Source of the DNA: Sphingopyxis panaciterrae
GTDB taxonomy: Bacteria > Pseudomonadota > Alphaproteobacteria > Sphingomonadales > Sphingomonadaceae
Assembly (NCBI RefSeq): GCF_011762125.1
Contig: NZ_JAASQN010000002.1
Location: 868,001-932,000, forward strand
Length of the DNA stretch: 64,000 bases
Direction: 5' to 3'
The position numbers and the translations under genes were made by a program. Below, in pieces: positions 1 through 64,000 of the stretch (position 1 is the first letter of the stretch; each line of letters starts with the position of its first letter). The notes beneath the pieces were generated by a model. That model was not told where the DNA came from. It searched no databases and saw only the letters and a program-made list of their open reading frames with translations.

Positions 1-2
1 GG

Positions 3-653
3 CCCACCGAAACGCTGGTGATCGCCGACGAGATCGGCTGCGATGCCGAACTCGCCGCCACCGATCTCCTCGGCCAAGCAGAGCACGGTCCGGACAGTCC
101 CGCCATTCTGCTGACCACCTCGGAAAAACTCGCTCGCGAAACGATGAAAGAGATCGAACGGTTGCTCCAGATCCTGCCGACGGCTGACTATGCGCGAAGG
201 GCATGGGAAAGCTATGGCGAGATCATCGTGGCGGACGACGCTGCCGAAATGGTGCGGATCGCCGACGATATCGCGTCCGAGCATGTTCAGGTGATGACGG
301 CCGATCCCGATTTCTTCCTGCAAAACATGACGAACTATGGGGCGTTGTTTCTCGGCGCCCGCACCAATGTCAGTTTCGGCGACAAGGTCATCGGCACCAA
401 CCACACATTGCCGACCAAGAAGGCTGCCCGCTATACGGGAGGGCTGTGGGTCGGAAAGTTCCTCAAGACCTGTACATATCAAAAAGTGCTGACCGACGAG
501 GCGTCGGCGATGGTCGGGGAATATTGCAGCCGGCTATGCGCGCTCGAAGGTTTCGCCGGCCATGGCGAGCAGGCGAACATCCGGGTCCGCCGTTACGGTC
601 ATCGCGACGTCCCCTATGCCGGGGCGGCGCAACCTCTCCTTGGGGCCGAGTGA
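3..653 (+). CDS. HisD-like histidinol dehydrogenase family protein (5' end cut by window)
   Basis: The frame is open from the first bases of the window, so only the C-terminal ~216 residues are present. The visible part begins with a TETLVIADE stretch, typical of the NAD-linked HisD fold, and carries EHVQVMT and GTNHTLPT motifs of the zinc-binding C-terminal half. Family members oxidise an alcohol to an acid in two NAD-dependent steps. No his genes lie nearby; an SDR starts 1 nt after the stop and a thioesterase follows. A catabolic HisD paralogue (as in sulfopropanediol or other hydroxy-compound oxidation) is therefore likelier than histidine biosynthesis. The fold call is firm; the substrate is unknown. 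Confidence 0.8.
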
Positions 654-654
654 A

Positions 655-1419
655 ATGGACCTGCCGAGGACGCCGTCCTTCCGCCTGGACGGCCGGCGCG
701 CACTGGTAACCGGAGCCGGCAGGGGGATCGGTCTGGGTCTGGCGGCCGCGCTCGCACAGGCGGGAGCCGAGGTCACGCTCGCCGCGCGTTCGGGCGAGGA
801 GATTGAAGCGGGCGCCTCGACCATCCAATTGGCCGAGGGCGCCGCTTCGGCCGCACTCCTCGACGTGACCGACCTCAACGCCGTCCAGCACTTTTTTGCA
901 GAGCGTCCAGCGTTTCACATTGTGGTCAACAACGCCGGGACAAACCGCCCGATGAATATGCTGGAGGTATCGGAAGCCGACTTCGATGCGGTGCTCGATC
1001 TCAACCTGAAGGCGACCTTCTTCGTAACCCAGCAGGCGGCCCGTGCTATGATCCGCGAAGAGATCGCAGGCAGCCTGATCCATGTCGGTTCGCAGATGGG
1101 CCATGTCGGGGGCGCCAACCGATCATTATATTGCGCGTCAAAATGGGCGATCGAAGGCATGAACAAGGCGTTCGCGCTCGATCTCGCTGCCCACGGCATC
1201 CGATCCAACACCATCGCCCCCACCTTCATTTCAACACCGATGACAAAGCCATTTTTCGAAGATCCGGACTTCACCCGTTCCGTCCTCGAGAAGATCAAAC
1301 TGGGCCGGCTTGGCACCGTCGAAGACCTTATGGGCGCTGCCGTCTTCCTGGCGTCGGACGCATCGTCCCTGGTCACGGGAACCAGCCTCGTCGTCGACGG
1401 CGGCTGGACGGCCGACTGA
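655..1419 (+). CDS. SDR family NAD(P)-dependent oxidoreductase
   Basis: A 254-residue classical short-chain dehydrogenase. It has the cofactor motif TGAGRGIG near residue 16-23, the NNAG motif, catalytic Ser in HVGSQMG and Tyr/Lys in YCASK, and ends in the usual VDGGWTAD. The reading frame is open further upstream, but the ATG at 655 directly follows the HisD-like stop and gives the normal family length. The pair is almost certainly co-transcribed. It presumably oxidises or reduces a secondary alcohol/ketone handled by the neighbouring HisD-like enzyme and thioesterase. The substrate cannot be inferred. Confidence 0.9.
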   Translation: MDLPRTPSFRLDGRRALVTGAGRGIGLGLAAALAQAGAEVTLAARSGEEIEAGASTIQLAEGAASAALLDVTDLNAVQHFFAERPAFHIVVNNAGTNRPMNMLEVSEADFDAVLDLNLKATFFVTQQAARAMIREEIAGSLIHVGSQMGHVGGANRSLYCASKWAIEGMNKAFALDLAAHGIRSNTIAPTFISTPMTKPFFEDPDFTRSVLEKIKLGRLGTVEDLMGAAVFLASDASSLVTGTSLVVDGGWTAD

Positions 1420-1487
1420 CCGTTCGCCCGAGCGGTCCCCCTTTCCCACGCCTCCCCTACCCGAACCAATATATCTGGAGATTCCCA

Positions 1488-1919
1488 ATGCCCCGCGAGC
1501 CCTTCCGTCCGCGATCGGACTATCGCCACTGGACACCCGTCCTGACGCGGTGGTTCGACAATGACGTCTTTGGACATGTCAACAATACGATCTACTATAT
1601 CTGGCTCGACACGGCCGTGTGCGGATGGCTGATGGAGGCTGGCTTGCTCGAAGTCGACGGCGAGGATCTTATCGGTCTGGTTGTCGACACCGGCTGCGCC
1701 TACGCAAGCCCGGTCAGTTTTCCCGAACGGGTGGAAATCGGACTGCGCGTCGCGAAGATGGGAAATTCGAGCGTGACCTATCATCTCGGGGTTTTCGTCG
1801 AGGGGGCGGAAAGCGCATCGGCACAGGGACATTTCACCCATGTCTATGTCGACCGGACCAACCGCCGGCCAGCAAAGCTCGATGAGCGATGGCGATCCCT
1901 GCTCGCGCAACTGATGTAG
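1488..1919 (+). CDS. Acyl-CoA thioesterase, hot-dog (4HBT) family
   Basis: A 143-residue protein with the 4-hydroxybenzoyl-CoA thioesterase-type signature DNDVFGHVNNTIYYIWLDT near residues 24-42; its Asp is the expected catalytic residue. The start is set by CTGGAG (1475-1480) just upstream of the ATG; a longer open frame upstream runs through the SDR gene and is not coding. The gene lies 68 nt after the SDR in the same direction and likely belongs to the same operon. It hydrolyses a CoA thioester in the cytoplasm; the acyl group is unknown. Confidence 0.88.
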   Translation: MPREPFRPRSDYRHWTPVLTRWFDNDVFGHVNNTIYYIWLDTAVCGWLMEAGLLEVDGEDLIGLVVDTGCAYASPVSFPERVEIGLRVAKMGNSSVTYHLGVFVEGAESASAQGHFTHVYVDRTNRRPAKLDERWRSLLAQLM

Positions 1920-2109
1920 GAAAATCTCTGTGCACTGGCTGATCGGCTCATGATCAGGCTGGTCCCGCGCACCCTGCGTTCGTCGTCTTCTCGCCTGGAG
2001 TTCCAACGATTTGCAGCCGATCACGTTCGCGCGTCATGCACTTTCGCACGAGTTCCGCCGCGGGATTCACAAACCACTGACATAGGCCCGTACACACCGG
2101 ACCGGATCG

Positions 2110-2335
2110 CCGACATGCTCAAGGACGCCCTCGCCGGATCGGGGTGCTCGACGATCGAGATCGTCAAGCGCTCCAACACGGCGGAGGGCTTCCAATTCTC
2201 CGAGAACAGATCTTCAAGAGCTCGGCGGCCCGCCTCGCCAAAGACGGGAACATCCCTGACTTCTTCACCAGCATGAGCCACATCGCCTCCATCCGCCCGG
2301 TCACCCGGCGAACTGCAAGCTATTGCTACGCTTGA
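2110..2335 (+). pseudogene. Decayed IS5-family transposase C-terminus
   Basis: One frame gives LKDALAGSGCSTIEIVKRSN followed by EGFQ, and another gives ARLAKD, then HIASI and VTRR before a stop. Together these match the C-terminal catalytic region of IS5-group DDE transposases (IEIVKRSD..GF..RRLAKD..ASI). The tryptophan-rich block normally between the two halves is missing and the frame changes, so this is a non-functional remnant. No terminal inverted repeats were identified. The rest of 1920-2382 shows no gene. Confidence 0.6.
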
Positions 2336-2382
2336 AGAGCTTCCAAATCAGGCCCGGGATTTTCTAACACGTAGCTATGTCT

Positions 2383-2862
2383 TCAAACCGACGCCGACGC
2401 CGCTTCCTGTATCTTCGCTCCACCTTCAAGAAGGCCGTCGTACCCGCCGAAAGCTTCCCACACCACCATCGCGTCAAAATGCTCGCGCAGCCGGGACAGC
2501 TTGCCGTCCCTGATCTGCAAATTAAGAACGTAAGTCTGGTTATACGGCTTGCCGGTCATGGTCACCGTTGCACTGGCCTTGAACTCAATGACGAAGAAGT
2601 TCGGGTCGAGGGTCGGGTGGACGACCCGGTCGAATATCCGCATGTCGGGAACAGCTGCAAAGAACCAGTCGATAAAGTGGCCAATGAGTACACGGCCAGG
2701 GATTGCCTTCTCTAGCGGCGCAGGCATGAAGGGCATTTCCCAAACTGCGTCATCGCTGAACATGTTTTTCATGTCCGAAAGATCCTGGCCCGACGGCAGC
2801 GGGCTTTGGAGGTAACCGAAGAATTTCTCGATAACCTCTTTATTCTGTTCACGGGTATCCAT
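2383..2862 (-). CDS. SnoaL-like / NTF2-fold protein
   Basis: A 159-residue protein of the NTF2/SnoaL-like fold: an N-terminal helix (EVIEKFFGYL), the FSDDAVWEMPF strand region, a DWFFAAVPDM segment and the C-terminal beta strands ending REHFDAMVVWEAF. Relatives are small isomerases, cyclases, hydrolases or dehydratases, usually accessory enzymes in catabolic clusters. AAGGA precedes the ATG by about 9 nt. It lies 42 nt downstream of the SDR at 2905-3657 on the same strand and is probably in its operon, divergent from the LysR gene. Function is not predictable beyond the fold. Confidence 0.8.
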   Translation of the reverse strand: MDTREQNKEVIEKFFGYLQSPLPSGQDLSDMKNMFSDDAVWEMPFMPAPLEKAIPGRVLIGHFIDWFFAAVPDMRIFDRVVHPTLDPNFFVIEFKASATVTMTGKPYNQTYVLNLQIRDGKLSRLREHFDAMVVWEAFGGYDGLLEGGAKIQEAASASV

Positions 2863-2904
2863 GATGGCTTTTCCTTATTTTACAAAGTGGAGTTGCAGAC
2901 TTGT

Positions 2905-3657
2905 TTAGGCGACTCTTCCGCCATCGACTGGCAGGACGACACCCGTCACATAACGCGCCTCGTCCGAGCACAGCCATAGCGCGCCATTGGCTATCTCCTC
3001 GGGCGTGCCCAACCTGCCCATGGGCACGTCCTGAGCGAAGAAATTCTCGACGTCCGGGATGCCCATTGCGTGGATCGCGGGCGTGTTGACCGTGCCGGGA
3101 CAAACGCAATTCACGCGAATGCCGCGTTTGGCATAGGTCAACCCTGCAACACGCGTCATGTGGATGGTCGCCGCCTTCGCCGCTGAATAAATCGCAAGCG
3201 GCGGCATGCTGATCAACCCGGCTCCCGAAGCGGTATTCACGATCGCGCCACCGCCATTCTGGAGCATGTACTCGATCTCATACTTCATACAGAGCCAAGG
3301 CCCCTTGAAGTTGACTGCGGAGATCCGGTCGAACTCCTCCTCCTCGGTGTCGGCTATTTCGGCTGCGGGACCACCATATCCCGCATTATTGTAAGCGCAG
3401 TCCAGCCTTCCGTAACGCTCAACTGTCGCCGCAATGAGGCTGCGGACCTGGTCGCTTTCCGTAATGTCCACCTTGTGGAAGAATGCGTCGCCGCCCGCTT
3501 GGCGGATAACCTCGACAACTGCTTCGCCCTTCTCTTCGTCGAGGTCGGCCACGACCGTTCGCGCACCACGCTTCGCAAAGAGGATAGCTGCCGCTTCCCC
3601 AATACCGGAGGCCGCACCCGTAATAATTGCAACCTTGCCATCGAGTGATTTTGTCAT
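2905..3657 (-). CDS. SDR family oxidoreductase
   Basis: A 250-residue classical SDR with TGAASGIG near the N-terminus, NNAGYGG, the active-site Ser in NTASGAG and the YSAAK Tyr-Lys pair, ending in a VDGG motif. The ATG at 3657 was chosen because GGAGAGGT lies just upstream and the protein then starts at the usual MTKSLDGKVAI; the frame extends 32 codons further without support. It is divergent from the LysR gene at 4015 and likely co-transcribed with the SnoaL-like gene. LysR regulation is the natural guess. Confidence 0.9.
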   Translation of the reverse strand: MTKSLDGKVAIITGAASGIGEAAAILFAKRGARTVVADLDEEKGEAVVEVIRQAGGDAFFHKVDITESDQVRSLIAATVERYGRLDCAYNNAGYGGPAAEIADTEEEEFDRISAVNFKGPWLCMKYEIEYMLQNGGGAIVNTASGAGLISMPPLAIYSAAKAATIHMTRVAGLTYAKRGIRVNCVCPGTVNTPAIHAMGIPDVENFFAQDVPMGRLGTPEEIANGALWLCSDEARYVTGVVLPVDGGRVA

Positions 3658-4014
3658 ACTACCTCTCCATTCAGCTTTTTCTGAGCGTCGGGATCCGTTT
3701 AGAATCTCCAGACTTTCCGGCGTCCAATGCTTCACCCCCTTCCGAGGCTTCACCTCGTTACGAAGAACGATGTTCCCACCAATCAGTGACGACGGTGTTC
3801 TACCTTTGGCTTAGCCGGGCGATGGGAAAAACGGCAACGCTTGGAGATCAATGCCGTTATTGATCCGACAAATGATAAGAGCGGGAAACCGGGCCTTGCA
3901 GCCCTGGGCCGTAACTCGAATGTCTCAGCTCAAACGGCCCAACCCGACCGCGCAATTGCAATGCAACCATTTCTGTGGGAATGATTGGCACAATAAAAAG
4001 AACGCATCAGGGAC
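3658..4014 (+). promoter_or_regulatory. Divergent promoter region between SDR and LysR genes
   Basis: A 357-nt region between two divergent starts, without a convincing gene. It must hold the promoters of both units and, by analogy with LysR systems, a T-N11-A type operator. I could not single out one box with confidence. Confidence 0.5.
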
Positions 4015-4938
4015 ATGCCGAGCGCCAGAAACATCGACCCCCATTTGTTAGCGTGCTTGGAAGTGCTTGTCGCGGAACGGCACGTCACCCGAGCGGCCGA
4101 GCGAATGAACATGACCCAATCGGGCATGAGCAATGCGCTTGCCCGACTTCGCACCCTATTCGGGGACCCCATCCTTGTCAGGACGTCGCACGGCATGGAA
4201 CCGACTGCGAGGGCGATCACCCTGGCGCGACGTATCAGTCATGTGTTGACGAGTCTTGATTCGATCATCGCAAGCAAATCGACCTTCAATCCGGCAACCG
4301 ATCATGCATCGTTTGAATTGGTCGCATCGGACTATGTCGCCTCAACCTTGGTGACCAAGGTCGTATCCCGGTTGCGGGATACCGCCCCCCATGTCGCGAT
4401 CAGCATCGATCAACCCAATCCCGGAAGCGTGCGGCGCTGGCTGGAGGAAGGTATCTTTGACATTGCCATCGGATATTGGCCGACCTTCGACTATGGCGAT
4501 CTATATGGATCGACAGTTTTCAGCGATAATTTGAGTTGTATAGTGCGTACAGATCATCCTACCATCGGCGATGAGCTGAGTATCGAGGATTATCTCGCTT
4601 TACGTCACGCGATGTTCGGCTCGATCAACAGCACCATATCCTCAATCGACTTGAAAGTAGATGAAGCACTTCGAGGCCGCGGAGAGAAGCGCACCATCGG
4701 GTTGAACGTGCCGAATTTTCTCGTGCTTCCCTATATTGTTGCAAACTCGGACATGATTGCAACCATTCCTACAAATTTCGCAAAAATAGCTTCCCAACAG
4801 CACGGGGTGAGAGTTTTGCCGCTTCCATTTCCGATAGCCGAAATCAACGTCACGATGGTCTGGCATGGCCGTACCAATGCGGACGCGGCGCACATGTGGT
4901 TCAGAGATTTGGTGCGTGAGGCAGGCCGCCTCCTTTAG
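4015..4938 (+). CDS. LysR family transcriptional regulator
   Basis: A 307-residue LTTR. The winged helix-turn-helix lies at residues ~8-67 (VTRAAERMNMTQSGMSNALARLRTLFGDPILVR), followed by the linker helix and a periplasmic-binding-like effector domain. It resembles the NodD/NahR/PcpR-type branch, whose members respond to aromatic or related effectors. It is divergent from an SDR-SnoaL operon, the classical arrangement for an LTTR and its target. Effector unknown. Confidence 0.9.
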   Translation: MPSARNIDPHLLACLEVLVAERHVTRAAERMNMTQSGMSNALARLRTLFGDPILVRTSHGMEPTARAITLARRISHVLTSLDSIIASKSTFNPATDHASFELVASDYVASTLVTKVVSRLRDTAPHVAISIDQPNPGSVRRWLEEGIFDIAIGYWPTFDYGDLYGSTVFSDNLSCIVRTDHPTIGDELSIEDYLALRHAMFGSINSTISSIDLKVDEALRGRGEKRTIGLNVPNFLVLPYIVANSDMIATIPTNFAKIASQQHGVRVLPLPFPIAEINVTMVWHGRTNADAAHMWFRDLVREAGRLL

Positions 4939-5000
4939 GGTAAGTACCCAGCGTCAGGCGCGATGAATTTTTCACCGAATGCCTGACGCCATGCCAATGA

Positions 5001-6035
5001 TCACGCAGACTCCCGCTCTTTCAGCATATCCAGGGCCACGTCTATGATCATGTCCTCCTGCCCGCCGACCATCTTGCGGCGGCCGAGCTCGACGAGGATG
5101 GCTCTGGTGTCGAGGCCGTAGTCGGCTGCGGCTTTCTCGGCATGGCGCAGGAAGGAGGAGTAGACGCCGGCGTAACCGAGTGCCAGGGTCTCACGGTCCA
5201 CTCGTACCGGCCGGTCCTGGAGCGGACGAACGAGGTCCTCGGCGGCATCCATCAGCTTCATCACGTCGCAACCATGGTTCCAGCCCTTGCGATCGACAGC
5301 GGCGACAAACACCTCCAAGGGTGCATTACCGGCGCCCGCTCCCATGCCAGCCAGGCTCGCGTCGATGCGCACCGCCCCCTCCTGTGCCGCCACGATGGAG
5401 TTCGCCACGCCCAGCGACAAATTGTGGTGCGCGTGCATGCCGCGCTGCGTTTCTGGCTTGAGCACCCGGTCATAGGCGCGGAACCGCTCGCGCACGCCGT
5501 CCATGTCGAGCGCGCCGCCGCTGTCGGTGACGTAGACGCAGTGCGCGCCGTAACTCTCCATCAGCAGCGCCTGCTGGGCCAGCGCCTCGGCCTCGATCAT
5601 GTGGCTCATCATCAGGAAGCCGGACACGTCCATGCCCAGATCGCGGGCGATGCCGATATGCTGCTTGGAAACATCGGCCTCGGTACAGTGCGTCGCGACG
5701 CGAACCGAGCGGACACCGAGATCATAGGCGCGGCGCAGTTCCTCGACCGTACCGAGCCCCGGCAGGATCAGCGTCGTCAGCACCGCTTTCGTCAGCACCT
5801 CGGCAACCGCTTCCAGCCACTCCCAGTCGGTATGCGCGCCGAAGCCGTAGTTGAAGCTCGTCCCCGACAGGCCGTCGCCATGCGCGACCTCGATTGCGTC
5901 GACACCCGCGGCATCGAGCGCCCTGGCGATCGCCGCGACATGATCGAGCCCGTACATGTGGCGGATCGCGTGCATGCCGTCGCGCAGCGTCACGTCCTGG
6001 ATGTAGAGCTTCTGGCTATTCACATCGAAGCTCAT
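5001..6035 (-). CDS. 4-hydroxy-2-oxovalerate aldolase
   Basis: A 344-residue DmpG/BphI/MhpE-type class II pyruvate aldolase that cleaves 4-hydroxy-2-oxo acids to pyruvate and an aldehyde in the lower meta-cleavage pathway. Visible motifs are [13 protein letters not shown] at the N-terminus (catalytic Arg, metal-ligand Asp, His), YVTDSGGA, and the metal-binding [10 protein letters not shown]. The ATG at 6035 overlaps the dehydrogenase stop (ATGA) and is preceded by GGAGGG; the longer upstream frame runs through that gene. In characterised homologues aldolase and dehydrogenase form one channelling complex, consistent with the overlap. Confidence 0.95.
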
Positions 6036-6973
6036 GCTGCGGCCCTCCGGTCGATAATTCTCTGCGCGAGCAGCTCGCCGGTCGCCTTCGCGGCGGCCGT
6101 CATGATGTCGAGATTGCCCGAATAGCTCGGCAGATAGTCTCCCGCCCCTTCCACCTCGAGGAAGATCGAGGTCTTGATACCGGTGAACTCGCCGCGGCCG
6201 GGGATCTTGAGCTGGTCGTTGTCGCCGTAACGCTCGAACTGAACTTCCTGCTTGAGCCGGTAGCCGGGCACATAGGCCTGCACCTTCGCGACCATCGCCT
6301 TCACGGACGCCCGGATCATCTCCTCGTCGGCACCCTCCGAAAGGGTGAATACCGTGTCGCGCATGATCATCGGCGGCTCGGCGGGGTTGAGGATGATGAT
6401 CGCCTTGCCCTTTTCCGCGCCGCCGACCTGTTCGATCGCGCGCGCGGTGGTGCGGGTGAATTCGTCGATATTGGCGCGCGTACCGGGGCCGGCCGATCGC
6501 GATGACACGGAAGCCACGATCTCGGCATAATGGACCTTCGCGACCTGGCTTACCGCGGCGACCATCGGGATGGTCGCCTGGCCGCCGCACGTCACCATGT
6601 TCACGTTCGTCGCTTCGAGATTCCGTTCCATGTTCACGGGCGGAATCGTGAAGGGACCAATCGCCGCAGGGGTCAGGTCGACCACGAGCTTGCCGTCGGC
6701 GCGCAGCGCCTCGTCGTGTGCCTTGTGGGCGTAAGCGGAGGTCGCGTCGAACACGATGCCGATCTCGGCATAGTCGGGCAGGGCGCGCAGTCCATCCAAC
6801 CCTTCATGCGTGGTGGCGACCCCGCGTTCCCGAGCCATCGCCAGTCCCTCGGAAGCAGCATCGATGCCGACCACCGCCGTTAGCTCCATATTCTGCGGAT
6901 ATTTGATCATCTTGATCATCAAATCGGTGCCGATATTGCCCGATCCGATGATCGCCGCCTTCACCTTAGTCAT
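6032..6973 (-). CDS. Acetaldehyde dehydrogenase (acylating)
   Basis: A 313-residue DmpF/BphJ/MhpF-type enzyme that converts acetaldehyde or propanal plus CoA and NAD+ to the acyl-CoA. The Rossmann motif GSGNIGTD lies at residues 10-17 and the catalytic cysteine is C129 in [12 protein letters not shown]. Length is normal. The stop overlaps the aldolase start by 4 nt, and the hydratase ends 11 nt upstream, so the three are translationally coupled. It is the final step of the lower meta pathway. Confidence 0.95.
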
Positions 6974-6984
6974 CCCTCAAGCTC

Positions 6985-7812
6985 CTATGAGAATTCGGCT
7001 GCAACACGCCCGAGACCGCTTATATGGGCTTCGTAACGAGCACCCTGCCTCACCGTGACCATTGGACCGACCGCGCCGGTCAATATGATATCCCCCGCGT
7101 TGAGCGGGTCGCCGTAAGCACAGCATTGCCTCGCCAACCAAGTGGCGGCGTTAAGCGGATGACCCATGCAATCGCTGCCAAGGCCCTGCGAAACGGTCCG
7201 GCCATCTTCGGTCATCGCCATCGTCGCATCCCGCAGATCGACCTGGTCGAGACGCTTTGGATCGGCACCCAATACAAAGCCCGCAGCCGACGCATTATCA
7301 GCGACCGTATCGAACAGCTGGATGTCCCAGTCGATGATGCGGCTATCAACGATTTCGAGCGCCGGTAGCACGAAGGCCGTTGCCTTGATGATGTCTACGA
7401 GCATGAGGTCGGGGTCGTGCAGATCATGCTCTAGAACGAGTGCGACTTCCGCCTCGATTTTCGGGTGGATCAAACTCGAAATCGAGACCGTCGCGCCATC
7501 GCCATAGGCCGTTGAAGCCCACAACGTACCATAGTCGGGCTGGTCCACGCCCAGCTGCCGCTGTACCGTGGCCGCAGTCAGGCCGATCTTGCGGCCGATT
7601 ACCCGGTCACCGGCCGCGGTACGCAGTTCGCGCACCTGCCGCTGGACGGCATAGGCACCTTCCTGCGTCGTCGAAACCCCAAGCTCCGCAGCACTGTCGC
7701 GAAGCGGCCGGATCGGCGTGCGATTGACATCCGCCGCGCGCAGCGCCGCCGCGAGCCGCGCGTGCCGCGCGTCCAAGGATTCAGAATTGTGCGGGGTTGT
7801 AGGTTCGGACAT
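6985..7812 (-). CDS. 2-oxopent-4-enoate / 2-hydroxyalkadienoate hydratase
   Basis: A 275-residue member of the MhpD/XylJ/BphH hydratase family within the fumarylacetoacetase superfamily. Motifs seen are GRKIGLT, the metal-binding segment IEAEVALVLEHDL, PALEIVDSRI and the C-terminal LTGAVGPMVTV. It hydrates a 2-hydroxyalka-2,4-dienoate to a 4-hydroxy-2-oxo acid, the aldolase substrate. It follows the ferredoxin oxidoreductase gene by 45 nt and precedes the acetaldehyde dehydrogenase, giving the order hydratase-dehydrogenase-aldolase. Whether the chain is C5 (aromatics) or C6 (as in steroid TesE) cannot be told. Confidence 0.92.
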   Translation of the reverse strand: MSEPTTPHNSESLDARHARLAAALRAADVNRTPIRPLRDSAAELGVSTTQEGAYAVQRQVRELRTAAGDRVIGRKIGLTAATVQRQLGVDQPDYGTLWASTAYGDGATVSISSLIHPKIEAEVALVLEHDLHDPDLMLVDIIKATAFVLPALEIVDSRIIDWDIQLFDTVADNASAAGFVLGADPKRLDQVDLRDATMAMTEDGRTVSQGLGSDCMGHPLNAATWLARQCCAYGDPLNAGDIILTGAVGPMVTVRQGARYEAHISGLGRVAAEFS

Positions 7813-7857
7813 AGATAGACCTCGACAATAAAGATGGAAAAGCAGGCTTGTTCACTC

Positions 7858-10800
7858 TCAAGCCATTCCACTTGAAGCCATTACGGGCGAACGGTGCGAT
7901 GCGCCCGACGGGCGCTCTGCCGCGCGGAATGAGGAGAGGGCGTCCACCTGCCTTTGCCGCGCCACCGCAACACTGTTCAGCTTCACATGCCCAAAGCCGC
8001 GAATGGCTTGCGCCGCTTCGGCAACCTTGGCCGCATCGGAAATATTCTGAGAGTTCAGGGCAGGTAGAAGCGTGTCCAGTACCAGCGCGCGGAAATCGTC
8101 GGCCAGCTGACGCTCCAGCCTGCGTTCCTTTGTGTAGCCGAACACATCAAACATCGTGCCACGCAAAAAGCGTCCGCGTGCGAGCAATGCCAGCGCCGGA
8201 TACATCCACCCGCCAAACCGCGACTTGCGCGGGTGGCCGGTCACGGGGTCGCGACGGGCAAATAGTGGCGGCGCCATATGGAAGCTGAGCTTGAACGGCC
8301 CTTCGAAGCGCTCCTCGATAGACTGGCGGAAGCCCGATTGAGTGTGCAGCCGCGCCACCTCATATTCGTCCTTATAGGCCATCAGCCGAAAGAGCGATCG
8401 AGCGACTGCCCGGGCGAACTTGTCGCTGTCTGGAAGGACGGCCGCCTCCGCCGCGCGCGCGCGCTCCACAACGTCGGCATAGCGTCGCGCATAGGCGGCA
8501 TCCTGATAATCCGTCAGGAACGCGACCCGGCGGGCCACTTCTTCGTCGAGCGAAGATGAGAGGATGTGGTGCGGCGGCTGATCGCCCTGCGCCATAGCCC
8601 GTACAGCAGGAAGATCGAGCGCAGCCCGCCGCCCCCATTCGAACGCCTGACGGTTGAGCGGCACTGCTACCCCGTTCAGAGCGATAGCGCCATCGAGAGC
8701 TTCGAAGGAAAGGGGCAGCAAACCTCTCTGCCATGCAAATCCCACCAGGAAGAGGTTCGTGCCCACGGCGTCACCCACCAGGCGGGTCGCGAGATCGGTT
8801 GCGTCGAAGAGATCAACCCGTTCATCTCCCACCATCGATTTCAGCGCCTTGCGCAATGCCGATGTCGGCAAGCGAACGTCGGGGTCACGGGTGAAGGCGC
8901 CGGTGATGCTTTCCCGACCGTTGGCGATCACGCGGCCGGTGCCGCGCGAGATGCGACCGAGATTGTCCGGCAAGGCACCGACCACCAGGTCGCAGACCAG
9001 GAGAAGGTCCGCGGCGCCCGCACTGATTTTGGACGCGCGTATGTCGTCAGCATTGGGGGCGAGCTGGATGTGGCTGACCACGGCGCCCCCCTTTTGCGCC
9101 AGGCCGGTCATGTCCATGACGCGCACGGCCATCCCATCCAGATGGGCGGCCATGCCGATGATTGCGCCGATCGTTACGACGCCGGTTCCGCCTATGCCCG
9201 TTACCACCAGCGAGCATTTTTCGCCGTCGATGGCCGGCACCGGGTCGGGTATGGCCTCTCCGCCCGTCAGGGCGGGCGTCGGCTTACGCAGCTTGCCCCC
9301 TTCGACGGTCACGAAACTCGGGCAGAAACCATCGAGGCACGATCGATCCTTGTTGCAGGTCGATAGGTCGACGCTACGCTTGCGGCCGAATTCAGTCTCG
9401 ACCGGGACGACCGACAGGCAATTGGAAGCGCGCGAGCAATCGCCGCACCCTTCGCAGACCAGGTCGTTGATCAACACGGCCACTTGCGGGTCGGGCACTT
9501 TCCCCCGCTTACGCAGGCGCCGCAGCTCGGTCGCGCAGGTTTGGTGGTAGATGAGAACGGTGACGCCCGCGATGTCGCGCAACTGACGTTGAACCTGATC
9601 GAGTTCCGCACGCGGATGGATGGCCACCTGTTTGCCGAACAAGCCAGCGGGATACTGGTCGGGGTCGTCAGACACGATCACGACGCGCGCCGCGCCCTCT
9701 GCCGCGACCTGCGCGGCGACACGATCGACCGTCAGCTCGCCATCCATCGCCTGTCCACCCGTCATGGCCACGGCGTCGTTGAACAGAATCTTATAGGTGA
9801 TGTTGACGCCGGCCGCGATCGCCGCGCGAATGGCCAGCGAGCCGGAATGGAAATAGGTGCCGTCACCGAGATTTTGGAAGACGTGATCGCTCGTCGAATA
9901 GCGCGACAGACCGACCCAGTTCGCGCCCTCGCCACCCATATGTGTGTAGCTGGAGGTATTGCGCTCCATCGGCAGCACCAAGCCGTGACAGCCGATGCCG
10001 GCGAACGCGCGGCTGCCCTCGGGAACGTTGGTCGAGCTGTTGTGCGGACAGCCGGAACAGAAATGCGGTGGGCGCTCAGCCAGGCTCGCCAAGCCGCTCA
10101 GCGCCGCGCCATTGTCCACCAGGCGCGCGACCCGCGCCGCCAATTCCGCGTCGCCTCCGCGTGCGAGGAGGCGTTTTCCCAGCCGGGCCGCGATAAGGCC
10201 GGAACCTAGTTCCCCATTTGAAGGGAATAGCCATTGCCCCTTCTCGTCGCATTTTCCAACGATGACAGGCGCGTTCGGCAAACTGTAAAGATGCTTGCGG
10301 AGCTGGTCCTCCACCAGTCCGCGCTTCTCCTCGACGACGATGATTTGCTCCAGCCCGGTCGCGAATTCTCTGATGCCCTCAGGCTCGAGCGGCCAAGGCA
10401 TCGCAACCTTGTAGAGGCGCAGACCTAATGCGGCTGCCTGTCGTTCCCCGATGCCGAGATCCGCAAGCGCCTGCAACGTGTCAGCATGCGCCTTGCCTAC
10501 CGTAACGATCCCGATGCGTGCGTCGCCTGCTCCGAAGACGACATGATCGAGCCGGTTTGCGCGCGCAAAGGCAAGCGCTGCCGGAATCTTGAACCTGTGC
10601 AACCGCTCGTCCTGCGCGAGCGCAGTGTCAGGCGAGCGCAACGAGACCCCATCGGCGGGCATTTCGAAATCCGTCGGGGTCGAGACATCGATCCTTGGAT
10701 CGTGGGACACGCTCTCGCTACTGTCCATGATCTCGGTTACGACCTTCAATCCGACCCACAACCCGGTGTAGCGGGACATTTCCCAGCCGATTAGCCCCAA

Positions 10801-11367
10801 CTCCATCTGTTCCGAGATGCTCGAAGGCGCCAGCACGGGGATCATCGCGGCCATCAGCGCATATTCCGACTGATGGGCGGTCGTCGAGGATTTGCAGATA
10901 TGATCGTCGCCCGCGATGACGAGAACGCCGCCGTTCCGGGCGGATCCGGCAAGGTTGCCGTGTTTGAATACGTCGCCGGTACGATCTACACCCGGGCCTT
11001 TGCCATACCATGCGGCGGAGACGCCATCGACACGTCCTTCGCCATAGGTTCCGACCTGCTGCGTGCCCCAGACTGCGGTGGCCGCCATATCCTCATTGAC
11101 CGCAGGTTGCAGGCTGATGGCCGGATCGACAAGCTTACTCGCGCGGGCGAAAGTCTGATCCAGCGTACCCAGCGGCGACCCCCGATAACCGGTAATATAA
11201 ACTGCGGTATTCAAACCTTGCTCGGCCCGCCGACGCTGTTCGAGCTGGAAGAGCCGCACGAGTGATTGCGTGCCGCTGAGATAGAATGGCTTGCCGTCGA
11301 ACCGATATCGATCCTCGAGAGCCAAATCGTGCAGCATCATTTCCGGGCCCTTCATCGTCATTGTCAT
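7858..11367 (-). CDS. Indolepyruvate ferredoxin oxidoreductase family protein (fused subunits)
   Basis: A 1169-residue fused 2-oxoacid:ferredoxin oxidoreductase that decarboxylates an aryl- or branched 2-oxoacid to an acyl-CoA. The N-terminal alpha-like pyrimidine/TPP half carries YRGSPLG; TPP-region cysteines are in FCSGCPHNSS (~residue 434); a ferredoxin-like cysteine cluster CEGCGDC followed by CNKDRSC and CPS lies at ~637-680; and the gamma-like domain starts at GIGGTGVVTIG (~724). Several ATGs cluster at the N-terminus and no Shine-Dalgarno clearly chooses one. It heads the hydratase-dehydrogenase-aldolase operon, which is unusual. Substrate unknown. Confidence 0.93.
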   Translation of the reverse strand: MTMTMKGPEMMLHDLALEDRYRFDGKPFYLSGTQSLVRLFQLEQRRRAEQGLNTAVYITGYRGSPLGTLDQTFARASKLVDPAISLQPAVNEDMAATAVWGTQQVGTYGEGRVDGVSAAWYGKGPGVDRTGDVFKHGNLAGSARNGGVLVIAGDDHICKSSTTAHQSEYALMAAMIPVLAPSSISEQMELGLIGWEMSRYTGLWVGLKVVTEIMDSSESVSHDPRIDVSTPTDFEMPADGVSLRSPDTALAQDERLHRFKIPAALAFARANRLDHVVFGAGDARIGIVTVGKAHADTLQALADLGIGERQAAALGLRLYKVAMPWPLEPEGIREFATGLEQIIVVEEKRGLVEDQLRKHLYSLPNAPVIVGKCDEKGQWLFPSNGELGSGLIAARLGKRLLARGGDAELAARVARLVDNGAALSGLASLAERPPHFCSGCPHNSSTNVPEGSRAFAGIGCHGLVLPMERNTSSYTHMGGEGANWVGLSRYSTSDHVFQNLGDGTYFHSGSLAIRAAIAAGVNITYKILFNDAVAMTGGQAMDGELTVDRVAAQVAAEGAARVVIVSDDPDQYPAGLFGKQVAIHPRAELDQVQRQLRDIAGVTVLIYHQTCATELRRLRKRGKVPDPQVAVLINDLVCEGCGDCSRASNCLSVVPVETEFGRKRSVDLSTCNKDRSCLDGFCPSFVTVEGGKLRKPTPALTGGEAIPDPVPAIDGEKCSLVVTGIGGTGVVTIGAIIGMAAHLDGMAVRVMDMTGLAQKGGAVVSHIQLAPNADDIRASKISAGAADLLLVCDLVVGALPDNLGRISRGTGRVIANGRESITGAFTRDPDVRLPTSALRKALKSMVGDERVDLFDATDLATRLVGDAVGTNLFLVGFAWQRGLLPLSFEALDGAIALNGVAVPLNRQAFEWGRRAALDLPAVRAMAQGDQPPHHILSSSLDEEVARRVAFLTDYQDAAYARRYADVVERARAAEAAVLPDSDKFARAVARSLFRLMAYKDEYEVARLHTQSGFRQSIEERFEGPFKLSFHMAPPLFARRDPVTGHPRKSRFGGWMYPALALLARGRFLRGTMFDVFGYTKERRLERQLADDFRALVLDTLLPALNSQNISDAAKVAEAAQAIRGFGHVKLNSVAVARQRQVDALSSFRAAERPSGASHRSPVMASSGMA

Positions 11368-11922
11368 TCAGCAGGCATTGGCACCGCAGTGCCGTTCGAA
11401 TTTCTTTCCAGTCGCTTCAGCCGCGTCGCACGCCGTCGTCGCAAGAGGCGGCGGAGTTGCCGTCCCGTATCCGCTACCAGAGGTCGGTGAAGCCAAAATA
11501 TTGGCGTGCAGACAATGACGGTATTTCACCGATCCTGGCGGGGCGCCGCGATTGTGGCAGGTCGACAGCGACGATTTACCCAAGTCGTCCAGATTCCGGC
11601 CGATCTTGATATGGCGCGATTACTTCGCGCAAAGGCGCATATTGGGAATCATCGCGTTATTGGTGGAGTTTGATATGAATTTCATTCACTCCCTTACCTC
11701 AATCCCATCATTCTTTAGAGCAGCCTGGGCCTATGATGCCATTCTGCTCGCGCAATTTCGTCATTGATCATAGTGATGATGGTGCCACGTGCCTGAGCGC
11801 CTATCAGCATCTTGAATGGCCCTGCGATCACGTTCGGGCGCCGACGCCGCGCGGGTCGCGCTTGCACGCGACGCCGATGCCACAGTGGCCATTCCATCAT
11901 TTGCTTCTTGGGAGAATAACAA
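11368..11922. other. Gene-free divergent spacer
   Basis: 555 nt between the divergent ferredoxin oxidoreductase and NMO genes. Short frames exist on both strands but none has a recognisable protein, a good ribosome site or intact family length. It should hold the promoters for both operons. No repeat or RNA was recognised. Confidence 0.4.
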
Positions 11923-12894
11923 GTGCGGACCAGAATCACCGACCTGTTTGGCATAGCCCATCCGATCGTTCAGGGCGGCATGCACTTCGTGGGATTCGCA
12001 GAACTTGCTTCGGCGGTTTCCAATGCAGGCGGTCTCGGCATCATCACCGGACTCACCCAGCGCACGCCCGAAGCTCTTTTGCATGAGATTGAGCGCTGTC
12101 GGGGAATGACTGACGCGCCTTTCGGCGTAAACGTCTCATTTCTCCCGTCGCTAAATCCACCGCCCTATGCCGAGTATATTCAGGCGATCATAGAAGGCGG
12201 GGTCCGGATCGTCGAGACCGCTGGACGCAGCCCGGCGCCCTATATGCCGATGCTCGACGCGGCAGGTATCAAAGTCCTCCACAAATGCACCTCAGTCCGG
12301 CACGCCCTTACGGCCGAGCGCTTGGGATGTGCGGCGGTGAGCATTGATGGTTTCGAATGCGGGGGCCATCCCGGTGAAGACGATATCCCCAACATGATTC
12401 TGCTGCCCCGTGCCGCCGACGCATTGCGCATCCCGTTCATCGCATCCGGCGGCATGGCTGACGGGCGGAGTCTGGTCGCCGCTCTGGCGCTCGGCGCCGA
12501 CGGCATCAACATGGGAACGCGTTTCGTCGCAACGCATGACGCACCGGTCCACGACAATGTCAAACGCGCAATAGTGCAGGCGAGCGAACTGGACACCAGG
12601 CTCGTGATGCGACCGCTGCGCAACACCGAGCGCGTCCTCAATAATCGAGCGGTGGAGCAACTGCTGGATGTCGAGCGAGCAAAAGGATCGGCCGTGACCA
12701 TCGATGACATCCGCAACTACGTCGGCGGCGTCTATCCGCGTGTGATGATCGACGGCGAGATGGAGGCCGGCGCATGGAGTTGCGGCATGGTGGCAGGGCT
12801 GATCGACGACATCCCTACGGTAGCTGCATTGATCGAGCGTATCATGGTCGAGGCAGATGATATCGTCCGGGGGCGCCTTGCCGAATTGCTCTAA
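11923..12894 (+). CDS. NAD(P)H-dependent flavin oxidoreductase / nitronate monooxygenase family
   Basis: A 323-residue FMN TIM-barrel protein of the 2-nitropropane dioxygenase/NMO superfamily: PIVQGGMHFVG at the N-terminus, AGGLGII, the GFECGGHPGE flavin-loop motif, IASGGMADG, and GADGINMGTRF for phosphate binding. The GTG start is chosen from the GGGAG about 11 nt upstream. Members are often found in acyl-CoA catabolic clusters, where several act as enoyl reductases or remain unassigned. It is transcribed away from the ferredoxin oxidoreductase operon. Specific function unknown. Confidence 0.88.
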   Translation: MRTRITDLFGIAHPIVQGGMHFVGFAELASAVSNAGGLGIITGLTQRTPEALLHEIERCRGMTDAPFGVNVSFLPSLNPPPYAEYIQAIIEGGVRIVETAGRSPAPYMPMLDAAGIKVLHKCTSVRHALTAERLGCAAVSIDGFECGGHPGEDDIPNMILLPRAADALRIPFIASGGMADGRSLVAALALGADGINMGTRFVATHDAPVHDNVKRAIVQASELDTRLVMRPLRNTERVLNNRAVEQLLDVERAKGSAVTIDDIRNYVGGVYPRVMIDGEMEAGAWSCGMVAGLIDDIPTVAALIERIMVEADDIVRGRLAELL

Positions 12895-13127
12895 AGTCCC
12901 AAATCCGTATGTCCGCGCCGACATCGAGATCACCTCCCCTTGGCAGCTCAAGCATTGCTTCGATGGTGGCCCACGTCCGTGAACTTGGCTTTAGGCCATT
13001 TGTCGTTGTGTCATTTCCCGGATCAATGATCGGATTACTGGTCCGATATAGCCGCTGCCCGGTGATCAGTTAGAGTGGCCAAAGAACGCGAGAAAAGACG
13101 TTTGAGGATGAGGCGAAGGCGTAGAAA

Positions 13128-13952
13128 TTGAGCATTCTTGATAAGGTTAGAACGCGCTTTGTGCATCGGTCGCTTTTGGTCGATGGCGAAGTTTGGTCAT
13201 TCGTGGAAACCAAAGAAGAAGGGTTTCCGCTAGTGTTGCTGCCCGGCGCTCAAGGCACCGGCGACATTTATTTCAATCAAATGCTTACGCTCGGCCAAGA
13301 TATCAGAATCATCGCCGTCACTTACCCAGAGGTTAGCGATTGCCAATCGCTGGCGAATGGTTTCCGCACGTTCCTCGATGAACTTGGGATTTCCCGCGCA
13401 GTTTTTTCGGGTAGTTCGTTTGGCGGCCTGTGGCTTCAATTTTTCGGTGCGCTTTTTCCTCAATATGTGGCCGGCGCCGTGCTCGCTAACAGCTTCATCG
13501 ACAGCCAAGCTAAACAGAACTTCCTCGATATGGCCTTGGCCATGAGCGGCGCCGACCTTGTGACCATGGTTAATCGCGGCGCTCAGGCTAAGGCCGGCCA
13601 GAGCGCAGAGCATACGCAACTATCTGAAATTATTGGAGAATTGGTGGGACCGGTTCAGTCAGGAGAAGGGCTGCAATCTCGGCTACGCGGGTTAAGGTTC
13701 AGCGATGTGGCGCCCGTGATAGACATTTCCGCGGAACGAGTTGCCTTAATTGAGTGCGACGACGACCCGTTGATCGATCCAACTATGCAGAATGAGATCG
13801 CCGCGCGGTATAGCCGTAGTGCGCGGCACAAGATCGAGGGCGGCGAACATTACCCCGCCGTGCTTAAGCCAGAAAGATACACGGCAATTCTGCGTGACTT
13901 TTACACCGCAATCGCAAAGGCCGAGGCGGCGCTCGTTGGGAGTGAGAGATGA
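13128..13952 (+). CDS. Alpha/beta hydrolase (maspardin-like)
   Basis: A 274-residue alpha/beta hydrolase. The nucleophile elbow is GSSFG with Ser97, the acid is probably in CDDDPLID, and the histidine lies in EGGEHYPAV near the C-terminus. The start is a TTG; an AGGCGAAGG stretch lies upstream and no in-frame ATG exists nearby. The stop overlaps the next gene (ATGA at 13949), coupling it to the 2Fe-2S subunit. In this setting it may hydrolyse an amide, ester or lactam linked to the molybdenum hydroxylase product; that is inference. Confidence 0.82.
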
Positions 13953-14395
13953 TATCATTCCGACTGAATGGAGAACCCGTTAGCGTCGATGTTGATCCAG
14001 AGAAGCCGCTTTTGTGGGCGATCCGTGAAAACGCCGGCCTCACTGGGACGAAGTTTGGCTGCGGCAAGGGTTTATGCGGCGCATGTACAGTGCATGTCGA
14101 TGGCGACGCCCAACGCTCCTGTTCGGTGCCGGTAAGTGAAGTCGAGGGTAAGTCTGTCCTGACGGTTGAGGGTCTGTCAAACGATCGCTCGCATAAGTTG
14201 CAGCAAGCCTGGATTGAGCATGCGGTGCCGCAATGCGGCTATTGCCAGAGCGGCATGTTGATGGCTGCGGCTGGGTTTCTTGCGACCAATACGGATCCAT
14301 CGGACGCGGACATCGATGCCGCCATCACCAACATCTGTCGTTGCGGCACCTATCACCGCATCCGCGCGGCGATCAAAGCAGCCGCCACCGCTTAA
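13949..14395 (+). CDS. (2Fe-2S)-binding subunit, isoquinoline 1-oxidoreductase-like
   Basis: A 148-residue small subunit of a xanthine-oxidase-family molybdenum hydroxylase. The plant-ferredoxin-type cluster is bound by C38, C43, C46 and C58; the second, helical cluster by C96, C99, C130 and C132 (QCGYCQSG...CRCG). Length matches the IorA/NdhS family. It overlaps the upstream hydrolase by 4 nt and precedes the large subunit by 13 nt. It carries electrons from the Mo centre to an acceptor, probably a c-type cytochrome in this subfamily since no FAD subunit is encoded. Confidence 0.93.
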
Positions 14396-14408
14396 TGGAG
14401 TGCGCTCA

Positions 14409-16604
14409 ATGACCCAAGGCCAGACGCGTGCGCACAAGCTGGACCGACGTCAATTCCTGCGCCGGAGCGGTGCGGTCGCAGGTTCCGTCGTCCTGCTCCA
14501 GATCGCAATTTCGCTGGAGGGTTGCACATCCGGTTCGTCGTCACCCGATGTCTTGGCCGAGACGGTCGCGTCCAACGCCTTCCTCCGGCTGCACGCGGAC
14601 AATTCAATCTCCTTCCTCTCTCCCGCCGCCGAGATTGGGCAGGGCACGTCGTCAACGCTGGCGATGATCGCTTGCGACGAACTAGGGGCCGATTGGAACA
14701 AGACCCGCTTCGAGTTAGCGACCGGTCTTCCCGAATATCGCAACATGCTGCTGGGTCAGCCAGGACAGCTCTATGCGGGAGAGCAGGTGACGGGCGGCAG
14801 TACGGTAACCGCCGGTTTCTTCATGCCAGTTCGAACAGCCGCAGCGCAGATGCGCGAGATGTTGACGCTTGCGGCGGCCCAGAAATGGCAAGTGAATCCA
14901 GCCGAATGCAGTACAGCCGATGCTGCGGTGAAGCATGTCGGCTCCGGACGATCAATAATGTTTGCAGCGATCGCTCCGGCTGCGGCTGAATTGCCCGTCC
15001 CCGCCAAGCCCGCGTTGCGCGATCCAGCGGAATGGAAACTGATCGGGCGTCCGCAGAAGCGCCTCGACATCCCATCCAAGGTTGACGGCAGCGCCATCTT
15101 CGCCGTCGACGTGGTGCGGCCCGGGATGCTGTATGCGGCCATCCGGCATGCACCCGTCGTTGGCTCGAAGCCGGTGCGCGCGGACGAAGCTAAGGCCAGG
15201 GCGCGAAAGGGCGTCAAACACGTCTATCTGATCGATAATTTTGCCGCGGTCGTCGCCGACAGCTGGTGGACGGCGAATACCGCGCTGGAGGAGATGGACA
15301 TCCAGTGGTCGGACGCTCCCAATGCGCAGGCCAGTACGGCGACCGAACTGGCAAAACTCAAGGCTGCGCTCGATGGTCCAGGCGCGTTGCCGTTCGAAGT
15401 CAAAGGCGATGCCGCCGCTGCGTTCGCGGCCGCCAAGACCAAGGTCGCGCAGGACTATGATGTCCCTCATCTCGCCCATGCGACGATGGAACCAATGTCC
15501 GTGGTCGCCGAATTTACGGCGGATGGGCTGTCAATCTGGACCGGCGCACAGGGGCCAACGGTCCAGCGGCGCGCCGCAGCCTCCGCAGCCGGCTTGCCCG
15601 AGGAAAAGGTCCATCTCACGGTCACCTATGCCGGGGGAGGCTTTGGGCGGCGTGGCGACCTCGATTATGTAGAGCAGGCCGTAAAGATCGCGCAGCGGGC
15701 GGCGGTCCCGATCAAGCTAATCTGGTCGCGCGAGGAGGATATACAGCACGATCAATACCGCCCGTTCACCGCGATCAGGGCTGAGGCGGCTCTGGACGCA
15801 AAGGACAACCTCTCCGCCCTCCGCATGCGCGTGGCCGGGCGTGGCCCTTGGAGTGACCAGCGTCCCTATCTTGTGCAAAAGGGCGTCGATTTCATGCTGA
15901 TTGACGCCCTCAACACCAAGACCTATCCGGCCGCGAACGCACTATTCGAGGTAGCGCCGACGACCAGCGCCGTAAGGCATGGACCGTGGCGCGGGATCGC
16001 CGTGCCGCCCAACATCTTCTTTCTGGAATCGCTGATTGACGAGCTCGCGGTGGCAGCCAAGCTGGACCCGATCGCCATGCGCCGCCCGTGGCTGGCTGGC
16101 GACAAGCGCCTTCTGGCCGTGGTCAACAAGGCCGCGAAGGAGGCAGGCTGGGGCGCTGCACGCGAGGGGCACGCACTCGGCTTTGCCTGTTACACCGAGG
16201 AGCGGTGGCTCTGCCGCGTCGCCACCGTCGTAGACACCTCGCTCGTGGACGGAAAACCAAAAGTGGATCGGATCGTCGTCGCCGTCGACCATGGCTTTTC
16301 GGTCAATCCCGCCAATGTGATTGCGCAAATTCAGGGGGCAGCCCTTTTCGCGCTGACCGCGGCGCTAAAGGGTGAAATTACCATCAAGGATGGGCAGGTC
16401 GAGCAGTCGAATTTTCATGATTATCCCGCGATCATGCTGGCTGAGGTACCCCCTGTCGACGTCTTCCTGATAGCGGGCGATCAGATACCGGGAGCCGCCG
16501 GGGAAATTGGCGTGCCCGCGATCGCCCCCGCGCTGACCGCATCGATTTTTGCGCTGACGGGAAAGCGCATTCGCTCGTTGCCGGTCAGCAAGCATTTCGC
16601 CTGA
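14409..16604 (+). CDS. Molybdopterin-binding large subunit, isoquinoline 1-oxidoreductase beta-like (Tat-exported)
   Basis: A 731-residue aldehyde oxidase/xanthine dehydrogenase-type large subunit of the IorB branch. It begins with a twin-arginine signal (DRRQFLRRSG, residues 12-21) and hydrophobic stretch, so the complex is probably periplasmic. The cofactor motif GGGFGRR and the PGAAGEIGVPAIAPAL segment with the catalytic Glu are intact. TGGAG precedes the ATG; the upstream open frame overlaps the small-subunit gene. The family hydroxylates N-heterocycles or aldehydes. XdhC and MocA-type maturation genes lie 4-6 kb downstream. Confidence 0.93.
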   Translation: MTQGQTRAHKLDRRQFLRRSGAVAGSVVLLQIAISLEGCTSGSSSPDVLAETVASNAFLRLHADNSISFLSPAAEIGQGTSSTLAMIACDELGADWNKTRFELATGLPEYRNMLLGQPGQLYAGEQVTGGSTVTAGFFMPVRTAAAQMREMLTLAAAQKWQVNPAECSTADAAVKHVGSGRSIMFAAIAPAAAELPVPAKPALRDPAEWKLIGRPQKRLDIPSKVDGSAIFAVDVVRPGMLYAAIRHAPVVGSKPVRADEAKARARKGVKHVYLIDNFAAVVADSWWTANTALEEMDIQWSDAPNAQASTATELAKLKAALDGPGALPFEVKGDAAAAFAAAKTKVAQDYDVPHLAHATMEPMSVVAEFTADGLSIWTGAQGPTVQRRAAASAAGLPEEKVHLTVTYAGGGFGRRGDLDYVEQAVKIAQRAAVPIKLIWSREEDIQHDQYRPFTAIRAEAALDAKDNLSALRMRVAGRGPWSDQRPYLVQKGVDFMLIDALNTKTYPAANALFEVAPTTSAVRHGPWRGIAVPPNIFFLESLIDELAVAAKLDPIAMRRPWLAGDKRLLAVVNKAAKEAGWGAAREGHALGFACYTEERWLCRVATVVDTSLVDGKPKVDRIVVAVDHGFSVNPANVIAQIQGAALFALTAALKGEITIKDGQVEQSNFHDYPAIMLAEVPPVDVFLIAGDQIPGAAGEIGVPAIAPALTASIFALTGKRIRSLPVSKHFA

Positions 16605-16651
16605 GGATCGGATCGGCGGACATCCAACGCCTGTAACCCAAGGAGTACAAG

Positions 16652-16960
16652 ATGAAGGTTTTCGTCCAACTGGACGCGCGCGAAGGCGCATCTGTCGAAG
16701 AGTTCCAAACCCCCGACAACATAGCTGAAGAGAAGCTGGTATGGAAATACTGGAGCGAAGGAACTCTTCGGGACATTAATTTCCAGACGGATCGGATCGG
16801 GGTTATCCTGATTTTCGAGGCTGACACCGTGGCGGAAGTTAGTGGCATGGTTAACGCCTTTCCCTTCGTCCGTAGCGGCCTTCTGAAAGTCACCAGCCTT
16901 CAGCAACTCGCGCCATTCGTCGGGCTGGCGGCGCTTTTCGATCCGGCCCATTTCGCCTGA
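16652..16960 (+). CDS. Small conserved protein, probable dimeric alpha/beta-barrel fold
   Basis: A 102-residue protein starting MKVFVQLDAREG with a strong AAGGAG site upstream. Its strand-helix pattern (MKVFVQL / IGVILIFEADTVAEVSGMVNAFPFV / LLKVTSLQQLAPF) resembles the ferredoxin-like barrel of muconolactone isomerase and YCII-like proteins. It is the last gene before a strong terminator and therefore belongs to the molybdenum hydroxylase operon. No catalytic residues can be assigned; it may be an accessory isomerase or binding protein. Confidence 0.72.
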   Translation: MKVFVQLDAREGASVEEFQTPDNIAEEKLVWKYWSEGTLRDINFQTDRIGVILIFEADTVAEVSGMVNAFPFVRSGLLKVTSLQQLAPFVGLAALFDPAHFA

Positions 16961-16986
16961 GCTTTCCCGCCACTGTGAAACCAGAG

Positions 16987-17020
16987 GGAGACTGACCTAC
17001 ATAAGTCAGTCTCCTTTTTT
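16987..17020 (+). terminator. Rho-independent terminator
   Basis: A perfect 10-bp stem (GGAGACTGAC, 16987-16996, pairing with 17005-17014) with an 8-nt loop and a run of six T (17015-17020). It ends the hydrolase/molybdenum hydroxylase operon and separates it from the TonB receptor unit. Confidence 0.95.
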
Positions 17021-17209
17021 CGTTTGTATGTCCGGACGCTCGTTCGCTCGTGGCCAAGTATCATTGCTTGAATCAATAACCCTATTTGAGTCGTCGGATT
17101 GCGACCAATTATCCCGCTTGGCATATATTGTCCGCGTCGCCGCACATTGGCGACCGCCTGATCACTAATCTAACCAGATCAGCTACCAAGTTGATTTCAA
17201 TTAAAACGA

Positions 17210-17227
17210 CCGGATTTATCAATCCGG
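17210..17227 (+). promoter_or_regulatory. Leader hairpin next to the receptor ribosome site
   Basis: CCGGATT (17210-17216) and AATCCGG (17221-17227) form a perfect 7-bp stem with a TATC loop, a few nt before the AGGGGAGAG ribosome site of the TonB receptor. It could influence translation or mark a leader; function is not shown. Confidence 0.4.
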
Positions 17228-17248
17228 CGATAGGGGAGAGACGATCTC

Positions 17249-19576
17249 ATGAGATCACTATCAAAGATATTTCTGCTAACCACTTCCACTATGCTTGCAG
17301 GTGCTCCAGCGTTCGCGCAAGTAAGTGACGACCAGCCCGCGCAGGCAGGACCTGACGCTATTCAGGAGATCATTGTAACGGCGCAGAAGCGCGAAGAGTC
17401 CGTTCAGAAGACGCCACTGGCGATCACGGCGGTATCTGGCGACGCCATGCGGATGGGGGGTATTTCGAATATCAATACCCTCGCCGCCAGCGTGCCGAAT
17501 CTGCAGATGTCGCAGTCTTACGGCGCCGCCAACGTGACGCTACGCGGCATCGGCTTCCTGGTGAACAACATTGGCTCGGAAAGCCCGATCGCCACCCATT
17601 TCGATGGCGTATATTTCCAACGGACGACCGGCATCCTCGGGAGCTTCTTCGATGTCCAGCGGGTTGAGGTTCTGCGCGGTGCGCAGGGCACGCTCTACGG
17701 ACGAAATGCGACTGGCGGCTCGGTCAATGTGATCACGGCCGATCCAACCACAACCTTTCAAGGCTTTGCGCAGCTGGTGGCAGGCAAGTACGACCATTTT
17801 GGTTTCGAAGCCGCCGCCGGCGGACCGCTGCTCGCGAACTCCGACAAGATTCTGTTCCGCATTGCCGCAAAGGCCGATGAGCGCAGCGGTTGGGGCACCA
17901 ACCAGTTCACCGGCAACGACATCGACGACAATAATGAACGGGCGGTCCGCGCCAAGCTTCTGTTTCGGCCGAGCGATCGCTTCGAGATCAAGCTGACGGC
18001 GGATTATTCGCGCGCGGACGATGCTCAGGCACCCCACTTCGCCGGTACCGCGCCCAACAACGCTGCTCCGTTAGGCGCCACGCTCCTCGGTGGCGCAGTA
18101 CCGACGAGGCTGCGCGATATTTCCTCGGAAGCCGATCCCATCCGTCGCAATCGCTTCTGGGGCCTGTCGGCCCACACCAGTTACGAGTTTGACGAGTTCG
18201 ACATCAAGGCGATCACCGCCTACCGGAAAACAGACACGTCCGGCCGAGGCGAGCTCGACCAAACGTCTGCCGCACTGCTCTCCCCGCTCACGCTATACGA
18301 GCACGCGCAGCAATTCAGCCAGGAGCTCCAGTTCTCGCGTCAGACCGACAACTACGACCTCATCATCGGCGGCTATTACTTTCAGGAGAAGCTGCACGGC
18401 GGCGTCGCGATACCGGCGAGCAACATCTATCTTCCGATAGCCTTCGGCGTTCCGATCGCGCAGGAATATCTCGCCCAGGGTTATTTCGCTGGATCGAACC
18501 TCGACACCCGGGCCTTCGCTGCGTTCGGGCAGTTGACCTATCGGGTCAGCGACCAGCTTAGTGCCACCGTTGGCGCAAGGTACAGCATCGAGCGAAAGAC
18601 CGCGATCAATCGTGGCGCCTTTGATCTCTTCACGCCGTTCGATCCGAGCCGCCTGGAAACGGTGCCGGACGAGGCCAATCTCAGCATCCAGTGCGGCAAA
18701 GGCCTCATGACGATCGGCTTCGCTGACCCAAGCGACTGCGATCCTGCAAAGACATTTAAGAACTTCTCGCCCAAGATCGGTTTAGAATTCCAGGCTACGC
18801 CGAACACTTTGCTCTATGCCTCTGTTTCCCGCGGCTTCAAATCAGGAACATATAATTTTGGTGTGCCGGCAGGAGCCGTAAACCCTGAGAAGATCACGGA
18901 TTACGAGACCGGCATGAAGTCGACCTTCGCGGACGGGCGGTTGCGTACGAATCTGTCGGGTTTCTACTACGACTATAAAGAACTGCAACTTTACAAGACC
19001 GTCGTCGCAAGTGCCGTTCTTGAAAATGCTGCGGCGGCAAAGATCTACGGCATAGAGGCGGAAATCACTGCCAAGCCAATCCCTGCCCTGCAGTTCGACC
19101 TGAGCGGATCATATCTCCATTCCGAGTTCACGGACTTCATATCCGCAGATTCGCTGCGCCCGTTGGGGGATGGCGTATCGATCGACAACTATGGTCAGGC
19201 CGCCTTCAATCTCAAAGGCAACAGACTGCCGCTCTCGCCGAAATTCTCCGGCAGGTTGGGGGCGGCTTACACGATCGACTCAAATCTGGGCGAGTTCACG
19301 CTCGGGGGAGAAGTCATCTATACAAGCAAGGTGTATTTCTCGGCGTTCAACACCGACGTGGCTGCTTCGGCACCGTCGCGGACGCGGTACAACCTAACCC
19401 TCTCGCACAAGAGTTCGGTGGTGGACGGGTTGTATGCGAGCCTTGCCGCAAAGAACATCACGAACAAGGTGGTCGCCACAAGCGGCTTTACGGGGACGCC
19501 ACTCACCGGTGGAGTGACCAACGCCTATATTGAGCCGCCCTTCACCCTCGATCTCACGATTGGCTACAAGTTCTGA
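17249..19576 (+). CDS. TonB-dependent receptor
   Basis: A 775-residue outer-membrane receptor. The signal peptide ends at APAFA-Q (~residue 24), the TonB box region is EIIVTAQKREESVQ, the plug domain contains the LRG/ERVEVLRGAQGTLYGRNATGG signature, and the beta barrel ends LDLTIGYKF with the terminal Phe needed for insertion. AGGGGAGAG precedes the ATG. It belongs to the sphingomonad-expanded receptor family that imports organic substrates. It leads a unit with cupin, XdhC and MocA-type genes and sits after the terminator of the molybdenum hydroxylase operon, suggesting uptake of that enzyme's substrate. Confidence 0.95.
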   Translation: MRSLSKIFLLTTSTMLAGAPAFAQVSDDQPAQAGPDAIQEIIVTAQKREESVQKTPLAITAVSGDAMRMGGISNINTLAASVPNLQMSQSYGAANVTLRGIGFLVNNIGSESPIATHFDGVYFQRTTGILGSFFDVQRVEVLRGAQGTLYGRNATGGSVNVITADPTTTFQGFAQLVAGKYDHFGFEAAAGGPLLANSDKILFRIAAKADERSGWGTNQFTGNDIDDNNERAVRAKLLFRPSDRFEIKLTADYSRADDAQAPHFAGTAPNNAAPLGATLLGGAVPTRLRDISSEADPIRRNRFWGLSAHTSYEFDEFDIKAITAYRKTDTSGRGELDQTSAALLSPLTLYEHAQQFSQELQFSRQTDNYDLIIGGYYFQEKLHGGVAIPASNIYLPIAFGVPIAQEYLAQGYFAGSNLDTRAFAAFGQLTYRVSDQLSATVGARYSIERKTAINRGAFDLFTPFDPSRLETVPDEANLSIQCGKGLMTIGFADPSDCDPAKTFKNFSPKIGLEFQATPNTLLYASVSRGFKSGTYNFGVPAGAVNPEKITDYETGMKSTFADGRLRTNLSGFYYDYKELQLYKTVVASAVLENAAAAKIYGIEAEITAKPIPALQFDLSGSYLHSEFTDFISADSLRPLGDGVSIDNYGQAAFNLKGNRLPLSPKFSGRLGAAYTIDSNLGEFTLGGEVIYTSKVYFSAFNTDVAASAPSRTRYNLTLSHKSSVVDGLYASLAAKNITNKVVATSGFTGTPLTGGVTNAYIEPPFTLDLTIGYKF

Positions 19577-19770
19577 CGTGATGCTTGATCGGCTCACTGC
19601 TCCGTCCATTTGGCATTGGTTCCCCGAGCAGGGGATTGTGCACGCCCAAATTCTCAATGCAGCGAGCACGTTTGAAACAGTGTCTCACCGGCTGAAACGC
19701 GATGGCAACGGCGGGTCGACGCCAGAGGCTCGCTCCCTGCCAAAGCCCTCAATTAAGGAGTAACAGGAAT

Positions 19771-20655
19771 ATGAATCAGACGACCCTATCGAACCTCCCC
19801 GTTCAATTGCGGCACGTCCGTCATGCGGATCTTCAGGAGGACACTGAGGCTTATCCGGATGTAATGGAGCCAGCGCGGCGGCGATCGATCAGTCATGTTC
19901 TCGGTCAGCATCCGAAGGCAGCGCTACGAGGCACGCACAAGTTCCATTTGGACTATCTCGTCTCCGGCGCTGCGACGGAGCCGCCGCTTCACTCGCATGA
20001 CTATTCCGAGATATTCATGGTCCTGCAAGGCGGCTATCGCTTCTTCTGGGGCAATCATGCGGAGCATTATGTCGACTTGGGGCCGCTCGACATGTTTTCC
20101 GTACCGCCGAAGGTGATGCGGAAATTCCACTCTAACCGCGAGCAGCCCGGCATGCTGCTGGCGATATTCGACACCACCTTGCGCGACCCCGACGACGGGA
20201 TCGTGATTTCACAAGCGCTCATCGATGAAGAGGGCGGCGCCGAAAAATATGCGAAATACGGTTCGGGCTGGGGTGACTCCGTCGATGAAGATGGTATTCA
20301 GTCTTATATAGCTCGCATCTCCGACCTCGCATCCAAGGCTCCGGATGAGGGCGGCATCGTACCGCTAATCGCAACGGACCAAGCCGATGCAGGCATCTCG
20401 ACTCCTCACCATGTAACCGCCCAGTTCGTCTTCGTGAACGGTTCTCTCGATGTCGAGCCGACAGCCGCTACGGAAGTGTTCGTTCCCGTCAGGGGGGGAT
20501 CCTGCCAGCTGACCGTTGATGGAGAGACGTTTGACCTACAGTCATTCGACGCGCTCTCGGTCGATGGTGGCGGTACACGGTCGCTTCTCGCCCCGAACAA
20601 CGAACAAGTGGTCCTTCTCCGGATCATCGACACCCGCTCCGAACTGGCCAAGTGA
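19771..20655 (+). CDS. Cupin-domain protein (bicupin)
   Basis: A 294-residue protein. The first cupin (residues ~60-125) has the metal-binding pattern PLHSHDYSEIF (H74, H76, E80) and a later histidine (KFHSNREQPG). A second, degenerate cupin-like barrel (residues ~205-285) lacks the histidines. AAGGAG at 19755-19760 sets the start. Metal-dependent ring-cleaving dioxygenases and sensory cupins share this pattern. It follows the TonB receptor, and XdhC follows it. A ring-opening dioxygenase is possible but unproven. Confidence 0.75.
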   Translation: MNQTTLSNLPVQLRHVRHADLQEDTEAYPDVMEPARRRSISHVLGQHPKAALRGTHKFHLDYLVSGAATEPPLHSHDYSEIFMVLQGGYRFFWGNHAEHYVDLGPLDMFSVPPKVMRKFHSNREQPGMLLAIFDTTLRDPDDGIVISQALIDEEGGAEKYAKYGSGWGDSVDEDGIQSYIARISDLASKAPDEGGIVPLIATDQADAGISTPHHVTAQFVFVNGSLDVEPTAATEVFVPVRGGSCQLTVDGETFDLQSFDALSVDGGGTRSLLAPNNEQVVLLRIIDTRSELAK

Positions 20656-20822
20656 CCGTGATTTGAAGATGCTTCCAACGCGCCACCCGGATGACCGCGC
20701 GCTGCGGTGGCGCTTGGGGCTGCGGGCCGACGGACGATGCCCTTGGCGCTCGAACCCGAGGAAAAAAGGCATTTGGAACGACAAGTTCGCCGGTGATGCG
20801 CCTCGCGCTCGATGTCAGATCG

Positions 20823-21803
20823 ATGACTGACTGGCTCGAAACCGGGCTCGACGACGATATGCGCCCGCACATGTTCGGTGCCCTGGACGCGGGCCAGACT
20901 TTTGCCCTGGCCACGATCATCGCCGCGGATGGGGGGCCGCGGCCGGTCGGGGCGCAGATGGTGGTCACCGCCGACCATTCGTGGGGTTACCTGTCGGGCG
21001 GCTGTATCGAGCCCGACGTCGTGCTTCATGCCCGGCAAGTCATGGCCGACGGGACGCCGCGCACCTTGGTCTATGGGCGCGGCAGCCCTTTCATAGACAT
21101 GCGCCTGCCCTGCGGCGGACGGGTGGAGTTGCTCGTCGAGCGCGTACAGCCGGACGACGGCGCACTGGCCGATCTGCGGCAGCTGACGAACACGCGCAGG
21201 CTGGCCCGTTGGGAAAGCGACGGCCGCTTCCGCCGGTGCATCCCGCATGATCCGGCACAAGTGGGACGTTCTGAATTCGCAAGGCTCTATGCGCCGTATC
21301 AGCGGCTGGCGGTAGTCGGCACCGATCCGTTCGCCCTGGCGATCGCGAGGCTGGGCCGGATCGTCGGATGGCAGACATCGCTGCACGCGCCATCAGGTCC
21401 GGCGCCCTCGCCTGCGTTCGACATGCCATATCGCCCGGAGACAGTGCCTTTGCCCCTCACCGACATGGTTCCCGATCGCTGGACGGCCATCGCCGTCGCG
21501 ACGCACGAAATCGACGCCGACGAAAGGGTGCTCGTGCAGGCGCTGCGCTCCGACGCCGGATACGTCGGCCTGCTCGGATCGCGTCGCCGCGTACCCGAAC
21601 TACTTGAACGCCTGCGCAGATCGGGGCTGGATGACGATGAGATTGGCCGCCTGCGCGCGCCGATCGGACTGCCAATCGCGGCGAAGTCTCCCTGGGAAGT
21701 AGCTGTGGCCGTCGCCGCAGAAATAATCGCAAGCTACAGGAAGGCCGACGCTTGCCGGCCCCTATTGATAGAGGCCGCGGTGCATGAGACGACCGTTGCC
21801 TAA
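20823..21803 (+). CDS. XdhC family molybdenum-cofactor maturation protein
   Basis: About 326 residues. The N-terminal XdhC/CoxI domain is clear (FALATIIAADGGPRPVGAQMVV, GYLSGGCIEPDV), followed by the C-terminal Rossmann XdhC_C domain (YVGLLGSRRRVPELLERL). XdhC proteins bind and sulfurylate the molybdenum cofactor before insertion into xanthine-oxidase-family enzymes, here presumably the isoquinoline oxidoreductase-like enzyme at 13.9-16.6 kb. The start at 20823 gives a normal N-terminus; an in-frame ATG at 20796 is an alternative. The 20656-20822 spacer holds nothing I can name. Confidence 0.88.
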   Translation: MTDWLETGLDDDMRPHMFGALDAGQTFALATIIAADGGPRPVGAQMVVTADHSWGYLSGGCIEPDVVLHARQVMADGTPRTLVYGRGSPFIDMRLPCGGRVELLVERVQPDDGALADLRQLTNTRRLARWESDGRFRRCIPHDPAQVGRSEFARLYAPYQRLAVVGTDPFALAIARLGRIVGWQTSLHAPSGPAPSPAFDMPYRPETVPLPLTDMVPDRWTAIAVATHEIDADERVLVQALRSDAGYVGLLGSRRRVPELLERLRRSGLDDDEIGRLRAPIGLPIAAKSPWEVAVAVAAEIIASYRKADACRPLLIEAAVHETTVA

Positions 21804-22373
21804 CGGAGTTCATGCCATAGTTCTGGCAGGGGGGCTGCGCGGCGTTTTGGCGGCGGGAAGCTATCGACCGAGTTCCGAGGGCGACCGCTCATCGCATGGG
21901 CCGTCGACACGGCGCTGGCCCTACGGGTTGAAGCGGTCCGCGTAGTCCTGGGTGCGGAGGCGGAAGCCGTCCGGGCGGCGCTGCGCGATACGATCGACCC
22001 GCGCCTTGCCTTTGCCCACTGCGCTGATTGGTCGCAGGGTCTATCGGCTTCGCTCGGTTGCGGCATTGCGGCGCTGCCGTCGGACGCGACAGGCGCGATG
22101 GTTTTCTTGGGCGACGTGCCCGCGCAACTCGCCCGCCGCGTCCTTGCTGCCCTGGCGGAAGGGGCGCGGGCGGCCGGTCCGGTCTGCCAGGGACGGCCCG
22201 CGCATCCTGTCGGGATCTCCAGCGCGCTTTTTCCGGCGGTACGGGCGTTGTCCGGCGACAGAGTTGCTCGCGAACTTTTGCAGGACATGAGCGGCGTAGA
22301 AGAGATCGCCACCGACGACGCCGGCAGCACCTTTGACATCGACACCCTCGACGATCACCGCGCCGCCAGCTGA
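21784..22373 (+). pseudogene. MocA-type molybdenum cofactor cytidylyltransferase, frameshifted
   Basis: The first codons read VHAIVLAGG in one frame; the rest (RRFGGGKLSTEFRGRPLIAWAV... to a stop at 22371-22373) lies in another. The two join in a run of six G at 21829-21834: a seventh G would restore one ~196-residue protein with the nucleotidyltransferase motif LAGG..RRFGGGKL. MocA adds CMP to the cofactor used by xanthine-oxidase-family enzymes. The start overlaps the end of xdhC, so the two are coupled. This could be a true lesion, a phase-variable tract or a sequencing error. Confidence 0.82.
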
Positions 22374-22384
22374 TATGGGCAAGG

Positions 22385-22720
22385 ACTAGGGGCGAACTGA
22401 ACTGTTCCGCCAATTCGGCCAGAATAAGAATATGGGTCATTCGGACGGTGACGACGGCGTTTTCGTTTTGCGCTCCGGAGTTGTTAAAGGCGAACGCCCG
22501 ACGACCGCGATTGCCATGCACCCCCAAGGAAGCTGCCAGCATAAGCGCCGCGATTTAAAGCGCACCCCGGACATCGTTGGCATGCACACCCGCCGAAGCG
22601 ATGGCCGGACCGACGCCGGCACCGAGAAACTGGGCGGGACTCACGAACGACATGCTGCGTCGGCAAACGGCTTCACATTTGCAGACCAAGTTGGCAGCGA
22701 CGTTATCCACCTTATTGGGC
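22385..22720 (-). pseudogene. MFS transporter C-terminal remnant
   Basis: Reverse-strand frames read SMSFVSPAQFLGAGVGPAIA up to a stop, then in another frame IAALMLAASLGV. This matches a late transmembrane portion of an MFS permease with a frameshift and no N-terminus. It fills the space between the MocA-type gene and the next SDR and is not functional as drawn. The assignment rests on short motif resemblance. Confidence 0.4.
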
Positions 22721-23515
22721 CGTCCATCCACCGTCCACGACAATCTCAGCGCCAGTGATGTAACTACTCTCACTGCTTGCGAGAAAAAGAATGGCGTTCG
22801 CTATTTCTCGCGCCTGCGCCAACCGTCCCAACGGTACGGCGCCGACAAGCGCGTTGATGATGTCATCAAGGCCTCCCGCTTTGCCCGAATCCGCAATTGT
22901 GGCCAGCGTGTCCATAAGAAGCGGCGTATCCACGCATCCTGGAAATACCGTATTCACCCTGATCGGGATCTTCGCTGAAGCAAATTCCATCGCCAGCGCT
23001 CGGCTCATCGCACGGACGGCGCCCTTACTGGCTGAATATAGCGCCGCATCCGCAAGTCCGATTTGGCTCATCACCGAGGACACCATAATTATGCTGGACT
23101 CTCCAGTGGCTTCCCGGCCACGGGATTCCAGAAGGTTTTTTAAAGCTTTTACGCCAAACAGCATGCCTGCCACGTTGACATCCATCACTTTACGAAAATA
23201 CTCAGAGGTCAAGCTTTCAACATTCCCGCCGCCATCGATGCCTGCATTGCTGACGAACACATCCAAGCCCCCTGCTTCCTTTTGCAAAATATTCGCAACC
23301 TCATACCAACCATCCTCTTGGGTCACATCGAGTTGGCAATAACGAACCGCCCCTCCATATTTACTTAAAAGATCTTCTACGGCTGGGCTTGATGCCTGTT
23401 GAAGATCGAGAACAAACACGGACGCGCCTTCTGCGACAAAGCGATCGACGACCGCAGCCCCGATTCCGCGCAGCCCGCCGCTGACCAACGCCGAACGACC
23501 TGCCAGATAAGTCAT
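22712..23515 (-). CDS. SDR family oxidoreductase
   Basis: A 267-residue classical SDR with SGGLRGIG cofactor motif, VSNAGIDGG, catalytic Ser in MVSSVMSQ and YSASK, ending IVVDGGWTAQ. The ATG at 23515 is preceded by GAGGAATTC; the longer frame has no ribosome site. It is monocistronic as far as can be seen, flanked by an MFS remnant downstream and an unassigned 350-nt spacer upstream. AT content looks higher than in neighbours, which may indicate separate origin. Confidence 0.88.
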   Translation of the reverse strand: MTYLAGRSALVSGGLRGIGAAVVDRFVAEGASVFVLDLQQASSPAVEDLLSKYGGAVRYCQLDVTQEDGWYEVANILQKEAGGLDVFVSNAGIDGGGNVESLTSEYFRKVMDVNVAGMLFGVKALKNLLESRGREATGESSIIMVSSVMSQIGLADAALYSASKGAVRAMSRALAMEFASAKIPIRVNTVFPGCVDTPLLMDTLATIADSGKAGGLDDIINALVGAVPLGRLAQAREIANAILFLASSESSYITGAEIVVDGGWTAQ

Positions 23516-23868
23516 GGATGAATTCCTCATACCAGTTGATAATAGGCGATCGGGCTTGGCGTCTGGTCGCCCAGAAATTCTCCCAATCGATACGGATCTT
23601 GAATTCATTCAGTACATTCGGCAGCGAAGCGCCGTTAGCGCCGGGATACGCTGTCCCGCTCCCCATATTCATTGGGCAGGTGACGCCATTGTGAGCGTCC
23701 AGGCAATCCACATCATACCTTCAAAATAGGGCCGGTATCGCCCGCGGGTCGGCAGCCACGATCAGCGCCCATTTCTCATCCGAACACCGATCCGCTCGCC
23801 CAAGCGTGCCTCCCAAAAAGCATCCCTGAATCAAGCCGGACTCACCCAGTCGGCGTTGTCCACGAAAT
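23516..23868. other. Spacer without recognisable gene
   Basis: About 350 nt upstream of the SDR. A reverse-strand frame is open over part of it but resembles no family I know and lacks a clear start. It likely contains the SDR promoter. Confidence 0.35.
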
Positions 23869-24315
23869 CTAACGTAAAACTTTGTCCGCGACTGCTCGGG
23901 CATATAAGAATTGCGACAGCATGATCGCCACGATCAGATAGGGCATCGCTTTGATGACGGGCTGATCGAGCACCGGCGGCAATGGAGTCATTAAATGATA
24001 AACCACGTTCAACACCGCGCCGACAGTCGAAATCAGAAATGCCGTCACCGCATAACGCGAACGGGCCAGCAAGAGCACCGATCCGGCAAGAGCGAACCAG
24101 GTGAAGCTTGCCCAAGCGATATGCGCCCACAGAGGGTAATTATCATACCATTCTATGATCAGGCTCGGAATACGGGCCTGCATACTGCGGAGATATTCAT
24201 CATCCTGCATCCGTATCATTACATAGTCATAGGCGCCAAATACATCGACCAAAAATGCCAGTCCGCATACAATCCAGTATGATACTGGCACTTTACTCGC
24301 GGCAACGTCGACCAT
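23869..24315 (-). CDS. Small integral membrane protein, four TM segments
   Basis: A 148-residue hydrophobic protein with four predicted membrane helices: ~12-31 (YWIVCGLAFLVDVFGAYDYV), ~62-83 (LWAHIAWASFTWFALAGSVLLL), ~88-108, and ~125-143. A soluble loop with WYDNYPLW lies between helices 1 and 2. This layout occurs in unassigned DoxX/DUF-type inner-membrane proteins. Neighbours are remnants, so context gives no function. I do not recognise a specific family. Confidence 0.7.
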   Translation of the reverse strand: MVDVAASKVPVSYWIVCGLAFLVDVFGAYDYVMIRMQDDEYLRSMQARIPSLIIEWYDNYPLWAHIAWASFTWFALAGSVLLLARSRYAVTAFLISTVGAVLNVVYHLMTPLPPVLDQPVIKAMPYLIVAIMLSQFLYARAVADKVLR

Positions 24316-24419
24316 GGATTACGCCTCCCCAAAACGGCCTGGCAGCTACTCGCGACCGCCAGTCGTTTTAAGACACGTCACCGCATGCTAGGCAAATCTC
24401 GAGTTTGGATGCGCTCCAT

Positions 24420-24672
24420 AATGCCTATTTATGATGAGCGGGCGGGGCTACGCGATCCAGCCCGTTCAAAGGTGCGGCCGCGCGTGCGGGCCGAGGCCAT
24501 ATTCGCTGTCATTCGCTTCCCGCGCCACCTGATCCAGGTCATCGAAGCGTTGCGCGACGAGGACCGGGCCGAATATTTCTTCGCACACGACGCTCATGTC
24601 GGCGTGACATCGACCAGAACCATGGGATTGACATAGCAGCCGCCGTCCGAGGCCGGTGCGCCGCCTGCTTTG
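24420..24672 (-). pseudogene. Aldehyde dehydrogenase C-terminal remnant
   Basis: Reverse-strand translation gives CYVNPMVLVDVTP, then after a one-base frameshift MSVVCEEIFGPVLVAQRFDD and ANDSEYGLG. That is the EEIFGPV region of NAD-dependent aldehyde dehydrogenases. The N-terminal catalytic half is absent and the frame breaks at least once, possibly twice. The fragment starts right after the acyl-CoA dehydrogenase stop, marking a recombination or decay junction at the end of that operon. Confidence 0.8.
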
Positions 24673-24673
24673 C

Positions 24674-25786
24674 TCACGCGGCCTGTCCGAACCGGATGAA
24701 CCGGGCGAGGTGGTGATCTTCATCGCCGAGTTGATGACCGATCATCACCAGCCGCTTGGCGAAGTGCGACACCGGAAGCTCCCAGGTCATGCCCATGCCG
24801 CCATGCAGCTGGATCGCTTCTTCGGCGACCAGCGTGCCCGCTCGCCCGATCGTGTACTTCGCCGCCGAAACACTCCGTTCGCGTTTGGCGCGATCGCCCT
24901 GCAGGGCGTTGGCGGCGTTGATCGCCGCCGATCGCGCCTGTTCGATCTCGAGCGCGACGGTGGCCATGCGATGTTGTAGCGCCTGGAACTTGCCGATCGG
25001 AACGCCGAACTGATGGCGCGTCCGCAGATAGTCGAGGGTGGTCGCTTTGATCATGTCCATGATGCCGACGGCTTCCCAGCTCAGCGCGACGATGCCGGCC
25101 GCGACGACATCCTCCAGGACCGGATGGGCATCGTCGGTCAGCAGCAGGCCTGGCGTGTCGACCAGCTGCAGCTCGCCTGCGCGTCCGCCGTCGATCAGCG
25201 GATATCCCTCGACAACAACTCCAGGCGCCGCGCGCTTCACGAGGAAGAGGCCGATGCCCGCGCGCTCGCCTTTCATTCCAGCGATGCGCGCAGAGACGAT
25301 GATATCATCCGCAGCCTCGAGCTGCGGCACGACCGCCTTGCCCCCGTTAAGGAGCCACGCATCTCCATCTCGCCTTGCGTGCGCCGCGATGTTCGTCAGA
25401 TCATAACGGCTTGCGGACTCCTCATGTGCGAATGCCAATATCGAGGCGCCACCCAGGACGTCGCCGATCAGGCCGTCGTGACCGCCCACCATGGCGAGCG
25501 TCCGCGTCGCCATGAGCGTCCCGAGAAATGGCTCCACCGCCATGGCGCGCCCCAGCTGCTCGAAAATCGCGGCAATGTCGAAACCGCTGCCGCCAAAGCC
25601 CCCCGCGGTTTCCGAAACCAGCCCGCACAGGACCCCAAGCTCGGCCAGTTCGGCCCAGTGGGCCGGAGACCAGCCGATCGCCGACGCGCTGATCTCGTGC
25701 CGCACTTCGACCGGATACCGCTTCTGGAGAAAGCGACCGAACGTTTCGGCGAGCATCGACCGTTCCGCGCTATGGTGAAAATCCAT
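24674..25786 (-). CDS. Acyl-CoA dehydrogenase (short, subunit-like)
   Basis: A 370-residue flavoprotein of the acyl-CoA dehydrogenase fold with the C-terminal FAD signature QLHGGMGMTWELP. The substrate-binding middle domain is reduced and lacks the classic tryptophan-containing FAD motif seen in its partner. It begins 2 nt after the stop of the 398-residue dehydrogenase at 25789-26985. Such tight pairs of short dehydrogenases form alpha2beta2 heterotetramers in actinobacterial steroid side-chain oxidation (ChsE type), and I infer the same here. Last gene of the NMO-hydratase-dehydrogenase operon. Confidence 0.92.
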   Translation of the reverse strand: MDFHHSAERSMLAETFGRFLQKRYPVEVRHEISASAIGWSPAHWAELAELGVLCGLVSETAGGFGGSGFDIAAIFEQLGRAMAVEPFLGTLMATRTLAMVGGHDGLIGDVLGGASILAFAHEESASRYDLTNIAAHARRDGDAWLLNGGKAVVPQLEAADDIIVSARIAGMKGERAGIGLFLVKRAAPGVVVEGYPLIDGGRAGELQLVDTPGLLLTDDAHPVLEDVVAAGIVALSWEAVGIMDMIKATTLDYLRTRHQFGVPIGKFQALQHRMATVALEIEQARSAAINAANALQGDRAKRERSVSAAKYTIGRAGTLVAEEAIQLHGGMGMTWELPVSHFAKRLVMIGHQLGDEDHHLARFIRFGQAA

Positions 25787-25788
25787 CG

Positions 25789-26985
25789 TCAGAGTTCCAG
25801 ACTAACTTTGGTGATGATTTCGCGCTGCACTTCGTTCGACCCGGCAAAGATCGAAAGTTTCCGTTCGTTGAAATAATGGGCGGCGAGGCCGCCGGCATAG
25901 TCGGGGCCGATCCGCGAACCCTGGAACTCTTCGTCGAGCGCCTCGGACACGAAGGGCTGTGCGTAAGGGCCGAGGGCGATGCGCGCGAGGCTGGCGAGTT
26001 CCTGCCTGATTTCGGTCCCGCGGATCTTGAGCATGGCACTGAGTTCGAGTGGCGCCGCGCTGCTTCCCGAACCGGCCAGCACCCGCAGATTTGTGGTCTT
26101 CATATTCTCGAGGTCGATTTCGACCCGCGCGATACGCGCGGCGAAGAGCGGGTCTTCCGCCAAGGGACGACCGCCCTTCTCTTCGGTCTGCGCGATCTGC
26201 TTGAGAAAAGCGAGCGACGCGGTTGCGGCGCCCACGCGCGCCTCGCTGGTGCGTTCGTAGGTCAGCAGATATTTCGCGTAGGTCCAGCCCATATTCTCCT
26301 CGCCGACGAGATTCTCCACCGGGACGCGAACGTCGGTGAAGAAAATCTCGTTGACCTCATGCTCGCCTTCGAGCGTGATGATGGGCCGAACCTCGACGCC
26401 GGGCGACTTCATGTCGATCAGGAGGAAGGAGATCCCCGCCTGTTTCTTTCCCTCGGCCGAGGTGCGCACCAGGCAGAAAATCATGTCGGCATATTGCGCG
26501 AGGGTGGTCCAAGTCTTCTGGCCGTTCACCAGATAATGATCGCCCTGCCGTACGGCGCTCGTCTTGAGGCTTGCGAGGTCCGAGCCTGCGCCGGGCTCGG
26601 AATAGCCCTGACACCACCAGTCGGTGCCATCGAGAATACGAGGGAGCCAGTGCTGCTTCTGGGCACTCGTGCCAAATTTGATCAGCACTGGGCCGAGCAT
26701 CGAGACGCCGAAGGGAATGACCCTCGGCGCGAAGGCGAGCGACACTTCTTCGTCGAAGATATGTGCCTGCGCGGTGGTCCAGCCCGGTCCGCCGTACTCG
26801 GGCGGCCAGTGGCTCGCCAGCCACCCCCGCTCGTGCAGGATGGCATGCCATTCTTCGTGGTCCTTTTTGTGAAGGCGCTTCCCGGTGCGCACCTTGTCGG
26901 CGATCCGGGCCGGGAGCCTGGCTTTCAGAAAGGAACGCACCTCGGCACGAAAGCGCTCCTCGTCTGGCGTGAAATCGAGGTTCAT
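25789..26985 (-). CDS. Acyl-CoA dehydrogenase
   Basis: A 398-residue enzyme with the N-terminal helical domain (SHWPPEYGGPGW), middle-domain FAD motif CQGYSEPGAGSDLASL, QKTWTT, and the C-terminal FAGSNEVQREII motif. In medium-chain enzymes a Glu sits just before the Gly of this last motif; here it is Ala, so the base may come from elsewhere or from the partner subunit. The ATG at 26985 has AGAAGGTGG upstream. It is co-transcribed with an enoyl-CoA hydratase upstream and the second dehydrogenase downstream; alpha,beta-desaturation of an acyl-CoA is the role. Confidence 0.94.
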   Translation of the reverse strand: MNLDFTPDEERFRAEVRSFLKARLPARIADKVRTGKRLHKKDHEEWHAILHERGWLASHWPPEYGGPGWTTAQAHIFDEEVSLAFAPRVIPFGVSMLGPVLIKFGTSAQKQHWLPRILDGTDWWCQGYSEPGAGSDLASLKTSAVRQGDHYLVNGQKTWTTLAQYADMIFCLVRTSAEGKKQAGISFLLIDMKSPGVEVRPIITLEGEHEVNEIFFTDVRVPVENLVGEENMGWTYAKYLLTYERTSEARVGAATASLAFLKQIAQTEEKGGRPLAEDPLFAARIARVEIDLENMKTTNLRVLAGSGSSAAPLELSAMLKIRGTEIRQELASLARIALGPYAQPFVSEALDEEFQGSRIGPDYAGGLAAHYFNERKLSIFAGSNEVQREIITKVSLEL

Positions 26986-27087
26986 CCGAACCACCTTCTT
27001 ATCTGCCGCCCGAAAGCGGGCGAAACATCGGAGCGGTCATGCCCCGACCGCAGCGAAACATCGTCAATCTGAGGGGCCGGCCCGGCC

Positions 27088-27900
27088 CTAAGTCGCGCTC
27101 CAGCGCGGAGGACGCTTTTCGATGAACGCATTGCGCCCTTCTTGCGCGTCCTTGGAGCGGATCGCTTCTTGCACGGCGGGCCGGTCCCAGATGTCGAAGA
27201 TGCTGGTCGTGAGCGACGAGGCAAGGCTGGCCATCGCCGCTTCCTTGGTCGCCCGCACGGCGAGCGGGCTACAGGCGAGGATCGTCTCGGCGAGGCGGAG
27301 GGCCCCTTCCATCGCATCGCCTTCGACGACTTCATTGACGACGCCCATGCGCAGCGCGTCAGCTGCTTCCAGCGTCGCCCCGGTCAGAAGCAGACCCATC
27401 GCCCGCTTCAATCCGAGCTCATGCGTGATGCGCTGGATACCGCCGGCAAGCGCAACGACGCCGACCTTCGGCTCGGGCAGCCCAAAGCGGGCGGTCTCGC
27501 TGGCGACGATCAGGTCGCATGCCAGGGCGAGTTCGAAGCCTCCGCCGAACGCGTAGCCGTTCACCGCTGCGATCACAGGCTTGGTCAGGTCGAAGCGCGT
27601 TGTCATCCCGCCGAACCCGGACGATGGAAGGTCCGAAGCATCGACGGGCAGAGGTTGCGTGAGATCCTGCCCGGCGCAAAAGGCGCGGTCCCCGGACCCG
27701 GTGATGATGGCGACCCACGCCTCATCGTCGGCGGCGAAATCGTCGATTGCCCGGGCCAGTTCAAAATGCGCGGGAACGTGCAGCGCGTTGCGGGCCGCGG
27801 GCCGTGCGATCGTGAGAATGGTTATCGGGCCGCGGCGCTCGACCACGATATGCTCGAATCCCGTCGCTTCCACATCCTTTTGCAAGGTCGAACCGGTCAT
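27088..27900 (-). CDS. Enoyl-CoA hydratase/isomerase family protein
   Basis: A 270-residue crotonase-fold protein: oxyanion-hole segments FCAGQDL and NGYAFGGGFELALACD, and the active-site loop LPEPKVGVVALAGG. The first catalytic Glu of true hydratases is not obvious at its usual place (GGGFELA), while the second Glu (PEPKVG) is present, so hydratase or isomerase are both possible. The start overlaps the NMO stop by 4 nt (ATGA). It sits in the operon between NMO and acyl-CoA dehydrogenases, the expected place for enoyl-CoA hydration. Confidence 0.92.
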   Translation of the reverse strand: MTGSTLQKDVEATGFEHIVVERRGPITILTIARPAARNALHVPAHFELARAIDDFAADDEAWVAIITGSGDRAFCAGQDLTQPLPVDASDLPSSGFGGMTTRFDLTKPVIAAVNGYAFGGGFELALACDLIVASETARFGLPEPKVGVVALAGGIQRITHELGLKRAMGLLLTGATLEAADALRMGVVNEVVEGDAMEGALRLAETILACSPLAVRATKEAAMASLASSLTTSIFDIWDRPAVQEAIRSKDAQEGRNAFIEKRPPRWSAT

Positions 27901-28859
27901 GCGTTTTTGCCTCCTTGGTCTGGGCGAGCGCCTCGCAATCCGACAAGCCTGTCGATTGCTTCATGATATTCGCGCTCGAACTGATCGATCAGTTCGCGCG
28001 TGGGAACGACGTCGTGAATCGACCCGACGCCCTGCCCCGCGCTGAGGATGTCCTTCCAGCGCTTGGGCTCGCCGAGCACCTTGCTGATATCGACCTTGGC
28101 GCCTCCGAGGTCGCCGAAATAGCCGGGGGCCGGAATCGTCTGCTTTAGCCAGCTGCCGCCAAGTCCGTCGACCTCGTCGGTATAGACGACGTCGGTAATA
28201 TCGGATTCGATGAGGAGCTGCTTCAGACGCTCCGACGCCGTGCTTTCGGTCGTGTTGATGAACCGCGTCCCGATATACCCCATGTCGGCGCCGGCCGCGA
28301 TCGCCCCGGCGAGCGAGGCGCCGTCACTGATACAGCCACCCAGGATGAGGGTCTTGTCCCCGACCAGCGGCCTCAACTCTCCCAGGAACGCGAACGGGTT
28401 GTACGTCCCCGAATGGCCGCCCCCGCCCGACGCGATGGCAATGATGCCGTCGACATTCGCCTCGAGCGCCTTTTGGGCATGCCGGACATTGATGACGTCA
28501 TGGAAGCACAGGCCGCCATAGGCGTGCACGGCGTCGGTGACCTCGCGCGTGATACCGATCGAGGAAATCAGGATCGGAACCTGATATTTCACCGTCAGCG
28601 CAATGTCCTCGGCCAGCCGCGCGTTCGACTTGTGAACCGAGAATTGCGTCGCCCACGGCGCGTCCGACGGCGTCAGCCGGCCGCGGATATCCTTCAGCCA
28701 ATCCTCATAGCCTTCGGACGTCCGTTGATTGAAGGCCGGGAAGGAACCGACGAGGCCCGCGCGACTGGATTCGACGACGAGATCGGGGCTCGAGATCAGG
28801 AACATCGGCGAAACGATCGCCGGCATGCGAAGGCGCCCTTCGAAGGCAGCGGGAATCAT
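27897..28859 (-). CDS. NMO-type FMN oxidoreductase (2-nitropropane dioxygenase family)
   Basis: A 320-residue TIM-barrel flavoprotein: SPMFLISSPDLVVES near the N-terminus, SVHKSNARL, HDVINVRHAQKALEANVDG, the glycine-rich flavin loop ASGGGGHSGTYNPFAF and GADMGYIGTRF. It is clearly paralogous to the NMO at 50349-51296 (shared PMFLxS, NPFAF and HAYGG blocks). It heads the NMO-hydratase-dehydrogenase-dehydrogenase operon, whose promoter region carries a TGAC-palindrome. In acyl-CoA clusters such proteins may reduce or oxidise enoyl intermediates; the reaction is unproven. Confidence 0.9.
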   Translation of the reverse strand: MIPAAFEGRLRMPAIVSPMFLISSPDLVVESSRAGLVGSFPAFNQRTSEGYEDWLKDIRGRLTPSDAPWATQFSVHKSNARLAEDIALTVKYQVPILISSIGITREVTDAVHAYGGLCFHDVINVRHAQKALEANVDGIIAIASGGGGHSGTYNPFAFLGELRPLVGDKTLILGGCISDGASLAGAIAAGADMGYIGTRFINTTESTASERLKQLLIESDITDVVYTDEVDGLGGSWLKQTIPAPGYFGDLGGAKVDISKVLGEPKRWKDILSAGQGVGSIHDVVPTRELIDQFEREYHEAIDRLVGLRGARPDQGGKNA

Positions 28860-28922
28860 GGCTTTCGTCTCTCCCTAGACTCGGCGTGGCGCCGGTTTGC
28901 GATGACACAGAAATATGCAATC

Positions 28923-28956
28923 TGACCTGAAAGTCAATTATATAACTTTAAAGTAT
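28923..28956 (+). promoter_or_regulatory. TGAC-palindrome box 1, tandem with a weaker copy
   Basis: TGACCTGAAAGTCA at 28923-28936, centred about 70 nt upstream of the NMO start at 28859, and TAACTTTAAAGTAT at 28943-28956, offset by exactly 20 nt. On the reverse strand the box overlaps a TTGACT hexamer that could be the -35 element of the operon. Proposed operator of the cluster TetR regulator. Confidence 0.7.
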
Positions 28957-28991
28957 TATCCTTGCCGGCTTCGCGTCTGGAAGGCTTCGGC

Positions 28992-30209
28992 TCAATGAGC
29001 GGCATCGTCTGACGGCGTCGGATAAGGGGGCAAGGCGAGGAGCAGGACCGCACTCACGGCGACGAGGACGGCTGCGACGATCGAAGCCAGGACGTAATCG
29101 CCGAACTGGTCGAAAAACAGACTGAACATCTGGCCGCCGAGGGCACCGCCGATCGTGTAGCAGCAGCTCAGCAAGCCGAGCACTTCGCCGAAATGTTTCC
29201 GGTCATAAAAGCGGCTGGTGTAATAGGCGCCGAGCTCGGTCTCGGCCCCCAGGGCCAGCCCAAGGCAGATCGAGCCGATGGTCAGGACCAGCGAACCGCC
29301 GGGATAGAAGGACAGGCCGATGCCGATCGTGCCGGCGACATACCAGAGGACGCCGATCTGCGGTTTCTGGACGCGGTCGAGGAGCCAGCCCGCACCGATG
29401 CGTCCGAAGACGCCCGCGACCGCCGCCACGACGAGAATGCGCGCGGCGTCCGACGGCTGTAGACCGCGATCGGTGACCATGGGCACGAGGCTGACAAGAA
29501 AGCCATTGAGCGCGAGCCCGCTGAGAAAGATCGCCGACAGGAGCAGGATGCCGGGCCGGCGCGAAATAACCGACAAAGCTGCGCTGCGCGTCTTCTCGGA
29601 TACGGATTTGATGCGTTCGCGGGCATCGCCCATGAACAGGAGCGCGACCGGAAGGGCACAGAGAAGGATCGCCAGTCCGAGGCCGACGCGCGCACCGCGC
29701 CACCCGAATTCGGCGATCAGCCACACCACGAGCGGCGGGATCGCCATGTTGCCGAGCGGAACACCGGTGGTGCAGATCGCGATGAGCTTGCCGCGCGAAC
29801 GCAGCGGCGCGCGGTGGGTCACGACCATCGAGTAGAGAAGCGGCGATTGCACCACGCCCGCCATGCCGATGAGGATCGTCAAAATAGCGTAAAGCGGCAG
29901 ATTATCGCCGACCAGCGAGAGCGACATCATGCCGAGCCCGAACAGCAGGATTCCCGGCACGAGCACCCGCCGCGCGCCGAAGCGATCCCCCAGTCTTCCG
30001 GCAAGCGGGTACAGAACGGCAAGCGCAATCAGCGCCATCGTGACGGTCCCCATGAATTGCGAGCGGGTCCAGCCGAATTCTTTCGTGACCGGCCCCAGGA
30101 AAAAACCCTGCGAGTAGAAAATCACGGCTGCAGAAGACGGTAGCAGGGCGACAGCTCCTGCAAACGCCGTCGCGACCGGGTCGCGCCGAAATATTGTGAG
30201 GCCTGTCAT
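28992..30209 (-). CDS. MFS transporter
   Basis: About 405 residues and 12 predicted membrane helices. The MFS loop 2-3 motif is GRLGDRFGARRVLV, and the central cytoplasmic loop (MGDARERIKSVSEKTRSAALSV) splits two six-helix halves. The ATG at 30209 has GGGAG six nt upstream; an earlier in-frame ATG at 30230 lacks one. It follows the PQQ dehydrogenase by ~66 nt and is probably in the same TonB receptor-dehydrogenase-transporter operon. It likely moves the oxidised product or an acid across the inner membrane. Confidence 0.9.
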   Translation of the reverse strand: MTGLTIFRRDPVATAFAGAVALLPSSAAVIFYSQGFFLGPVTKEFGWTRSQFMGTVTMALIALAVLYPLAGRLGDRFGARRVLVPGILLFGLGMMSLSLVGDNLPLYAILTILIGMAGVVQSPLLYSMVVTHRAPLRSRGKLIAICTTGVPLGNMAIPPLVVWLIAEFGWRGARVGLGLAILLCALPVALLFMGDARERIKSVSEKTRSAALSVISRRPGILLLSAIFLSGLALNGFLVSLVPMVTDRGLQPSDAARILVVAAVAGVFGRIGAGWLLDRVQKPQIGVLWYVAGTIGIGLSFYPGGSLVLTIGSICLGLALGAETELGAYYTSRFYDRKHFGEVLGLLSCCYTIGGALGGQMFSLFFDQFGDYVLASIVAAVLVAVSAVLLLALPPYPTPSDDAAH

Positions 30210-30275
30210 GACGCGCTCCCGTTGTTCCATACACTTGCGTTATTCGATGCTATCATCAGTTCAAATTCCGACTTT

Positions 30276-32633
30276 TCACTGCGGCAACGCATAGGCCACC
30301 AGCCTGTCGCCGCCTCGCGCGCCCAGGGGCTTGTGCCCTCCGGCGGCGAGCAGGATGAATTGCCGGCCGCTGCCCGCATCGCGATAGGAAATGACGGGCG
30401 CGATCCCTGACGCGGGCAAGTCGGCTCCCCAGAGCTCCTTCCCGGTCGATGTATCGAAGGCGCGAAAGCGCCGGTCATTGCTGGCGCCCACGAAGGCCAG
30501 GCCCGTCCCGGTGACAAGCACGCCCCCTAGCGACGGTACGCCGATCGGCAGGGGAAGCATCGTGCGCAACCCCAAGGGGCCGGTGTCGCGGCTCGTTCCC
30601 AGCGGGCGTGACCAGAGGAGCTTGCGGGCCGACAGATCGATCGCATTGATGCGCGCCCATGGCGGTTGCTGGCACGGGACCTGAAGCGGGGAAAGAAAGC
30701 TTTGCGTTTCCACGCCATAGGGGGTGTTCGCCTGCGCCTTGATGCCCCGCATGGCGTCCATTCCCTCGCGCCCCTCGCCCATCGCGAAGGCGCCCGCCCG
30801 GTTCGCCTCGGCGCGCGGAACGAGGCGCATATAATTGGCGAGATGGGAGGTGACGGTGACGAGGACCCGCCGCGACGGGTCGATCGACACGCTGCCCCAG
30901 TTCATTCCGCCCGCGTAACCCGGATACATGATACTCGGCGTCGGTCCGGGCGGGGTCAGCGGGCCCGAATAGCGGGCGCGCTTGAAGGTGATGCGGCACC
31001 AGAGCTGGTCGAACGGCGTGATGCCCCACATATCGGCCTCGCGAAGCGGGGCGCCCGCGAGCGACGGCATTCCCGTCGAAAAGGGTTGCGTCGGCGATAC
31101 GCGCTCGCGTGGCGGCGCTCCCTCGACGGGCACGCGCCGCTCCTCAACGCTTGTGACGGGCACGCCCGTCGCACGGTCGAGAATGAAAAGTTCGCCGCGC
31201 TTTGTCGGCTGGACGACGGCTGGAACCGGCCCCGACGCGGTCGGCATGTCGAAAAGCACCGGCTGCGAGCCGAGATCATAGTCCCAAAGATCATGGTGGG
31301 TCGTCTGGAAGACCCACCGCCGCCGTCCGGTCTCGATGTCGAGCGCCATCAACGCACTGGATATCTCGTCGTCGATCGGACGACGCTGCCGGCCATAATG
31401 ATCGGGTGTCGCATTGCCCGTCGGGACATAAATCAGGCCGAGCTTGTCGTCATACGCCATCTGGGCCCAGCTATTGGGTGTCGCCCGGGTATAGATTTCG
31501 CCGGGTGGCGGCGCGCCGATCCGGTTCGGGGCTCCGACGTCATACGCCCATGAAAGCTGGCCGGTGGTGACGTCGAACGCGCGGATCACGCCCGAGGGCT
31601 CGCCCCATTTCTGATTGTCCGCGACCGCCGCACCGACCACGACCTTGCCGCGGGCGATCGTCGGCCCGCCGTTGATGAAATAATATCCTTTCGCTACCGG
31701 GCCCAGGCCTTCGAGCAGCGAAACTTCTCCATTGCGCCCGAAATCCTGACATGGCCGGCCGCTCAGCGCATCGATCGCGATGAGGCGCGCATCGATTGTC
31801 GTCTCGAGGATCCGGGCCTGGCACGGGCCCGTCCGCGCGGTATCCCTGTGATATCCGAGGCTCCGGCAAGCGCGGAACGGCGCACGCTGGACTTCAGCCT
31901 CGGGATCGTAGCGCCACACCTGTTTGCCCGAGACGGCGTCGAGGGCCACGAGAACGTTCGTACTGTTGCAGGCATAGACGAGCTTGCCGATTTTCAGGGG
32001 CGCGATCTGGAGGTTATAGGGTTCGGCGTCGCCGAAGCTATATTCCCAGGCCGGTTTCAGTCGCGCCACATTTTCGGGCGTGATCTGCGCAAGCCGCGTA
32101 TAGCGCAGACCTTCGGGGGTGCCGCCATAATCGGTCCAGTCGTCTCCGGCGCCGGTTTCGGCGGAAGGAAAATCCGCCCGTAAGCCTGTGGGCGCAGGGG
32201 AGAAGGATGACGCGGTGACAAGACCAGCCACAGGCATGGCGAGCATCAGCAGAACCAGCGCCGCGGTTCCGCCCGACGCGGCCCTCGTCGCGGGCCGGCC
32301 GCCGAGCGCGCCCATCATGGTCAGGATGAGGAGCATCAAGCCGAGCAGAGCGAGAAGCCCGAGGCGCGGCAGCATCGCCCAGATGTCGAGCCCGCTTTCG
32401 AACCACGTCCACACCGATGTGACGAGCAGCAGCAAACCCGCACCCCCCAGCGCCCAGCGGCTTGCGCGCCAGACAGCGACGGCGAGGCCGCCCAGCCATA
32501 GACCCGCGCCAAGATAATAGGGCGAACCGTCCGCGCTGACGAGCAGCATGCCGCCATAAAGAAATGCAGCTGCCCAAAGGCCGACCAGTACGGCCAGCGC
32601 GCGGAGCGTCATGCCGAGCTTGCCACGGGTCAC
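30276..32633 (-). CDS. Membrane-bound PQQ-dependent dehydrogenase (glucose/quinate/shikimate family)
   Basis: A 785-residue quinoprotein. Five N-terminal membrane helices (residues ~8-148) anchor it in the inner membrane, followed by a periplasmic eight-bladed propeller with repeated tryptophan-docking motifs (LDAVSGKQVWRYDP, FDVTTGQLSWAYD, LDIETGRRRWVFQ, DTSTGKELWGAD) and WDYDLGSQP. It passes electrons to ubiquinone. The start is a GTG with GGAAAGGT upstream; an ATG at 32612 is possible. It lies between the TonB receptor and MFS genes. No pqq synthesis genes are in the window. Substrate: a polyol, cyclic alcohol or similar; not determinable. Confidence 0.94.
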   Translation of the reverse strand: MTRGKLGMTLRALAVLVGLWAAAFLYGGMLLVSADGSPYYLGAGLWLGGLAVAVWRASRWALGGAGLLLLVTSVWTWFESGLDIWAMLPRLGLLALLGLMLLILTMMGALGGRPATRAASGGTAALVLLMLAMPVAGLVTASSFSPAPTGLRADFPSAETGAGDDWTDYGGTPEGLRYTRLAQITPENVARLKPAWEYSFGDAEPYNLQIAPLKIGKLVYACNSTNVLVALDAVSGKQVWRYDPEAEVQRAPFRACRSLGYHRDTARTGPCQARILETTIDARLIAIDALSGRPCQDFGRNGEVSLLEGLGPVAKGYYFINGGPTIARGKVVVGAAVADNQKWGEPSGVIRAFDVTTGQLSWAYDVGAPNRIGAPPPGEIYTRATPNSWAQMAYDDKLGLIYVPTGNATPDHYGRQRRPIDDEISSALMALDIETGRRRWVFQTTHHDLWDYDLGSQPVLFDMPTASGPVPAVVQPTKRGELFILDRATGVPVTSVEERRVPVEGAPPRERVSPTQPFSTGMPSLAGAPLREADMWGITPFDQLWCRITFKRARYSGPLTPPGPTPSIMYPGYAGGMNWGSVSIDPSRRVLVTVTSHLANYMRLVPRAEANRAGAFAMGEGREGMDAMRGIKAQANTPYGVETQSFLSPLQVPCQQPPWARINAIDLSARKLLWSRPLGTSRDTGPLGLRTMLPLPIGVPSLGGVLVTGTGLAFVGASNDRRFRAFDTSTGKELWGADLPASGIAPVISYRDAGSGRQFILLAAGGHKPLGARGGDRLVAYALPQ

Positions 32634-32813
32634 AGCGTAACCTTTCCGAGCGCCCTGCCCTTGTTTCCTTGAAGGGTGCGGCCCGAACGAGCCGCCGGAT
32701 TGCGGACCGGCGCCTGCAAAGAAGCGCGCTTTTGCCTCCGCCTCCAGCGACAGGAGGCGGGGGTCCGCACCGGCGGGCCCCCTTTCGGATCGACCAGGCT
32801 CAAAGCCCGGTCA

Positions 32814-35138
32814 TCAAAAGCGAAACTTCGCCTGCACGCCGATCGATCGACCTTCCAGCAAAGCGCGCAACGTATAGTCGAACGCGTCCTGCACGAAGCC
32901 CTCGTTCGAGGTGTTGAGCAGGTTCCTGCCGTAGACCGAGAGTTCGGCCCGGTCGCCGGGCAGGTGCAGGGTCAGATTGGCGCTGAGGTCCTTGCGGGCG
33001 GTGAGGAAGCGCGTGTTGGCATCGTTCGCCGGCCCCCGCGAGCGGTAGCTGTAATTGACGCTCCCTTCCAGGCGCATGTCGTTCGGGAGCGCGGTCGTAT
33101 AGGCCGCGCCGATATTATAGTTCCAGGGCGCCGTCCGCGGCGGGACAAGGCCATAGTCGATGCTGTCGATGCGGCCGTCGCCGTTGAGGTCGAACGTCAC
33201 ATTCTTGTATTGAACGTCCACATAGCCAAGGTTGCCGGTCAGCTCGAGCCCGCGCACGGGAATGACGGTCAACTCGGCCTCGAACCCGAGAATGGTGGCG
33301 TCGGTCGCATTCGCGACGACGGACACGGTGCCCTGAGTCACCGATGCCACGGTGATGTCGCGTTGCAGGTCGCTGACGTCACTCAGATAGACCGATCCAT
33401 TCAGGCGGACCTTGCGATCGAAGAGATCGGATTTGAACCCTACTTCGTAGGACCAGACCGTTTCGACGTCGAAAAACGGATCGGATGCCGGGACGGTGTT
33501 CGCCGGGACCACCGGAGTGACCCCGGGAGCCGAGGCGTTCGCGGCGTTCGAGCGGACATTATAACCACCGTTCCGAACGCCCTCGCTGACGCTCGCGAAA
33601 ATCAGGACATTCTCTTCGGGCTTGTAGTTTATGCCGAACTTAGGGGTGAACGAGGGCCATTTGTGCTTCGCATAATAGGGCGGCGGACCGCCGGGTACGT
33701 CGCAGGACTTCGTCACGAAACTGCAGGTGCTGTTGTTGTTCGTCGGCTGCAGATAGACGATCGCATCCTTGGTTTCGCTCGTATATCGCCCGCCAAGCGT
33801 GAACGACAGGCGATCGGACGCATGATACTCGCCCTGAGCGAAAATTCCGATCGATTCCTGACGGACGTCTCCCCCGTAAGTCCGGTTGATCGTTGCATTC
33901 AGGATCTGCCGATCCTGCAGATAGAAATATTTCTGCTTGAAATAATATAGCCCGGCGGTGAGATCGAGATTGCCGAACCGCCCGGCGTAGCGAAGCTCGT
34001 CGCTGTACTGATGCTGGTCCAGATAGTCGGTATTGTCGAAGATATAGGCCGGCGTGCCGTCATAGTCGCTTTGAAACTCGTTCTTCAGCTCGCGATAGTT
34101 GAAGAGATTTGTGATGACGCCATCGCCGAAGGCGACGTCGATCTGGGTCTCCGACGTGATCGAGAAATAATCGGTCCGCGTATAGCCGGGATTTCCCTGC
34201 AAATTCTCGAAATCGGGGTCGCGCGGCACCGCACCTTGCGGCAGATTCTGGAACACCGAGCCGTCGCCCCGGGTTCGGCCGCGTTCGGCAATGACCGTCT
34301 GCGTTACTGCATCGCCGAGCTTGAGAACGACCGTCGGCCGGATAAACCAATTCTCCTCGCGACCCATCTTGCGGCCCAGCGACGGATTGTCGAACCAGCC
34401 GCGATCGTTCCGATAATAGCCGGAAAGCTTGGCAAGGAGCCTGTCTTCGATGATCGGCCCCTCGACGCTGGCCGCAACATTATATTCGGGCCCGGTTTCG
34501 ACGCTCGCCTGACCATAGACCGAGAATTTGTTTCCAGGTCGCCGCGTCGTGAGGAGCACGGCGCCGCCGGTCACATTTCGTCCCTGCAACGTGCCCTGCG
34601 GCCCGCGCAGAATCTCGATGCCTTCCAGGTCGAACGTGTCGAAATTGGTGCCGGCATTGACGCCGAGATAGACCCCATCGACGAAGACGCCGACCGCCGG
34701 CTGCGAATCGGGATTGCCCGAAGCGGTACCGAGACCGCGGATATTGGACGACGCATAACCGCGCGCACCGCCGTTGGGGCCAAGCGAAACGCCGGGCGCG
34801 CGGATCGCGATATCGGTCAGGTTCTGAAAATGCGTTTGCTCAAGCTGGGCGGATCCGAGGGCCGTCACGGATACCGGAACGTCCTGCAGCCGCTCCGCAC
34901 GATTTTTCTTCTGTGCGGTGACGATGATGTCCTGCACGCCATCACTCTGGCCAGATCCAGCCGTCTCGGCTTCGACCTGGCCGGCTTCGACCTGCCCGGC
35001 TTCGACTTGGCCGGCTTCGGCATCCGCCTTGTCGGCAAGCTGCGCCCAGGCCGCCTGCGGCCCGCATAGCAAGGCGAACCCCAGGACGGGAACCGCGGAA
35101 CGCAGCAGCTTGGCCTTCCGGCGCGTCATCATGATCAT
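32814..35138 (-). CDS. TonB-dependent receptor
   Basis: A 774-residue outer-membrane receptor. The signal peptide ends AAWA-Q (~residue 32). An unusual QVEAG repeat follows, then the TonB-box region DIIVTAQKKNRAERLQDVP, the plug signature EGIEILRGPQGTLQGRNVTGG and a barrel ending VQAKFRF with the terminal Phe. GGGAGATGGAGA precedes the ATG. A TGAC-palindrome lies ~87 nt upstream of the start. It heads a receptor-PQQ dehydrogenase-MFS unit that would import, oxidise and take up the substrate of this cluster. Confidence 0.95.
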   Translation of the reverse strand: MIMMTRRKAKLLRSAVPVLGFALLCGPQAAWAQLADKADAEAGQVEAGQVEAGQVEAETAGSGQSDGVQDIIVTAQKKNRAERLQDVPVSVTALGSAQLEQTHFQNLTDIAIRAPGVSLGPNGGARGYASSNIRGLGTASGNPDSQPAVGVFVDGVYLGVNAGTNFDTFDLEGIEILRGPQGTLQGRNVTGGAVLLTTRRPGNKFSVYGQASVETGPEYNVAASVEGPIIEDRLLAKLSGYYRNDRGWFDNPSLGRKMGREENWFIRPTVVLKLGDAVTQTVIAERGRTRGDGSVFQNLPQGAVPRDPDFENLQGNPGYTRTDYFSITSETQIDVAFGDGVITNLFNYRELKNEFQSDYDGTPAYIFDNTDYLDQHQYSDELRYAGRFGNLDLTAGLYYFKQKYFYLQDRQILNATINRTYGGDVRQESIGIFAQGEYHASDRLSFTLGGRYTSETKDAIVYLQPTNNNSTCSFVTKSCDVPGGPPPYYAKHKWPSFTPKFGINYKPEENVLIFASVSEGVRNGGYNVRSNAANASAPGVTPVVPANTVPASDPFFDVETVWSYEVGFKSDLFDRKVRLNGSVYLSDVSDLQRDITVASVTQGTVSVVANATDATILGFEAELTVIPVRGLELTGNLGYVDVQYKNVTFDLNGDGRIDSIDYGLVPPRTAPWNYNIGAAYTTALPNDMRLEGSVNYSYRSRGPANDANTRFLTARKDLSANLTLHLPGDRAELSVYGRNLLNTSNEGFVQDAFDYTLRALLEGRSIGVQAKFRF
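34968..35020 (-). repeat. 15-bp in-frame tandem repeat in the receptor gene
   Basis: Three units of GGCTTCGACCTGGCC-type sequence (34968-34982, 34983-34997, 34998-35012) plus a partial fourth. On the coding strand they give AGQVE repeats between the signal peptide and TonB box. In-frame units could expand or contract by slippage without breaking the gene. Confidence 0.85.
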
Positions 35139-35218
35139 TCTCCATCTCCCTTGTCTTATCGTTGGGCCGCCCTGCGCCTAATAGACAGGCACGGGATCGA
35201 ATCGTAAGTTAGATAATC

Positions 35219-35232
35219 TGACTATGAAGTCA
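35219..35232 (+). promoter_or_regulatory. TGAC-palindrome box 2
   Basis: TGACTATGAAGTCA, centred ~87 nt upstream of the TonB receptor start at 35138. A weak copy (35198-35211, ending AAGTTA) precedes it. The reverse strand again reads TTGACT at one edge, so the box would overlap a -35 element. Confidence 0.72.
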
Positions 35233-35274
35233 ATACGTATGAATCGGGCCGCGCCATTCGCTTGGCGCGGCGCG

Positions 35275-36057
35275 CTAGCTCGAGAAGGCATATCCGCCGT
35301 TTACCGGGTAGGTCTGGCCCGTAATCCAGCTTCCGGCACCCGATGCCAGGAAGAGAATGAGGCCCGCGGCGTCCGAAGGTTCGCCCAGACGCCGGATCAC
35401 ATAGGATTTAAGGATTTTACCGAGCGCCCCCTCGTCGATCATCGACGCAACGCCGGGCGTGCGGACTGTCGAAAGCGCGACGCAATTGGCGGTAATATCG
35501 TAGCGTCCGACCGCCTTCGCGATCGCGCGCATGAAGCCCGCTGCGCCGGCCTTCGCGCCCGAGTATGCCGCTAGATGCGGTTCACCGACGCGGCCGGCGT
35601 CGGAAATGACGGTGATGATGCGTCCGCCGCGGTGCTGCGTCATCGACGGCAGCACCGCCCTGCAACAGTTCATGACGCCGTTGAAGTTTGTCGAGATGAA
35701 CGGTTCCCATTCCTCGGGCGATGTTTCCCAAAATGGTTTCGGGCTGATGTTCGGGTCCGACGGTCCGGCGTTGCCCGCATTGTTCACCAAAATGTCGATG
35801 CGTCCGAAGCGCGCCACGGCTTCACCGGCCATCGCCTCGACGCTTGCGAGATCTGTAATGTCGGCCTGCTGGGCCATTGCCACGCCGCCCAGCGCTTCGA
35901 TTTCCTCGGCGACAGCCTGGGCGCGATCCGCGTGAAAATCATTCACCACGACGCTCGCGCCAGCCTGCGCCATGAGCATCGCGGTTGCCCGCCCGACGCC
36001 CTGCCCGCCGCCGGTCACGAGAGCGATCTTACCGGTCAAATCCAATATGCTGTCCAT
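35275..36057 (-). CDS. SDR family oxidoreductase
   Basis: A 260-residue classical SDR: TGGGQGVG cofactor motif, VNNAGNAGP, the Ser region ITVISDAGR (Ser in VISDAG) and YSGAK, ending YPVNGGYAFSS. GGGAAGAG upstream supports the ATG at 36057 rather than the earlier TTG. It forms its own unit, divergent from the saccharopine-dehydrogenase-like gene at 36490. Both promoters in the 430-nt gap carry a TGAC-palindrome. Confidence 0.9.
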   Translation of the reverse strand: MDSILDLTGKIALVTGGGQGVGRATAMLMAQAGASVVVNDFHADRAQAVAEEIEALGGVAMAQQADITDLASVEAMAGEAVARFGRIDILVNNAGNAGPSDPNISPKPFWETSPEEWEPFISTNFNGVMNCCRAVLPSMTQHRGGRIITVISDAGRVGEPHLAAYSGAKAGAAGFMRAIAKAVGRYDITANCVALSTVRTPGVASMIDEGALGKILKSYVIRRLGEPSDAAGLILFLASGAGSWITGQTYPVNGGYAFSS

Positions 36058-36205
36058 GTCTCTTCCCAACGTTCGAAATCGTGAATCTCATTTGCGGCGA
36101 GCGCGCTCGCCGAAGCGGTTCGGCTGAAGTTTCTGAAAGGATGATCGGGCCGGAGCACCCTCTGCCGGAATCGCCAGCGCTATGCCGCCTTCATCTTCGG
36201 AAAAA

Positions 36206-36219
36206 TGACGCCAAAGTCA
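36206..36219 (+). promoter_or_regulatory. TGAC-palindrome box 3
   Basis: TGACGCCAAAGTCA, centred ~155 nt upstream of the SDR start at 36057. It is followed by ATTAT, as in boxes 1 and 6, so the reverse strand reads ATAATTGACT. It serves the reverse-strand promoter of the divergent region 36058-36489. Confidence 0.65.
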
Positions 36220-36323
36220 ATTATTTTTACGCAACCTCCCGTCCGAATTTTCGACAAGTCGCAAATTTACTAAATTTCCTCGCAATTTCGTCGCTCTGCG
36301 TTGGGAAATTTGGTTGACATGAC

Positions 36324-36337
36324 TGACTTCTGCGTCA
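36324..36337 (+). promoter_or_regulatory. TGAC-palindrome box 4
   Basis: TGACTTCTGCGTCA, centred ~159 nt upstream of the gene at 36490, within a TTGACA - 17 nt - AATCTT arrangement that could be its promoter core. It is the least symmetric box in the right half. The rest of 36058-36489 shows no gene. Confidence 0.6.
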
Positions 36338-36489
36338 ATCTTGCGCAAGCATCTGACTAAAAAAGCCAATGCGGCGGCGAGCCAAATCAAGCCGATCGCG
36401 CCTCACCGGGGTGCGATGGGAGATTGCGCCCGGTGTTATTTGATAATCGGCCAGCGAATGAACTGGCGGCAGCGAATTAGGAGAGCCAA

Positions 36490-37668
36490 ATGACGGATTT
36501 CGACATTATCGTCTGCGGGGCGACCGGCTATACCGGTCAGCGCGTCTGCGAGCATCTGGCCCAAAGCTACGGGAGCGACCTCCGCTGGGCGATGGCTGGC
36601 CGCGACACGACGAAGCTGGAGGATGTCCGGGCCCGGTTTGGGGTGCCGAGCCATGTCGAGCTGATCGAAGTCGATATCACCGATCCGGCGGCAGCGACCT
36701 CGCTTGCCCGGCGCGCGAAGACGCTCATCAGCACGGCAGGCCCTTTCGCGACCGTAGGCGAACCCCTTGTAGCGGCCTGCGCGCAAAGCGGCACCGACTA
36801 TGTCGACATCTCCGGCGACGCTGTGTGGATCCGCAAGATGCTCGACCGTTACCAGGATGCGGCCATTGCTTCCGGCGCGCGCCTGATTTTCACGTGCGGC
36901 TTCGACTCGGTGCCGTCGGATCTTGGCGTTTTTCTCCTCCAGAAGGCAGCGCGCGAGAAATTCGGTGCTCCGGCAACAAGGATCAAGGGCCGCATCCGCC
37001 GTCTGGTCGGCGGACTGTCGGGCGGCACCCTTGCCAGCGGCCGCGCCAGCGTCGAGGCGGCGGGCGCCGATCCGGCGATCCCGCAGCTTCTCGCAAACCC
37101 GTTCGCGCTCGTGCCCGGTTTTGACGGCCCGGCGCAGCCTGCCGAGAAGGAAGTGACATTCGATCCGGACGTCGAAAGCTGGGTGGCGCCGTTCATCCTG
37201 GCCGGGATGAATGCGAAGTCGGTCCATCTCTCGAACGCCCTGCTCGGATGGCAATATGGCAAGGATTTCATTTACGACGAAATGATCATGCTTCCGGACG
37301 CTACCGATCCCGAATCGGCCCGAACCGCGGCGGATGCCAATATCTGGTCCAATGTGGTGAAGGCCCTGCAGATCGACCTGAAACCCGGCGAAGGGCCGAG
37401 CGACGAGGATCTGGCTGCCGGCTCTTTCGAGATCCTCTTTGTCGGCCGCACTGACGCCGGGCAGGAAATCCGCACCACGATCGCCGGGCAGGGAGACCCA
37501 TATGCCCTCACGCCAAGGATCGTCGCGGAGTGTGCGCTGTGCCTTACCGAGGACGCAAGCCCGGCCACCGGAGGCGTGTGGACCGCGGCAGCGGCATTGG
37601 GCGATCGCCTCCAGCGTCGCCTCGAGGACCGTGCGGGCATTTCGTTCGGCGTGGCTTCACCGGGCTGA
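36490..37668 (+). CDS. Saccharopine dehydrogenase-like / trans-acting enoyl reductase family protein
   Basis: A 392-residue protein with an N-terminal Rossmann domain (IIVCGATGYTGQRV) and the family segments STAGPFATVGEPLVAAC, GTDYVDISGD and CGFDSVPSDLG. Relatives include mycobacterial trans-acting enoyl reductases for polyketide-derived lipids and eukaryotic SCCPDH. AGGAG lies before the ATG. It is followed by a VOC gene 75 nt downstream, likely one unit under box 4. In an acyl-CoA pathway it may reduce a double bond; this is inference from family. Confidence 0.85.
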   Translation: MTDFDIIVCGATGYTGQRVCEHLAQSYGSDLRWAMAGRDTTKLEDVRARFGVPSHVELIEVDITDPAAATSLARRAKTLISTAGPFATVGEPLVAACAQSGTDYVDISGDAVWIRKMLDRYQDAAIASGARLIFTCGFDSVPSDLGVFLLQKAAREKFGAPATRIKGRIRRLVGGLSGGTLASGRASVEAAGADPAIPQLLANPFALVPGFDGPAQPAEKEVTFDPDVESWVAPFILAGMNAKSVHLSNALLGWQYGKDFIYDEMIMLPDATDPESARTAADANIWSNVVKALQIDLKPGEGPSDEDLAAGSFEILFVGRTDAGQEIRTTIAGQGDPYALTPRIVAECALCLTEDASPATGGVWTAAAALGDRLQRRLEDRAGISFGVASPG

Positions 37669-37743
37669 AGCGCATAATGAGGCCGTTGCCAGTCGCCCGG
37701 CCAGATTGACCGACGAACCAGAAGTCCTGAAAGGATCCCCAAG

Positions 37744-38313
37744 ATGTCGATTGAAGACGATGCCCTGATCGCGCGGCAGGCGATGAAACCGCTTGGCCCG
37801 ATCCGGCAACTGGGCTTTGTGGTGCGCGATCTCGATCACGCGATCCGCGCGTGGACCGACGTCGGCGTCGGTCCCTTCTATGTCGCCGAATCTCCGGAGA
37901 AAAGCGATCAGCTGTACTTCGGCGAACCGACCGATTCGCGCGTCAGGGGTGCATGGTCCTACGCGGGGCAAATGCAGATCGAGCTGCTGCAACTGATGAA
38001 TGACGGACCGTCCTTGTTGCGGGACTTCGCGCTAAGGCACGGCGAGGGCCTGCAGCATAAGGCCTATTGGGTGGAGATGTTCGACGACGTCCTGACCGAA
38101 TTGCAGCAGCAAGGTTATATCGTCGGGCAAACCGGCTCGCCGCTGGGAGAACATAGCCGCTTCGCTTATGTCTTTCAGCCGAACCGGCCCGAATCCGTCA
38201 TCGAAATCTCCGAATATCGCGGAACCAAGCGGGCACTCTACGAGGCCATCGAAGGCCATGCGCAAAATTGGGACGGGCGAGATCCCATCCGCACCGCGTC
38301 ACCGCTGGCCTAG
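37744..38313 (+). CDS. VOC (glyoxalase/dioxygenase-fold) family protein
   Basis: A 189-residue protein with paired beta-alpha-beta-beta-beta modules of the VOC fold: LGFVVRDLDHAIRAW opens the first module and LQHKAYWVEMFDDVLTELQQQGY the second. Candidate metal ligands are the His and Glu in this second strand and the Glu in ESVIEISEYRG. Family members isomerise, epimerise (methylmalonyl-CoA epimerase type) or cleave aromatic rings. GAAAGGATCC precedes the ATG. Epimerase-like action on an acyl-CoA would suit the cluster, but no specific activity is shown. Confidence 0.82.
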   Translation: MSIEDDALIARQAMKPLGPIRQLGFVVRDLDHAIRAWTDVGVGPFYVAESPEKSDQLYFGEPTDSRVRGAWSYAGQMQIELLQLMNDGPSLLRDFALRHGEGLQHKAYWVEMFDDVLTELQQQGYIVGQTGSPLGEHSRFAYVFQPNRPESVIEISEYRGTKRALYEAIEGHAQNWDGRDPIRTASPLA

Positions 38314-38545
38314 CGCGGACCGTCCTTCCGCAGGCGACGACAGGATTTCGCGCAGGCTCGCGCGTCCGCCGGCGTTATACGCCCGCAAAATCAGCCGATC
38401 CCGGTTCTTCGGCCACGCCGGGCCGACGAACCCTGCCCCATCCGAGATTTTCGGCCCGGTCCAAACCTCTCCCAGCCGGAGCGATAAAATGCCGGGGCAC
38501 CGCGGCCGGCAGACGCGCCGGGACGGAAGAAAATCGACTCGACTC

Positions 38546-38559
38546 TGACTTTAAAGTCA
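38546..38559 (+). promoter_or_regulatory. TGAC-palindrome box 5 (perfect copy)
   Basis: CTGACTTTAAAGTCAG (38545-38560) is a perfect 16-bp palindrome ~95 nt upstream of the thiolase start, the best copy of the motif. Another perfect palindrome, GATTCTTAGAATC (38574-38586), lies just downstream. The remaining spacer from 38314 shows no gene. Confidence 0.78.
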
Positions 38560-38647
38560 GATATCTAAATCATGATTCTTAGAATCGTACCGCGCGTGGC
38601 CGAACGGCTCACGCTTCGCTCTCTGGCAATCCGAATGAGGAAGCTCG

Positions 38648-39877
38648 ATGGAAGAAATTTTCATTGTCGGTGTAGGAATGACCCGCTTCGGCAAGCATCT
38701 CGACCGATCCGTAAAGTCACTCGTTGCCGAAGCGGTCGGCGGTGCCCTCTCCGACGCCAATGCCCAGCAGGCCGACGTGGGCGCCGCGGTGTTTTCCAAT
38801 ATAACCCAGGGACTGATGGAAGGGCAGCATGCCATCCGCGGCCAGATAGCGCTGCGCAGCATGGGCTTCGCGGGCATTCCGATCCTCAATGTCGAGAATG
38901 CCTGCGCGGGCGGCGCCACCGCTCTCCACCAGGCGGTGATGATGCTGAGGGCGGGTGTGACCGACGTCGCCTTGGCGGTCGGCGCCGAGAAAATGTACGA
39001 CGAGGATAAACTGAAGTCGTCGGCGATCTTCGACGGCGGCTGGGATGTACACGATCTCGATGCGATAGCCGAGCGCCTGACGGCGATCGGCGAAGGCGTC
39101 TCGCCGCCGCCGGGAACGCCCGAAGGCGTCCGCAGCCCCTTCATGGAACTTTACGCCTCGGTCACCCGCGGTCACATGCGCATGTTCGGGACGACGCAGG
39201 AGCATCTCGCAGCGGTCGCGGCCAAAAACCACCGACACTCCACGATGAATCCTCTCGCTCAATATCAAAAGGACATGAGCATCGAGGACGTGCTGGGTGC
39301 ACCGCTGATCGCGTGGCCCCTCACCTTGCCGATGTGCTCCCCGATCAGCGACGGAGCCGCCGCGGTGCTGCTGTGCACACGCGCCGCTCTCGACCGTTTC
39401 GTCGATGCCGCGCCGGTTCGCCTGCTATCGACCGTGCTCACCAGCGGGAGCGACCGGGAATGGGCCGAGTTCGACCGGCATCTGTGCCGCAAGGCGGCGG
39501 ACCAGGCCTATAATGAGGCGGGGATCGGGCCGTCGGACGTGTCGGTTGCCGAAGTGCACGATGCTTCCGCATTCGCAGAGATCATTCAGGTCGAGAATCT
39601 CGGCTTCTGCGAAGTCGGACAAGGCGGCTGGATAGCGGCCCGAGGCGAAACCGCTCTGGGAGGACGCATTCCGGTCAACCCATCGGGCGGCCTTGAATCG
39701 AAAGGTCATCCCATTTCGGCAACCGGGCTGGGCCAGATCTACGAACTGGTCACCCAGTTGCGGGGCCGCGCCGGTGCACGTCAGGTCGCGGGGGCCAGGA
39801 TCGCCGTGGCCGAAAACGGCGGCGGTCACCACGGGGTCGAGGAAGCTGCGGCCGTCGTGACCGTCCTCGCCGCCTGA
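38648..39877 (+). CDS. Thiolase family protein (SCP-x / lipid-transfer type)
   Basis: A 409-residue thiolase-fold protein. The catalytic nucleophile is C86 in ENACAGG; the histidines are in VHDASAF and SKGHPISATG. The C-terminal Cys loop of ordinary thiolases is replaced by ENGGGHHG, as in SCP-x-like thiolases that cleave branched or ring-linked 3-oxoacyl-CoAs. GAGGAAG precedes the ATG. It starts the largest unit of the cluster (thiolase, dehydrogenase, kinase, SDR, fusion enzyme, thiolase, epoxide hydrolase). Confidence 0.9.
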   Translation: MEEIFIVGVGMTRFGKHLDRSVKSLVAEAVGGALSDANAQQADVGAAVFSNITQGLMEGQHAIRGQIALRSMGFAGIPILNVENACAGGATALHQAVMMLRAGVTDVALAVGAEKMYDEDKLKSSAIFDGGWDVHDLDAIAERLTAIGEGVSPPPGTPEGVRSPFMELYASVTRGHMRMFGTTQEHLAAVAAKNHRHSTMNPLAQYQKDMSIEDVLGAPLIAWPLTLPMCSPISDGAAAVLLCTRAALDRFVDAAPVRLLSTVLTSGSDREWAEFDRHLCRKAADQAYNEAGIGPSDVSVAEVHDASAFAEIIQVENLGFCEVGQGGWIAARGETALGGRIPVNPSGGLESKGHPISATGLGQIYELVTQLRGRAGARQVAGARIAVAENGGGHHGVEEAAAVVTVLAA

Positions 39878-39885
39878 TCGGGTAA

Positions 39886-39910
39886 TCACGGTCGCAAACC
39901 TCGACCGTGA
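39886..39910 (+). promoter_or_regulatory. Intercistronic hairpin
   Basis: TCACGGTCG (39886-39894) pairs perfectly with CGACCGTGA (39902-39910) around a 7-nt loop, in the 51-nt gap between thiolase and acyl-CoA dehydrogenase. No T-run follows. It may stabilise or process the transcript, or attenuate it. Confidence 0.55.
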
Positions 39911-39928
39911 GCATATTTGGAGCACGAC

Positions 39929-41176
39929 ATGGATTTCACTCTGACGCAGCGTGAACGGGATTTCAGCGGGCGTGTCCGCGAATTCGTGATTCACGAAGTT
40001 CGACCATCTTTGGCGTCCTACGCGCAGGAACTTGCGCAAGGCGATCGATGGCAACCGCTGCAAACGATCGAGCGTCTCAAGACCAAAGCTAAGAGCGCCG
40101 GCTTGTGGAATCTGTTCATGCCGCCATCGGGCGGTCAATCGCATGTCGACGACAGTTTCGAATTCTCGGGAGAACGCCTCACCAACGTCGAATATGCCCT
40201 GTGCGCCGAAGAGATGGGCCGGATAAGCTGGGCTTCCGAGGTCTTCAACTGTTCGGCTCCCGACACCGGGAACATGGAAGTGCTGCATCGCTACGGGACA
40301 CGCGAGCACAAGGACCGCTGGCTCAGGCCGTTGATGGACGGCGAGATCCGCTCGGCGTTCCTCATGACCGAACCCGACGTTGCCTCCTCCGACGCGACCA
40401 ACATCGGCACATCGATCCGGCGCGAGGGCGACCATTATGTCATCAACGGACGCAAATGGTGGTCGTCGGGTGCCGGAGATCCCCGCTGCAAACTCGCGGT
40501 GCTGATGGGAAAGACCGACCCGGAGGCCGATGTCCACCGTCAGCAGGCGATGATCCTCGTCGATCTCGAGACGCCGGGCGTCAGGGTGGAGCGGCTCCTG
40601 TCCGTTTATGGCTATGACCATGCGCCCCATGGTCATGCGGAGATAACGCTGACCGATGTGAAGGTGCCGGCGGAAAATCTGCTCCTCGGCGAAGGGCGTG
40701 GCTTCGAGATCGCCCAGGGCCGCCTCGGCCCCGGCCGCATCCATCATTGCATGCGTACGATCGGTCTCGCCGAAGAAGCCCTCGAGGCGATGACGAGACG
40801 CCTCGGGTCGCGCACGGTGTTCGGCAAACGCATCTCGGAATATTCCGTTTGGGAAGAGCGGATCGCGCGCGCGCGCATCGACATCGAAATGACGCGGCTG
40901 CTCTGCCTCAAGGCCGCCGACATGATGGACCGAGCCGGCAACAAGATTGCCCGGAACGAAATCGCGATGATCAAGGTCCAGGCACCGCATATGGCGCTCG
41001 GCATCATCGACGATGCGATCCAGGCGCACGGCGGCGGCGGCGTGTCCGCGGATTTCGAGCTCGCCGCTGACTGGGCGCATGTCCGGTCGCTGCGTTTCGC
41101 CGACGGTCCCGACGAAGTCCACGCCCGTGCGATCGCCCGCGCCGAATTCGCGAAATATCGGGACCAGAACCGGTGA
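39929..41176 (+). CDS. Acyl-CoA dehydrogenase (ACAD10/11-like)
   Basis: A 415-residue dehydrogenase. FAD motifs are [15 protein letters not shown] and [21 protein letters not shown] and [17 protein letters not shown] follow; the active-site region [15 protein letters not shown] is typical of the ACAD10/11 branch. GGAG stands seven nt before the ATG. Its stop overlaps the start of an APH-type kinase (GTGA). In Pseudomonas levulinate metabolism and in mammalian ACAD10/11, such a pair turns 4-hydroxyacyl-CoA into enoyl-CoA through a phosphorylated intermediate. A similar role is likely here. Confidence 0.93.
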
Positions 41177-42198
41177 GCGATCTCGACGAGGCCCTTCTTG
41201 AAGGCTGGCTTCGTGACGAAGTGCCCGGTTTCCCGAAGCTGGTGGGTCTGGAAAAATTCTCCGGTGGCCAGTCCAATCCGACCTACAGGGTCGAGACGGA
41301 AGGCCAGAACTATGTGCTTCGTCGCAAGCCTTTCGGGCCGTTGCTCCCATCCGCACACGCGGTCGAACGCGAGTTTCGCCTTTTGTCGGCGCTTCGCCCG
41401 ACCGGCTTTCCGGTTCCCGCTCCCCTCGCGCTGTGTGAGGACGCGTCCATCATCGGCTCCCCATTCTATCTGATGGAGCTGGTCGAAGGCCGGACCTTCT
41501 GGGATGCATCGCTGCCCCAGCTGCCGCTCGCCGAACGCCGCCCCTGCCATGAGGCGATGATCGACACGCTGGCGGCACTGCACCGTCTGGATCACGAGAC
41601 GCTCGGCTTGACGGACTTCGGCCGCCCGGGCAATTTTTTCGCGCGTCAGGTCGATCGGTGGACGCGGCAATACCGCGCCGCGCAGACCGATGATATCGCC
41701 GAGATTGAACGGCTGATCGAATGGCTGCCCCGCACCGTTCCCGAACAGACCCGCGCCTCGATCATCCACGGTGACTACCGGATCGACAATCTGATTTATG
41801 AAGCGGAAGAACCGCGGGTTCGGGCGGTTCTCGACTGGGAGCTCGCGACCATCGGCGATCCGCTGGCCGATTTCACCTATCTCGCGATGAACTGGGTGAT
41901 CCCGTTCGACGGGCAGTCGGGTCTCGGAGGCCTTGACCTTGCGGCGACGGGACTGCCTTCGCTCGAGGACATAACGGCTCGCTATTGCGAGGCCACGGGG
42001 CGCGGCGGCCTGCCCGATCTCAACTGGTATTTCGCTTACAACCTGTTTCGTCTCGCGAGCATTGTCCAGGGGATCAAGAAGCGGCTCGCTGACGGCAATG
42101 CGTCGAGCGCGAAAGCCGCAGCATCCGCAGAGCGGGTGCGGCCTCTTGCCAAATCCGCGTGGGCAGAGGCGCGTAAAGCCGGCGCCGTGGGCAGCTAG
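41173..42198 (+). CDS. APH-type phosphotransferase (probable hydroxyacyl-CoA kinase)
   Basis: A 341-residue aminoglycoside phosphotransferase-fold kinase: [10 protein letters not shown] glycine loop, VLRRKP with the ATP-binding Lys, catalytic loop [10 protein letters not shown] and metal-binding [12 protein letters not shown]. The GTG start overlaps the dehydrogenase stop. Proteins of this branch (LvaA, the N-terminal domain of ACAD10/11) phosphorylate the hydroxyl of 4-hydroxyacyl-CoA rather than an antibiotic. The tight coupling to an ACAD10/11-like dehydrogenase supports that reading over drug resistance. Confidence 0.88.
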
Positions 42199-42207
42199 GA
42201 GATAGTC

Positions 42208-42984
42208 ATGGATTTGTTCGATTTATCTGAAAAAGTGGCCCTGATCACGGGCTCCTCGCGCGGGATCGGTCGCGCGATCGCCGAAGCCTATGCTGCTAGG
42301 GGCGCGCGCGTCGTCATTTCTAGCCGCAAGCAGGATGCCTGCGACGAAGTCGCCGCCGCGATCAACGCCGAGTATGGCGAGGGACGGGCCGTCGCGATCG
42401 CGGCAAGCATCTCGGACAAGGCGGCGCTCGAAAAGCTGGTCGAACGCACGCTCGAGATTTTCGGGCGCATCGATATACTCGTCTGCAACGCAGCGTCGAA
42501 CCCCTATTATGGACCGATGGCGGGCATCAGCGACGAGCAGTTTCGCAAGGTCTTCGACAATAATGTGCTCGCGAACCACTGGCTCATTTCGATGGTGGCG
42601 CCCCAGATGATCGAGCGCCGCGACGGCGCGATCATCCTTATTTCCTCCATCGGTGGCTTGATCGGATCGGACGTCATCGGAGCCTATCATATCTCCAAGG
42701 CTGCCGACTTTCAGCTCGCGCGAAACCTCGCCGTCGAATTCGGGCCGCACAACATCCGGGTCAACACGGTGGCCCCGGGTGTGGTCCGAACCGACTTTGC
42801 GCGCGCGTTGTGGGAGGCGCCCGGGGCGGAAGCGGCGTTCCGGCAATCGATCCCTCTCGGCCGGATCGGAGAACCCGACGAGATCGCCGGAGCGGCCGTG
42901 TTCCTGGGCTCGAAAGCCGGGGCCTATATGACCGGGCAAAGCATCGTGATCGATGGCGGCACGACGATACGGAGCAGTCCCTAG
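42208..42984 (+). CDS. SDR family oxidoreductase
   Basis: A 258-residue [11 protein letters not shown] cofactor motif, [11 protein letters not shown], active-site Ser in LISSIGG and YHISK, ending [20 protein letters not shown] precedes the ATG, 9 nt after the kinase stop, in the same unit. The [21 protein letters not shown] pattern is like DHRS4-type SDRs, which act on ketones including retinoid and steroid-like substrates. Probable hydroxyacyl or ring-carbonyl oxidoreductase; substrate unproven. Confidence 0.9.
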
Positions 42985-43121
42985 CCTGCCCTGTCGGGCC
43001 GCTTCGGGCACCGATTTCGGCTCCCGCGGGTCAACCGAAAGCCGCGGGGGAAGGCGAATTCCCCGAAAGTCCGACCGACCACCAACGCGCCAACCTAGAT
43101 ATTTCCAAGCGGGATGAGCCA

Positions 43122-45152
43122 ATGATCGAAACCAAACTCCATCAAGACGTTCTCGAGATCATCATTTCCAATGCGCCGGTCAATGCACTCGGCGCCGGGG
43201 TGCGCAGTGCGCTCTCTCAAGCCATCGAGACCGCGCAGGCTGACGATCAGGTCAAGGTGATCCTGCTTCGCGGGGCCGGCAAGCTCTTCTCTGCCGGCGC
43301 CGATATCACCGAGTTCGACCAGCCGCCGACAGGGTGCACGCTTCCTGCGGTCATCGACGCGATCGAGGCCAGTCCCAAACCCGTCGTCGCGGCAATTCAC
43401 GGCACGGCCCTGGGCGGCGGCCTCGAGCTCGCCCTTGGATGTCATTACCGCTTGGCCACCCCGACCGCGAAATTGGGGCTCCCCGAGGTCTCGCTCGGCA
43501 TCCTCCCCGGTGCGGGCGGCACGCAGCGCCTGCCGCGTCTCGTCGGCTTGGACGCCGCGCTGAACATGATCGTCTCGGGTAGTCCGGTAGACGCTACGAG
43601 CGCACTGGCCATGGGTCTCGTCGATCGCCTTGTCGACGAGGAGGATTTCCCGACTGCGGCAATTGCCTATGCCCGGATTCTTGACGCCCCGGGGCGCACC
43701 CGAGACAAGCAGGTTGCGGACGATGCGGGTGTATTAGAGCGCTTCGCGGCCGCAAATGCGCGCAGGATCAGGAGCCTCGACGCTCCGAAGGCGTGCATGA
43801 CGGCGGTCAAGGCATCCGTTGAACTTCCGATCGACGAAGGCCTCGCGCTCGAGCGCAAACTGTTTGCCGAATTGGTCGGCGGTGCCCAGGCGAAAGCCCT
43901 GCGGCACGCCTTTTTCGCCGAGCGTGCGGCCGGCAAGATCGCGGATCTGCCCGCGGACACCCCGCGCCGTCCGATTGCCAAGGTCGGGGTCATCGGCGCT
44001 GGCACGATGGGCGGCGGTATCTCGATGAACTTTCTCTTGGCGGGAATGGACGTGACGATCGTCGAAATGACCCAGGACGCACTCGATCGCGGCGTCGCGT
44101 TGATGCGCGCGAACTATGAGGCGAGCGCGAAGAAAGGTCGGCTGACGCGCGAGCAGGTCGAACATGCAATGTCCCTGCTGACGCCGACGCTGGCGTTCGA
44201 CGCGCTCGCGGATTGCGACCTCGTCATCGAGGCGGTCTACGAGAATATGGAGGTGAAGAAGGAGATCTTCGCGCGCCTGGACGCTATCGCGAAGCCGGGA
44301 GCGATCCTCGCCTCAAATACCTCTTATCTGTCGATCGACGAGATTGCTTCGGCGACCAAGCGCCCTGCCGACGTCCTGGGTCTGCATTTCTTCTCCCCAG
44401 CCAACATCATGAAGCTGGTCGAAGTGGTTCGCGGTGCAGCAACGGCAGACGACGTGCTCACGACGGGGATGCAGGTCGCCCGTTCGATCGGCAAAGTGCC
44501 GGTCGTCGCGCGCGTTTGCTACGGTTTTATCGGCAATCGCATGCTCATTCCGCGTCAGGACAATGCCTACGCCATGCTTCTCGAGGGCGCGACGCCCGAG
44601 CAGATCGACCGCGTGCATACGGACTTTGGAATGCCCATGGGCCCGTTGCAGATGATCGACCTCGCCGGGGTGGACATCGGGTGGCACCGCGATACCGATC
44701 GCATCGAAAGCTTGCAGGATGCGCTCTGCGCGGCGGGCCGATGGGGCCAAAAAACCAAGGCCGGCTTCTATAATTATGACGAAAACCGCAAACCTTCGCC
44801 TTCGCCGGTCGTCGCGGAAATCATCGATGGATTCCGCAACCGGGCGGGGCTGAAACGGCGCGACATCTCTGACGACGAAATCGTGGCGCGAACATTGTAC
44901 ACGATGGTCAATGAGGGCGCGAAAATCCTGGACGAAAATATCGCCCAACGTGCCTCTGATATCGATGTCGTCTGGCTTCACGGATATGGTTGGCCACGCC
45001 ACAAGGGCGGACCGATGTTCTGGGCGGATCAGATCGGCCTGACGACCGTCTCCGAGGGGCTTGCGCGCTACGCCGACCGGATAGGCGATGGCTTCTCGAT
45101 GGCACCGCTGCTTGCCCGGCAGTCGGCCGACGGCGGCGCGCCGGATAAATGA
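43122..45152 (+). CDS. Bifunctional enoyl-CoA hydratase / 3-hydroxyacyl-CoA dehydrogenase
   Basis: A 676-residue FadB/FadJ-type fusion. The N-terminal crotonase domain (1-~185) has [27 protein letters not shown] and [20 protein letters not shown] with both catalytic Glu. The dehydrogenase domain starts at [13 protein letters not shown] (~residue 289) with [25 protein letters not shown] and a C-terminal helical repeat (GFYNYDE). The ATG at 43122 gives the usual MIETK start; the open frame upstream is not coding. It carries the second and third beta-oxidation steps for acyl-CoAs in this cluster. Confidence 0.95.
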
Positions 45153-45292
45153 CACTATGCGCTCTTTGCCTCGGCAAACAGGCCGCAAATCCGCAAAGAC
45201 CGGCAGCTACCTGATTGTCTCATTTGAGCGAAGAGATGCGAATTCAACATGCCGCCACATCCAGGCAACGACCAACCCGCAAAGGACTTTCA

Positions 45293-46465
45293 ATGCGCGA
45301 TGCAGTCATCGTTTCCACGGCCCGCACTCCCATCGGCCGTGCCTATAAGGGCGTCTTCAATGCGACGCCCTCTCCAACGCTCGCAGCCCACGCCATTCGC
45401 GCAGCCGTCGAGCGATCGCGCATTGATCCAGCAGAGATAGACGACGTCGTTCTCGGGGCCGCGATGCCACAAGGCATCCAGCACACCATCGGACGTACAG
45501 CAGCGTTACGCGCGGGACTCCCGGTTGAAGTTTCCGGCATGACGATCGACCGCCAATGCGCCTCGGGTCTCATGGCGATCGCGACCGCTGCAAAGCAGAT
45601 CGTCCTTGACCGGATGGATGTGGTGGTCGCTGGCGGCGTGGAATCGATCTCGATGGTTCAAACAAGGGAGATGCGGGACACCCCCGACCCCGAGCTGCTC
45701 GCTATCGTCCCCGACATCTATATGCCGATGCTTCGAACCGCCGAGGTCGTGGCAAAACGTTACGCCATCTCGCGAGAGCGGCAAGACGACTATGGTCTTC
45801 TCTCGCAGCGGCGCACGGCCGAAGCGCAAGCGGCGGGTTATTTTGATGCGGAGATCGTCCCGGTCACCGCAGCAATGTCGGTCACCGACAAGGCGACAGG
45901 CGAGACAACGACGCAGACGGTGACCCTTTCGAAGGACGAGGGCAATCGACCCGAAACGAGCGCGGAAGGGCTGGCTTCACTCAAGCCGGTCATTGATGGT
46001 GGCGCGATCACTGCCGGCAACGCATCGCAGCTCTCCGACGGAGCGTCGGCTTGCGTCATGATGGAGGCCGGGCTCGCGGCCCAGCGCGGCGTTCAGCCGC
46101 TCGGGCGTTATGTCGGGATGGCCGTCGCCGGCACCGAACCGGACGAAATGGGGATCGGCCCGGTGTTCGCGGTGCCCAGGCTGCTCAAGCGTTTCGGCCT
46201 CGGCATCGATGACATCGGACTTTGGGAGCTGAACGAGGCCTTTGCGGTGCAGCTACTCTATTGCCAGGATCGCCTCGGCATCCCCATCGACCGGCTGAAC
46301 GTCAGTGGCGGTGCCATCTCGATTGGACATCCCTACGGTATGTCCGGCGCGCGCATGGTCGGTCATGCGCTGCTCGAGGGGAAAAGGCGCGGCGCCCGTC
46401 ATGTCGTGATCACCATGTGTGTCGGCGGCGGAATGGGAGCAGCGGGATTGTTCGAGGTGCTTTGA
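45293..46465 (+). CDS. Acetyl-CoA C-acyltransferase (thiolase)
   Basis: A 390-residue classical thiolase: nucleophile C89 in DRQCASG, NEAFAVQ, His in [14 protein letters not shown] and the second Cys in [13 protein letters not shown] precedes the ATG; the frame extends 26 codons upstream without support. It lies 140 nt after the fusion enzyme and performs the final thiolytic cleavage. The full catalytic set contrasts with the SCP-x type thiolase at 38648, so the cluster encodes two distinct cleavage enzymes. Confidence 0.95.
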
Positions 46466-46570
46466 TGAAGGCACTTGCCCTCTACCCTTCCTGGCGGGCC
46501 AGTGACGCCCCCGTTGGACTATCGGCTACAAACCCTGACGCAATAGCGTATGAACCTCGAGGAAGCGTCG

Positions 46571-47698
46571 ATGCCTGAACCTTTCGACATTGCCGTCTCC
46601 GATGCGCGCCTCGCTTCAATTCGGGCGCGACTTGCGGCTTTTGACTGGTCCGCCCTGCCGGACGCGGGCGGTTGGGAGGGCGGGGTTGGTGTCTCGGACC
46701 TGCGGCGGCTCGTGGACCATTGGCTACATCGATATGATTGGCGAATACACGAGGCGAGGCTGAACCGGCTACCGCAGTTCATGGCGGAAATTGAGGGGCA
46801 GCGGCTTCATTTTATCCATGCGAAGGGCGATGGCTCTCGCTTGCCGTTGATGCTGATCCATGGCTGGCCAGGTTCGTTCATTGAATTCGAGCGCATCATC
46901 GGACCGCTGGTCGCGAGCGGCCACGACGTTATCGTTCCATCGCTGCCGGGCTATGCCTTTTCCGGCAGCCCGCGCGCGCCGATCGGGCCGCGGCGCACCG
47001 CGGAGCTGTTCCACCAGCTCCTTTTGCAGCTCTATGGCCCCGGCCGGTATCTTGTCCAGGGCGGCGATTGGGGCGCGGCCGTCGGGGGGTGGATGGCGCA
47101 GGCATATCCCGAGGCGGTGGCTGCGCTGCACCTCAACCTGATCCTTGTCGAGGCGGACGACGCAACGCCGGCGACGGCGGACGAACTGGCTTGGGCGAAG
47201 CGGCGCGCGAGCCTGGCGCGGCGCGAAGGCGCCTATTCGCACCTGCACGGGACGCGTCCACAAACGCTGGGGATCGCGATGAGCGACAGCCCGGTCGGCG
47301 TCGCAGGATGGATTCTGGAGAAATTCGGCGTCTGGGCAGACGTCCCTCGCCGCGCCGACGGCAGCCCCGACCTTTGGCACGCCTTTGACGAGGACCTGCT
47401 GCTCACGAACATCATGCTCTATGTGGCGCCGCAAAGCTTCGTGACATCGACCTGGATGTATCGCGGCTGGGTGCTCGAGAATGCGGGCAAATTTCCGCTC
47501 GACGCGCCCGTTCGCGTGCCGACGGGCATAGCCGCATTTCCGGACCCGGTGTTCCCGCCGCCGCCGCGGTCCCAAGCCGCCAAAAGCTACAATGTGGTGC
47601 ATTGGAGCGACATGCCGGCAGGTGGACATTTCGCGGCGCTCGAGAAGCCGGATGCGCTCCTGACGGACATGCAGGAATTTTTCGGTCATTATCGGTGA
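46571..47698 (+). CDS. Epoxide hydrolase family protein
   Basis: A 375-residue alpha/beta hydrolase with the EHN N-terminal domain (VSDLRRLVDHWLHRYDWRIHEARLNRLPQF region). The oxyanion motif is HGWPGSFIEF, the nucleophile Asp is in QGGDWGAAVGG, and the late His lies in PAGGHFAALEKP. GAGGAAG sets the ATG at 46571. It is the last gene of the large unit and converges with the SDR at 47728 across a hairpin. It would open an epoxide to a diol, which suggests that the native substrate or an intermediate carries an epoxide or a related ring. Confidence 0.9.
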   Translation: MPEPFDIAVSDARLASIRARLAAFDWSALPDAGGWEGGVGVSDLRRLVDHWLHRYDWRIHEARLNRLPQFMAEIEGQRLHFIHAKGDGSRLPLMLIHGWPGSFIEFERIIGPLVASGHDVIVPSLPGYAFSGSPRAPIGPRRTAELFHQLLLQLYGPGRYLVQGGDWGAAVGGWMAQAYPEAVAALHLNLILVEADDATPATADELAWAKRRASLARREGAYSHLHGTRPQTLGIAMSDSPVGVAGWILEKFGVWADVPRRADGSPDLWHAFDEDLLLTNIMLYVAPQSFVTSTWMYRGWVLENAGKFPLDAPVRVPTGIAAFPDPVFPPPPRSQAAKSYNVVHWSDMPAGGHFAALEKPDALLTDMQEFFGHYR

Positions 47699-47701
47699 GG
47701 T

Positions 47702-47722
47702 CCGGCTCCGGCAGGGAGCCGG
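47702..47722. terminator. Bidirectional hairpin between convergent genes
   Basis: CCGGCTCC (47702-47709) pairs with GGAGCCGG (47715-47722) around a 5-nt loop, filling the 29-nt gap between convergent epoxide hydrolase and SDR genes. There is no T-run; termination is inferred from position and stem strength. Confidence 0.6.
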
Positions 47723-47727
47723 GGCCA

Positions 47728-48471
47728 TCAGCGGCCTGCGTTACGGCCACCGTCGGCCAGTAGCCCCACACCCGTCACATATGATGCGGCCGGAGACGCC
47801 AGAAAGAGCGCGACCGATGCCATTTCTTCGGGCGCCCCCATGCGCGCCATCGGGATCGTCTCGATAACATCGCGGCGCGCCGCCTCACTCGCGTTCGCCA
47901 GGAGCGGGGTTTCGATCACGCCGGGACACAGCGCATTCACGCGGATGTTGCGGTCGGCATATTCGATTGCCGCTGCACGCGTCATCGCAAGCACGCCGCC
48001 CTTGGTTGCCGTATAGGCGCCGTTCCCACGCGTCGCGCGGTAGGATGCCGTCGACGCGGTGTTGACGATCGCGCCACCCCCATTTGCGAGCATATGGCCG
48101 ATCGCGCGCTGCATGACCTGGAACGCTGCCGTGAGATTGACATTGATGACGGCTTCGACGGCGCTGGCGGGGATTTCGTGAAGCGGCGCGAAACCGTGGC
48201 CGATCCCGGCATTATTGCAAAGAATGTCGACGCGGCCGTGACGGGCCAGCGTCGAAGCGAACATCGCATCGACCTGCTCGGGATCAGACACATCCACGCG
48301 GCAGGCTTGCGCGAGCCCGCCAATGTCGGCAGCGACCTTCTCTTCGGCGCCGCTGACATCCGCGACGGTCACCGCAGCGCCCTCGCGCGCGAACAATTCG
48401 GCCATGGCCTTGCCGATTCCCGATCCCGCGCCGGTAATGATGGCGATCTTTCCAGACAATTGTCCGCTCAT
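47728..48471 (-). CDS. SDR family oxidoreductase
   Basis: A 247-residue SDR: TGAGSGIG, CNNAGIGHGF, active-site Ser in NTASTAS and YTATK, ending VGLLADGGRNAGR. GAGGAAAT upstream sets the start at 48471; the long upstream frame overlaps the ligase gene. It follows the acyl-CoA ligase by 34 nt and forms a two-gene unit under box 6. A 3-hydroxyacyl or cyclic-alcohol dehydrogenase role is plausible. Confidence 0.9.
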   Translation of the reverse strand: MSGQLSGKIAIITGAGSGIGKAMAELFAREGAAVTVADVSGAEEKVAADIGGLAQACRVDVSDPEQVDAMFASTLARHGRVDILCNNAGIGHGFAPLHEIPASAVEAVINVNLTAAFQVMQRAIGHMLANGGGAIVNTASTASYRATRGNGAYTATKGGVLAMTRAAAIEYADRNIRVNALCPGVIETPLLANASEAARRDVIETIPMARMGAPEEMASVALFLASPAASYVTGVGLLADGGRNAGR

Positions 48472-48505
48472 ATTTCCTCGCAATGTTTGAATGGGTTGAG
48501 AAGAG

Positions 48506-50062
48506 TCAGATTTTGCGGTCCATGCCGGCCCAATAGTGATCCCGGACGGCGCGGCGAAGGGTCTTGCCTGCCGTGCTGCGGGGCAGCTCGGGCCAGATAT
48601 CGATCTGTTTCGGGGCCTTGATGCTTCCAAGTTTTTCCTTGCACAGTGCGAGGAGTTCCGCCGTGTCGATCGACATGCCATCTTTCACTTCGATCGCGGC
48701 GGTGACCATCTCGCCCCATTTTTCATCTGGAATGCCGACGACCACACAATCGAGAACAGCCGGATGACCGAGCACGGCCTGCTCGACTTCGCCGGGGAAG
48801 ACGTTGAATCCCCCCGAGATGATCATGTCGCGCTTGCGATCGACGATATAGATATACCCGTCCGCGTCGCGGCGGCCGAGGTCGCCGCTAAATTGCCAGC
48901 CATTGCGGCGGATGGCCGCGGTTGCGGCCGGATCCTTGTAGAATTCGGTCATCTGCATGGCCGAGCGGAAGGCGATCTCGCCCATCTCGTCATCGGCCGC
49001 GACCTCGCCCGCTTCGGTTACGATCTCGGTTCGCGAAAATGGCCCCGATCGTCCGACCGACGCCAGGCGATGCTGAAGCGAGGGATCGGCCAGAATCTCC
49101 TCATGATCCTTTGGCGTGAGCACCGTGGTAAATTGAAGGCATTCGGTCTGGCCGTAGCTTTGAATCAGAATCGGCCCGAAGACATCGCAGGCCTCGCGCA
49201 GCTTATCGACCGACATCGGCGCGGCGCCATAGAGCAGGTAGCGGAGCGACGAGAGATCGAACTCCTTCAATCTCGGGTGCGCGAGCACCATGTAAATGAG
49301 CGTGGGGGGCAGATAGACGACCGAGACCCGGTGCTGCTGGATTGCCTCCAGAACCGCGAGCGGATCGGTCGACGAAAGCAATATCTGGGTGCCGCCACGC
49401 GGCAGGAGCGCATAGTGAAAGATAGCCGCGGCGTGGGTCAGCGGCGCGACGATGAGGTGGACCGGCGGCTCATCGAAATGAAACAGGGCATAAACGGAGG
49501 CGATAACGGCTTCAATCGACCGGTTCGTATGGATGGCGCCTTTGGGCTCGCCGGTGGTGCCCCCCGTACTCGATATCGCGACGGCGTCTTCCATCTCGCG
49601 GATGGGAAAAGCGACCGCCTCGCCCCCTTCCTCGGCGAACCAATCGGACAATGAGGGGAAGCCTTCCACCCTGGCGTCGATGCAAACGCACAGCTTGAGT
49701 TCGGACAGCGCTTCGCTGGCGGCAACCGCATGCTCGCGCAGCGAACTGTGAAAGAAGAGAACCCGCGTATCATATTTGCCGAGCTGCGCGAGATTGTCGG
49801 TGACCGAGTTGCGATAGTTGATCGGCACCCACAACATGCCCGCCTTGAATATCGCATATTGGCACGCGAGCACCATGCTGTGGTTGGGCGAGAGCAGCGC
49901 TACCGAACTGTCGATCGGGACGCCTGACCGCAGCAGCCCTTGGGCGATGCGTGTCATGCGATCTTCCATTTCGGCATAGGTCAACGAGCTGTCACCCTCG
50001 ACGACCGCGGCCCGATTCCGGAAGCGCGCAGCCCCGCGTTCAAAGTGCTCGATAACCAACAT
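48506..50062 (-). CDS. AMP-dependent acyl-CoA synthetase (acid-CoA ligase)
   Basis: A 518-residue ANL enzyme: P-loop ISSTGGTTGEPKGA, YGQTECLQ, GDLGRRDADGYIYIVDRKRDMI hinge region, SGGFNVFPGEVE and the catalytic Lys in PRSTAGKTLRR. AGGAGAGGAGA precedes the ATG chosen at 50062. It activates a carboxylic acid to its CoA ester and so would feed the beta-oxidation enzymes of this cluster. It leads a unit with the SDR at 47728 and has a TGAC-palindrome ~88 nt upstream. Confidence 0.93.
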   Translation of the reverse strand: MLVIEHFERGAARFRNRAAVVEGDSSLTYAEMEDRMTRIAQGLLRSGVPIDSSVALLSPNHSMVLACQYAIFKAGMLWVPINYRNSVTDNLAQLGKYDTRVLFFHSSLREHAVAASEALSELKLCVCIDARVEGFPSLSDWFAEEGGEAVAFPIREMEDAVAISSTGGTTGEPKGAIHTNRSIEAVIASVYALFHFDEPPVHLIVAPLTHAAAIFHYALLPRGGTQILLSSTDPLAVLEAIQQHRVSVVYLPPTLIYMVLAHPRLKEFDLSSLRYLLYGAAPMSVDKLREACDVFGPILIQSYGQTECLQFTTVLTPKDHEEILADPSLQHRLASVGRSGPFSRTEIVTEAGEVAADDEMGEIAFRSAMQMTEFYKDPAATAAIRRNGWQFSGDLGRRDADGYIYIVDRKRDMIISGGFNVFPGEVEQAVLGHPAVLDCVVVGIPDEKWGEMVTAAIEVKDGMSIDTAELLALCKEKLGSIKAPKQIDIWPELPRSTAGKTLRRAVRDHYWAGMDRKI

Positions 50063-50123
50063 TTTGCCGTTCTCCTCTCCTGCGTGTCCTGCCTCGCAGA
50101 CGTCCCGCACACATATGCTGTTC

Positions 50124-50157
50124 CAACTATCTAGTCAATTATCTGACTTTAAATTCA
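50124..50157 (+). promoter_or_regulatory. TGAC-palindrome box 6, tandem pair
   Basis: TGACTTTAAATTCA (50144-50157) and a weaker CAACTATCTAGTCA (50124-50137), offset by exactly 20 nt as in boxes 1 and 8. They lie 62-95 nt upstream of the ligase start at 50062. On the reverse strand TTGACT followed 17 nt later by TATGTG is a likely core promoter overlapped by the weaker copy. Confidence 0.7.
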
Positions 50158-50181
50158 CCCTTGCCTATTAGTGTCCGTGCG

Positions 50182-50301
50182 TCAGAATCGAGGACGTCCC
50201 GCGGCCGGCGGCACCGGCCCGAGCCGCTCCGCAAGCGCAAGCTCCATCGGTTCAAGCGGGCTGTGCGGCGCGATGGCAACAGCGGCACTGATCTTCGGCA
50301 T
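50182..50301 (-). pseudogene. Truncated N-terminus of a zinc-type alcohol dehydrogenase
   Basis: A 39-codon frame starting MPKISAAVAIAPHSPLEPME behind a good ribosome site (GAGAGG). The pattern AAVA.AP..PLE...L matches the first ~25 residues of medium-chain alcohol dehydrogenases, but the frame then loses similarity and stops. It lies just after the NMO gene on the same strand, so it looks like the stump of a former next gene in that operon. Confidence 0.5.
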
Positions 50302-50348
50302 GGGAACCTCTCTACCTCAATGAGCGATCGCAGGCAGCCGGCGCCAGC

Positions 50349-51296
50349 CTAAGGGAGGCGCTCTTTCTGCGCCGCCTCATATTCGGCCGAAAATTTCCGG
50401 ACCAGTTCGGCGAGCGGCGCGCTTTCGGTGACGTCATCCACACCATGTCCGCCGGCCCAGACATCCTTCCAGGCCTTGATCGTGTCGAGTTCGCGAGCGA
50501 GATCGAACTTCTGGTGATCGCCGCCGCCCACGAAACCCGACCGGTCGAGACTAAGGCGGAGCATGTTGGATGGAATGCCCGTGACCTCCGAGGTCAGGAC
50601 GATGTCATCGCCGCCGCTCTCGATCAGTATGTCCCGATAGGCGTCCGGCGCGGCGCTCTCCGTCGCGGCGATGAAGCTCGTGCCGGCGGCAACCATGTCG
50701 GCACCCAGAACGCGCGCCGCGGCGAGCGAGCGACCGTTGGAGATGCCTCCCGCAAGAATGATCGGCCCATCGAAGAATTTCCGGACCTCCGACACAAAGG
50801 CGAAAGGGTTCAGCCATCCCGTATTGCCGCCCGCGCCCGCCGTCAGCAGGATCAGGCCGTCCACCCCCGCTTCGGCCGCGCGCCGTGCGTGCTTGACGCT
50901 CGCGGCATCCGATATGACGATACCGCCATATGCATGGACGCGCTCGATGATATCGACGGGGCTCCCTACCGAGGCGATGATCGCGGGCACCTTTGCATCC
51001 ACGCAGATGTCGAGATCGTCGCCAAGACGAACATTTGTCTTATGCACGATGAGATTGACCGCCCAGGGCGCGGTCGCCTGCGCGTCGGCAAGCCGGGTCT
51101 TGATCTCGGCGACCCAGTCCGCAAAGATCGCCGGCGTCCGGGCGTTCAGCGCCGGGATCGAGCCCATAACCCCTGCCCGGCCCGCCTCGACGACCATGTC
51201 GACGGTGGAAACCAGGAACATCGGGGCCACGACGAGCGGCAAGCTGAGCTTTCCGCGCAGGTCGGCCGTCAACTCGCTATTGCCAAAACGCTGCAT
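50349..51296 (-). CDS. NMO-type FMN oxidoreductase (second copy)
   Basis: A 315-residue flavoprotein paralogous to the NMO at 27897: APMFLVSTVDMVVEAG, LIVHKTNVRL, HAYGGIVISDAASVKHARRA, flavin loop TAGAGGNTGWLNPFAF, ILAGGISNGRS. The longest frame starts at 51326, but that ATG lies inside box 7 and lacks a ribosome site. The ATG at 51296 has AGGGAG eight nt upstream and begins MQRFGNSEL, so I prefer it. Probably a single-gene unit followed by an alcohol dehydrogenase stump. Reaction unknown, as for its paralogue. Confidence 0.9.
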   Translation of the reverse strand: MQRFGNSELTADLRGKLSLPLVVAPMFLVSTVDMVVEAGRAGVMGSIPALNARTPAIFADWVAEIKTRLADAQATAPWAVNLIVHKTNVRLGDDLDICVDAKVPAIIASVGSPVDIIERVHAYGGIVISDAASVKHARRAAEAGVDGLILLTAGAGGNTGWLNPFAFVSEVRKFFDGPIILAGGISNGRSLAAARVLGADMVAAGTSFIAATESAAPDAYRDILIESGGDDIVLTSEVTGIPSNMLRLSLDRSGFVGGGDHQKFDLARELDTIKAWKDVWAGGHGVDDVTESAPLAELVRKFSAEYEAAQKERLP

Positions 51297-51317
51297 CGGT
51301 TCGATCTCCCTGAAAAA

Positions 51318-51331
51318 TGACTTCATAGTCA
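51318..51331 (+). promoter_or_regulatory. TGAC-palindrome box 7
   Basis: TGACTTCATAGTCA, centred 28 nt upstream of the preferred NMO start (51296). It would lie at or near the transcription start, a classic repressor position. Confidence 0.72.
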
Positions 51332-51648
51332 GAATTCTATATTAGAGATACAATTTTGCAAGCGCAATTGCGTGATTTGCCGGCCATAGCCCCCCTCCTC
51401 GACCGCTCCGCCCCAGACTGACCGACCGACAATCCCTTGCTTATTAGCGGATGTCGCTCCTATAACCGCCATTGCAATCACAGTATCTGACGCTATGTTC
51501 GGACCGTAGATCGCGGGCGTCAATCACACACAATCTATAGCTCGCGGTCCCTGCGGGATTTTTCGGCAACTTTGCCGGAAGCGAACTGGAATTTTTGACC
51601 GGAACGTTGGTGGATCGTAGTGTTGAGATATCTGAAAGGGAACCTGTC

Positions 51649-52416
51649 TTGACCAAGTGGCGAAACGCATTCCGAACCAGCGAAGAGCTGCATCGCTTCA
51701 AGCGGTACGCGGTACTTCGCGAAGCGACGCGCATCATATCGCGCCGCGGGTTTCACAATACGTCGCTGGACGAAATTGCCGAAGGCCTCGGGATCTCCAA
51801 AGGCACTTTGTACAACTATGTGTCCGATAAGCAGGAAATATTGTTCGATTGTCACATGATCGCCCTCGACCTGGGCGATCAAGCGAGCAAGGTGGCCAAC
51901 GAACTCGACGGGTCCGGCCTGGACAAGCTGCGGCTCCTGCTCCTCTGCTACATCGAGTGGATGTATGGTGAGGCGGGTATCGGCGGCATTACCTCGGACA
52001 TCAATGCCCTGCGTCCGGATGATCGCGCCACCGTCGTCGTCCGGCGCGATAGAATCGACCAGGCCCTGCTCGACCTGATCGAGCTCGGCGTTCGCGATGG
52101 AAGTCTGGTCGCCGACGATCCGCATCTCGCCGTTTTCGTCATCATGGGCGCCGTGAACAGCATTTCATCATGGTATTCGCGAGGCGGCAGGCTGAATATC
52201 GAGGAAATCGCCGACGTCATCGTAGGGATGTTGACGCGATCGATAGCCACCGACACCTCGACCGCGAAGGTGCGCGTCGAAGTCCCGCCGCATCCGGAAG
52301 CAACCTTGACCTTCGCTCCCATGGCGTCGGCGCGCACCGGACGGACCGCGACGGCGAAAAAGTCCGCCAGTACGAAGGCAAAGCCGGCCGGCGCCTCCAG
52401 GAAAAAATCGCTCTAG
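51649..52416 (+). CDS. TetR family transcriptional regulator with basic C-terminal tail
   Basis: About 255 residues from a TTG preceded by AAAGGGAACC; alternative starts lie at 51595 (TTG) and 51610 (GTG). The N-terminal HTH is typical (RGFHNTSLDEIAEGLGISKGTLYNYVSDKQEILF), followed by the all-helical ligand domain. The last ~29 residues form an Ala/Thr/Lys-rich basic tail (ATAKKSASTKAKPAGASRKK) not usual in TetR proteins. It lies inside the cluster whose promoters all carry the TGAC-palindrome and is the only other regulator in 24.7-55.6 kb, so it is the best candidate for binding that box. Confidence 0.9.
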   Translation: MTKWRNAFRTSEELHRFKRYAVLREATRIISRRGFHNTSLDEIAEGLGISKGTLYNYVSDKQEILFDCHMIALDLGDQASKVANELDGSGLDKLRLLLLCYIEWMYGEAGIGGITSDINALRPDDRATVVVRRDRIDQALLDLIELGVRDGSLVADDPHLAVFVIMGAVNSISSWYSRGGRLNIEEIADVIVGMLTRSIATDTSTAKVRVEVPPHPEATLTFAPMASARTGRTATAKKSASTKAKPAGASRKKSL

Positions 52417-52503
52417 GCGCAACGGGGGATAACGCCCCGCTTCCACGATGTCCCAATTCGCCCGCTCAGCCCTGCCCGGGCTCGGCGAACATTTGTCGCG
52501 TAC

Positions 52504-52537
52504 TGAATACAAAGTCATATTATTGACTTATGAGTTC
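52504..52537 (+). promoter_or_regulatory. TGAC-palindrome box 8, tandem pair
   Basis: TGAATACAAAGTCA (52504-52517) and TGACTTATGAGTTC (52524-52537), offset by 20 nt, in the 307-nt gap between the TetR gene and pntAA (start 52724). Each copy has one strong and one weaker half. They place the transhydrogenase genes in the same proposed regulon. The rest of the gap shows no gene. Confidence 0.6.
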
Positions 52538-52723
52538 GACTCGGTTACGGGACGGCCCAACGCAGCAGTGCGTGGCGAAAAGAGCATAGTGGGTACGGCA
52601 GCTCGGGTTCACCCTCGCGACCTCGGACGCGAAAACGAGCCAGGCGATGCGCGCGAGCATGACGCGGCCACCTCACCGACTTGACTTCGCTAAACTGGTT
52701 TCGGTCGAGTTGTAGGATTCCAA

Positions 52724-53848
52724 ATGGCTGTTAAAATTGCGGTACTGAAAGAAGCCGCGGGCGAAAATCGCGTGTCCGCGACGCCCGAGACAGCGAAGAA
52801 ATTCGCAGCATTGGGCGCTTTGGTGGCGGTCGAGAACGGGGCCGGCGAAGGCGCCTCCGTTCCGGATTCCGACTATGAAGCGGCCGGCGCCACGGTCGGC
52901 GACCGTCAGTCGACCCTCACCGGCGCGGATATCATTCTCGGCGTGCAGGGACCCGATCCCGCCGCGATCGAGGTTGCCAAGCCGGGCGCCTGGATCGTGG
53001 CGAGCCTGAGCCCCTTTGCGGAAAGAGCGCGTGTCGACGCTTATGCAGCGCGCGGCTTCGAAGCGCTCGCAATGGAGCTCATGCCCCGCATCACACGGGC
53101 GCAGTCGATGGATATATTGTCGTCGCAGTCCAACCTCGCCGGCTATAAAGCCGTCGTGCTGGCCGCGTCCGAATATGGCCGCGCTTTTCCCATGATGATG
53201 ACGGCCGCGGGCACTGTCTCCGCCGCGCGCGCCTTTGTGATGGGCGTCGGCGTCGCCGGGCTGCAGGCGATCGCCACCGCGCGCCGCTTGGGAGCACAGG
53301 TATCGGCGACAGATGTGCGTTCGGCGACAAAAGAACAGATCCAGTCGCTCGGCGCCAAGCCGATCTTCGTCGAGAATGTCGAAGGAATAGAAGGCGAAGG
53401 ATCGGGCGGTTATGCCACCGAGATGTCCGGGGAATATCAGCGGGCCCAAGCGGAGTTGGTGTCCGGCCACATTGCCAAGCAGGATATCGTGATCACCACC
53501 GCGCTGATCCCGGGCCGCGCCGCCCCCCGATTAATTTCGGACGCCCAGCTTGCGACAATGCGCCGAGGGTCCGTGATCGTCGACTTGGCCGCGGAAGCCG
53601 GCGGCAATGTCGAGGGCGCAGTCGCGGGCGAGACGGTCGTCCGTCACGGCGTGAAAATCATCGGCGCGAGCAATGTCGCGGGCAGGCTCGCCGCGGACGC
53701 CTCGGCGCTCTTCTCGCGCAACCTGTACAATTTCCTGAGCGCCTTCTGGGACAAGGACAGCAACCGGCCGATCCTCGACGAGGAGATCGGCGATGCGATC
53801 CGGCTGACCAGGGACGGCAAGGTCGTCCACCCGCGGCTGCTCGGTTGA
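52724..53848 (+). CDS. pntAA: NAD(P) transhydrogenase alpha subunit, part 1
   Basis: A 374-residue NAD(H)-binding domain I of proton-translocating transhydrogenase. MAVKIAVLKEAAGENRVSATPETAKKF opens the alanine-dehydrogenase/PNT N-terminal domain; RAQSMDILSSQSNLAGYKAVV and the Rossmann loop GVGVAGLQAIATARRLGAQVSATDVR follow. AGGATT precedes the ATG. Alphaproteobacteria split the alpha subunit into two genes, as here. The enzyme uses proton motive force to transfer hydride from NADH to NADP+. It is next to the TetR gene and downstream of box 8. Confidence 0.95.
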   Translation: MAVKIAVLKEAAGENRVSATPETAKKFAALGALVAVENGAGEGASVPDSDYEAAGATVGDRQSTLTGADIILGVQGPDPAAIEVAKPGAWIVASLSPFAERARVDAYAARGFEALAMELMPRITRAQSMDILSSQSNLAGYKAVVLAASEYGRAFPMMMTAAGTVSAARAFVMGVGVAGLQAIATARRLGAQVSATDVRSATKEQIQSLGAKPIFVENVEGIEGEGSGGYATEMSGEYQRAQAELVSGHIAKQDIVITTALIPGRAAPRLISDAQLATMRRGSVIVDLAAEAGGNVEGAVAGETVVRHGVKIIGASNVAGRLAADASALFSRNLYNFLSAFWDKDSNRPILDEEIGDAIRLTRDGKVVHPRLLG

Positions 53849-53873
53849 TCACCGAAAAAGGGGGAGAATAACC

Positions 53874-54161
53874 ATGGATTTCATCTCGATCCTCTCGATC
53901 TTCGTGCTGGCATGTTTCGTCGGCTATTATGTCGTCTGGTCGGTTACGCCGGCTCTGCACACGCCGTTGATGGCGGTAACGAACGCGATCTCGTCGGTGA
54001 TCGTGGTGGGGGCACTGATAGCCGGCGCCGCTGGAGGGGATCAGGTTTCCACAGCCTTGGGGCTGGTGGCGGTCGTGCTCGCAAGCGTGAACATCTTCGG
54101 CGGCTTTGCGGTCACCGAGCGAATGCTCGCCATGTACAAAAAGAAGGACCGCAAGAACTGA
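53874..54161 (+). CDS. pntAB: NAD(P) transhydrogenase alpha subunit, part 2
   Basis: A 95-residue membrane subunit with three helices (FISILSIFVLACFVGYYVVWSV, LMAVTNAISSVIVVGALIAG, GLVAVVLASVNIFGGFAVTERML) and the conserved HTPLMAVTNAIS motif. GGGGGAG stands before the ATG. Its stop overlaps the pntB start by one nt, so the subunits are made together. It forms part of the membrane proton channel with PntB. Confidence 0.95.
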   Translation: MDFISILSIFVLACFVGYYVVWSVTPALHTPLMAVTNAISSVIVVGALIAGAAGGDQVSTALGLVAVVLASVNIFGGFAVTERMLAMYKKKDRKN

Positions 54162-55582
54162 TGGCCGACCTGCACGAACTCGCCGCCACGCCCGCCTGGG
54201 CTGCGCTCGCCTATCTCGCTTCGGGCGTTTTGTTCATCCTCGCGTTGCGCGGTCTCTCGAGCCCCGGCACGTCGCGCCAAGGCAACCGCCTTGGCATGAT
54301 CGGCATGTTGGTGGCGGTCGCAACCACATTGGTTCTGCATGGTACGGGGCTGATCCAGATTTCCATTGCGATCGCGATCGGCGGGGGTCTCGGATTCGTG
54401 GCCGCGCGCAAAATCGCGATGACCGATATGCCTCAGCTCGTCGCGGCCTTTCACTCACTGGTAGGGCTCGCCGCAGTGCTCGTCGGGGTCGCCGCCTTCC
54501 TCAATCCTCAGGCGTTCGGCATCCTCGATACGCAAACCGGCCATATCCACAATGTCAGCCGGATCGAGCTCGGACTGGGCGTCGCGATCGGCGCGATCAC
54601 CTTCTCGGGGTCGGTCATCGCCTTTCTCAAGCTCAACGGCAATATGTCGGGCGCACCGATCATGCTACCGGCGCGGCATGTGATTAACCTCGGCACGCTC
54701 GCCGCGATTATTGGCCTCGTCGCCTATTTTGTCACGGACGACAGCCGCTGGGTCTTTTTCACCATCACCGCGCTCAGCTTCGTCATCGGGTTTTTGCTTA
54801 TCATCCCGATCGGCGGAGCGGACATGCCCGTCGTCGTCTCGATGTTGAACAGCTATTCGGGCTGGGCGGCCGCGGCGATGGGCTTCACGCTTCACAACAC
54901 GGCAATGATTATCACCGGCGCGCTGGTGGGCTCGTCGGGCGCCATTCTGAGCTACATCATGTGCAAAGCGATGAACCGCAGCTTCATCTCGGTTATCGCG
55001 GGCGGCTTCGGCGGCGAGGCGCCGGCCGCGGATGGCGGCGAGAGGGTCGAGCGCCCGTGGAAGCGCGGCTCGGCCGACGACGCCGCATTTCTGATGAGCC
55101 AGGCCGAACAGGTCATAATTGTCCCCGGCTACGGCATGGCGGTCAGTCAGGCACAACACGTACTGCGCGAGATGGGTGACCTGCTCAAGGCCGAAGGGGT
55201 GCGCGTCAAATATGCCATTCACCCCGTCGCGGGACGCATGCCCGGCCATATGAACGTGCTGCTTGCCGAGGCGAATGTCTCCTATGATGAGGTTTATGAG
55301 CTGGAAGACATAAATTCGGAATTCTCGCAGACCGACATCGCCTTCGTCATCGGCGCAAATGACGTAACCAATCCGGCCGCCAAGACCGACAAGACCTCGC
55401 CGATTTACGGTATGCCGATCCTCGACGTGGAAAAGGCGAAGACCGTGCTGTTTCTCAAACGTTCAATGGGTGGCGTGGGCTATGCCGGCGTCGACAATGA
55501 TGTCTTCTATATGGACAACACCATGATGCTGCTTGGTGACGCAAAGAAGATGGTGGAGGAAATCGTCAAGTCGATGAAGTGA
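54161..55582 (+). CDS. pntB: NAD(P) transhydrogenase beta subunit
   Basis: A 473-residue subunit: about nine membrane helices (residues ~10-280) with PQLVAAFHSLVGLAA and GGADMPVVVSMLNSYSGWAAAAMGF, then the NADP(H)-binding domain III with VIIVPGYGMAVSQAQ, HPVAGRMPGHMNVLLAEA, GANDVTNPAA and KRSMGGVGYAGVDN. The ATG overlaps the pntAB stop; the longer upstream frame is not coding. In this cluster it probably balances NADH from beta-oxidation against NADPH demand. Confidence 0.96.
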   Translation: MADLHELAATPAWAALAYLASGVLFILALRGLSSPGTSRQGNRLGMIGMLVAVATTLVLHGTGLIQISIAIAIGGGLGFVAARKIAMTDMPQLVAAFHSLVGLAAVLVGVAAFLNPQAFGILDTQTGHIHNVSRIELGLGVAIGAITFSGSVIAFLKLNGNMSGAPIMLPARHVINLGTLAAIIGLVAYFVTDDSRWVFFTITALSFVIGFLLIIPIGGADMPVVVSMLNSYSGWAAAAMGFTLHNTAMIITGALVGSSGAILSYIMCKAMNRSFISVIAGGFGGEAPAADGGERVERPWKRGSADDAAFLMSQAEQVIIVPGYGMAVSQAQHVLREMGDLLKAEGVRVKYAIHPVAGRMPGHMNVLLAEANVSYDEVYELEDINSEFSQTDIAFVIGANDVTNPAAKTDKTSPIYGMPILDVEKAKTVLFLKRSMGGVGYAGVDNDVFYMDNTMMLLGDAKKMVEEIVKSMK

Positions 55583-55799
55583 TTATGGCGGGAATGGCTC
55601 CGGAGGGGCGAGGCACTTAGCGAAAAACCGGAGGACGCCGACGATCATTTGCGTCCCTTTCCGCGCCGAGCATCAAGCTTCGTCAGGGGGCCGGACGGAC
55701 CCCATCAACAAACTGCCAGGGAAATGCCGCGCCGGCGCGCATCACGCGTCCGGCGTAAGGCGCCGGTAAATGTGGCGTTAGCACGAGCGATTCCGTTTC

Positions 55800-56035
55800 G
55801 GCCGCGCGCTCGACGAACAGGCGGCGGGACGTAGCGGCCTCCTGCCGATGTCCCCGGGGCTGAAACCCTCCACGCGGCTATTGCGCGCTTAAATCCGAGA
55901 TCCGCCAGATCGAGGCTCTGGGCAAGGCAATCTACGATGCGAACCACCGCGTTTTCGCAACATGATGGTCGACACAGGCTGGCAGCAAAATTGCCTGTTC
56001 TCTGTCATGCCGCTTGATAAAGCCACCGATCGTTG
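55800..56035 (-). pseudogene. IS1182-type transposase N-terminal remnant
   Basis: Reverse-strand frames read GGFIKRHDREQAILLPACVD and then, after a one-base indel, ENAVVRIVDCLAQSLDLADL and GFKRA. This is the N-terminal region of IS1182-like transposases (GF..G.DR.Q..LLPE..D.....NPVR.ID..V..LDL..LGF). No start codon is intact and later frames decay. The remaining spacer 55583-56198 holds nothing else recognisable. Confidence 0.62.
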
Positions 56036-56198
56036 CGCCCCCGATAACGTCGTTGCCGTCGATCTGCCTTTCAAACCGGCGTCACACCAGCCGCCGATCC
56101 GTTTTGCCGGACGAGTTAATTGACCATGCGCGAAAGCGCCCAGCGCCGGGACATCCGATCATCACGCCGGGTTTCACAAGGCGCCAGTCCGGGCAAAA

Positions 56199-56876
56199 TC
56201 ATGCTCGCGAGACCCAGCCCCTGAACGAAAATCCCGCGTAGAACAGAGCGACATCGGAAAAACCGGCCTCACGTAGAACAGCCTCCTCCTCGTCGGTCGA
56301 AAGGAGCGGCAGGAGTTCGGCCATCCTTGCACCCGACATGCGCGCTTGGGCGAAGTCCGCGCCCGATCCGCTCGCGAAGGCCGCCGATCGCCCCAGCCAT
56401 GCAGAAGCGTCAGCGCCGCCGGGAAAGCTGTGATGCGCGACGATGAGCGGCGCGCCCGGCTTCAGGCGCCGACGGATTTCGCGCAATGTGCGCAGCCGCT
56501 CGTCTTTCGCCAGAAAGTGCAGCGTGAGCAGGCAGCAGGCGCCATCGAACGGCCCCGCCGGAGCGGCATCGATAAATCCCTGAATGAGATCGACGCGAGA
56601 CTGGAGCGGTCCCAGTACATCGCACGCAAGATCGATCATCTCGGCCGACGGATCGACGCCGATGAAGCGCCAAGACGGCTGCGCCTCGGCAAACGCTTTC
56701 AGCTCAAGCCCACCGCCGGCGCCGACGACAAGGATGTCGGCTGTCTCGGGCGCGCATTCGGCCAGCAGGATCATCGCCATGCGATGAATATCGGCGAAGC
56801 CCGGCACCCTGCGCGGCGTATCCTCGATATAGCGGGCCACCATTCCCGGGTCCGTGAAAGGCTGCATCCAGTCCAT
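56199..56876 (-). CDS. SAM-dependent class I methyltransferase
   Basis: A 225-residue methyltransferase. SAM motif I is ILVVGAGGGLELKAFAE, the acidic residue follows in FIGVDPSAEMID, and CCLLTLHFLAKDERLRTLREIRRRLKPGAPLIVAHHS covers motifs III-IV. The ATG at 56876 overlaps the upstream flavoprotein stop by one nt, so the longer frame is discarded. Third gene of an Rrf2-flavoprotein-methyltransferase operon. Substrate unknown; a small molecule is likely from the size. Confidence 0.88.
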   Translation of the reverse strand: MDWMQPFTDPGMVARYIEDTPRRVPGFADIHRMAMILLAECAPETADILVVGAGGGLELKAFAEAQPSWRFIGVDPSAEMIDLACDVLGPLQSRVDLIQGFIDAAPAGPFDGACCLLTLHFLAKDERLRTLREIRRRLKPGAPLIVAHHSFPGGADASAWLGRSAAFASGSGADFAQARMSGARMAELLPLLSTDEEEAVLREAGFSDVALFYAGFSFRGWVSRA

Positions 56877-57769
56877 CAGCCAAACACCAGCGCACGGTGG
56901 ACCGACGTTCCCGCCGTTACTCCATCGGCAACCGCCCAACTCACGCTGTGCGGCGCGCGGGCGATGTCGCCTGCAGCGTACAGGCCCGGCACCGTAGTCA
57001 TCTTGTCGGCGTCGGTCCGGATGATGGGACCCATCGGTCCGTCGTCGATCGCGGCGCCGAGCTGCGCGGCGATCGGACTGGCGAGGGAGGATTGCGGCGC
57101 GACGTACAGCGCCGCCAACGGAATTACGCGGCCATCTTCCAGAGCGAGCGCGGACAAGTCGCTCCCGTCTCCGACCAGGCGCTCGACCTTGCCTGACTCG
57201 ACCGCCACGCCGTGCTTCGCGAGCAGGTCCGCATCGGTCGGTTCAGGTGTCATCCCATTAAGAAACAGCGTCGTCGGCCCCCATTCGGCGACGAGGCAAG
57301 CCTGATGTGCGGACATGGGCGTGCGGGCGAGCACGCCGAGCGGTCGATTGCTAAATTCGAAGCCGTGACAATAGGGACAATGCAGCACCGTCTTTCCCCA
57401 GCGTTCGTACAAGCCGGGGATCGGCTCAAGACCGTCGCGCAGCCCGAAGGCGAGAACCAGCTTGCGGGATGCAATCTGCTCGCCGGTCGACAGCGAGACG
57501 AGAAAGCCGTCGCCAGAAACGCGCGCTTCGGTCGCTTCCCCTGTCAGCAGGGTCGCGCCGGGATAGGCGTCGAGTTGCCCGCGCGCCCGGGCAAGGATGG
57601 ATTGCGGATTGCTGCCATCGGACCCCAGAAAGCCATGCGAGGCCTCGGCGAAGCGATTGCGCGGCTGCCCCGCGTCGATGACGCAGACGCGGCGCCGCGC
57701 CCGCGCAAGGTAGGTGGCGGCGGCGAGCCCGGCGAAGGCGCCTCCGATGATGATGGCGTCATGCTGCAT
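56876..57769 (-). CDS. Thioredoxin reductase-like NAD(P)/FAD oxidoreductase
   Basis: A 297-residue class II pyridine nucleotide-disulfide oxidoreductase: FAD motif [19 protein letters not shown], redox motif HCPYCHGFE (CPYC), and C-terminal [20 protein letters not shown] precedes the ATG at 57769; the longer frame overlaps the Rrf2 gene. Unlike canonical TrxB (CATC), the CPYC motif and shortened NADPH domain place it with TrxB-like proteins of unknown partner, often encoded near Rrf2 regulators. It likely handles thiol or electrophile stress. Confidence 0.9.
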
Positions 57770-58223
57770 GGTCAGTCTCCAGTGCGATTGATCCGCCGCG
57801 TTTGGAAAGTCGCGCATGAAAGTCGGCGCTCAGCATGGCGAGGGAGATTTCGCCGAAGCGCCGAAGAAGAAGCATCTCAGCTTCGTCAAACGTCTGGCCG
57901 AGCGCGGCGTTGACCGCTTGCTCGACAAGGCAGCCCGGCTCATCGGTGCGATTGCCGATGGCCAGCAGTTCGGGTCGGCCTAGCGCTTCATAGATGTCGC
58001 GAAGTGTTACCGCGCTGAGATCGCAGGCGATCGTCCAGCCCCCGCCATGGCCTTTTTCGGACTGGACGTACCCCCGGTCGCGAAGACCCGCCATCAGCCG
58101 ACGGATCACCACGGGATTGGTGTTCATCGCGCGCGCCAGCGTATCCGACGTACTCGGACCGGGCTGCTCCGCCATATGCAAAAGGACGTGGAGCACGCCC
58201 GACAATCGGCTATCTCTTCTCAT
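57759..58223 (-). CDS. Rrf2 family transcriptional regulator
   Basis: A 154-residue winged-helix regulator: [20 protein letters not shown], recognition helix [28 protein letters not shown], and the dimer helix. Only one Cys (PGCLVEQAV) is present, so no three-Cys Fe-S site as in IscR; it may sense redox or thiol chemistry with that single Cys, as in NsrR/YwnA-like simple members. The stop overlaps the flavoprotein start by 11 nt. It probably controls its own operon. Confidence 0.9.
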
Positions 58224-58334
58224 GAAACTTCATATGTTGCGAGATGGCTGACTTATCAACCCCTGAGCTAAGAAGTTTTCGCGCAGCCTGATCCGCCAGT
58301 CCCGGCTTGTACCTCCCCGCGGGCCGCACCCGCT

Positions 58335-58830
58335 TCATTCGAAGTTCACGCACCCGCCGGCCACCGTCCCGCCGTCGATGACCAAGTCATGACCATTGAC
58401 GTGAGCTGCGTCCGCGCTGGCAAGAAAAGCCGCCGCTTTGGCGACATCCAGGGCATTCCAGCGACGTGGCGGGGCATCTCAGAGGCCAACTTCGCCGTAA
58501 GCTTCCGCAACTTGCCCTCGGCATGCGCCGGGTCTAGCTGCGACGCCGCCTGAGAGCCGCCGAAGAAGATCGGCGTCGCAATCGCGCCTGGCGCAATCGA
58601 ATTGACTGTGACCCCTTGTCGACCAAGCTCGACAGCGGCCAGTCTGGTCGCATGCGCCACGGCCGCCTTGGCGATGTCGTAAAGATATTCGCCCATGTGC
58701 GTGTGCGTGCGCAGACCGGCTACGCTCGTCGTGTTGATGACCCGTCCGAAGCGCTGCGAGCGCAATGCTTTAGGGCCCGCGCCAAGCGCAGGATCGGTCG
58801 CGTACCGTCCACCGCCCCGCCGCCGCGACA
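58335..58830 (-). pseudogene. SDR pseudogene (truncated and frameshifted)
   Basis: The readable part starts around LRSQRFGRVINTTSVAG and includes active-site YDIAK and VNSIAPGAIATPIFFGG, then after GMP the frame shifts; the other frame continues LDVAKAAAFLASADAAHVNG and DLVIDGG to a stop at 58335-58337. The whole N-terminal cofactor half is missing. Two lesions make function unlikely. Confidence 0.8.
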
Positions 58831-59094
58831 CGCGCGTGTGCCTTCGTCGATGTTCGGTGGGCATCGGGCGGGATTCTTTGGTATCCTTTCACCTCCCGCA
58901 GCCTAGTGCAGACGATATGCCAATAGCACGGGAAGAACGCATATATAGCGAGGGCTGATGGGTGCTGGCCGGGACGATCCGTCGCAAGGGGCCGGTATAT
59001 CATCGATACCGGCTCACCGATAACGCTGTCCGATCCCAGCGATACGACGCAGGCGAGCTACAAGCATTGCGATAATGAAGCAATTTGGGCGCGG

Positions 59095-59661
59095 CTATCG
59101 GCGCGCCGGGCTCGATATGGCGATCAATGCCTCGTGCGCTTCCCCAAAATGATCGACCAGCGGCACGGACGGGTCTTGCTTCCACGCCTGCAGGCCATGT
59201 GCGGTAACCGCCATCGCCGTGGCAGCGACAAGGTTCGCGGTGCCCGGCTCGATGTCACGACGTTGAAGCGCTTCGGATATTGCCAGCGTGATTGCGGCGG
59301 CCTTTGCGAGCTGGCGCTCCTGTAGCGCCGGGGTGCGCGAAATTACGGCATGCGCCGGTTCGGCAAATTTCAGATTCTCCTCGAACATGGGCGCGAGCGA
59401 CTGGAAGGCCCATATCACTGCTTCGAGCGCGCCGAGATCCGGCGCGGCCTCCGAAATCTTGACGTCCAGTCTCTCCGCCAGTTCGTTTTCATTGAACAAG
59501 ACTTCCCGCTTGTCGGGGAAATGGCGGAAAAAAGTGCGCTCGGTAACCCCTGCCCGTGCGGCAATCTCGGCAGCCGTGGTGACGTCATAGCCCTTCTCGT
59601 AAAACAGCGCGAGCGCCGCCTCCCGCATGCGGCGACGCACATCGCCCCGATCTTTTGGCAC
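59095..59661 (-). CDS. TetR family transcriptional regulator
   Basis: About 188 residues from a GTG preceded by TAGGAGTGG at good spacing. The longest frame starts at 59694, but that ATG lies inside a strong palindrome. The HTH is RRRMREAALALFYEKGYDVTTAAEIAARAGVTERTFFRHFPDKREVLF, followed by a TetR C-terminal domain with LVAATAMAVTAHGL. It is divergent from the quinone oxidoreductase at 59771, with the operator between them. Likely a repressor of itself and the neighbour, responding to a quinone or electrophile. Confidence 0.9.
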   Translation of the reverse strand: MPKDRGDVRRRMREAALALFYEKGYDVTTAAEIAARAGVTERTFFRHFPDKREVLFNENELAERLDVKISEAAPDLGALEAVIWAFQSLAPMFEENLKFAEPAHAVISRTPALQERQLAKAAAITLAISEALQRRDIEPGTANLVAATAMAVTAHGLQAWKQDPSVPLVDHFGEAHEALIAISSPARR

Positions 59662-59682
59662 AGTCCGACCACTCCTATTGAC

Positions 59683-59714
59683 AGTCACTGACATAAAACG
59701 ATATGTCAGTTACT
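59683..59714 (+). promoter_or_regulatory. Palindromic operator between TetR and quinone oxidoreductase genes
   Basis: AGTCACTGACATA (59683-59695) and TATGTCAGTTACT (59702-59714) form a 13-bp inverted repeat with one mismatch around six nt; the inner 9 bp are perfect. It sits ~22 nt upstream of the preferred TetR start and ~57 nt upstream of the oxidoreductase, the classical TetR layout. Confidence 0.85.
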
Positions 59715-59770
59715 GACTCTACCATGTTCTACCGTCCATACAAGACGGCAGCTCCACACGAGGTGACCTT

Positions 59771-60748
59771 ATGACCGATGCAAATATGAAATCGATCCGC
59801 TTTCATCAGCATGGCGAACCCGCCGACGTGCTGCGGCTGGAGGATGTAAGTGTTCCGTCGCCAGGTCCTGGGCATGTGGCGGTGCGAGTTCATGCCTGCG
59901 GGCTCAATCCGGCCGACTGGGCGATCTGCCGCGGAATGTCATATCGCGGCCTGCCGTGCGGAATAGGGCTCGATGTCTCCGGCGTCGTAACGGCGGTGGG
60001 TCACGGCGTCGATGATGTCGCTGTGGGTGACGAGGTGTTCGGGCCAGCAAACTTCATGGATTACCCGACCGCCGGCGCGTCGGAGTACGCGATCCTGTCC
60101 CACTGGGACGCGCTCCCCACCGGACTGTCACATGTCGATGCAGCAGCGCTCCCGATGGTGATCGAGACCGCCGCCCGTTACCTCGATTGGACGGGTCTTC
60201 GCGCCGGGCAAACCATTCTCGTCAATGGCGCGGGCACCATGGTCGGGTTCGCTGCAGTCCAGATGGCGATTGCCCGCGGCGCGCGCGTCATCGCGACCGC
60301 GGGCAAGACTTTCGCCGACGTTCTGCGGTCCTTCGGCGCGGTGGTTACGCCGCATGGCGAAGGGGTGATCGAGCGGGTGCGGGCGCTTGTCAGCGAGACG
60401 CCCGACATCGTCCTCGATGCGGCGCCGGCCAATTTGCGGCCCGACTTCGTCAGCGCACTTCCCGATCTTGTCGAGATCGCGGGTGGAGATCCGAACCATG
60501 TCATCACCATCGCGGACGCAGAAGGAGCGAAGCGAACGGGCGTGCGAACCGGTGCGGAAAGCATCGCTGCGGAAGGCGGTTTCAAGCTTCGCTGGGACGC
60601 TATCGGAACTTATGGGCAGATGGCCGCCGAGGGATCCTTCTCCATCCCGGTAGCGCAGACATTTGCCCTGGCAGACTGGCGCGAAGCGCTCGGGGTGAGC
60701 TTGGCCGGCGGCGCCCAAGGCAAGCTCATTCTCCTCCCTCGCGGCTGA
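59771..60748 (+). CDS. NADP-dependent quinone oxidoreductase (zeta-crystallin-like MDR)
   Basis: A 325-residue zinc-free medium-chain dehydrogenase: GroES-like N-terminus (VAVRVHACGLNPADWAICRGM), GIGLDVSGVVTAVG, and the NADPH motif LVNGAGTMVGFAAVQMA. The zinc ligands of alcohol dehydrogenases are absent, as expected for QOR. GAGGTGACC precedes the ATG. It is divergent from the TetR regulator with a shared operator. It reduces quinones or enones; the physiological substrate is unknown. Confidence 0.92.
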   Translation: MTDANMKSIRFHQHGEPADVLRLEDVSVPSPGPGHVAVRVHACGLNPADWAICRGMSYRGLPCGIGLDVSGVVTAVGHGVDDVAVGDEVFGPANFMDYPTAGASEYAILSHWDALPTGLSHVDAAALPMVIETAARYLDWTGLRAGQTILVNGAGTMVGFAAVQMAIARGARVIATAGKTFADVLRSFGAVVTPHGEGVIERVRALVSETPDIVLDAAPANLRPDFVSALPDLVEIAGGDPNHVITIADAEGAKRTGVRTGAESIAAEGGFKLRWDAIGTYGQMAAEGSFSIPVAQTFALADWREALGVSLAGGAQGKLILLPRG

Positions 60749-60803
60749 CAATTACCTCAAAGCTCTTGCCGCGGAGCGCGCCTCATGCGGGTGCGACCGC
60801 GCC

Positions 60804-62267
60804 TTGCGAATAACCGGAAACTCATCGGACCAGACGGGGCGCGTGGTGGCAGCAAAATCTCATAACATGTTGCTCGAAGGACCGATCGGGACCGCGCTGA
60901 TGCGGCTTACTGTCCCTATTGTCGCCGGAAACCTGTTGCAGACGGGATATCAGCTGACGGACGCTTTCTGGGTTGGACGGCTTGGTGCCTCGTCGGTGGC
61001 CGCCGTGACGGTCAGTTTCCCCGTGACTTTTCTCGTCATCGCCCTCGGATCAGGCCTCGCGATGGCAGGGGCGGTATTGATCGCACAATATGCCGGAGCC
61101 GGCCGACAAGACATGGTTGACCATGTCGCCGGCCAGACGATGATGATGGTTCTTCTCACCTTCATCCTGCTCGGCGCCGCTGGATATCTGCTCGCGCCGC
61201 AAATCCTGACGGCTCTTGATGTCGCCGGGGATGTTCGCGCGGGCGCGCTCGATTTCATGCGGGTCTCTTTTGCCGGCATCGCCTTCATATTCTGCTACAC
61301 CATGTTCCAGGCGCTTTTGCGCGGGGTCGGCCAAACCGGGCTACCGCTTCTGATCATGCTCGCCACCGTATTGCTGAACTTCATTCTCGACCCACTCTTC
61401 ATCTTCGGATGGGGACCGATACCGGCCAGCGGGGTTGTCGGTGCCGCCATCGCGACGCTGATTACGCAGGCTCTCGCCTCGGTCGTCGGGATCGCCATCC
61501 TTCTCCGGGGGAGACACGGCATTCACCTCAAACTCAGGAATCTGCGCCCCGATATGGCTTATATTCGTAGAGCCTTCCTGCTCGGGTTTCCGGGATCGAT
61601 CGATCTTTCGACACGCGCGCTCGGTCTCATGGCGATGTCGTTTCTGGTTGTACGCTTCGGAACACTACCGACGGCGGCTTATGGCGTGGGCTCGACGATC
61701 ATGCAGATCGTAACCATTCCCGCCGCCGGACTGTCGATGGCACTGACCACTCTCGTCGGCCAGAATCTTGGAGCCGGCAACACCGAACGCGCGGACAAGA
61801 TAGCGCGGCTCGGTATCCTCTACGGCTTCGCGGCGCTCTCGCTATTTGGCATCGTCGCATTCGCAGCTGCCCCGGCGATAATCGCCTTCTTCGTTCCATC
61901 CGATCGGCAAGTCATCGGCGGCGGCAGCGACTTTCTTCGGATAATGGCACTGACATGGGGCGGGATTGGCGTTCAATATTGTATCGTCGCGGTGCTTCGC
62001 GCTTCGGGACGAATGGGCCACGCGCTCGCCATAGCGCTCGTATCGCAATGGGTGATCCAGTTCCCGCTCGCATATTTCCTGTCAGTCCGGTGGGGCCTGG
62101 GCGCCGTGGGCATCTGGTGGTCTTTCCCCGCCAGCAATGTCGCTACCGCCCTGCTCGCCATCGCATGGTATCGGCGCGGAAGCTGGAAGCATGGTCATCT
62201 TGTCCTTGACCCACATCCGCAGACTGACGCCGCCGCGCCTACCCGGATCCCGGGGCTTCGAGACTGA
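60804..62267 (+). CDS. MATE family efflux transporter
   Basis: A 487-residue protein with 12 membrane helices: LLEGPIGTALMRLTVPIVAGNLLQTGYQLTDAFWVGRLG is the typical MATE N-terminus, and the two halves each carry the VAGNLLQ/PAAGLSMALTTLVGQNLGAG type motifs. The start is uncertain: a TTG at 60804, two GTG at 60843/60846 and an ATG at 60867 are in frame, none with a strong ribosome site. It follows the quinone oxidoreductase by 55 nt and may share its TetR control. Na+- or H+-driven export of cationic compounds is the family role. Confidence 0.92.
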   Translation: MRITGNSSDQTGRVVAAKSHNMLLEGPIGTALMRLTVPIVAGNLLQTGYQLTDAFWVGRLGASSVAAVTVSFPVTFLVIALGSGLAMAGAVLIAQYAGAGRQDMVDHVAGQTMMMVLLTFILLGAAGYLLAPQILTALDVAGDVRAGALDFMRVSFAGIAFIFCYTMFQALLRGVGQTGLPLLIMLATVLLNFILDPLFIFGWGPIPASGVVGAAIATLITQALASVVGIAILLRGRHGIHLKLRNLRPDMAYIRRAFLLGFPGSIDLSTRALGLMAMSFLVVRFGTLPTAAYGVGSTIMQIVTIPAAGLSMALTTLVGQNLGAGNTERADKIARLGILYGFAALSLFGIVAFAAAPAIIAFFVPSDRQVIGGGSDFLRIMALTWGGIGVQYCIVAVLRASGRMGHALAIALVSQWVIQFPLAYFLSVRWGLGAVGIWWSFPASNVATALLAIAWYRRGSWKHGHLVLDPHPQTDAAAPTRIPGLRD

Positions 62268-62384
62268 GCAGCATGTCAGCGTTCTCAAGACCGAACCGAC
62301 GCGGACCCAGCCTATGATCCGACCTCGTCGCAATATTTCCGGGACGGTGCGCAGAGCAAACTCAAAAGTCTTGCGGTTTCCCCG

Positions 62385-62595
62385 CATCCCCAGTGCCTCT
62401 GCGTTTTCCAAGAAATCAGCCTACCACTGCATCATGGGCCGGCGATGCGCGAGGTAGCGAGCGGAATTATATACGCCCCGCACGCCCTGCGGCTGGTGCG
62501 CCAGCTGCATCTCGATCCAGTCGGGCTCGAACAGGCCGGTTTCGTTCAGCACTGTGGCCTGTTCCCGATTGTATGAAAGCGCCAAAACGGCAGGC
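62385..62595 (-). pseudogene. Tyrosine integrase (P4-type) C-terminal remnant
   Basis: Reverse-strand translation gives LNETGLFEPDWIEMQLAHQP, then VRGVYNSARYLAHRRPMMQW, a TAG (62421-62423), and in the same frame ADFLENAEALG. This matches the C-terminus of P4/phage-type integrases, including the catalytic Tyr region. The TAG replaces the second Trp of MMQWWAD. The N-terminal and core domains are missing, cut off next to the aminotransferase stop. It marks a past island integration. The rest of 62268-62599 has no gene. Confidence 0.85.
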
Positions 62596-62599
62596 TGTA

Positions 62600-63769
62600 T
62601 CAGGTGTTAACTCCCAAATCTTGGCAGCGATTGGCCGTTTTCGTCCGGGCGGCAAACCATGGCGCGATCCGACGGATTGCTTCCTCGACAAGATCGGTCG
62701 AGACGGCAAAGCTGAACCGCATATAACGTGCTCCGTCCACGGGATCGAAGTCGAGCCCCGGTGCGGTGGCAACGCCTGTATCGGCGAGAAGCTGTTTGCA
62801 GAATTCGAGGCTGTTGTCGGTCAGATGCTCGATATTCGCATAGAGGTAGAATGCCCCATCGGGCGGCGCGATCTGGCGGAGGCCCATCTCCGGCAGCGCG
62901 CTCATCATGATCTCGCGATTGCGGGCGTAGACGGCGATGTGCCCCTCGAGTTCATCGGCGCAGTCGAACGCCGCGAGGCCGGCATGCTGCGCAAGCGATG
63001 GCGGGGTGAGAAACAGATTTCCCATGCGGGCACGAACCGTATCCACCAGGGGTAACGGTGCGATCAGCCAGCCGAGACGCCAGCCAGCCATGCTGAAATA
63101 TTTGGAGAAGCTGTTGATAATGATGGCGTCGTCGGCGAGTTCGAGGATCGAACCCGTGGCGCTCCCGTAGCTCAGACCATGGTAAATCTCGTCGGAAACG
63201 ATACGGATGCCATGCTTACGGCACACGTCCACAATCGCCGCGAGTTCGTCAGGCGCGATGATTGTACCCGTGGGATTGGCTGGACTCGCCAGAATGATCC
63301 CCGCCGGCGCCGGATCGAGGGCTTCGAGCGCCGCCGCGGTGAGTTGGAAGCGCTCGGTCGGACCGCATCCGATTTCCTGCGCATTGAGGTAGAGGGCCTT
63401 CGCAGTGTTGCGATACGCCACATAGCCGGGGCGGGCGAAGGCCACGCGCTCACCGGGCTCGAAGAGCGAGGAAAGCGCGAGGACCAGCGCGGGTGACGCG
63501 CCGCAGGTCAGGATCACCTGCTCAGGCACGATCGCGACACCGTATTTTTCGAGATAATGGCGGGCGATCCGCTCCTTGAGCGGCGCGCTTTCCCAATAGC
63601 CCATGGCCTCGGAATCGAGCACCTCATGTGCCTTCGCGATGGCAGCCGAGGGCGCACCGGTCGACGGCTGGCCGAATTCCATATGAATGACGGAACGCCC
63701 AGCCGCCGCGAGTTCATGCGCCATCTTGCTGATCGCAATGGCGTGAAACGGTTCAATCTGGGCAACCAT
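62600..63769 (-). CDS. PLP-dependent aminotransferase, class I/II
   Basis: A 389-residue fold-type I aminotransferase: LTCGASPALVLAL, ASPANPTGTII, VSDEIYHGLSYG and the PLP lysine K223 in NSFSKYFSMAGWRLGW; the substrate-carboxylate Arg is in YMRFSFAV. GGAAGGATAAG precedes the ATG. It resembles the aspartate/aromatic or MalY-like branch. It is transcribed alone, upstream of integrase remains. Amino donor and acceptor cannot be predicted. Confidence 0.93.
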   Translation of the reverse strand: MVAQIEPFHAIAISKMAHELAAAGRSVIHMEFGQPSTGAPSAAIAKAHEVLDSEAMGYWESAPLKERIARHYLEKYGVAIVPEQVILTCGASPALVLALSSLFEPGERVAFARPGYVAYRNTAKALYLNAQEIGCGPTERFQLTAAALEALDPAPAGIILASPANPTGTIIAPDELAAIVDVCRKHGIRIVSDEIYHGLSYGSATGSILELADDAIIINSFSKYFSMAGWRLGWLIAPLPLVDTVRARMGNLFLTPPSLAQHAGLAAFDCADELEGHIAVYARNREIMMSALPEMGLRQIAPPDGAFYLYANIEHLTDNSLEFCKQLLADTGVATAPGLDFDPVDGARYMRFSFAVSTDLVEEAIRRIAPWFAARTKTANRCQDLGVNT

Positions 63770-63934
63770 CGCTTATCCTTCCTATGCCAGGCAGTTCGAC
63801 CGCCTCCGGCGTTCCTGTTTGCACATGCCGACTGCCGGCAACCCGAGCACTGCGTCCAACCCTGTGACGATGCCGGACGCGGCGGCGGCGACGCGCGCCG
63901 CCCGAATGCCGAACGAACATTCGATTGGTGGCGC

Positions 63935-63957
63935 ATGATATATTTCCCGTATATCAT
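63935..63957 (+). promoter_or_regulatory. Inverted repeat upstream of the aminotransferase
   Basis: ATGATATA (63935-63942) and TATATCAT (63950-63957) form a perfect 8-bp inverted repeat with a 7-nt spacer, ~175 nt upstream of the aminotransferase start. It may be an operator for this gene or for one beyond the window. The 63770-64000 stretch contains no convincing gene. Confidence 0.4.
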
Positions 63958-64000
63958 TGTCCACTGAACAAATTTATTCGCAAATTTCGGTTTCTTAGCC

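What the first reader, a model, noticed from the sequence alone, without database searches (positions are those of the whole stretch)
21784..22373. mocA-type gene broken at a G6 tract: lesion, phase switch or base-call error
Adding one G to the run at 21829-21834 restores a full ~196-residue cytidylyltransferase, and the rest of the frame is intact to its stop, so decay is recent or not real. The matching molybdoenzyme (13949-16604) would need such a protein unless another copy exists.
Basis: seen in the sequence. Interest (0 to 1): 0.6.

Follow-up and report, generated by a model that had tools for sequence, protein, structure and literature searches.

The report
Frameshifted mocA gene, backed up elsewhere
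A gene for attaching a nucleotide to the molybdenum cofactor is thrown out of frame near its start by a one-base shift, but the same genome holds a second intact gene of the same family, so this looks like an ordinary, fairly fresh gene break rather than a switch.

Summary
The mocA start frame (ATG 21784) spells the family's first strand, leaves frame at the G6 run 21829-21834 and stops at 21943-21945. The rest of the protein lies open in another frame to 22373, with no ATG/GTG/TTG start before 22098. The genome has a second, intact mocA-like gene on another contig, beside its own xdhC and molybdo-hydroxylase, so the window's enzyme need not lack cofactor. Phase switching is unsupported: six bases is short, a G7 and another G6 in the same gene cluster lie in unbroken frames, and 0 of 9 relatives checked has such a run. 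Programmed frameshifting is unsupported: no stable downstream structure. A run-prone assembly is unlikely: in 864 kb, 0 of 75 G/C runs of six or more in gene bodies coincides with a called frameshift, though one isolated error cannot be excluded without reads. 32 of 33 homologues have LAAG where this gene, read across the shift, has LAGG, so the run may be a by-product of the lesion. Verdict: probably a real, young, one-base lesion in a redundant accessory gene; ordinary.

The parts
21784..21945 (+). start frame of mocA: first 17 codons fit the family, then out of frame, stop at 21943-21945
   Evidence: compared by eye with the relatives
21829..21834 (+). G6 run at which the frame changes
21804..22373 (+). 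body of MocA (NTP_transf_3) in the second frame, open but without a start codon before 22098
20691..21803 (+). xdhC, the molybdo-hydroxylase maturation chaperone gene directly upstream; its stop lies inside the mocA start
   Evidence: XdhC_C 103 bits, XdhC_CoxI 75.5 bits; second xdhC of the genome on C4
13949..14395 (+). [2Fe-2S] subunit of the molybdo-hydroxylase
   Evidence: Fer2_2 96.9 bits, Fer2 42.3 bits
14409..16604 (+). molybdopterin-binding large subunit with an RRQFLRR stretch near its start
   Evidence: MoCoBD_1 126 bits, MoCoBD_2 86.2 bits (searched from 14280); start and N-terminus printed

Best explanation
The gene is a MocA-type CTP:molybdopterin cytidylyltransferase gene that follows xdhC in the cluster of a xanthine-oxidase-family molybdo-hydroxylase. 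A one-base shift at or beside the G6 run has inactivated it: ribosomes starting at 21784 leave the frame after about 17 codons and stop at 21943 (shown by the sequence). Without the first strand and its nucleotide-binding loop the remaining frame cannot be made as a working enzyme (inferred). The lesion is probably real and young, and tolerated because a second intact MocA-type enzyme on contig C4 can supply the cytidylylated cofactor in trans (inferred; its specificity was not tested).
For: Frames and stops. Intact second gene, 192 codons, with LAAG, DMP and GDRGG motifs. Three molybdopterin large subunits but only two xdhC genes in the genome, so supply in trans is needed for at least one enzyme if it uses these factors. 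No general excess of frameshifts at runs in 864 kb of the same assembly. Two other gene remnants in the same window that are not at long runs. LAAG in 32 of 33 homologues and three residues missing after the GDxP motif fit a real change in a gene under weak constraint.
Against: No reads and no second isolate: an isolated sequence error at the run gives the same picture. The body looks under constraint: no stops, codon use within the range of genes (27th percentile of 263), ordinary branch length 0.46 among values of 0.01 to 0.82. At the looser 70% threshold its departures from conserved columns, 6 of 37, are mid-range among the 34 sequences, and in the close set mocA (5 of 41) does not clearly exceed xdhC (8 of 107). 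The detector used for the assembly survey misses many shifts (108 of 200 found at the strict setting) and did not call the mocA lesion itself.
Confidence: 0.66

Rival explanations
1. Isolated base-call or assembly error: the gene is intact in the living strain.
For: The only break is at a G run, the classic place for indel errors (recalled). The body is open, has gene-like codon use and an ordinary branch length. The genome is a draft in 11 contigs.
Against: In 864 kb of the same assembly 0 of 75 G/C runs of six or more in gene bodies coincides with a called frameshift; 2 calls at the strict setting, 9 at the looser one. A G7 and a G6 in the same cluster lie in unbroken frames. Read across the shift the motif would be LAGG, which 1 of 33 homologues has.
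Confidence: 0.27
2. Backward slippage by one base, of the ribosome or of RNA polymerase, on the G run makes some full-length MocA from the sequence as it stands.
For: The start frame reads two GGG codons in succession over the run, so a backward slip can re-pair.
Against: No downstream structure beyond shuffles (z +0.52; 134 of 200 shuffles fold at least as well). No run of six G near the start in 9 of 9 relatives checked.
Confidence: 0.04
3. Phase switch: the run length changes reversibly and turns mocA on and off.
For: A mononucleotide run at the 5' end of a gene is where such switches sit (recalled).
Against: Six bases is not unusual: 14 G/C runs of six or more in the window, 153 in 864 kb. 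Not conserved in 9 relatives. A metabolic accessory gene with a second copy is not a typical target (recalled). The paper search for phase variation, molybdenum cofactor and homopolymer together listed one paper, on the M. tuberculosis pan-genome, not opened.
Confidence: 0.03

Closest known systems
MocA, molybdenum cofactor cytidylyltransferase (TIGR03310; PucB TIGR03202 is next)
   Same: The body matches profile positions 8-186 of 188 at 89.7 bits and lies directly behind xdhC
   Different: Below the curated cut-off of 186.45, as is the intact C4 copy (93.4 bits); split over two frames; LAGG instead of LAAG when both frames are read
xdhC-mocA pairs, such as pAO1 of Arthrobacter nicotinovorans and pucA-pucB of Bacillus subtilis (passages of PMC2997495)
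   Same: A mocA-type gene next to an xdhC-type gene, serving xanthine-oxidase-family enzymes
   Different: Here the mocA is frameshifted and a second set exists on another contig
Solved MobA/MocA-related proteins 2we9 (also 2wee, 2yes), 2waw and 3d5n
   Same: Sequence alignment over nearly the whole second frame (E 1.1e-9 to 9.9e-8)
   Different: Those chains begin before the matched part; the window frame starts only inside the first motif

Membership tests
MocA cytidylyltransferase | NTP_transf_3 domain | tested here: met
   87.6 bits against a cut-off of 27
MocA cytidylyltransferase | score over the TIGR03310 equivalog cut-off | tested here: not met
   89.7 of 186.45 bits for the body; 1 of 14 control genomes passes it
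MocA cytidylyltransferase | LAAG motif (called canonical for MocA in a passage of PMC5239795) | tested here: not met
   LAGG if both frames are read; LAAG in 32 of 33 homologues
MocA cytidylyltransferase | one uninterrupted frame with a start codon | tested here: not met
MocA cytidylyltransferase | CTP-dependent activity on the molybdenum cofactor | not testable with these tools
   needs a biochemical assay
Phase-variable contingency gene | long repeat run, longer than the genome's common runs | tested here: not met
   one of 14 G/C runs of six or more in the window; a G7 nearby in an unbroken frame
Phase-variable contingency gene | mixture of run lengths in one culture | not testable with these tools
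   no reads held
Programmed -1 frameshift site | stimulating RNA structure downstream | tested here: not met
   z +0.52 for 21835-21915
Programmed -1 frameshift site | conservation of the site in relatives | tested here: not met
   no run of six G near the start in 9 of 9 relatives checked

The most novel reading that the evidence does not exclude
The G run works as a built-in slip site: occasional backward slippage gives a small dose of full-length MocA, which keeps the cofactor supply of this enzyme low and leaves it leaning on the second copy.
Probability: 0.04. Interest if true: 0.4.

Novelty: new member of a known kind. Interest (0 to 1): 0.1.

Why it matters
Mainly for annotation: the cluster's molybdo-hydroxylase should not be called cofactor-less, because an intact MocA-type gene exists elsewhere in the genome. 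If the lesion is real, the strain is a natural case in which one cytidylyltransferase may serve several molybdo-hydroxylases.

Tried and rejected
Tried, little gained: DNA search of the locus in 80 genomes of the genus matched 12 of 80, itself plus 11 with matches of 26 to 48 bases only, so there is no second isolate to compare. Protein search in the genus: 7 of 80 at E 1e-5 including its own, the next best 40% identical. Class search at E 1e-30: 1 of 385, itself. Genome-collection scan: one remote relative, 40%. Plasmid collection with the protein: 18 records, each under 60% identity; with DNA 11000-35000: three records, two of them acyl-CoA dehydrogenase stretches and one a 51-base match without annotation. 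Rfam and tRNA scans of the window: nothing.

Rejected: read-through of the TAA at 21801-21803, which would join xdhC to the mocA body (they share a frame), because that product would not contain the LAxG strand. Internal start at ATG 22098, which leaves only the last 91 residues. A strong claim of old decay from odd residues: the close-set and 70%-threshold comparisons do not bear it out.

Full report
What is there. The G6 run is at 21829-21834. The frame of ATG 21784 spells MRRPLPNGVHAIVLAGG, the first strand and turn of a MobA/MocA-like nucleotidyltransferase, then unrelated residues, and stops at 21943-21945. The rest of the protein is in another frame, open from 21804 to 22373, matching NTP_transf_3 from profile position 7 to 157 and TIGR03310 from 8 to 186. 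It has no ATG, GTG or TTG before 22098. Its codon score is 0.15 per codon in frame and negative in the other two frames; it stands at about the 27th percentile of 263 long frames in the sample, and its third-position G+C at about the 45th.

Surroundings. The gene follows xdhC (20691-21803; XdhC_C and XdhC_CoxI), whose stop lies inside the mocA start. The same strand carries an alpha/beta hydrolase, the [2Fe-2S] and molybdopterin subunits of a xanthine-oxidase-family enzyme, a TonB receptor and a cupin gene. From recall the enzyme looks like isoquinoline 1-oxidoreductase; no call gave that name, and no NCBIfam model reaches its cut-off for either subunit. xdhC beside mocA is a known arrangement: passages of PMC2997495 describe it for pAO1 of Arthrobacter nicotinovorans and for pucA-pucB of Bacillus subtilis. 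In 7 of 7 relatives examined an xdhC (48-60% identical) lies directly beside the mocA. One of the seven (L071) also has the molybdoenzyme genes at 64% and 34%; two more have weaker small-subunit matches at 37%.

Is the cofactor gene missing from the genome? No. NTP_transf_3 finds 14 places in the genome and TIGR03310 six, the two best by TIGR03310 being a gene on contig C4 (92.8 bits) and the window gene (88.9 bits). Both lie far below the curated cut-off of 186.45, which 1 of 14 control genomes passes. The C4 gene is whole: GTG at L009 1477 to TGA at 2053-2055, 192 codons, with LAAG, ADMP and GDRGG. It lies between an xdhC and a molybdopterin large subunit, both on the other strand. The genome has three MoCoBD_2 large subunits (C4, the window, C6) and two xdhC genes. 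That the C4 enzyme serves the window's oxidoreductase is inference.

Is the assembly prone to such errors? A codon-usage gene model that allows frameshifts was run on 40 stretches of 20 kb and the window, 864 kb of 4.84 Mb (first version on 464 kb). At the strict setting it gave 2 frameshift calls away from stretch ends, one of them within 30 bases of a C5; at the looser setting 9, three of them near a G/C run of five. None lay within 30 bases of a run of six or more, although 75 of 153 G/C runs of that size lie in gene bodies. An earlier, still looser run gave 14 such calls in 464 kb, one near a run of five A. The detector found 108 (strict) and 130 (loose) of 200 simulated one-base losses at G/C runs of five or more. 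It did not call the mocA lesion itself: shifts near a gene's 5' end are found poorly, 19 of 63 simulated against 41 of 57 in mid-gene. So a generally run-prone assembly is unlikely, but one isolated error is not excluded.

Is it a switch or a programmed shift? Six bases is not remarkable here: 14 G/C runs of six or more in the window and 153 in 864 kb. A G6 at 20931 lies inside the XdhC_CoxI match of xdhC, and a G7 at 20492 inside the cupin frame, which the gene model follows without a shift although Pfam matches only its earlier part. None of nine relatives has a run of six G in the 320 bases around the start. RNA downstream of the run folds no better than shuffles (z +0.52). The start frame does read GGG GGG over the run, so slippage is possible in principle.

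How did it arise? Among 33 aligned homologues 32 have LAAG and one LAGG at this turn; the C4 copy, not in that alignment, also has LAAG. A passage of PMC5239795 calls LAAG the canonical MocA motif, citing Neumann 2011 (that paper was not seen). Read across the shift this gene has LAGG. So the lost base need not have been one of the run, and the run may have formed with the lesion. This is inference from motif frequencies; it weakens slippage in the run as the cause.

How old? The body has no stops, gene-like codon use and an ordinary branch length (0.46; the other tips 0.01 to 0.82). It departs at 5 of 26 columns that at least 85% of homologues share, more than 31 of the other 33 sequences (one equals it, one exceeds it), and lacks three residues after the GDxP motif that the 33 others have. 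Against this, at a 70% threshold it departs at 6 of 37, mid-range (3 to 14), and in the close set it departs at 5 of 41 invariant columns compared with 8 of 107 for xdhC, too small a difference to call. The lesion looks young; a period of relaxed constraint before it is possible but not shown.

Other decay nearby. An aldehyde dehydrogenase remnant at 24469-24723 (profile 358-397 of 461) and a short-chain dehydrogenase remnant at 58349-58864 (profile 119-202 of 236; by eye its end seems to go on in another frame) lie in the same window. They make a real lesion in mocA more believable.

Verdict. Most likely a real, recent, ordinary frameshift in a redundant cofactor gene (0.66); isolated sequence error second (0.27); slip site (0.04) and phase switch (0.03) unlikely. 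Interest is low.

Noticed in passing
window 24469-24723 (-): Aldehyde dehydrogenase remnant: only profile positions 358-397 of 461 match.
   Followed up: partly
window 58349-58864 (-): Short-chain dehydrogenase remnant that lacks its front half (profile 119-202 of 236); by eye its end continues in another frame, and the gene model placed a weak frameshift call there.
   Followed up: partly
window 20492-20498 (+): A G7 run, the longest single-base run in the window, inside the unbroken cupin frame of the same cluster.
   Followed up: partly
window 21801-21803 (+): xdhC and the mocA body share a reading frame, parted by a single TAA.
   Followed up: partly
G000:C6:65028-67070: A third molybdopterin large subunit; neither xdhC of the genome nor either of the two best MocA-type genes lies on that contig.
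   Followed up: no
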